Source: a virus. Taken from it: a stretch of 22,418 nucleotides of DNA. This document shows, in pieces, positions 1 through 22,418 of the stretch. The DNA is taken from the IMG/VR virus record IMGVR_UViG_3300023179_000552, positions 1-22,418 of that record; one strand, given 5' to 3'. A model generated the notes under the pieces. The model was not told the DNA's origin and made no database searches. It was given only the letters and a program-made list of their open reading frames with translations. Made by a program: the position numbers and the translations under genes. Every line of letters begins with the position of its first letter. Position 1 is the stretch's first letter.

Positions 1-171
1 CAAGATGATTTTGAATTACTATGTTGGGACTTTGTTTCAACACCATCTAATCCAGGTTCATATATGCAATTAGTAAAAGAAGGTAAAGAAATACCAACTA
101 ATTCATATCTTAAGGTTAATTCAATTTTAACCGAAATTCTTTGTGCAAACGGAACCTGCCCAATATTTTAA
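1..171 (+). CDS. C-terminal end of a probable prohead core protease (T4 gp21-like), partial
   Basis: An open frame enters from the left edge and ends at TAA 169-171, giving the last 56 residues of a protein. The visible stretch contains CWDFVSTPSNPGSYM, which resembles the C-terminal 'D-V-(S/T)-x-P-S-x-x-G-A/S-Y' segment that I associate with T4-type prohead proteases. Such a protease would cleave scaffold and capsid proteins during head maturation. The position supports this: in T4 the order is 21 (protease), 22 (scaffold), 23 (major capsid), and the next two genes here are gp22-like and gp23-like. The catalytic residues lie outside the window, so the call rests on a short motif and on gene order. 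The gene is followed 29 bp later by a terminator. Any other late structural protein is the alternative. Confidence 0.5.
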   Translation, partial: QDDFELLCWDFVSTPSNPGSYMQLVKEGKEIPTNSYLKVNSILTEILCANGTCPIF

Positions 172-200
172 CCCCTCTTAGGATAGTATCCTTTGATCGA

Positions 201-232
201 CCCTCCCCTAAAAAGGAGGGTTTCTTATTTTT
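201..232 (+). terminator. Rho-independent terminator after the protease-like gene
   Basis: CCCTCC (201-206) pairs with GGAGGG (215-220) around an 8-base loop, CCTAAAAA. A T-rich tail (221-232, TTTCTTATTTTT) follows directly. It sits 29 bp after the stop of the upstream gene and before the scaffold gene, so the scaffold-capsid pair probably has its own promoter. Confidence 0.8.
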
Positions 233-377
233 GCGATTTTAAAGAATCTTCATATACGTATATTCGTAATATGCGGTTTTCTTATATCGCATTATCAAGA
301 AAATATTCTATTACGCTTCGACATTAGTCAACAATAAGCGTACTTCCAACAAAAATTATTTGAGGACAAAAAACAAA
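233..377 (+). promoter_or_regulatory. Leader of the scaffold-capsid transcript with several inverted repeats
   Basis: This non-coding stretch lies between the terminator and the scaffold ATG. It holds a perfect 12-bp palindrome ATATACGTATAT (252-263), a short stem ATGCG/CGCAT (271-275 with 288-292), and a 7-bp inverted repeat TACGCTT/AAGCGTA (312-318 with 336-342). A GAGG at 362-365 lies 12 bases before the ATG at 378, a rather long spacing for a Shine-Dalgarno element. A promoter is expected here because of the terminator upstream, but I cannot identify a -10 or late-promoter consensus with confidence. Confidence 0.35.
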
Positions 378-1550
378 ATGGTAAACAGAGACTTATTGAA
401 AGAAGCCATTGCCGATGCTAAAGCAGTTAAGGAAACTGCCATCGCCAATGCAAAGGCCGCTCTTGAAGAAGCTTTTACTCCGTATTTGAAAGAAAAGTTA
501 GCTGCAAAGCTTTCTGAAATGGATGAAATGGATGAAGCAGAAGAGATGACCGAAATGAAGGAAAAGGAAATGAAGGAAAATTACGAAATGGATGAAACTA
601 AAGAAATGGATGAGGCAGCCGAAATGGATGAAGCCGCTGAAATGGACGAAGCTAAAGAAATGGACGAAATGGACCTTGATGAACTTTTAAGAGAACTTGA
701 CGCTATGGATGAAGAAGATTCAGCTATGGAAGAAGGTAAAGCCGCTTACGAGTACGAAAAGGGAAAGAAAGCTGGTGAGAAAGAAGCAATGAATGAAGAA
801 GAAGATCTATTAAATGATCCTAAAGGTCCTACAGCTCACGGTAACGTAGCTGAAGCTGACGAAGAGGAAGGTTACACAGACGAAGATGCTGACGGTGTTG
901 AAGATTCAGAAGATGAAGAAATCGATATCGAAAACATGGACGAATCTGATCTTAAATCTTTCATTGAAGGAGTAATCGCCGACATGGTAGCCGCTGGTGA
1001 ATTAGAAGGTGGTCATGAAGGTATGGAAGGCGAAGAAGGTGAAGAAGAAGAAAGTGAAGAAGAAGTTGAAATCAACGAACGTAAAAAGTACGGTGGTAAC
1101 AAAGGTGATGTTCCTGCTAAAAAGCGTGGCGATAAAAAAGACACAGCTGAAGAAGAAGGAGTTGAAGATTACAAGAAAAAGCTTAAAGAAATGAAAGCAG
1201 AACTTGATGAAGCTTACAACGCATTATCTACTATTAAAACTGAATTACACGAAGTTAATTTGTTCAACGCTAAATTGCTTTACACAAACAAAATCTTCAA
1301 AGCTAAAAACTTGACTGAAAGTCAAAAAGTAAAAGTATTGGCCGCTTTTGACAAAGCCGCTAGTGTTAAAGAAGCTAAATTAGTATTTGAAACCTTATCT
1401 GAAGGTATGAAAGAAACTAAGAAAACTGTTAACGAATCAATGTTAAGAGGATCTGCTTCTAAACCTACTGGAGTTGCTGAAAAGAAACCAATTCTTGAAG
1501 TAAACGATCAATTTGCTAGATGGCAAACATTGGCCGGAATTAAAAAATAA
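378..1550 (+). CDS. Prohead scaffold (core) protein, T4 gp22-like
   Basis: This 390-residue protein is very acidic and alpha-helical, and is likely the internal scaffold around which the capsid assembles and which the prohead protease later degrades. I chose ATG 378 because it has an A-rich leader and gives MVNRDLLKEAIADAK; the in-frame TTG at 360 adds six unconvincing residues. From about residue 50 to 105 the protein repeats a short Glu-Met-Asp-Glu-Ala pattern, and further Glu-rich runs lie near residues 215-235. The C-terminal third is a predicted coiled coil containing NLTESQKVKV, which closely matches the 'DLTESQKEKV' segment I recall from T4 gp22. It is followed 31 bp later by the major capsid gene, as in T4. 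The acidic repeat is low complexity, so homology is expected mainly in the C-terminal part. Confidence 0.82.
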   Translation: MVNRDLLKEAIADAKAVKETAIANAKAALEEAFTPYLKEKLAAKLSEMDEMDEAEEMTEMKEKEMKENYEMDETKEMDEAAEMDEAAEMDEAKEMDEMDLDELLRELDAMDEEDSAMEEGKAAYEYEKGKKAGEKEAMNEEEDLLNDPKGPTAHGNVAEADEEEGYTDEDADGVEDSEDEEIDIENMDESDLKSFIEGVIADMVAAGELEGGHEGMEGEEGEEEESEEEVEINERKKYGGNKGDVPAKKRGDKKDTAEEEGVEDYKKKLKEMKAELDEAYNALSTIKTELHEVNLFNAKLLYTNKIFKAKNLTESQKVKVLAAFDKAASVKEAKLVFETLSEGMKETKKTVNESMLRGSASKPTGVAEKKPILEVNDQFARWQTLAGIKK

Positions 1551-1581
1551 CTAAAAACTTAAAAACAAACAAAACAAAAAA

Positions 1582-3300
1582 ATGTCAAACGTACAACAAT
1601 TATTAGAAAGCTCTGCTGGCTCTTGGAAGAGTTTGCAAAGCGACGCTGCTAAACTTGCTGGAAAATGGGCTAAAACTGGCTTATTGGAAGGTTTAGTTGA
1701 AGTGGACAAAAACAACATGTCCCTTTTATTAGAAAACCAAGCAAAACAATTGGTAACTGAATCAAACCAAATCTCTACTAACTCTTACTTCACTTCAGGT
1801 GGACAGGGTGAAAACTGGGCTGGTATTGCTTTACCTTTGGTTCGTAAAGTATTCGGAACCATCGTAGCTAAAGAATTCGTTTCAGTTCAACCAATGAACA
1901 TGCCTTCTGGTCTTGTGTTCTTCTTAGATTTCCAATACGGTAACACTAAGAACCCATTCCAAACTGGTGGTTCTTTGTATGGTACTCGTGACACTGCTTC
2001 TCAGTTCCCATTCTCAACTCCTAGTGCATCTGGTGGTTTATATGGTACTGGTCGTTTCACTTACTCTACTAACTTATTCTCAGCTTCTGCTCAGTCTATT
2101 GCTTCTGCTTCTTATGTTTCTTCAGCATCTTTCCAAGATGTAAACTTTGATCAGAACTTCTCAGCTTCAGTTGCTAACGGAACTATTAAAGAGATTATTT
2201 TCCCTTCAGCTAGTGTTTATATGCCTGCATTTGACCAAGAAGCTGTTCGTGGATTTATTTTAACTTCTGGTTCTATTACTGTTGCTAAGTGTTTTAACCA
2301 ATTCACTACTTACAACTACGCTACTGATACCATTAACTTCTACGTTTCTGCTTCAACAGCTGAAATTGGACAAACTACTATTCCTTTTGTTTCTTACACT
2401 AAGAATGGTTCACAAGATGGTATTAACACAGTATCGGGTAACAACGGTGGTACTGCAAACTTAAGTGGTTCAGGTCGTGGTGATTTCGAAGCTTCAGGAT
2501 CGTTCTCTATTCCTAACAGCGCTTCTCTTTCACAAATCGTTATCCCTGAGATCAACGTAAGAATGCAATCTCAAGCCATCACTGCTAAAACCAAGAAATT
2601 GAAAGCGGTATGGACTCCTGAATTTGCACAAGATTTAGCTGCTTACCAAAACATCGACGCTGAAGCTGAATTGACTAACATCATGAGCGAGTACATTTCA
2701 ATGGAAATTGATTTGGAAATCTTGGATATGTTGATCGAAGATGCTGCTGCTGCTACTGAGTACTGGTCAGCTGCTAACAACAACGTTTACAACGCTTCTA
2801 CTCAGTTGTTCTCAACTGGTGGTTCTGCTTTTTACAACACACAAGGTCAATGGTTCCAAACTTTAGGTACTAAAATCCAAAAAGTATCTAACAAGATTCA
2901 CCAGTTGACTTTACGTGGAGGTGCTAATTTCTTGGTTACTTCTCCTACAGTAGCAACTATCTTGGAATCAATCCCAGGATTCGCTTCTACTTCAAACGGT
3001 GAAGCTGATCAAATGGAATACGCTTTCGGTGTACAGAAAATCGGAACTGTAAACGGTCGTTACAAAGTTTACAAAAACCCTTACTTGACTGAAAACTTGA
3101 TCCTTATGGGTTACAGAGGTTCTCAGTTCTTGGAAACTGGTGCTGTATTCGCTCCTTACATTCCTTTAATCATGACTCCATTGGTGTACGATCCTGATAC
3201 CTTCACTCCACGTAAAGGTTTATTGACTCGTTACGCTAAGAAGATGTTACGTCCTGAATTCTACGGTAAGATTTACATCGATAGCTTAAACACTATCTAA
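1582..3300 (+). CDS. Major capsid protein, T4 gp23-like
   Basis: This 572-residue protein is the main subunit of the head shell. Several stretches match T4 gp23 as I recall it. There is an N-terminal delta region with LLLENQAKQL (gp23: IFENQEKDF), then VRKVFGTIVAKEFVSVQPMN near residues 87-105 (gp23: VRRAIPNLIAFDICGVQPMN), AKTKKLKAVW near 335, and FAQDLAAYQNIDAEAEL just after it. The end is YGKIYIDSLNTI. By analogy with gp23, which is cut after LTE at residue 65, the maturation protease may cut after Glu60 in LVTE|SNQ; this is inferred. The stretch between the VQPMN and AKTKK motifs (about residues 105-330) is rich in Ser and Ala and appears several tens of residues longer than in T4. The leader before the ATG is almost pure A/C with no Shine-Dalgarno sequence, yet the gene must be highly expressed. 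Confidence 0.93.
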   Translation: MSNVQQLLESSAGSWKSLQSDAAKLAGKWAKTGLLEGLVEVDKNNMSLLLENQAKQLVTESNQISTNSYFTSGGQGENWAGIALPLVRKVFGTIVAKEFVSVQPMNMPSGLVFFLDFQYGNTKNPFQTGGSLYGTRDTASQFPFSTPSASGGLYGTGRFTYSTNLFSASAQSIASASYVSSASFQDVNFDQNFSASVANGTIKEIIFPSASVYMPAFDQEAVRGFILTSGSITVAKCFNQFTTYNYATDTINFYVSASTAEIGQTTIPFVSYTKNGSQDGINTVSGNNGGTANLSGSGRGDFEASGSFSIPNSASLSQIVIPEINVRMQSQAITAKTKKLKAVWTPEFAQDLAAYQNIDAEAELTNIMSEYISMEIDLEILDMLIEDAAAATEYWSAANNNVYNASTQLFSTGGSAFYNTQGQWFQTLGTKIQKVSNKIHQLTLRGGANFLVTSPTVATILESIPGFASTSNGEADQMEYAFGVQKIGTVNGRYKVYKNPYLTENLILMGYRGSQFLETGAVFAPYIPLIMTPLVYDPDTFTPRKGLLTRYAKKMLRPEFYGKIYIDSLNTI

Positions 3301-3330
3301 TCTTAGTAAAGGAATAACATTTCTGTAAAG

Positions 3331-3357
3331 AAGCCCCGAGAAATCGGGGCTTTTTTT
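3331..3357 (+). terminator. Strong Rho-independent terminator after the major capsid gene
   Basis: A 9-bp perfect stem, AAGCCCCGA (3331-3339) with TCGGGGCTT (3344-3352), is closed by a GAAA tetraloop (3340-3343) and followed by a T run to 3357. It lies about 30 bp after the capsid stop and separates the capsid transcript from the accessory operon. Confidence 0.93.
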
Positions 3358-3379
3358 AACTAGTATAGGCCTGTATAAT

Positions 3380-4330
3380 ATGTATAGTAAATACAGTTAC
3401 ACTAAATTAAATTTTATGAAAGAGACTCCAAGTCAGTTACCAATTCAAAGTTTCGTTATGAACTTTCCATTCTCATTATCAACAGCAGACCCAAATAACA
3501 TTTGGATGCAAGAGTTAACAGATGAGGAATTAACAATTAACAAACCTAAGGCATACAAACAATTTATGGATTTGTATAATTTTGTTGCTGGTGGTGCTTT
3601 AGTTAATCTATTACCCTCAGAAGGTAATTTCCAAGACCAAGTTTATGTAGCTAATTTAGGTATTTATTTACCTCATATTAAAAACGAAAACCATATTATT
3701 TTATCTAATTTTACTTCTGATCCTCGTAAAGGTGAAGAATTAGTTGGAGAAAAATACTTTAATCAAATGGGTTATAAAACAGCTATTTCTCCATACAAAT
3801 GGGAAGGTGAGGCCGATTTAAAATACCTTTACGGAAACAAATATATTGGTGGTTATGGTATTCGCTCAAACATCAAAGCATATGAATGGATGGAAGAAAC
3901 ATACAATATGGACATTCTTAAAGTAGCTATGGTTGATGAATATTTGTATCACTTAGATTGTTCTATTTTTGCATTAAATCAAGACCAGACATTAGTTTGT
4001 ACTGAATTGTTTGATGAGGAAGAATTACAAATGATTGAAAAAGAAACAGAAATTATTGATATCCATGTTGATGATGCTTTGTGTGGATTAACAAATTCTG
4101 TAAGAATGGGTAACATGATTATGTGTGCCTCTAATATTTCTGAATTAAAAAAATCACATGAATATTATGAAGGTGAAAAACATAAAATTGAAACACTAGA
4201 AAAGATTTGTAGCGATGCTGGTATGGAACCCGCTATTTTCAATTTATCAGAATATATGAAATCAGGTGCTATGTTGTCTTGTATGATGATGCACTTAAAT
4301 CGAGTTGATCACAATAAAACCTTATTATAA
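3380..4330 (+). CDS. Amidinotransferase / dimethylarginine dimethylaminohydrolase-type (pentein) enzyme
   Basis: The protein (316 residues from ATG 3380, 304 from ATG 3416) looks like a guanidine-modifying enzyme of the pentein fold, a family that acts on arginine or substituted arginines through a catalytic cysteine. Numbered from 3380, the visible hallmarks are an acidic WEGEADLKYL (141-150), YGIRSN (159-164), a central YHLDCSIFAL with the likely catalytic His191 (190-199), and a C-terminal SGAMLSCMMMHLN where Cys301 is the probable nucleophile. The family is clear from this order, but the substrate is not; hydrolase and transferase are both possible. The start is uncertain: ATG 3380 lies inside a TATAATATG sequence that may be promoter, and ATG 3416 (MKETPSQLP) has a more ordinary A/T-rich leader. 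The stop overlaps the next ATG by one base, which indicates an operon with the decarboxylase. Confidence 0.75.
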   Translation: MYSKYSYTKLNFMKETPSQLPIQSFVMNFPFSLSTADPNNIWMQELTDEELTINKPKAYKQFMDLYNFVAGGALVNLLPSEGNFQDQVYVANLGIYLPHIKNENHIILSNFTSDPRKGEELVGEKYFNQMGYKTAISPYKWEGEADLKYLYGNKYIGGYGIRSNIKAYEWMEETYNMDILKVAMVDEYLYHLDCSIFALNQDQTLVCTELFDEEELQMIEKETEIIDIHVDDALCGLTNSVRMGNMIMCASNISELKKSHEYYEGEKHKIETLEKICSDAGMEPAIFNLSEYMKSGAMLSCMMMHLNRVDHNKTLL

Positions 4331-5061
4331 TGGCACAAACATTACAAGAGTGGTTAAGTACTGAAGTTAAACAACTTCAAAAGATGCCTGTAGGCGAATT
4401 ATCTAATGTATTTTTCTTTAGAGACCCAATTCGTCCTAATTACATTGATCATGAGCATTTTTACTCTCCAGCTGATGGAACTATTTTATACCAAAAGTTT
4501 ATTAAAGATCCTACTGAACCTATAGTTGAAATTAAGGGTATGAATTATACTCTTCAAGATGTTATGGGCGACGATGAATATAATAAACCTTCACTAGTTA
4601 TCGGTATATTTATGTCATTTTATGACGTTCACATTAATCGTATACCCTACGGAGGTCTGCTGTCATATAAACCACTAGACGCGATTCAATCGACAAACAA
4701 ACCAATGTTAGCGGTTGAAAAAGATATATTAAATAAAAAAATTAACCCCGCAAACATGGAGTATTTAAAGTATAACGAACGTATGTGGAATAAAATTTAT
4801 TCACCATCTTTAGATTATACTTATTACTTAATTCAAATTGCAGACGAGGATGTAAACGTAATTGCTCCATTTACTATGGATCAAAACGATGTTTTTGCTC
4901 AAAATGAAAGATTTTCTTTAATTAGATGGGGTTCACAAGTTGATTTAGTGTTACCGTTAGATGATAGATATGATTTCGAGTTATGTTTAGATGATGCTAT
5001 GCATGTTAATGCTGGCTTAGACCAACTTGTAAAAATTAACTTCAATGAATACACAACCTAA
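4330..5061 (+). CDS. Phosphatidylserine decarboxylase, short-form family
   Basis: This 243-residue protein resembles the short phosphatidylserine (or archaetidylserine) decarboxylases, which make phosphatidylethanolamine-type lipids with a self-generated pyruvoyl group. The motifs appear in family order: SPADG (46-50), KGMNYTLQDVMGDD (69-82), MSFYDVHINRIP (95-106), and NERFSLIRWGSQVDLVLP (192-209). The Asp-His-Ser set known for the family is present as Asp49, His101 and Ser202. Self-cleavage would fall between Gly201 and Ser202, leaving a 42-residue alpha chain that carries the pyruvoyl end. I see no clear membrane segment. The gene overlaps its upstream neighbour by 1 base and the PhoH-like gene by 17 bases, so all three are probably translated together. 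An active enzyme would change host membrane lipids; a degenerate homologue with another role cannot be excluded. Confidence 0.85.
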   Translation: MAQTLQEWLSTEVKQLQKMPVGELSNVFFFRDPIRPNYIDHEHFYSPADGTILYQKFIKDPTEPIVEIKGMNYTLQDVMGDDEYNKPSLVIGIFMSFYDVHINRIPYGGLLSYKPLDAIQSTNKPMLAVEKDILNKKINPANMEYLKYNERMWNKIYSPSLDYTYYLIQIADEDVNVIAPFTMDQNDVFAQNERFSLIRWGSQVDLVLPLDDRYDFELCLDDAMHVNAGLDQLVKINFNEYTT

Positions 5062-5782
5062 CCATGAAGACGAGATCTTCAAAGAAAAGCGTAAACCAAA
5101 AAATCCAATAACATTTAAATTACAATTAAACGAGGAACAAAAACAGGCTAAAGCTAAAATATTAGAAAGTACTATTACTTTACTAGCAGGAGCAGCAGGT
5201 TCAGGTAAAACATTACTTGCTTGCCAAATTGGTTTAGAACGTTTATTTATGAGAGAAGTTGAAAAGGTAATTATTACCCGACCAACTGTATCAAAAGAGG
5301 AAATTGGATTTTTACCAGGTGATTTGAGAGAAAAAATGGATCCTTGGGTTCAACCAATTTATCAAAACATGTTTTTACTCTATAATAAAGAAAAAGTAGA
5401 AAAATGTATTGCTGAAGGTCAAATTGAAATTGTTCCTGTATCATTTATGAGAGGACGTACATTTGTAAATTGTATAGTAATTGTAGACGAAGCTCAAAAC
5501 GTAACACATGAACAAATGGAAATGATTGTTACTCGTATTGGTAAAGGATCTAAAATGATTATTTGTGGTGATGATGCTCAAGTAGATTTAAAACAAAAAC
5601 GCGATTCTGGATTTAAGTTTTTATATTCGGCTGCTAAACGTATTAAAAATTTAGAAGCAATATCTTTAAAACAAAACCACAGAGACCCAATAGTAGAAGA
5701 TTTAATTAATCTATATAATGACGCATATGAAAAAGGTATGAGTTTAGGATCTTCAGGTACAAACGGAAGTTCTAAAAAATAA
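5045..5782 (+). CDS. phoH: PhoH-like P-loop ATPase
   Basis: This 245-residue protein has the full PhoH core. The Walker A motif is GAAGSGKT (49-56), followed by the PhoH signature VIITRPTVSKEEIGFLPGD (75-93), Walker B IVIVDEAQ (144-151), and ICGDDAQVDL (173-182), which carries the polar residues typical of this NTPase group. PhoH proteins are common in T4-like and other phages; a role in RNA or phosphate-stress metabolism has been proposed, but the phage function is unsettled. The start overlaps the end of the decarboxylase gene by 17 bases. The last 15 residues (SLGSSGTNGSSKK) form a flexible Gly/Ser tail that happens to resemble the composition of the giant repeat gene downstream. Confidence 0.93.
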   Translation: MNTQPNHEDEIFKEKRKPKNPITFKLQLNEEQKQAKAKILESTITLLAGAAGSGKTLLACQIGLERLFMREVEKVIITRPTVSKEEIGFLPGDLREKMDPWVQPIYQNMFLLYNKEKVEKCIAEGQIEIVPVSFMRGRTFVNCIVIVDEAQNVTHEQMEMIVTRIGKGSKMIICGDDAQVDLKQKRDSGFKFLYSAAKRIKNLEAISLKQNHRDPIVEDLINLYNDAYEKGMSLGSSGTNGSSKK

Positions 5783-5802
5783 ATTAGAACCATACTTTTT
5801 CA

Positions 5803-5810
5803 ATATTTAT
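5803..5810 (+). promoter_or_regulatory. ATATTTAT box upstream of the small virion-type gene
   Basis: The octamer ATATTTAT lies 11 bases before ATG 5822, in the 39-bp gap that separates the accessory operon from the neck genes. The same octamer precedes the giant fibre gene (9015-9022) and the glycosyltransferase (21723-21730). A promoter role is inferred from this recurrence only. The octamer also occurs by chance in coding DNA, for example near 4606. Confidence 0.3.
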
Positions 5811-5821
5811 ACGAAAAAGGC

Positions 5822-6244
5822 ATGGCAACTTTTACTTCCCAAATATTTGAAATTTTAACACTTAACGGAGACAATGTAGGTTCTTCAGTTACTCAAACTA
5901 TTAATAACATTAATTATGTAGATAATCGAATCCTTAGCATCCCTACGGGTTCGGTTACTACTATTTTTAATATGGATGCAAATCCTGGTGCAGGAACATT
6001 TGTAACCAGTAGTGTACAATATGTTAGAATAACTAATAATTCTGTCGTTGCTCCTGTTAAAATTATTATATCATCTTCTACAGAAGCAATGAGTTATTTA
6101 ATTGCTACTGGTAGTTCATATATGATGTCTACAAGTAAAATGACAGGAAGTGAAGGTGGATTCAATTTTGCAGATATAAAATCAGTAAAATTACAACCAT
6201 CAGGATCCGTAGCTAGTGTAGAATATTATATAGCAACAACCTAA
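5822..6244 (+). CDS. Small virion-type protein of unknown function
   Basis: I do not recognise this 140-residue protein. It has no cysteine and few charged residues. It is rich in Ser, Thr, Val and Ile in alternating patterns (for example SVQYVRITNNSVV), which suggests a beta-sandwich. There is no signal peptide or membrane segment. It stands between the PhoH-like gene and the probable neck genes, with only 9 bp to the next start, so a structural role such as head decoration, neck or fibre-attachment protein fits the context. The final segment, SGSVASVEYYIATT, looks like the last strand of such a domain. The start at ATG 5822 follows an AAAAAGGC leader. Confidence 0.6.
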   Translation: MATFTSQIFEILTLNGDNVGSSVTQTINNINYVDNRILSIPTGSVTTIFNMDANPGAGTFVTSSVQYVRITNNSVVAPVKIIISSSTEAMSYLIATGSSYMMSTSKMTGSEGGFNFADIKSVKLQPSGSVASVEYYIATT

Positions 6245-6253
6245 TAAAAAAAT

Positions 6254-7474
6254 ATGGCAAACATACCTATTTGGCCTGGTTCATCCTCATTTGCACAAGT
6301 ATCAGCTTCGTATGCTACTGGAGTATGGCCACCACCAACCCCATTTGGATTTTACGATAATGATCCTCAATTCCAAGCAGATGCTAATAAAGTAGCTAAC
6401 TTTTGTGCTTTACGTTTAGGTTATCCTATTGAAAACGTAGAATTACAAGATATTAACTTTTGGGCTGGGTTTGAAGAGGCAACTACTATTTACGGTAATG
6501 AACTATATGCTTTTCAAACAAGAGATAATTACTTATCTTTAGAAGGAGCACCAACATCAGTAGATGTTAATGATGATATTGTTACTCCAACCTTTTCTAC
6601 CATTGTTAGATTATCTCAACAATATGGTGAGGAAGCAGGTGTTGGTGGTAATGTACATTGGTTAAAAGGTAGATTACCTTTAATACCTGGACAACAACGT
6701 TATGATTTAGCTAAATGGGCTGAAGATGAAGGTATTGTAGGTGGTATTGAAATTAAAAACGTTTATTATCAATCACCCCCAGCAATTAGTCAATTGTATT
6801 CACCTGCTTTATTAGCAGGACAAGGTGGTTTAGGAGGTGTTCCTGCTGCTGGTTTATATGGATTTGGATATGGTGCTGCTAATTACTTAATGATGCCAAC
6901 AAGTTTTACTATACAAAACGTTCAAGCAATTGAAATGCAGAACACAGTAGCACTTTCAAATTATTCATTTAATATAGTAGATAACATAATTTCAGTATTT
7001 CCAGTACCAGGTACTGGAGCTTTTGGTGAAATAGGAGATGATGGTGGGTTAGATTATGGTATTTATTTAGTATTTGATTTTATTAAAGTACAAGATAGAA
7101 TAGACGCTGCTTTTGCTAATGGTACAAATAAAATTTCAAACACATCAAATGTACCTTATGTAAATCCTGTATACTCTAAAATAAATTCAATTGGTAGAAG
7201 TTGGATTTTTGAATATACTTTAGCTAGAGCTAAAGATGCTTTAGGATTAGTAAGAAACAAATATTCATCTATCCCTATTCCAGGAGCAGAAGTTACATTA
7301 AATGGTACTGAATTAGTAACATCAGCCGCTGCTGAAAGAGATGCTTTAATTACAAGATTAAGAGAATATTTTGATCAAACTTCACGTCAAGCATTACTTG
7401 AAAGAAGACAAGCAGAATCAGTAGCTCGTGTTGCTGAAATTAATCAGGTTCCAATGACAATTTACATAGGATAA
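6254..7474 (+). CDS. Probable neck / head-completion protein, possibly gp13-like
   Basis: This 406-residue protein has an N-terminal segment, FCALRLGYPIENVELQDINF (residues 51-70), followed by a helix (EEATTIYGNELYAFQ). It resembles the 'RLG-P-V-x-V-E-(V/L)-x-D-x-x-(I/L)' opening that I associate with neck proteins of marine T4-like phages. The middle is rich in Gly, Tyr and Ala (for example GLYGFGYGAANYLMMP). The C-terminal quarter is helical, with charged heptad-like stretches (RDALITRLREYF and ERRQAESVARVAEIN). The next two genes look gp14-like and gp15-like, so the T4 order 13-14-15 would be kept. The call relies on weak motif memory plus gene order; 'conserved virion protein' is the safe description. 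It is separated from the next ATG by one base. Confidence 0.5.
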   Translation: MANIPIWPGSSSFAQVSASYATGVWPPPTPFGFYDNDPQFQADANKVANFCALRLGYPIENVELQDINFWAGFEEATTIYGNELYAFQTRDNYLSLEGAPTSVDVNDDIVTPTFSTIVRLSQQYGEEAGVGGNVHWLKGRLPLIPGQQRYDLAKWAEDEGIVGGIEIKNVYYQSPPAISQLYSPALLAGQGGLGGVPAAGLYGFGYGAANYLMMPTSFTIQNVQAIEMQNTVALSNYSFNIVDNIISVFPVPGTGAFGEIGDDGGLDYGIYLVFDFIKVQDRIDAAFANGTNKISNTSNVPYVNPVYSKINSIGRSWIFEYTLARAKDALGLVRNKYSSIPIPGAEVTLNGTELVTSAAAERDALITRLREYFDQTSRQALLERRQAESVARVAEINQVPMTIYIG

Positions 7475-7475
7475 T

Positions 7476-8069
7476 ATGGCTTTATACGGTGGTGCTCGTG
7501 ATATATCAATGTTTAGAAAAGTCAACCGAGAGTTGATGGGAAACATTATATCTGAGGAAGTAATATATTACAAATATAATGTAACTACTACTAAAGTTAA
7601 CATGTATGGAGAATCTTTTGAAGGAAGAAACTATGCTGATCCCGTTGCTTTATTTGCTTTAGTAGAAATTGGACCTCAAGAATCACCAACAAGTGATTTA
7701 GGTGTAGATTTTACTTGGACACTTACTTTTAGATTTTTAAGAGATGATTTATTAAGTCCAACTTTAGATTTTAACGCAAGTATGAGTTTTGGTTCAAATT
7801 TAAATCCATTACCTGGAACTTATGGGGCAAATATACACCCTGAAGTAGGTGATATTATACAATACCAAAACGGATATTGGGAAGTAGATAATACAAACGC
7901 AACTCAATTCTTTACAGGTAAAGATCCTGATTATCCTTATAATAATGGAAATGGTACTCCAAATCCTATTAACCCTGGATTAGATCAGTTTGGTTATAAT
8001 GTGGAAGTAAGATGTGATTGTCACTATGTTCCTTCAGACAGATTAAATATTATTAATTCAAGAATGTAA
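7476..8069 (+). CDS. Probable neck protein, gp14-like
   Basis: This is a 197-residue protein. A diagnostic-looking part lies in the C-terminal half: HPEVGDIIQYQNGYWEVDN, followed closely by FFTGKDPDYPYN. This resembles the 'G-D-x-I-x-(Y/F)-x-x-x-x-(Y/L)-(F/W)-E-(V/I)' strand pair and following 'x-F-(Y/F)-x-G' of T4-type gp14 neck proteins, which help close the filled head and join it to the tail. The N-terminus (MALYGGARDISMFRKVNREL) is basic and amphipathic. The stop TAA overlaps the next ATG by one base, so translation is coupled to the gp15-like gene. The protein is shorter than T4 gp14 as I remember it. The call depends on the short motif and on position. Confidence 0.55.
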   Translation: MALYGGARDISMFRKVNRELMGNIISEEVIYYKYNVTTTKVNMYGESFEGRNYADPVALFALVEIGPQESPTSDLGVDFTWTLTFRFLRDDLLSPTLDFNASMSFGSNLNPLPGTYGANIHPEVGDIIQYQNGYWEVDNTNATQFFTGKDPDYPYNNGNGTPNPINPGLDQFGYNVEVRCDCHYVPSDRLNIINSRM

Positions 8070-9010
8070 TGCCAAACGTAAGAAAACCTATACCAAAAAC
8101 ACAAAAACAATTAGGAATAGAACAAAATATTCCTACTTATCCCCAATATGGAGATCCTAATTCATTTAATCCATCACCAACCGAAAATAGAGCTTTACAA
8201 ACATCTTTCAAAGGAGATACTGTAAAACCTTTTAGTGTTGGTATTCAAGATATAGATGAAGCAATTTTTTATTATTTTGGTAATGTAATTCAACCCTCAG
8301 TTATTCAAAATGGTCAAAGATTACCTGTTCCTATAATTTATGGTTCACCTGAAAAATGGAAATCATTCCAAAAAGACGGGTATTATAGGGACCAAAATGG
8401 TAAAATACAGGCTCCGTTGATTATGTTTAAACGTAACAGTATAGACAAAAATAGACAAATAGCTAACAAATTAGATGCCAATAACCCACAAAATTTTGGT
8501 GTGTTTACTAAAAAATATACTCAACGAAATGCGTATGATAATTTTAAAGTATTAAACAACAGAATACCACAAAAAGAATACTATGCTGTAATAATGCCCG
8601 ATTATTTAACGGTTACTTATACGTGTGTAGTATTTACTTACTATGTAGAACAATTAAATAAAATAGTAGAAGCAATGGAATATGCTTCTGATGCTTATTG
8701 GGGTAATCCTCAACGTTATCAATTTAAAGCAATGATTGATTCGTTTGGTTTTCAAACTGAGTTAGTTGATAATGATGAACGTTTAGTAAGAAGTACATTT
8801 GATATAAAAATTAACGGATATATCATACCAGATATACTACAAAAAGACATAACAGCAATTAAGAAATTTTCAAATAAAACAAAAATTATATTCTCAATGG
8901 AAGCAACTAATAACCCAGCATTCTTCGAAGGCAACGTAACAGGAGATAGAATTATAACAGAAACAGCTTCTCAAAAAGAAACTCAAAATAGATCAACTGC
9001 TATTGGATAA
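8069..9010 (+). CDS. Probable tail completion / sheath stabiliser protein, gp15-like
   Basis: This is a 313-residue protein. The segment FGNVIQPSVIQNGQRLPVPI, followed by YGSPEKW and later PLIMFKRNSIDKNR, matches the gp15 pattern I recall from T4-like phages ('...V-P-I-x-Y-G-x-x-x-(K/R)-...-L-P-R-(M/I)-(S/A)'). So does YAVIMPDYLTVTYTCVVFTY followed by VEQLNKIVE. In T4, gp15 caps the tail tube and sheath and joins the tail to the head. The N-terminal 70 residues are polar and probably disordered, and the C-terminal ~35 residues are Thr/Asn-rich. The position directly after the gp14-like gene agrees with the T4 order. After it come a 33-bp gap and the giant fibre gene. Confidence 0.6.
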   Translation: MPNVRKPIPKTQKQLGIEQNIPTYPQYGDPNSFNPSPTENRALQTSFKGDTVKPFSVGIQDIDEAIFYYFGNVIQPSVIQNGQRLPVPIIYGSPEKWKSFQKDGYYRDQNGKIQAPLIMFKRNSIDKNRQIANKLDANNPQNFGVFTKKYTQRNAYDNFKVLNNRIPQKEYYAVIMPDYLTVTYTCVVFTYYVEQLNKIVEAMEYASDAYWGNPQRYQFKAMIDSFGFQTELVDNDERLVRSTFDIKINGYIIPDILQKDITAIKKFSNKTKIIFSMEATNNPAFFEGNVTGDRIITETASQKETQNRSTAIG

Positions 9011-9014
9011 TTTG

Positions 9015-9022
9015 ATATTTAT
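9015..9022 (+). promoter_or_regulatory. ATATTTAT box upstream of the giant fibre gene
   Basis: The octamer ATATTTAT lies 21 bases before ATG 9044 in a short AT-rich gap. It is shared with the gaps before 5822 and 21744. It may be a late-promoter element; with one extra base it reads TATTTATA, the reverse complement of the T4 late promoter TATAAATA, so its orientation on this strand would be the opposite of T4's. The assignment is tentative. Confidence 0.3.
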
Positions 9023-9043
9023 ATTAGATAACAAACTAGTTTA

Positions 9044-12000
9044 ATGGCGCAAGTAAGATTTTTAGATCAGGTACCGGTTGGTGTATATAATCCTAATGGA
9101 GGAAATGGTGGGGGTGGGACTATTGATATATATCAAAATGGAATATTAGTTAGTGCTAGTGTTCCCTTTATAAATTTTAGTGGTTCAGAAGTAATAACAG
9201 GATTTGGTGTTAGTGGAAGCAACACTGGTGTAACTGTTTATATTTCTGGTTCAGGAGGAGTAGGATTCCCATTTTCAGGTTCAGCCGTTATCACTGGATC
9301 TTTAGTTATTTCTGGGTCTTCTCAACCTCTTATAATACAAACTCTACCAGTTCAATCTGGTCCTTATGTTGTTACATATAACCCTGTTTCAGGTCTTTTT
9401 GGATATGTAAATTCTACTTCTGGTACAAGTGGTGTATCAGGTACAAATGGTACAGCAGGAGTTTCAGGAATAAGTAATACATCTGGTACAGGAGGTACTT
9501 CAGGTACAACAGGTACAAGTGGTACAGCGGGTGCTTCAGGAGCAGGAAATTCAAGTGCTTCTAGTGGTACTTCAGGAACTAGTGGTACAAATGGTACAAC
9601 AGGAGCAGCAGGTGCTTCAAATTCAAGTCAATCAAGTGGAACAAGTGGTTCATCTGGTACTTCGGGTACAGCAGGTGCTATAGGTTCTAGTAATTCAAGC
9701 CAATCAAGTGGAACAAGTGGTTCATCTGGTACTTCAGGTACAGCAGGTGCTGCTGGTGCTTCAAATAGTAGTGCTTCATCAGGAACTTCAGGTACTACTG
9801 GATCTAATGGTAGTACAGGCCTTTCAGGTTCCTCAGGTGCAAGTGGTTCTTCACAATCAAGTGGAACTTCAGGATCAACTGGTACTAATGGTACAGCAGG
9901 TGCTGTAGGTTCTTCGGCTTCAAGTGCTTCTAGTGGAACAAGTGGTACTAATGGTACATCAGGTACAGCAGGAGCTGCTGGTTTATCTAATAGCAGTGCT
10001 TCTTCTGGTACATCTGGTACAAATGGTACATCAGGTATAGCTGGAGTAGCAGGAGCAAGTGCTTTAAGTACTTCATCAGGTACTAGTGGTTCATCTGGTA
10101 CTTCGGGTACAGCAGGTGCAAATGGAGCAAATAGTACTTCAGGTATAAGCGGAACAAGTGGTTCTTCAGGATCTACAGGTACTGCGGGTGCTGCTGGTTT
10201 AAGTAGATCATCAGATTCATCTGGAACTAGTGGTAGTTCAGGTTCAACAGGTACTACAGGTACAAATGGTTTAGCAGGTGCTTCAAATAGTAGCGCTTCT
10301 TCCGGTACTTCTGGATCTTCAGGTTCAACAGGTACAGCAGGTGCTGCAGGAGCAAGTCAATCAAGTCAATCATCTGGAACATCTGGTACTACAGGTACTA
10401 GTGGTTCTAGTGGTATAGCAGGTGCAAGTGGTACAAGTGTAACTAGTGGTACTAGTGGTTCAAGTGGTTCTACAGGTTCAAGTGGTTCTACTGGTACAGC
10501 AGGTGCTGCAGGAGCAAGTGCGTCAAGTACATCTTCAGGAACAAGTGGTTCTTCAGGTTCAACAGGAACATCAGGAACACAAGGAGCAGCAGGACAAAGC
10601 CGTTTAAGTGATTCATCTGGAACAAGCGGTTCTTCAGGTTCATCTGGTACTACAGGTACTAATGGTGTTGCTGGTTCCTCAACTTCAAGTCAATCTTCAG
10701 GAACTTCTGGTTCTAGTGGTTCTACAGGAACTGCGGGTACTGCAGGAGCAGCAGGTGCTTCAAATTCAAGTCAATCATCAGGTACAAGTGGTACAGCAGG
10801 TACATCTGGATCTACAGGTACAAATGGTACTGCAGGTGCTGCGGGTGGTAGTACGTCAAGTGCTTCTAGTGGAACATCAGGATCTTCAGGATCAACAGGT
10901 ACTAATGGAACAGCTGGTGCTGCAGGTGCAAGTGTTTCAAGTGCATCAAGTGGAACTTCAGGTTCAAGTGGTTCTGCTGGTACTTCAGGTACAGCAGGTG
11001 CTGCAGGAACAAGTCAATCAAGTTCTTCATCTGGTACTTCAGGTTCATCTGGTAGTACTGGTTCAACTGGTACAGCAGGTGCTGCTGGTGCTTCACGTTT
11101 AAGTGATACTTCAGGTACTTCTGGTACTTCTGGATCTTCAGGATCAACTGGTACAAATGGTACTGCGGGGGCTGCAGGTGGTAGTACTTCAAGCGCATCA
11201 AGTGGAACTAGTGGATCTTCAGGTTCAACTGGTACAAATGGTACTGCTGGAATAGCAGGTAATAGCACTTCAAGTGCTTCTAGTGGTACAGCAGGTACAT
11301 CTGGTTCTACAGGTACTTCTGGTACTGCAGGAGCAGCTGGAGCAAGTAATTCAAGTCAATCTTCAGGAACTTCTGGTTCTAGTGGTTCATCAGGATCTAC
11401 AGGTTCAGCAGGTGCTGCTGGTTCTAGTAGACTAAGTGATTCATCAGGAACAAGTGGTTCTTCTGGTTCATCAGGATCAACGGGTACTAATGGTACCGCA
11501 GGTGCTGCTGGAGCTTCAACATCAAGTGCTTCTTCTGGAACAAGTGGTTCAAGTGGTTCTACAGGTACTTCTGGTACTGCAGGAGCAGCTGGAGCAAGTA
11601 ATTCAAGTCAATCAAGTGGTACATCTGGTTCATCAGGTAGTACTGGTACTGCTGGTACAGCAGGTAATAGTAATTCAAGTACATCAAGTGGAACCTCAGG
11701 TTCTTCAGGTTCTTCAGGTTCAGTAGGTGCTGCTGGTGCTAGTCAATCAAGTAATTCAAGTGGAACTAGTGGTAGTACAGGATCTAGTGGTTCATCAGGA
11801 CTAAATGGGTTTAACGGACTTTCTGGACAAAGTGGTTCATCAGGTTCAAATGGTTCATCAGGTGTTGATGGAACAAGTGGTGCAAGTAAGTCTTCAGGTA
11901 CAAGTGGTTCATCGGGTACAACAGGTACAGCAGGTGCTACAGGTTCATCTCAATCTTCCCAATCTTCAGGTACCTCAGGTACTTCAGGTTCTACAGGTAC

Positions 12001-15000
12001 AGCAGGTACAGCAGGATCTGGAAGTTTAAGTTCATCAAGTGGTACAAGTGGTTCATCAGGTAGTACAGGTTCAGCAGGTGCTGCTGGTACTTCAAATTTA
12101 AGTGCATCTTCAGGTACAAGTGGTTCTTCAGGTAGTGCAGGTACAAATGGTACCGCGGGTGCTGCAGGTGGTAGTACTTCAAGTGCATCTTCAGGTACTA
12201 GTGGCTCATCTGGTTCAACAGGTACTTCAGGTACTCAAGGTGCCGCTGGTCAAAGTAGACTAAGTGATTCATCAGGTACAAGCGGCTCTTCAGGTTCATC
12301 TGGTACAACTGGTACAAATGGTTTAGCTGGTGGAAGTAATTCAAGCGCATCTTCAGGTACTTCAGGTACAAGTGGTTCTACAGGAACTTCAGGTACTGCT
12401 GGAGCTGCTGGTGGAAGTGCTTTAAGTCAATCATCTGGTACTAGTGGTACATCAGGTTCTACAGGAACTGCGGGTACTGCAGGAGCAGCAGGTGCTTCAA
12501 ATTCAAGTCAATCAAGTGGAACAAGTGGTTCATCTGGTAGTACTGGTTCAACTGGTACAGCAGGTGCTGCTGGTGCTTCACGTTTAAGTGATACAAGCGG
12601 TACTTCAGGAACTTCAGGTACATCTGGTAGTACTGGTACTAATGGTACTGCTGGAGCTTCAGGTGCCTCAACATCAAGTGCTTCATCTGGAACTTCAGGA
12701 TCTTCAGGATCTACAGGTACTAATGGAACAGCAGGTGCAGCTGGTATTTCAAATTCAAGTAATAGCTCAGGTACTTCAGGTTCAAGTGGTTCTACAGGTT
12801 CTGCAGGAGCTGCTGGTTCTTCAGCATCAAGTGCTTCTTCAGGAACAAGTGGTAGTACAGGATCTAGTGGTTCAGCAGGTATATCAGGTGCTTCAGGTGC
12901 TAGTGGTTCTTCTCAATCTAGTGGATCTTCAGGTTCATCAGGTACAAATGGTACTTCTGGAGCTGCAGGTGCTGCAGGTTCAAGCGCTTTAAGTACCTCA
13001 AGTGGTACATCAGGTTCATCAGGTACTAATGGTACAGCTGGTGCTGCAGGGGCAAGCCAATTAAGCCAATCCTCAGGCACAAGTGGTTCTTCAGGTAGTA
13101 CAGGAACAAATGGTACCGCTGGTAATTCTGGTACTTCAAATTCTAGTGCGTCTTCAGGAACAAGTGGTTCATCGGGTAGTAATGGTTCTGCAGGAGCTGC
13201 TGGTTCTTCGGCATCAAGTGCTTCATCTGGAACATCAGGTTCTTCAGGTTCAACAGGTACTGCGGGTGCTGCAGGTTCATCTCAATTAAGCCAATCTTCA
13301 GGTACAAGTGGTTCAAGCGGTAGTACAGGAACTTCTGGTACTGCTGGATCTGCTGGTCAAAGTCGTTTAAGTGATAGTTCAGGAACATCAGGTTCAAGTG
13401 GTACATCAGGTTCAACAGGAACTAATGGTACTGCTGGAGCTGCTGGTTCTTCAAATACAAGTAATACATCTGGTACTAGTGGTTCTGCTGGTACAAACGG
13501 TACAGCAGGTGCTGCTGGAGCTTCTACTTCAAGTGCTTCTTCTGGTACAAGTGGTACTTCTGGTTCTACTGGTACAAATGGTACAGCAGGTAATGCTGGA
13601 ACTAGTAATTTAAGTGCATCAAGTGGTACTTCTGGAACTAGTGGTTCTACAGGTTCTGCAGGAGCTGCTGGTTCTTCAGCATCAAGTGCTTCTTCAGGAA
13701 CATCAGGTTCTTCAGGTAGTACAGGTTCAGCAGGTAATGCTGGAACTAGTAATTCAAGTGCATCAAGTGGTACTTCTGGGTCTTCTGGTACAAGTGGTAC
13801 AGCAGGTGCTGTTGGTGGAAGTGCTTCAAGTGCATCAAGTGGTACTTCTGGATCTTCAGGATCTACAGGAACATCAGGAACACAAGGAGCAGCAGGACAA
13901 AGCCGTTTAAGTGATAGTTCAGGAACTTCAGGTTCTTCTGGAACTAGTGGTTCAACAGGTACTAATGGTACTGCAGGTGCTTCTGGAACTAGTAATAGTA
14001 GTGCATCTTCAGGTACAAGTGGTTCTAGTGGTTCAACAGGTACTAATGGTACTGCAGGTGCTTCTGGAACTAGTAATAGTAGTGCATCTTCAGGTACAAG
14101 TGGTTCTAGTGGTTCTACAGGAACAAATGGTACAGCAGGTAATGCGGGTTCATCTCAATCAAGTGCTTCTAGTGGTACAGCAGGTACAAGTGGTTCTTCA
14201 GGAACTGCAGGTACAGCAGGTGCTGCTGGTGCTTCAAATTCAAGTCAATCGTCTGGTACAAGCGGAACAAGTGGTTCTACAGGAACTACTGGTACTGCTG
14301 GTAACGCAGGTGCTTCAAATAATAGTACCTCTTCAGGTACTAGTGGTTCTAGTGGTTCTGCTGGTACTGCAGGTACCGCCGGTGCTTCTGGAGCTTCAAA
14401 TTCTAGTGCATCAAGTGGAACAAGTGGTTCATCTGGTTCTACTGGTTCACAAGGTGCTGCTGGTTCTTCTCGTTTAAGTGATACAAGTGGTACTTCAGGT
14501 TCATCAGGATCTACAGGTACTACAGGTACAAATGGTTTAGCTGGAGGAAGTGCTTCAAGTGCTTCAAGTGGTACAGCTGGAACTTCAGGTTCTTCAGGAA
14601 CAAACGGAACAGCAGGTGCTGTAGGTTCTTCAGCTTCAAGTGCATCAAGTGGTACAGCAGGTACATCAGGTTCTTCAGGAACAAACGGAACAGCAGGTGC
14701 TGCTGGAACAGGTGCTTCAAGTAATACATCAGGAACAAGTGGTAGTACTGGTACTAATGGTACTGCGGGTAATGCAGGTTCATCACAATCAAGTGCTTCA
14801 TCTGGAACTAGTGGTTCTAGTGGTTCTACAGGAACAAGTGGTACAGCAGGTAATACTGGTTCATCACAATCAAGCGCTTCCTCTGGTACAAGTGGTTCAT
14901 CAGGTAGTACAGGTTCAGCAGGTGCTGCAGGAGCTAGTGCTTTAAGTAATACATCAGGAACTTCAGGTTCATCTGGTTCAAATGGTAACGCAGGTGTTGC

Positions 15001-18000
15001 TGGTTTAAGCAACGTAAGTGCAACTTCAGGAACTTCAGGTTCAAATGGTACATCAGGTAATGCTGGAGCAGCAGGTTCAAGCGCATCAAGTGCATCTTCA
15101 GGTACCTCAGGTTCTTCAGGAACAAATGGTACAGCAGGAGCAGCAGGTGCTTCAAATAGTAGCTCTTCATCTGGTACTTCAGGTTCAAGTGGTTCAGCTG
15201 GAACAGCTGGTACTGCAGGAGCCGCAGGTGCTTCAAATTCTAGCGCTTCTAGTGGTACTAGTGGTTCATCAGGATCTACAGGTTCACAAGGTGCTGCAGG
15301 TTTAAGCAGATTAAGTGATAGTTCAGGTACCTCAGGTTCAAGTGGTTCATCAGGTACAACTGGTACAAACGGTTTAGCTGGTGCTTCTTCATCAAGTGCT
15401 TCTAGTGGAACATCAGGTTCTAGTGGTTCAACAGGTACTAATGGTACAGCTGGAGCCGCTGGTACTTCAAATAGTAGCGCTTCTAGCGGTACAGCAGGTA
15501 CTTCAGGTTCAACAGGAACTTCAGGTACGGCAGGTGCTTCAGGTGCTTCAAATAGTAGTGCTTCTTCTGGTACAAGTGGTTCCTCAGGTAGCGCAGGTTC
15601 AGCAGGTAATGCTGGTTCAAGTAATTCAAGTACAAGTTCAGGTACTTCAGGATCTAGTGGTTCAGCTGGAACAGCTGGTACTGCTGGAGCTGCAGGTACA
15701 AGTCAATCAAGTGCATCAAGTGGAACTTCAGGTACATCAGGTAGCAATGGTACAGCAGGTGCTGCTGGTACTTCTAATATAAGTGCTTCATCAGGTACTT
15801 CTGGATCTTCAGGTTCAACAGGTACAGCAGGTGCTGCAGGAGCAAGTCAATCAAGCCAATCTTCAGGAACAAGTGGTTCTTCAGGTTCAACAGGTACTTC
15901 AGGTACTACTGGAGCTGCAGGATTAAGTCGTTCAAGTGACAGTTCAGGTACTTCAGGTTCAAGTGGTTCATCTGGTACTACAGGTACAAATGGTTTAGCC
16001 GGTGGAAGTAATTCAAGCGCTTCTTCAGGAACTTCAGGTTCATCAGGATCTGCTGGTACAGCAGGTACAGCAGGAGCTGCAGGTTCAAGTCAATTTAGTG
16101 CTTCTTCTGGTACAAGTGGTTCATCAGGATCTACAGGTTCAGCAGGTGCTGCTGGAACTTCTAATACAAGTAATTCAAGTGGAACAAGTGGTTCATCAGG
16201 TACTAATGGTACTGCTGGTGTATCTGGTTCTTCATCATCAAGTGCTAGTTCTGGTACTGCTGGTTCTTCAGGAACAAGCGGTTCTACAGGAACAAACGGA
16301 ACAGCAGGTGTTGCTGGTTCTTCAGCTTCAAGTGCATCTTCAGGTACTGCAGGTACAAGTGGTTCTACAGGTACAGCAGGTACTTCAGGAAATGCTAATT
16401 CAAGTGCTTCTAGTGGTACATCAGGTACTTCAGGTTCAACAGGTACATCAGGTAATGCTGGAGGAAGTAATACAAGTGCTTCATCAGGAACTTCAGGTTC
16501 ATCAGGATCTGCGGGTACAGCAGGTACAGCGGGTGCTGCTGGAGCAAGTCAATCAAGTGCTTCAAGTGGAACAAGTGGTTCAAGTGGTTCTACAGGAACA
16601 AGTGGTACACAAGGTGCTGCTGGTCAAAGCCGTTTAAGTGACAGCTCAGGAACATCAGGTTCAAGCGGAACAAGCGGTTCTACAGGTACTAATGGTACTG
16701 CAGGTGCTGCTGGTACCTCAAATTCAAGTGCTAGTTCTGGTACTGCCGGTTCTTCAGGAACAAGTGGTTCAGCAGGTACTAATGGTACAGCAGGTAATGC
16801 AGGTTCAAGCACATCAAGTGCTTCTAGTGGTACATCAGGTACATCAGGTTCTTCAGGAACTGCAGGTACAGCAGGTGCTGCTGGAGCTTCAAATTCAAGT
16901 AACTCATCAGGTACAAGTGGAACTTCAGGTTCAACAGGTACTATAGGAACAGCAGGTGCTGCTGGTACAAGTAATTCAAGTACAACCTCAGGAACATCAG
17001 GTTCATCAGGTTCATCGGGAACTGCTGGTACAGCAGGAGCTGCAGGTTCATCTCAATCTTCTCAATCTTCTGGTACTTCAGGTACTAGTGGTTCATCAGG
17101 ATCTACAGGTTCAGCAGGTGCTGCTGGTTCAAGTAGATTATCTGATTCATCAGGTACTAGTGGTAGTTCAGGTTCAACAGGTACTACAGGTACAAATGGT
17201 TTAGCAGGAGCAAGTGCATCAAGTGCTTCATCAGGTACTTCAGGTTCATCAGGTTCAACTGGAACTTCAGGTACAGCAGGTGCTTCAGGTGCTTCTAATT
17301 CATCAGCTTCAAGTGGTACTTCAGGAACTTCAGGTTCAACAGGTACAGCAGGTACTGCAGGAGCAGCAGGTGCTTCAAATAGTAGTGCTTCTTCAGGAAC
17401 TTCAGGTTCATCTGGATCTGCAGGTACTATAGGAACAGCTGGCGCTTCAGGAGCAAGTAATTCAAGTGCAAGTTCAGGAACATCAGGATCTTCAGGTTCT
17501 GCAGGTACTGCTGGCACAGCAGGTGCTGCTGGGGTTTCAAACTCTAGTGCTTCATCTGGAACTTCAGGTTCATCAGGATCTACAGGTACCCAAGGTGCTG
17601 CCGGTTCTTCTCGTTTAAGTGATAGTTCAGGAACTTCAGGTACAAGTGGTTCTACTGGTACAACTGGTACAAATGGTTTAGCAGGTGCTTCAAATTCAAG
17701 TGCTTCAAGTGGTACAGCAGGTACCTCAGGTTCAACCGGAACTAATGGTACAACTGGAGCATCAGGTGCTTCAAATAATAGTGCATCTTCTGGAACAAGT
17801 GGTTCTTCAGGATCTACAGGTACTACGGGTACAGCTGGAGCAGCAGGTGCAAGTAATTCATCAAATTCTAGTGGAACAAGTGGTTCTACAGGATCTAATG
17901 GTACGGCAGGTAACGCGGGTTCAAGTAACGCATCAAATTCAAGTGGTACTAGTGGTACTAGTGGTTCAGGAGGTTCAGCAGGTATTGGAGGTGCTTCAGG

Positions 18001-20791
18001 TGCTTCCGCTGCTAGTGCTTCATCAGGAACTTCAGGTACATCAGGCACAAATGGTACATCAGGTAATAATGGTGCTTCAAATTCAAGTGCATCATCAGGT
18101 ACAAGCGGTACATCAGGTACAACTGGTACAAATGGTTTAGCTGGTGCAAGTGCATCATCAAATACAAGTGGAACTTCAGGTTCTTCAGGAACTAATGGTA
18201 ATGCTGGTGTAGCAGGAGCTAGTGCTTCTAGTGCTTCAAGTGGAACTAGTGGTTCTAGTGGTACAACAGGTACTCAAGGAGCAGCTGGAGGAAGTAGACT
18301 AAGTGACACGTCAGGTACTTCAGGTACAAGTGGATCAAGTGGTTCAACAGGAACAAATGGTACAGCAGGTATAGGAGCTCTAAGTAACACAGCTGGTACA
18401 GCCGGAACTAGTGGTACAATAGGTACTACAGGATTGGGAGGTAACAGCGGAGCAAGTAACACATCAGGAACAAGTGGTACAACAGGTTCAAATGGTAACG
18501 CTGGAGCCGCTGGTTCAAGTGCATCAAGTGCTTCTTCAGGAACTAGTGGAACATCAGGTTCAAATGGAACAAACGGTAACGCGGGTGCCGCAGGTTTAAG
18601 TAATATAAGTGCTACTTCAGGAACCACAGGTTCAAATGGTACAAATGGTTTACCAGGAGTGTCAGGAATAAGCGCAGCTAGCGCGACATCAGGTTCAAGT
18701 GGTTCTAATGGTTCAAACGGTAATGCTGGTATAGCAGGCCAATCAGCTTTAAGTGCTACTTCTGGCACTAGTGGTTCTTCAGGTACAACAGGTACAACAG
18801 GGGCTGCTGGAGTTGCTGGTTCAAGTGCATCAAGTGCTTCAAGTGGAACAAGTGGTACTAACGGTACTTCAGGTGGACCTGGTATAGCAGGTTTAAGCGC
18901 AGCTAGTGCAACTTCTGGTTCATCAGGATCAAATGGTACTAACGGTGTAGCAGGTGCTGCTGGTTCAAGTGCTTTAAGTGCAACTTCAGGAACTACAGGT
19001 TCAAGTGGTACAAGTGGTAACGCAGGAGCAGCGGGTGCAAGTGCATCTAGCGCATCTTCAGGAACATCTGGTTCAAGTGGTTCATCAGGTACAAGTGGTT
19101 TAGCTGGTGCTTCTGGTTTAAGTGCTGCTAGTGCATCAAGTGGTTCAAGTGGTACAAACGGTACTAATGGAAACGCTGGAGCAGCAGGTGCAAGTGCATC
19201 AAGTGCATCTTCAGGTACTACAGGTACTAATGGTACAAGTGGTAATGCTGGAGCAGCAGGTGCGAGCGCATTAAGTGCTTCTAGTGGTACTTCAGGAACA
19301 TCAGGATCTACAGGTACTAATGGAAATGCGGGTGCCGCAGGTTCAAGTAATATAAGTGCTACTTCAGGTACTACAGGTTCAAATGGTACTAACGGCTTAC
19401 CTGGAGTATCAGGGGTAAGTGCAGCTAGTGCGACTTCAGGTTCAAGTGGTTCTAATGGTACAAATGGTAACGCAGGTATAGCAGGTCAATCTGCTCTAAG
19501 TGCTACTTCAGGAACATCTGGATCAACAGGTACAACAGGTACAACAGGTAACGCAGGTGCTGCTGGTTCAAGTGCTTTAAGTGCTACTTCAGGAACTACA
19601 GGTTCAAGTGGTACAAATGGTTTACCTGGAACAATAGGAATAAGTGCAGCTAGTGCGACTTCAGGTACTACAGGTTCAAATGGTACTTCTGGAAACCCAG
19701 GTATAGCTGGAAATAGTGCTTCAAGTGCTACATCAGGTTCAGGAGGTACTAATGGTACTAACGGAGCGGCTGGTGCTGGTGGATTAAGTGCAGGAAGTAA
19801 TACATCTGGTACAAGTGGTACTAATGGTACAGCAGGTAACGCTGGAGCTGCTGCTTCTTCTAACACAAGTGGAACTTCTGGTTCATCAGGAACAACAGGC
19901 GCAGCTGGTGCCGCTGGTTCAAGTAATTCAAGTGCTACTTCAGGAACCACAGGTTCAAATGGTACTTCTGGAGGACCTGGTATAGCAGGTTTAAGTGCTG
20001 CAAGTAATACATCAGGTACTTCAGGTTCAAGTGGTACTGGAGGTACATCAGGTATAGGTGGATTAGCAGGTGCTTCTTCTACAAGTAATACAAGTGGAAC
20101 AAGTGGTTCAACAGGTACAACAGGTACTCAAGGCGCGGCTGGTCAAAGTCGTTTAAGTGACACTTCAGGTACTTCAGGTTCAAGTGGTACTACAGGTACT
20201 ACTGGTACTAATGGTTTAAGTGTTGGTGGTTCAACTTCAGGAACTTCAGGTTCAGCAGGTTCATCAGGTGTATCTATTAACGGTACTTCAGGTATTAGTG
20301 GTGGTGTATTTAACAACCAACCAAATTATATAGTATATACAGTAAGTGGAACAACAGTACAAAGTACAAATTTCTTATACGCTGATATTACAAATAGTAG
20401 ATTTGGTGTTGGTACTACTTCTCCATCATATCCATTACATGTAGCAACAAATGTGAGTGGTATTTCAATATATGCAGCTTATGATATTCAAGCATTTTCA
20501 GATGAAAGAGTAAAAGCAAATGTTAAAGTAATTGAAAATTCTCTTAATAAAATCCAACAAATTGATGGTGTTACATTTATAAGAACTGATAATCCATCAA
20601 ACCCAACACAAAGACATGCTGGTGTAATTGCTCAACAAATAGAAAAAGTACTACCAGAAGTAGTAAGTACAGATAAAGAAACAGGAATTAAATCAGTAGC
20701 ATATGGTAATATAAGTGGATTGTTGATTGAAGCTATTAAAGAATTGAATAAAAAAGTAGAAAATTTACAAAATCAATTAAATAGTAAATAA
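9044..20791 (+). CDS. Giant Gly-X-Y repeat tail-fibre-like protein with C-terminal S74 chaperone domain
   Basis: This 3,915-residue protein is probably a virion fibre that reaches the host. Residues 1-126 form a beta-rich head (MAQVRFLDQVPVGVY, then TIDIYQNGILVSA), a style seen in phage fibre bases. Residues 127-3752 are Gly-X-Y triplets of Gly, Ser, Thr, Ala and Asn with almost no charge, no aromatics except rare Phe, and only six prolines, all in the last third. Every 8-10 triplets the Gly is replaced in two successive triplets (xSSxSS). The neck includes RFGVGTTSPSYPLHV (about 3786-3800), a common motif before fibre tips. The C-terminus is a peptidase S74/endosialidase-type intramolecular chaperone. 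It has SDERVK with Ser3819 and Lys3824 (the known Ser-to-Lys+5 spacing of the self-cleaving dyad), HAGVIAQQ at 3858-3865, and a terminal coiled coil. This family trimerises fibres and then cuts itself off, so a homotrimer is likely. The stop overlaps the next ATG (TAATG). Confidence 0.9.
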   Translation: MAQVRFLDQVPVGVYNPNGGNGGGGTIDIYQNGILVSASVPFINFSGSEVITGFGVSGSNTGVTVYISGSGGVGFPFSGSAVITGSLVISGSSQPLIIQTLPVQSGPYVVTYNPVSGLFGYVNSTSGTSGVSGTNGTAGVSGISNTSGTGGTSGTTGTSGTAGASGAGNSSASSGTSGTSGTNGTTGAAGASNSSQSSGTSGSSGTSGTAGAIGSSNSSQSSGTSGSSGTSGTAGAAGASNSSASSGTSGTTGSNGSTGLSGSSGASGSSQSSGTSGSTGTNGTAGAVGSSASSASSGTSGTNGTSGTAGAAGLSNSSASSGTSGTNGTSGIAGVAGASALSTSSGTSGSSGTSGTAGANGANSTSGISGTSGSSGSTGTAGAAGLSRSSDSSGTSGSSGSTGTTGTNGLAGASNSSASSGTSGSSGSTGTAGAAGASQSSQSSGTSGTTGTSGSSGIAGASGTSVTSGTSGSSGSTGSSGSTGTAGAAGASASSTSSGTSGSSGSTGTSGTQGAAGQSRLSDSSGTSGSSGSSGTTGTNGVAGSSTSSQSSGTSGSSGSTGTAGTAGAAGASNSSQSSGTSGTAGTSGSTGTNGTAGAAGGSTSSASSGTSGSSGSTGTNGTAGAAGASVSSASSGTSGSSGSAGTSGTAGAAGTSQSSSSSGTSGSSGSTGSTGTAGAAGASRLSDTSGTSGTSGSSGSTGTNGTAGAAGGSTSSASSGTSGSSGSTGTNGTAGIAGNSTSSASSGTAGTSGSTGTSGTAGAAGASNSSQSSGTSGSSGSSGSTGSAGAAGSSRLSDSSGTSGSSGSSGSTGTNGTAGAAGASTSSASSGTSGSSGSTGTSGTAGAAGASNSSQSSGTSGSSGSTGTAGTAGNSNSSTSSGTSGSSGSSGSVGAAGASQSSNSSGTSGSTGSSGSSGLNGFNGLSGQSGSSGSNGSSGVDGTSGASKSSGTSGSSGTTGTAGATGSSQSSQSSGTSGTSGSTGTAGTAGSGSLSSSSGTSGSSGSTGSAGAAGTSNLSASSGTSGSSGSAGTNGTAGAAGGSTSSASSGTSGSSGSTGTSGTQGAAGQSRLSDSSGTSGSSGSSGTTGTNGLAGGSNSSASSGTSGTSGSTGTSGTAGAAGGSALSQSSGTSGTSGSTGTAGTAGAAGASNSSQSSGTSGSSGSTGSTGTAGAAGASRLSDTSGTSGTSGTSGSTGTNGTAGASGASTSSASSGTSGSSGSTGTNGTAGAAGISNSSNSSGTSGSSGSTGSAGAAGSSASSASSGTSGSTGSSGSAGISGASGASGSSQSSGSSGSSGTNGTSGAAGAAGSSALSTSSGTSGSSGTNGTAGAAGASQLSQSSGTSGSSGSTGTNGTAGNSGTSNSSASSGTSGSSGSNGSAGAAGSSASSASSGTSGSSGSTGTAGAAGSSQLSQSSGTSGSSGSTGTSGTAGSAGQSRLSDSSGTSGSSGTSGSTGTNGTAGAAGSSNTSNTSGTSGSAGTNGTAGAAGASTSSASSGTSGTSGSTGTNGTAGNAGTSNLSASSGTSGTSGSTGSAGAAGSSASSASSGTSGSSGSTGSAGNAGTSNSSASSGTSGSSGTSGTAGAVGGSASSASSGTSGSSGSTGTSGTQGAAGQSRLSDSSGTSGSSGTSGSTGTNGTAGASGTSNSSASSGTSGSSGSTGTNGTAGASGTSNSSASSGTSGSSGSTGTNGTAGNAGSSQSSASSGTAGTSGSSGTAGTAGAAGASNSSQSSGTSGTSGSTGTTGTAGNAGASNNSTSSGTSGSSGSAGTAGTAGASGASNSSASSGTSGSSGSTGSQGAAGSSRLSDTSGTSGSSGSTGTTGTNGLAGGSASSASSGTAGTSGSSGTNGTAGAVGSSASSASSGTAGTSGSSGTNGTAGAAGTGASSNTSGTSGSTGTNGTAGNAGSSQSSASSGTSGSSGSTGTSGTAGNTGSSQSSASSGTSGSSGSTGSAGAAGASALSNTSGTSGSSGSNGNAGVAGLSNVSATSGTSGSNGTSGNAGAAGSSASSASSGTSGSSGTNGTAGAAGASNSSSSSGTSGSSGSAGTAGTAGAAGASNSSASSGTSGSSGSTGSQGAAGLSRLSDSSGTSGSSGSSGTTGTNGLAGASSSSASSGTSGSSGSTGTNGTAGAAGTSNSSASSGTAGTSGSTGTSGTAGASGASNSSASSGTSGSSGSAGSAGNAGSSNSSTSSGTSGSSGSAGTAGTAGAAGTSQSSASSGTSGTSGSNGTAGAAGTSNISASSGTSGSSGSTGTAGAAGASQSSQSSGTSGSSGSTGTSGTTGAAGLSRSSDSSGTSGSSGSSGTTGTNGLAGGSNSSASSGTSGSSGSAGTAGTAGAAGSSQFSASSGTSGSSGSTGSAGAAGTSNTSNSSGTSGSSGTNGTAGVSGSSSSSASSGTAGSSGTSGSTGTNGTAGVAGSSASSASSGTAGTSGSTGTAGTSGNANSSASSGTSGTSGSTGTSGNAGGSNTSASSGTSGSSGSAGTAGTAGAAGASQSSASSGTSGSSGSTGTSGTQGAAGQSRLSDSSGTSGSSGTSGSTGTNGTAGAAGTSNSSASSGTAGSSGTSGSAGTNGTAGNAGSSTSSASSGTSGTSGSSGTAGTAGAAGASNSSNSSGTSGTSGSTGTIGTAGAAGTSNSSTTSGTSGSSGSSGTAGTAGAAGSSQSSQSSGTSGTSGSSGSTGSAGAAGSSRLSDSSGTSGSSGSTGTTGTNGLAGASASSASSGTSGSSGSTGTSGTAGASGASNSSASSGTSGTSGSTGTAGTAGAAGASNSSASSGTSGSSGSAGTIGTAGASGASNSSASSGTSGSSGSAGTAGTAGAAGVSNSSASSGTSGSSGSTGTQGAAGSSRLSDSSGTSGTSGSTGTTGTNGLAGASNSSASSGTAGTSGSTGTNGTTGASGASNNSASSGTSGSSGSTGTTGTAGAAGASNSSNSSGTSGSTGSNGTAGNAGSSNASNSSGTSGTSGSGGSAGIGGASGASAASASSGTSGTSGTNGTSGNNGASNSSASSGTSGTSGTTGTNGLAGASASSNTSGTSGSSGTNGNAGVAGASASSASSGTSGSSGTTGTQGAAGGSRLSDTSGTSGTSGSSGSTGTNGTAGIGALSNTAGTAGTSGTIGTTGLGGNSGASNTSGTSGTTGSNGNAGAAGSSASSASSGTSGTSGSNGTNGNAGAAGLSNISATSGTTGSNGTNGLPGVSGISAASATSGSSGSNGSNGNAGIAGQSALSATSGTSGSSGTTGTTGAAGVAGSSASSASSGTSGTNGTSGGPGIAGLSAASATSGSSGSNGTNGVAGAAGSSALSATSGTTGSSGTSGNAGAAGASASSASSGTSGSSGSSGTSGLAGASGLSAASASSGSSGTNGTNGNAGAAGASASSASSGTTGTNGTSGNAGAAGASALSASSGTSGTSGSTGTNGNAGAAGSSNISATSGTTGSNGTNGLPGVSGVSAASATSGSSGSNGTNGNAGIAGQSALSATSGTSGSTGTTGTTGNAGAAGSSALSATSGTTGSSGTNGLPGTIGISAASATSGTTGSNGTSGNPGIAGNSASSATSGSGGTNGTNGAAGAGGLSAGSNTSGTSGTNGTAGNAGAAASSNTSGTSGSSGTTGAAGAAGSSNSSATSGTTGSNGTSGGPGIAGLSAASNTSGTSGSSGTGGTSGIGGLAGASSTSNTSGTSGSTGTTGTQGAAGQSRLSDTSGTSGSSGTTGTTGTNGLSVGGSTSGTSGSAGSSGVSINGTSGISGGVFNNQPNYIVYTVSGTTVQSTNFLYADITNSRFGVGTTSPSYPLHVATNVSGISIYAAYDIQAFSDERVKANVKVIENSLNKIQQIDGVTFIRTDNPSNPTQRHAGVIAQQIEKVLPEVVSTDKETGIKSVAYGNISGLLIEAIKELNKKVENLQNQLNSK
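13944..14115 (+). repeat. Exact 81-bp tandem duplication inside the fibre gene
   Basis: Bases 13944-14034 and 14025-14115 are identical over 91 positions at an offset of 81. The first difference is at 14035 (A) against 14116 (T). This is one whole 27-residue unit duplicated without a single synonymous change, unlike most neighbouring units. Confidence 0.93.
18595..18810 (+). repeat. Copy 1 of a long diverged block repeat in the distal fibre region
   Basis: The encoded run NISATSGTTGSNGTNGLPG, with its ~45 following residues (to QSALSATSGTSG), recurs almost unchanged in protein at about 19342-19555. The DNA differs at many third positions (for example ACCACA against ACTACA, and TTACCAGGAGTG against TTACCTGGAGTA). 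It is an old multi-unit duplication. Confidence 0.8.
19342..19555 (+). repeat. Copy 2 of the long diverged block repeat in the distal fibre region
   Basis: Partner of the block at about 18595-18810. The protein is nearly the same, including LPGVSG and AGIAGQSALSATSG, with changes such as Ile to Val after VSG and Ser to Thr in the SNG segment. Third positions are much more diverged than first and second positions. Confidence 0.8.
20498..20788 (+). other. Peptidase S74-type intramolecular chaperone, the part predicted to be released by self-cleavage
   Basis: This part encodes the last 97 residues of the giant protein, starting at Ser3819 of SDERVK. The Ser/Lys pair spaced by five matches the self-cleavage dyad described for endosialidase-type C-terminal chaperones. 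HAGVIAQQ and the final heptad region (KELNKKVENLQNQL) are also typical. Cleavage next to Ser3819 is inferred from the family. If it occurs, the mature virion fibre would lack this segment. Confidence 0.85.
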
Positions 20792-21471
20792 TGGCGGTTC
20801 CAAGTACAAATGTAAAATTTAGTGATATATGGAGTGAGGCTAATGGTACCTATTCTACAGGTATCCTTAGCCTAAACACTATGAGTTTTTTTTCATATTT
20901 TGCTGGTCCTAATGGTTCAAATTCACAAGCAGCAAATAATTGGGGTCAAGGTGAAGGATCAGGAGCTAATAGAATTTATGGAACATCAGCTAAAACAACT
21001 CTTATTCAAGTAGGTGATTTTGATGGATTAACATATTTTTATAATAATTCAACTTATCAAGTAACTTTAAATGTAACAAATAATAAAACAAATCCACCAC
21101 CATTCCCACCACCTCCTGTTGATAATGCGGTTAACGTAAATGTTGAATTATGGGATTCATCTTTTTCATACCAATATTTAAGTGGAGGAGGTATGGCTAA
21201 TGCTCCTGGTACTTATGGTCCCTCTTCTGTTAGTCAAACAAATGATCCTATTATTTATAGAGGTTATTGGAAAGTAACAATTTCAGGAGCTAACCCCTCA
21301 TTTGCTGGAGGTACCGCAAATTTATCTATAAATGGTACTAATTTTTTTACCGGACAAGCAGTAGCAGCTGGCCCAGGAGGTACTACATTCACCTCAACAA
21401 CATACGGAACAGCGGATGTAGCAGCATATTTAGGACTTACTGGTTTGTATTTTGATGTAACTGTAAATTAA
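20791..21471 (+). CDS. Virion-type protein, possibly a fibre-associated or tip protein
   Basis: I do not recognise this 226-residue protein. Its start (MAVPSTNVKFSDIWSEANGT, then LSLNTMSFFSYFAG) resembles the 'P-x-x-x-(I/V)-x-(L/F)-S-D-I-x-x-E' opening seen in many small tail or adhesin proteins of T4-like phages. A proline run, PPPFPPPP (102-109), separates an N-terminal half rich in Gly, Asn and Ser from a C-terminal beta-rich half (GYWKVTISGANP, then LTGLYFDVTVN). It has no cysteine, no signal peptide and no membrane segment. Its ATG overlaps the fibre stop codon, so its translation is coupled to the fibre. A protein that binds the fibre, or an assembly factor for it, is plausible but not shown. 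Confidence 0.6.
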   Translation: MAVPSTNVKFSDIWSEANGTYSTGILSLNTMSFFSYFAGPNGSNSQAANNWGQGEGSGANRIYGTSAKTTLIQVGDFDGLTYFYNNSTYQVTLNVTNNKTNPPPFPPPPVDNAVNVNVELWDSSFSYQYLSGGGMANAPGTYGPSSVSQTNDPIIYRGYWKVTISGANPSFAGGTANLSINGTNFFTGQAVAAGPGGTTFTSTTYGTADVAAYLGLTGLYFDVTVN

Positions 21472-21473
21472 TT

Positions 21474-21692
21474 ATGATAATAACAGATTGGATACCAACA
21501 TATGAATTTTTAGGTTATGCTCCTAATGATGCCTTAGAACAAGAAATATATAATAAAGCTATTGAAGTAGGTACAGGGTGGAAAAAAGGTAATCCAAAAA
21601 ATCCAAATGAATACCCTTATTTAAAAAAAATAACATCTTATTCTCAAGCATTTTTACAACAATATTTTCAAGATAGAGTAGGAAATTTTTAA
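21474..21692 (+). CDS. Small conserved-looking protein of unknown function
   Basis: This 72-residue protein starts two bases after the previous stop (TAATTATG) and reads MIITDWIPTYEFLGYAPNDA, then a basic middle (WKKGNPKNPNEYPYLKK) and a C-terminal helix (SYSQAFLQQYFQDRVGNF). It is soluble and rich in Tyr and Asn. I do not recognise a family. The close spacing puts it in the same transcript as the fibre and the 226-aa protein, and it is the last gene before a possible terminator. A small tail or assembly protein is one possibility. Confidence 0.55.
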   Translation: MIITDWIPTYEFLGYAPNDALEQEIYNKAIEVGTGWKKGNPKNPNEYPYLKKITSYSQAFLQQYFQDRVGNF

Positions 21693-21701
21693 TAAAACTT
21701 G

Positions 21702-21722
21702 GTACTTTAAGTACTTTTTATT
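21702..21722 (+). terminator. Weak possible terminator after the fibre operon
   Basis: GTACTT (21702-21707) and AAGTAC (21709-21714) are inverted, followed by a T-rich run (21715-21722). In practice the hairpin would be about 4 bp with a 5-base loop, so it is weak. The position, between two transcription units, is right. Confidence 0.35.
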
Positions 21723-21730
21723 ATATTTAT
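21723..21730 (+). promoter_or_regulatory. ATATTTAT box upstream of the glycosyltransferase
   Basis: This is the third intergenic copy of the octamer ATATTTAT, 13 bases before ATG 21744. See also 5803 and 9015. Its promoter role is inferred from recurrence only. Confidence 0.3.
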
Positions 21731-21743
21731 TGTCAACATTGTT

Positions 21744-22418
21744 ATGAAAAAATTGTTATTTATTGCTCCACATTTATCGACAGGTGGGCTGCCTCAATAC
21801 CTAACCAAAAAAATAGAGTTATTAAAAGATGAATTTGATGTTTATCTTGTGAATGGGTAGATTGCACTGGTGGTGTATTAGTTGTGACTAAAAATAAAAT
21901 AACGCAACTCGTTGCTCCTGAAAAGTTCTACACATTAGACGATAATAAACAGCGATTAATTAATATTATTAATAATATCCAACCTGATATTATTCATTTA
22001 GAAGAAATACCAGAATTTTTTATGGATGAAAATATTGCTCGACAAATTTATACTCAAGATAGAAACTATAAAATTGTAGAAACATCACATGATTCATCTT
22101 ATAACACAGAAAATAAAAAATTCTACCCAGATAAATTTATGTTTGTATCTCAATGGCAAATTAATCAATATAAAGATTTAGATATTCCTAAAGTATTAGT
22201 TGAATATCCTATTGAATATATTGAACGTCCTAATAGAGAGGAAGCACTAAAAGCATTAGGGTTAGATCCTAATAAAAAACATATTTTACATGTTGGTTTA
22301 TACACATCAAGAAAAAACCAATCAGAATTTTTTAAATATGCTAAAGCATTTCCTGAATATGAGTTTCATAGTTTAGGAAATAGAGCAGATAATTTTAGAT
22401 GGTATTGGGAACCATTAG
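21744..22418 (+). pseudogene. GT4-type glycosyltransferase interrupted by a one-base frameshift, partial
   Basis: ATG 21744 opens MKKLLFIAPHLSTGGLPQYL, the N-terminal nucleotide-sugar transferase pattern of GT-B fold, family 4 enzymes, and stops at TAG 21858-21860. The homologous sequence continues at once in the -1 frame from about 21851 (EWVDCTGGVLVVTKNKI) and stays open to the window edge. It includes IIHLEEIPEFF, VETSHDSSYN, KFMFVSQWQINQY, LHVGLYTSRKNQSEFF and HSLGNRADNFRWYWEPL, all typical of GT4 enzymes. The natural reading is VYLV-EW with one base missing near CTTGTGAATGG (21846-21856). Both halves are well preserved, so this is a recent mutation, a sequencing error or, less likely, a recoding site. 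The enzyme would transfer a sugar to a protein or surface glycan. The C-terminus lies beyond the window. Confidence 0.85.

Follow-up and report, generated by a model that had tools for sequence, protein, structure and literature searches.

Results

The window, that is, the whole stretch of DNA analysed here (22,418 nt, IMGVR_UViG_3300023179_000552), represents the structural-gene cassette of a phage of the T4-like (gp23) kind. The gene of the gp23-type major capsid protein (1582..3300, + strand; PF07068, E 1.5e-75) is followed at its 3′ side by a Rho-independent terminator (3332..3357, +), AGCCCCGA-GAAA-TCGGGGCT and then a T run, which is retained in most of the relatives compared; the stretch 3320-3372 around it has a predicted fold of -21.3 kcal/mol (z -3.9). 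Beyond the terminator, which separates gp23 from the gene pair discussed here, lie a gene for an arginine-dihydrolase-like pentein (3416..4330, +; 304 aa from ATG 3416; NF052232, E 5e-23), one for a soluble, pyruvoyl-type decarboxylase of the phosphatidylserine decarboxylase (PSD) family (4330..5061, +; 243 aa; PF02666, E 3e-24) and one for a PhoH-like ATPase (5045..5782, +; PF02562, E 7e-64). The pentein stop and the decarboxylase start share one base in the sequence TAATG (4328-4332), an overlap found in 94 of 107 comparable junctions, and the decarboxylase and phoH genes overlap by 17 bases. The overlapping operon of pentein, decarboxylase and phoH given in a preliminary description of this locus is thereby confirmed, with the families assigned by the PF02666, PhoH and NF052232 profiles. 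That description began the pentein at 3380, where an open reading frame does start (3380-4330, 316 aa; residues are numbered here from its ATG), but the true start is probably 3416, because nearly all of the relatives compared keep the sequence ATGAAAGARAC at this position, and a conserved TATAATATGTATA element lies within the 36 bases 5′ of it, behind the capsid terminator.

This TATAATATGTATA / TATATTTATA element (3374..3386, +) occupies the same place in most of the 26 relatives compared and is a possible promoter of the pair operon; in a sigma-70 scan it scored not above chance. As an observation in its own right, the TATATAATATGTATA-type element occurs clade-wide in the gap between the capsid terminator and the pentein and may be a late promoter motif of these phages. 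The phoH gene follows the pair in most IMG/VR relatives and was not found in the neighbourhood of the pair in Bacteroides phages, Campylobacter phages or bacteria; as a neighbour in the window's clade only, it was rejected as a partner. Further along the window, a 3,915-residue open reading frame (9044-20791) consists almost entirely of SGTSGSSGTAG-like repeats, as in a giant collagen-like fibre, and its end resembles by eye the intramolecular-chaperone (S74-type) end of tail fibres.

Profile searches placed the pentein nearest to arginine dihydrolase and bacterial dimethylargininase (DDAH-type) (E 5e-23). Its score against NF052232 was 81.7 bits, far below the equivalog cut-off of 450, and it is therefore not ArgZ itself but would only work like an arginine dihydrolase. 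In a phmmer search of the PDB it matched ArgZ/AgrE only, and it had no match to the Pfam amidinotransferase family. When its AlphaFold2 model (pLDDT 93) was compared with known structures by Foldseek, ranks 1-13 were all ArgZ/AgrE (best E 2.7e-21), DDAH was the next family (about 1e-12), and amidinotransferases appeared at about 1e-11, from rank 18 downwards; in sequence and in predicted structure, ArgZ/AgrE is thus its closest relative. The catalytic Cys301 and His191 that had been pointed out in the preliminary description are present and invariant in the 31 pentein sequences aligned, and Asn92 is also invariant. In an alignment with ArgZ sequences from cyanobacterial genomes, N22, N71, R90, R139, H168, D170 and C264 of ArgZ correspond to pentein N40, N92, R116, R162, H191, D193 and C301, and ArgZ D121 to pentein D146, a position occupied by Asp or Glu. 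We take Asn71 of ArgZ to be the residue that distinguishes dihydrolases, and the two arginine positions of ArgZ/AgrE presumably hold the carboxylate of the substrate. N71S and C264S appear in PDB entry titles as ArgZ/AgrE mutants that have been studied. With this fold and these residues, the pentein probably acts in arginine chemistry, and amino-group chemistry on a guanidine substrate, one of the readings earlier suggested for the locus, fits.

The decarboxylase scored 86 bits against PF02666 (gathering cut-off 22), and its best score against the NCBIfam PSD equivalog models was 73 bits, below the cut-off of 183. In a fold search E. coli PSD was the only significant match. Residues D49, H101, G201 and S202, three of which (Asp49, His101 and Ser202) had been named as catalytic beforehand, are invariant in 30 sequences, and the protein is predicted from these to cleave itself between G201 and S202. 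The N-terminal region of 112 enzymes of the pair is only 40-47 residues long and has no hydrophobic stretch (maximum mean hydropathy 0.73). By contrast, clear membrane segments (2.3-2.9) are present in three canonical PSDs of the short type, two of which come from bacteria that also have the pair, and the N-terminal region of the E. coli-type PSD of Xenorhabdus is 108 residues long. Compared with the short-type canonical enzymes, the pair enzyme also has extra conserved segments at about 66-85 and 120-143. By its sequence it is a soluble-type PSD paralogue that lacks the membrane-anchoring N-terminus, and its substrate is, with good probability, soluble and of the amino-acid type. A tree of pair and canonical PSDs, with three canonical rows left out, was not used as its branch order was poorly supported. 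Homology to SpeD/AdoMetDC was not found, profile matches being to the PSD family only, and a neofunctionalised SpeD was rejected on this ground.

The two genes are inherited together. Of 50,697 phage records, 47 had the pentein and 45 the decarboxylase, an essentially identical set made up of Campylobacter Fletchervirus and six Bacteroides phages, and scans of IMG/VR added hundreds of relatives. The preliminary description had left it to a search whether the pair exists outside this contig; many genomes carry it. The phages among them fall into at least three groups (the T4-like clade of the window, a Bacteroides group otherwise almost unrelated to it, and Fletchervirus), across which the catalytic residues of both proteins are kept, no loss having been seen in relatives. 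The genes lie at most 1.5 kb apart in 236 loci read, a number that includes repeat fetches of the same contigs and comes down to 113 distinct protein pairs. Every viral locus that reaches far enough has both genes except in Fletchervirus, where both are present and, as in NCTC12673, stand about 43 kb apart. Pairwise distances of the two proteins are strongly correlated (mirror-tree r 0.92, against a maximum of 0.49 in 2,000 permutations), and dN/dS of the window's pair against nine close relatives is 0.01-0.09 (around 0.05); with 113 distinct pairs and such values, the association is not a matter of chance. Bacteroides phage SJC03 has only about 10 detectable genes in common with three near-complete phages of the window's clade, and among these the pair ranks with the best conserved, after GroEL, which indicates that it moves as a unit. 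SJC03-type phages have the pair in the midst of replication and nucleotide genes, in the window's clade it follows the capsid gene, and Fletchervirus has the two genes apart; the capsid-region position emphasised in the preliminary description is therefore local to the window's clade and is not a property of the system.

Four SJC03-type phages have the pair together with dUTPase/dCTP-deaminase-like and GMP-reductase-like genes (L001:16852-18334; L278:5698-7113; L209:7284-8750; L208:5471-6321; in L208 these two genes and the decarboxylase gene are on the opposite strand). A GMP reductase is odd within a phage operon and might go with a guanine-depleted or inosine-bearing genome. Since the GMP-reductase-like gene is absent from the window's clade and from Fletchervirus, GMP reductase/IMPDH was rejected as a common third partner, being limited to the SJC03-type lineage. 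In one of these phages a 366-residue protein encoded between the decarboxylase and the dUTPase-like gene (L209:6184-7284) looks by eye like a PRMT-like SAM methyltransferase and had no Pfam or NCBIfam match. The Fletchervirus decarboxylase adjoins a GroES-like gene (L003:7694-8768), GroES and GroEL being found elsewhere in the window's clade and SJC03. A contig in a Verrucomicrobiota assembly (L326) carries the pentein and decarboxylase genes together with a dUTPase-like gene; it has the look of phage DNA and may represent another group of phages that have the pair. Xanthomonas phage phiXF1 gave a match annotated as dimethylarginine hydrolase, 25% identical over two thirds of the length. Neither the phage pair nor the Xenorhabdus pair matched any PADLOC model, and a known anti-phage defence system was rejected accordingly.

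For bacterial relatives, a scan of 84,980 species genomes yielded 11 loci whose pentein shares 43-51% identity with that of the window, in Acidobacteria, Verrucomicrobia, Gemmatimonadetes, Xenorhabdus, Saprospiraceae, Rhodospirillaceae and the cyanobacterium Dulcicalothrix. The decarboxylase homologue adjoins the pentein in eight of these; in a ninth genome, of Verrucomicrobia (G019), it lies elsewhere in the assembly, the pentein locus (L206) ending at a contig edge. All nine genomes with the paralogue also have a separate, better-scoring ordinary PSD. An exporter gene commonly neighbours the bacterial pair: MatE in Acidobacteria, Gemmatimonadetes and Saprospiraceae, and an ABC exporter in Xenorhabdus, while a Verrucomicrobia contig has pentein and MatE. 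In Dulcicalothrix, whose genome has no PSD-family gene, the order is pentein, PLP-dependent decarboxylase of the ornithine/DAP/arginine type (PF02784/PF00278), pentein of the agmatine deiminase family (PF04371) and ABC transporter. Rhodospirillaceae have pentein homologues with no PSD partner, and a proteobacterial genome (G888) has two diverged pentein copies (L322 and L323) with no adjoining decarboxylase. Close penteins were rare in a wider sampling of four phyla (3 of 398, 1 of 199, 2 of 241 and 1 of 200 genomes), in counts that include the starting genomes and one match, in a Verrucomicrobiota assembly, that looks like a phage contig.

Discussion

We propose that the pair is a mobile two-enzyme pathway whose starting material would be free arginine and whose product would be a soluble, cationic small amine, a tentative reading whose probability we put just short of even. 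The pentein would hydrolyse arginine to ornithine, CO2 and two NH3 by arginine dihydrolase chemistry, with Cys301 and His191 as catalysts and Asn92 at the position where deiminases have Asp. The PSD-like protein would then cut itself at Gly201-Ser202 to generate a pyruvoyl group, with which it could decarboxylate an amino acid; the most likely substrate is ornithine, which would give putrescine. Bacteria would export the product through the adjoining MATE or ABC pump; the phages have no such pump, so it would be retained during infection. There it could act as a di-cation that neutralises DNA being packaged or replicated, or that supports late translation. That the product is putrescine itself is a tentative assignment too, somewhat under an even call. 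Spermidine synthase was found in none of the 11 phage records carrying the pair, so putrescine would be either an end product or a substrate for enzymes of the host. Putrescine is not a typical cargo of MATE pumps, and the bacterial product may therefore be something else. We know of no ornithine decarboxylase in the PSD family, and the Rhodospirillaceae pentein homologues that have no PSD partner count against the pathway.

The remodelling of host membrane lipids envisaged in the preliminary description, in which the decarboxylase would make phosphatidylethanolamine or another amino-lipid while the pentein modified a guanidino lipid or arginine alongside, did not hold up well. The enzyme does score above the Pfam cut-off of the PSD family, and viral psd and pssA have been taken as lipid genes in a marine survey of auxiliary metabolic genes (PMC11360552), but the 112 pair enzymes lack the membrane-anchoring N-terminus that is present in short-type PSDs from these same bacteria, the bacteria keep a separate housekeeping PSD, and Dulcicalothrix has a PLP amino-acid-type decarboxylase in place of the PSD-like gene. 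The MATE pumps, as exporters of small molecules, and the arginine-type active site of the pentein point the same way. Read as a product of this module, an amine is likely and a membrane lipid unlikely, and lipid remodelling in the form just described we regard as quite improbable. A different use of arginine, in which the pentein would move its amidino group onto an amine made or trimmed by the decarboxylase and so yield a guanidino compound, would suit the annotation of the Campylobacter phage genes as amidinotransferase, the Foldseek matches to SxtG, HsvA and AGAT (E about 1e-11) and the resemblance of the exporter-adjoining bacterial copies to small natural-product operons. We nevertheless find it rather unlikely, given that the ArgZ fold is closer by some ten orders of magnitude in E-value, that the amidinotransferase family of Pfam is not matched and that the position of ArgZ Asn71 is kept.

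The amine could also go onto DNA, or the module could be part of a re-tooling of nucleotides. The dUTPase/dCTP-deaminase-like and GMP-reductase-like neighbours in the four SJC03-type phages speak for this, as does the replacement of dG by deoxyinosine in Fletchervirus (PMC8713573); the substitution as reported is, however, plain deoxyinosine with no amine, the GMP-reductase-like gene is missing from Fletchervirus and the window's clade, and the bacterial copies have exporters rather than DNA genes as neighbours, so that a modified base seems very improbable to us. Equally improbable is that the benefit lies in depleting arginine (starving the host, or defence), releasing ammonia or consuming protons for pH control, with the amine as waste. 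On the family assignments, dihydrolase chemistry would give two NH3, decarboxylation would use a proton and the bacterial exporters would remove the amine, but the module has neither an antiporter nor an uptake gene as partner, PADLOC gave no match, and a decarboxylase would be superfluous for depletion. Beyond the arginine-to-amine pathway as such, it is possible, with more doubt than confidence on our part, that an arginine-type pentein and a soluble PSD-family decarboxylase, joined in bacteria by an exporter, form an undescribed module that makes a specific small amine or guanidino compound, secreted by bacteria and acquired independently by several unrelated phage groups for use inside infected cells; both the product and its purpose in infection would then be new.

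The families are known singly, and the pair as a mobile module of phages and bacteria appears to be undescribed in the searchable literature, where our search for it returned one paper only, a marine survey of auxiliary metabolic genes. If the proposal is true, phages that infect gut and food-borne hosts, as well as aquatic T4-like phages, would have in the pair a new and non-homologous way of making a polyamine, or the pair would make a new secreted amine. The proposal would also lead to a new reading of Campylobacter phage genes labelled amidinotransferase and phosphatidylserine decarboxylase, and two small soluble proteins offer a direct assay route to the use of arginine by phages.

In PHROG the same proteins fall into phrog_12759 and phrog_12670 (E 1e-66 and 3e-43), both of unknown function. 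With the N-terminal domain of cyanobacterial ArgZ/AgrE the window's pentein shares the fold, the catalytic Cys, His and Asp, Asn71 and the two arginine positions, but it is only about 22% identical, has no fused ornithine cyclodeaminase domain and has a PSD-family decarboxylase as partner. With phosphatidylserine decarboxylase (PF02666) the second enzyme shares the catalytic Asp and His and the Gly-Ser cleavage site, and differs in its short soluble N-terminus, in its extra segments and in being a paralogue that accompanies a housekeeping PSD. PsiD, the self-cleaving L-tryptophan decarboxylase of Psilocybe, sets the precedent for a PSD-family enzyme with a free amino acid as its substrate (PMC12603985), although PsiD is fungal, uses an aromatic substrate and has no pentein partner. 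A survey of viral polyamine genes found pyruvoyl-dependent ornithine and arginine decarboxylases derived from SpeD; it reported no homologues of arginase in phages, and the pentein/decarboxylase pair goes unmentioned there (PMC9992855). Those enzymes decarboxylate ornithine or arginine by a pyruvoyl group during infection, as proposed here; the decarboxylase of the pair is not homologous to them, and the step from arginine to ornithine would be carried out by a pentein instead of an arginase.

Follow-up and report, generated by a model that had tools for sequence, protein, structure and literature searches.

A giant, nearly proline-free collagen-like tail fibre gene of a T4-like phage and the association of such Gly-X-Y arrays with TibC-type glycosyltransferases

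Ser/Thr-rich, proline-poor Gly-X-Y arrays, of the kind encoded by a giant phage tail fibre gene in the window (the whole 22,418-nucleotide stretch of DNA that was analysed, positions 1 to 22,418 of IMG/VR virus record IMGVR_UViG_3300023179_000552), go with TibC-type glycosyltransferases, an association that is supported by counts in viral and bacterial sequences. The gene product is likely to be a collagen-like tail fibre of great length, whose O-glycosylation takes over the role of proline; we infer both the glycosylation and the triple helix. The initial annotation of the window had suggested a distinct class of fibre, which holds in a sense that it did not foresee, namely the company of these enzymes.

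The fibre gene and its neighbours

The features of the window are listed in Table 1. The single phage fibre gene described in the initial annotation is borne out by one uninterrupted ORF with an S74 domain at its C-terminus. This is the domain by which phage tail fibres with an intramolecular chaperone are recognised, and the PF13884 match (E 9.3e-14) spans residues 3819–3874 of the protein and positions 1–57 of the 58 in the model. The S74 chaperone observed here probably trimerises the chains. The C-terminal region also resembles 6F45_A, a long tail fibre distal subunit (E 9.4e-10), and PHROG tail-fibre matches were obtained for the fibre protein. Long-tail-fibre homology is thus combined with a late structural operon context, with gp23 upstream and, in the relative L009, a tail sheath gene downstream. 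Based on gp23, S74, the PHROG matches, and the similarity to 6F45_A, the assignment of the gene product as a tail fibre of a T4-like phage is well supported.

Table 1 Features of the window.
Feature	Coordinates	Strand	Remarks
T4-type major capsid protein gp23	1582..3300	+	PF07068 E 1.5e-75
Conserved upstream neighbour gene, 313 aa	8069..9010	+	54% identical in cultured Flavobacterium phage immuto
Giant collagen-like tail fibre gene	9044..20791	+	One ORF, 3,915 aa; PF01391 whole-protein E 2.5e-257; PF13884
N-terminal domain, 126 aa	9044..9421	+	Present in 56 of 80 neighbour-gene loci
Gly-X-Y array	9422..20275	+	1,206 triplets, Gly in 935; Ser+Thr 49%; 6 Pro
16 R-[LS]-S-D modules	10205..20161	+	Arg and Asp both in Gly slots of double breaks
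Ile-Asn insertion shifting the register at the array end	20276..20281	+
C-terminal region ending in S74 intramolecular chaperone	20279..20788	+	S74 part 20498–20665
226-aa ORF	20791..21471	+	Begins at the final base of the stop codon of the fibre gene; PHROG and Pfam searches gave no match
Start of GT4-type glycosyltransferase gene	21744..22418	+	Homologue of the 906-aa L009 protein; runs off the window

The gp23 protein is 54% identical to that of phage immuto and 48% identical to that of Microcystis phage Mel-JY01, and a Bacteroidota host would be our guess. Phage immuto has the neighbouring genes but neither a PF01391 match nor a TibC gene. The N-terminal domain of the fibre, which probably anchors it to the virion, has a mean column identity of 72% in an alignment of 23 sequences. 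No Pfam, PHROG or PDB match was found for it, a search of its profile against the PDB was also empty, and tblastn of the domain in the phage collection returned nothing. The same search with a stretch of the repeat was likewise empty, which says little with low-complexity masking on. The AlphaFold2 model of the N-terminal domain was uninformative (pLDDT 39.8).

Downstream of the fibre, the three genes of the window are 86–94% identical to those of the closest relative (L009/L175). The 226-aa ORF comes after the fibre gene in several relatives as well, with homologues in L009/L175, L010, L065, L066, L068, L069, L176, L097/L130/L182, L011, and L012. The GT4-type product is 94% identical to its L009 counterpart over 178 aa (621 of 678 DNA alignment columns identical), with the frame of the window broken near 21.85 kb relative to L009; its own Pfam match is weak (E 0.034), and the full-length homologue matches PF00534 with an E of 2.6e-11. 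The order after the fibre in L009/L175 is two small ORFs, a 906-aa protein (GT4-type in its N-terminal part and weakly GT25-like in its C-terminal part), an FkbM methyltransferase, a second GT4-type protein, a GT9 protein, and an NAD-dependent epimerase, followed by a 225-aa ORF, an 83-aa ORF, and the tail sheath. The window ends within the first gene of this cassette and contains no TibC gene, which weighs against the glycosylation proposed below; the rest of the cassette is known from the relatives.

Composition, register and history of the array

The Gly register is single from residue 127 to residue 3744, with 935 of the 962 Gly residues in phase and 27 off register. Of the initial claim that Gly recurs at every third residue for 1,208 triplets, the single register therefore stands, but Gly in every triplet does not: it occupies 935 of 1,206 (78%), and the Pfam PF01391 gathering score is passed. 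The first slot, counted over the 1,209 triplets of that annotation, holds Gly (935, 77%), Ala (113), Asn (66), Gln (31), Thr (17), Arg (16), Asp (16), Ser (9), Val (3), Ile (2), and Lys (1). The two-residue Ile-Asn insertion reported at 20276 is present, and the register shifts there. Proline is as scarce as had been noted. It occupies 0 of 1,206 X slots and 6 of 1,206 Y slots (in LPG, GPG, and NPG), with none in the array before 18,653, in agreement with the limit of ~18.65 kb given earlier, and both X and Y are free of proline in 37 of 50 non-redundant family arrays; these 50 include the array of the window and four from three S74-fibre loci. Measured against PF01391, collagen membership fails on the imino acids, and Gly periodicity decides neither way, so the product is described here as working like a collagen-like rod and not as a collagen. 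Ser and Thr fill 1,739 of the 2,412 X and Y slots, and hydrophobic residues are few.

The array is interrupted by 132 double and 7 single breaks, and after double breaks the next Gly is back in phase. The Gly runs between breaks are mostly 7 (66 runs), 6 (59), or 8 (12) triplets long, giving 140 units, of which 66 have 27 aa, 59 have 24 aa, and 10 have 30 aa. The pattern of the 27-aa unit is GTS GSS GST GTx GTA GAA GAS NSS ASS, and the commonest double breaks are N-S-S A-S-S, A-S-S A-S-S, and R-L-S D-S-S. Ser is the last residue of the two break triplets in 66/66 and 65/66 of the 27-aa units, written with both unrelated sets of Ser codons. All 16 Arg residues of the array have Asp at +3, and the 16 Arg and 16 of the 17 Asp residues lie in Gly slots; the only other charges are D942 and K949. 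Successive R-[LS]-S-D modules are spaced 108–618 aa apart. We speculate that the in-phase breaks and the Arg-Asp pairs may help three chains to find their register. A test of such a register code did not bear it out. With 24- and 27-aa units following each other irregularly, break overlap in any shifted register of the window reaches at most 72%, but shuffled unit orders do equally well (0.71–0.72), and selection for aperiodicity is therefore not shown. The zero nonsynonymous change in Gly slots was set aside as circular, because the units were defined by Gly.

The initial annotation had estimated a rod of hundreds of nanometres. This is too short: the rise of a triple helix is 0.286 nm per residue, and the array as a full triple helix would measure ~1.03 micrometres.

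Relatives were found via the upstream neighbour gene (best 80 of 199 matches in viral contigs). Complete fibres with the same N-terminal domain have 5,170 (L175), 4,661, 3,937, 3,889, 3,484, 2,918, 2,756, 2,732, 2,568, 2,269, and 2,034 aa; shorter complete frames include copies with a shifted frame and fibres that lack long arrays. The C-termini vary, with S74 in the window, L175, L176, and L134, phrog_17490 in L177 and L137, and others elsewhere. In L041, an N-terminal domain identical at 126 of 126 positions is joined to an array of another type, which indicates that shafts are exchanged or rebuilt fast.

That the array length is an artefact of assembly or repeat expansion, the first of which had been named as a possible refutation of the initial annotation, has a negligible probability. 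Frame-shifted array copies do occur in some contigs (L062 compared with L061). Against such an origin, exact repeats in the array reach 90 bp and none has 100 bp or more, so 150-bp reads, if used, could resolve it. The units are old and diverged (pS 0.50 and pN 0.28 for 66 aligned 27-aa units), and neighbouring units resemble each other little more than units in general do (identity 0.68 for 34 adjacent pairs versus 0.66 for all pairs). For the relative L175, the contigs L047 (over 5,630 bp) and L010 (over 2,653 bp) agree with it at 100%, the three coming from three IMG datasets that may not be independent samples. The array is not a recent expansion, and the diverged repeats together with the 2,034–5,170-aa fibres of relatives sharing the N-terminal domain make an artefact unlikely.

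The regular Gly runs of mostly 6–8 triplets and the fixed short breaks would suit a polyglycine II lattice, comparable to the tip protein gp38 of phage S16 and to the snow flea antifreeze protein, in which each 24–30-residue unit would form one strand, the breaks would be turns, and the whole would pack compactly. Glycine-rich motifs linked by short loops are described for the S16 gp38 adhesin (PMC6851490). The first half of an AlphaFold2 monomer model of a 243-aa repeat stretch also contains short strands that recur every 27 residues, but its mean pLDDT of 34.8 is too low for it to count or to decide between triple helix, polyglycine II, and disorder. We consider the lattice very unlikely, since some same-locus relatives have arrays without any break and with 100% Gly over 1,037–1,053 triplets (1,053 in L061), which a strand-turn lattice leaves unexplained; a further break-free array, in L104, has 941 triplets. 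Among 12 interrupted arrays including that of the window, the commonest break spacing is 8 or 9 triplets. Matches of the repeat in the PDB (collagens, and 8ZXL, 'spindlefibril', with a GAPGSQGAPGLQ repeat) were attributed to shared Gly periodicity and not to kinship.

Co-occurrence of arrays and TibC-type enzymes

The GT9 protein of the L009 cassette is, as judged from its sequence, a member of the TibC/Aah family. It matches TIGR04414 with an E of 1.2e-94 and 317 bits, and all three proteins scanned pass the equivalog cut-off of 200 bits (L009, 317; L238, 305; L234, 257). Its alignment with TibC (PDB 4RAP) has an E of 5.8e-86 and brings four Cys residues into register; C351, C354, C368, and C380, as well as G115 and D116, are invariant in 13 aligned TibC-type sequences. 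We take the four Cys residues to be those of the iron finger and the GD motif to belong to the active site of the enzyme. Ten aligned TibC-type enzymes are 35–58% identical to that of L009, and other gene fusions occur, such as a 1,226-aa protein of Mel-JY01.

In a count of 50 records, 17 carry TibC and all 17 have a PF01391 match, while TibC is present in 0 of the 15 PF01391-negative records, which include four with the neighbour gene (G007, G048, G049, and G021) and phage immuto (Fisher p 0.0007, a test that takes related records as independent). TibC was likewise absent from six more PF01391-negative records. On the other hand, 18 of the 35 PF01391-positive records have no TibC. Nine of these 18 end in the fibre or within ~2 kb of it (G009, G046, G047, G017, G018, G019, G051, G052, and G026), and G025, PF01391-positive without TibC, ends inside a glycosyltransferase. 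Contig ends do not explain the absence from others, such as G057 (244,850 bp, with Gln-rich arrays) and G020 (268,739 bp). Seven near-copies or sister records of those counted comprise five with TibC and two without (L062 and L099).

An IUPAC pattern for Ser/Thr Gly-X-Y repeats gave at least 120 matches in viral contigs. The matches listed include 78 new loci, 45 of them with arrays of at least 100 triplets; 32 of these 45 lack proline, a figure to be read with the fact that the pattern itself demands six proline-free triplets. Among the 60 contigs of at least 20 kb from these 78 loci, TibC is present in 28 and absent from 32; the first 50 records were chosen after some positives were known, and the ten left out then gave 3/10.

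The reverse count started from a TibC profile search of viral contigs, and the best 80 of at least 593 relatives were analysed; these are the top scorers for a query of this clade and not a random sample. An array was counted if it had at least 25 triplets, was Ser/Thr-rich, and contained at most 2% Pro. By this definition, among these best 80 of at least 593, arrays are present in 36/80 viral TibC loci, in 35 of the 40 whose sequence extends 5 kb or more upstream, and in 20 of the 22 where it extends 9 kb or more. Any array of at least 25 triplets is found in 38 of the same best 80; 35 of these 38 arrays lie upstream on the same strand, ending 3.9–9.7 kb before TibC, and three lie on the opposite strand. 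As a control, 3 of 28 S74-fibre loci have any such array, and none has a Ser/Thr-rich, proline-poor one.

TibC homologues were found in 4 of 50,697 deposited phage records (Mel-JY01, LR756501, LR756503, and LR756504), and such arrays are present in, or shared by, all but LR756504. The array of Mel-JY01 has 149 triplets and lies at a place for which the record gives a CDS on the opposite strand, and LR756501 and LR756503 share long arrays. Two of these records also provide counter-evidence. The long arrays of LR756501, a huge phage, are located near 103–114 kb but TibC is located near 580 kb, with only a 24-triplet array ~5 kb away from it, and in LR756504 no array was found in the 40 kb around TibC.

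For bacteria, the best 80 TibC loci among the matches listed were examined. Arrays of at least 25 triplets occur in 6/80 bacterial versus 38/80 viral loci (best 80 each). Within these best 80, the 17 closest loci include 12 with a Ser/Thr Gly-X-Y array of at least 12 triplets, and the other 63 include 3 with an array (p 4e-8, with the split chosen post hoc). The array and TibC are 31–1,388 bp apart in 10 of the 12, the exceptions being L384 and L390. Most of these ten array proteins are small, with a start that by eye is signal-peptide-like or lipobox-like; by the same inspection L384, L390, and L411 may be phage sequence. In a midpoint-rooted tree of 51 chosen TibC sequences, a branch with 100/100 support separates 26 phage and 10 bacterial sequences, intermixed with each other, from 15 bacterial ones, and none of the loci of the latter 15 has an array.

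Glycosylation as a possible substitute for proline

According to PMC3835316, autotransporters receive heptose from Aah and TibC, in the case of Aah on Ser/Thr of AIDA-I; the genes of these enzymes lie in operons with those of the substrates, Aah reads a structural motif rather than a sequence, and TibA is less stable when unglycosylated. The explanation that we favour transfers this activity to the fibre. A TibC/Aah-like enzyme, encoded a few kb downstream together with accessory glycosyltransferases, would attach a sugar to Ser/Thr of the shaft, and the other enzymes of the cassette could extend or modify it. The X and Y residues of a collagen helix point outward, and sugars on Ser/Thr at these positions may supply the stability that otherwise comes from proline. 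Dense O-glycosylation would thereby give the shaft stiffness and solubility, as proline does in other collagen-like proteins. Two points argue against the triple helix in this explanation: no triple helix of such length that is stable without proline is known to us, and at the breaks the positions kept for Gly in a collagen helix are taken by Asn, Gln, Arg, and Asp.

A disordered, mucin-like spacer, heavily glycosylated and extended as a bottle brush without a triple helix, would accord with the 49% Ser+Thr, the few hydrophobic residues, the pLDDT of 34.8, and the TibC association. We regard it as rather doubtful, because a brush needs neither a Gly register kept over 1,206 triplets and across breaks nor the 100% Gly of some relatives.

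An ordinary collagen-like fibre is the converse case, with an unmodified triple helix and glycosyltransferases that act on host LPS or capsule and so block other phages. PF01391 matches run along the array, and recombinant EPclA of an E. coli prophage, with a whole chain of 47 kDa, is reported as a trimeric triple helix that is unglycosylated (PMC3368898). In pelagimyophages, glycosyltransferases beside tail fibres have been read as modifiers of the host O-chain (PMC7029224), and bacterial triple helices can be stabilised by hydration via polar residues such as Thr and Gln (PMC8968730). This reading is unlikely in our view. The stabilisers named in the portions of PMC13138384 and PMC8968730 used here are imino acids and ionic or polar contacts, whereas the array has almost no proline and few charges; moreover, the enzyme belongs to a family that glycosylates proteins, and bacteria also have small pairs in which TibC accompanies an array.

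The glycosylated collagen-like fibre that we prefer has known counterparts for each of its parts: collagen-like fibres of phages, enzymes of the TibC type, and collagen-like proteins that carry sugars. In the phage fibres, which include EPclA and EPclB of E. coli O157 prophages (PMC3368898) and the PHROG group 'collagen like minor tail', a Gly-X-Y shaft is flanked, as here, by a phage domain at the N-terminus and by a trimerisation or chaperone domain at the C-terminus. Unlike EPclA, the fibre of the window has a 3,618-residue array with almost no proline and periodic in-phase breaks, and in relatives its gene has a protein glycosyltransferase cassette next to it. TibA-TibC and AIDA-I-Aah share the enzyme family of the GT9 protein in the relatives, encoded near a large repetitive Ser/Thr-rich surface protein, whereas the candidate substrate here is a Gly-X-Y array and not an autotransporter, and the enzymes are mostly phage-borne. 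BclA-type proteins, in contrast to the window protein, are not phage fibres; their repeats carry proline in X, and their enzymes come from other families. The repeat stability of BclA-type Bacillus spore proteins and of mimivirus collagens is thought to derive partly from glycosylation, and X is proline in 19–31% of cases in bacterial collagen-like proteins (PMC8968730). The combination of a proline-free array with an enzyme of the TibC branch, in phages and bacteria, did not appear in the literature searched: in open-licensed papers searched by title and start of abstract, no paper on proline-free Gly-X-Y phage fibres or phage TibC homologues was found.

We lean slightly towards a wider proposal in which a branch of TibC switched its substrate from autotransporters to proline-free Gly-Ser/Thr arrays, is widespread in environmental phages, there with very long glycosylated tail fibres, and in bacterial pairs with small exported proteins, and yields a sugar-stabilised material independent of proline. 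If so, very long collagen-like rods could be built without proline or hydroxyproline by means of a dedicated enzyme. The presence of protein-type glycosyltransferases near fibre genes in many environmental phages, for which host-surface modification is one published reading, would also be explained, and a sugar coat on an adhesion fibre could affect the encounter of virion and host.

The T4-like phage S16 offers a last comparison. Its gp37 (6F45) resembles the C-terminal region of the window fibre, and its Gly-rich adhesin gp38 contains a domain of 73 residues with 10 short glycine-rich motifs, compared with the 1,206 triplets of the array.

Arrays and TibC homologues in bacteria and phages

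Small bacterial proteins with (Gly-Ser/Thr-Ser/Thr)n stretches are encoded within 1.4 kb of a homologue of TibC, the protein O-heptosyltransferase, at loci L385, L386, L388, L389, L391, L393–L396, and L398. Several of them have lipobox-like N-termini and some carry acidic tails. The 735-kb uncultured phage LR756501.1 (L300 and L303) contains several proline-poor Gly-X-Y arrays near 103–114 kb, and its TibC gene lies near 580 kb. The stretch near 583–586 kb encodes a protein homologous to the 906-aa glycosyltransferase (the product of the first cassette gene of the closest relative, L009), and a further array, of 24 triplets, lies near 586 kb. A proline-poor Gly-X-Y array was also observed in the Microcystis phage Mel-JY01 (L302, PP395634.1) at 835–1282 on the plus strand, inside a 1,016-aa open frame, and the PP395634.1 annotation places a CDS on the opposite strand at this site.

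A second array type and interrupted frames

Around position 11836, the contigs L098, L099, and L100 have an additional, separate frame with an acidic Gly-X-Y array that contains proline, which is confined to the Y position in L098 and L100 (the two counted). A short ORF near this array in all three contigs begins with MANVRFLDQVP, a peptide common to the start of the fibre family. Apparent frameshifts break the array frames in some contigs (L061 versus L062; L045, L109, and L142), and array lengths taken from single metagenome contigs can therefore be underestimates.

Genes flanking the capsid gene

The repeat-rich acidic protein encoded upstream of gp23 gave no match in family searches, and its position and composition suggest that it is perhaps the prohead core scaffold. 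The two genes on the 3′ side are unusual cargo within a phage structural region.

Table. Genes flanking the major capsid gene (gp23) in the window.
Product	Position	Location	Basis
Acidic protein rich in repeats	360–1550	5′ of gp23	Position and composition
DDAH-like protein	3380–4330	3′ of gp23	PF19420, E 6e-7
Phosphatidylserine decarboxylase	4330–5061	3′ of gp23	PF02666, E 3e-24
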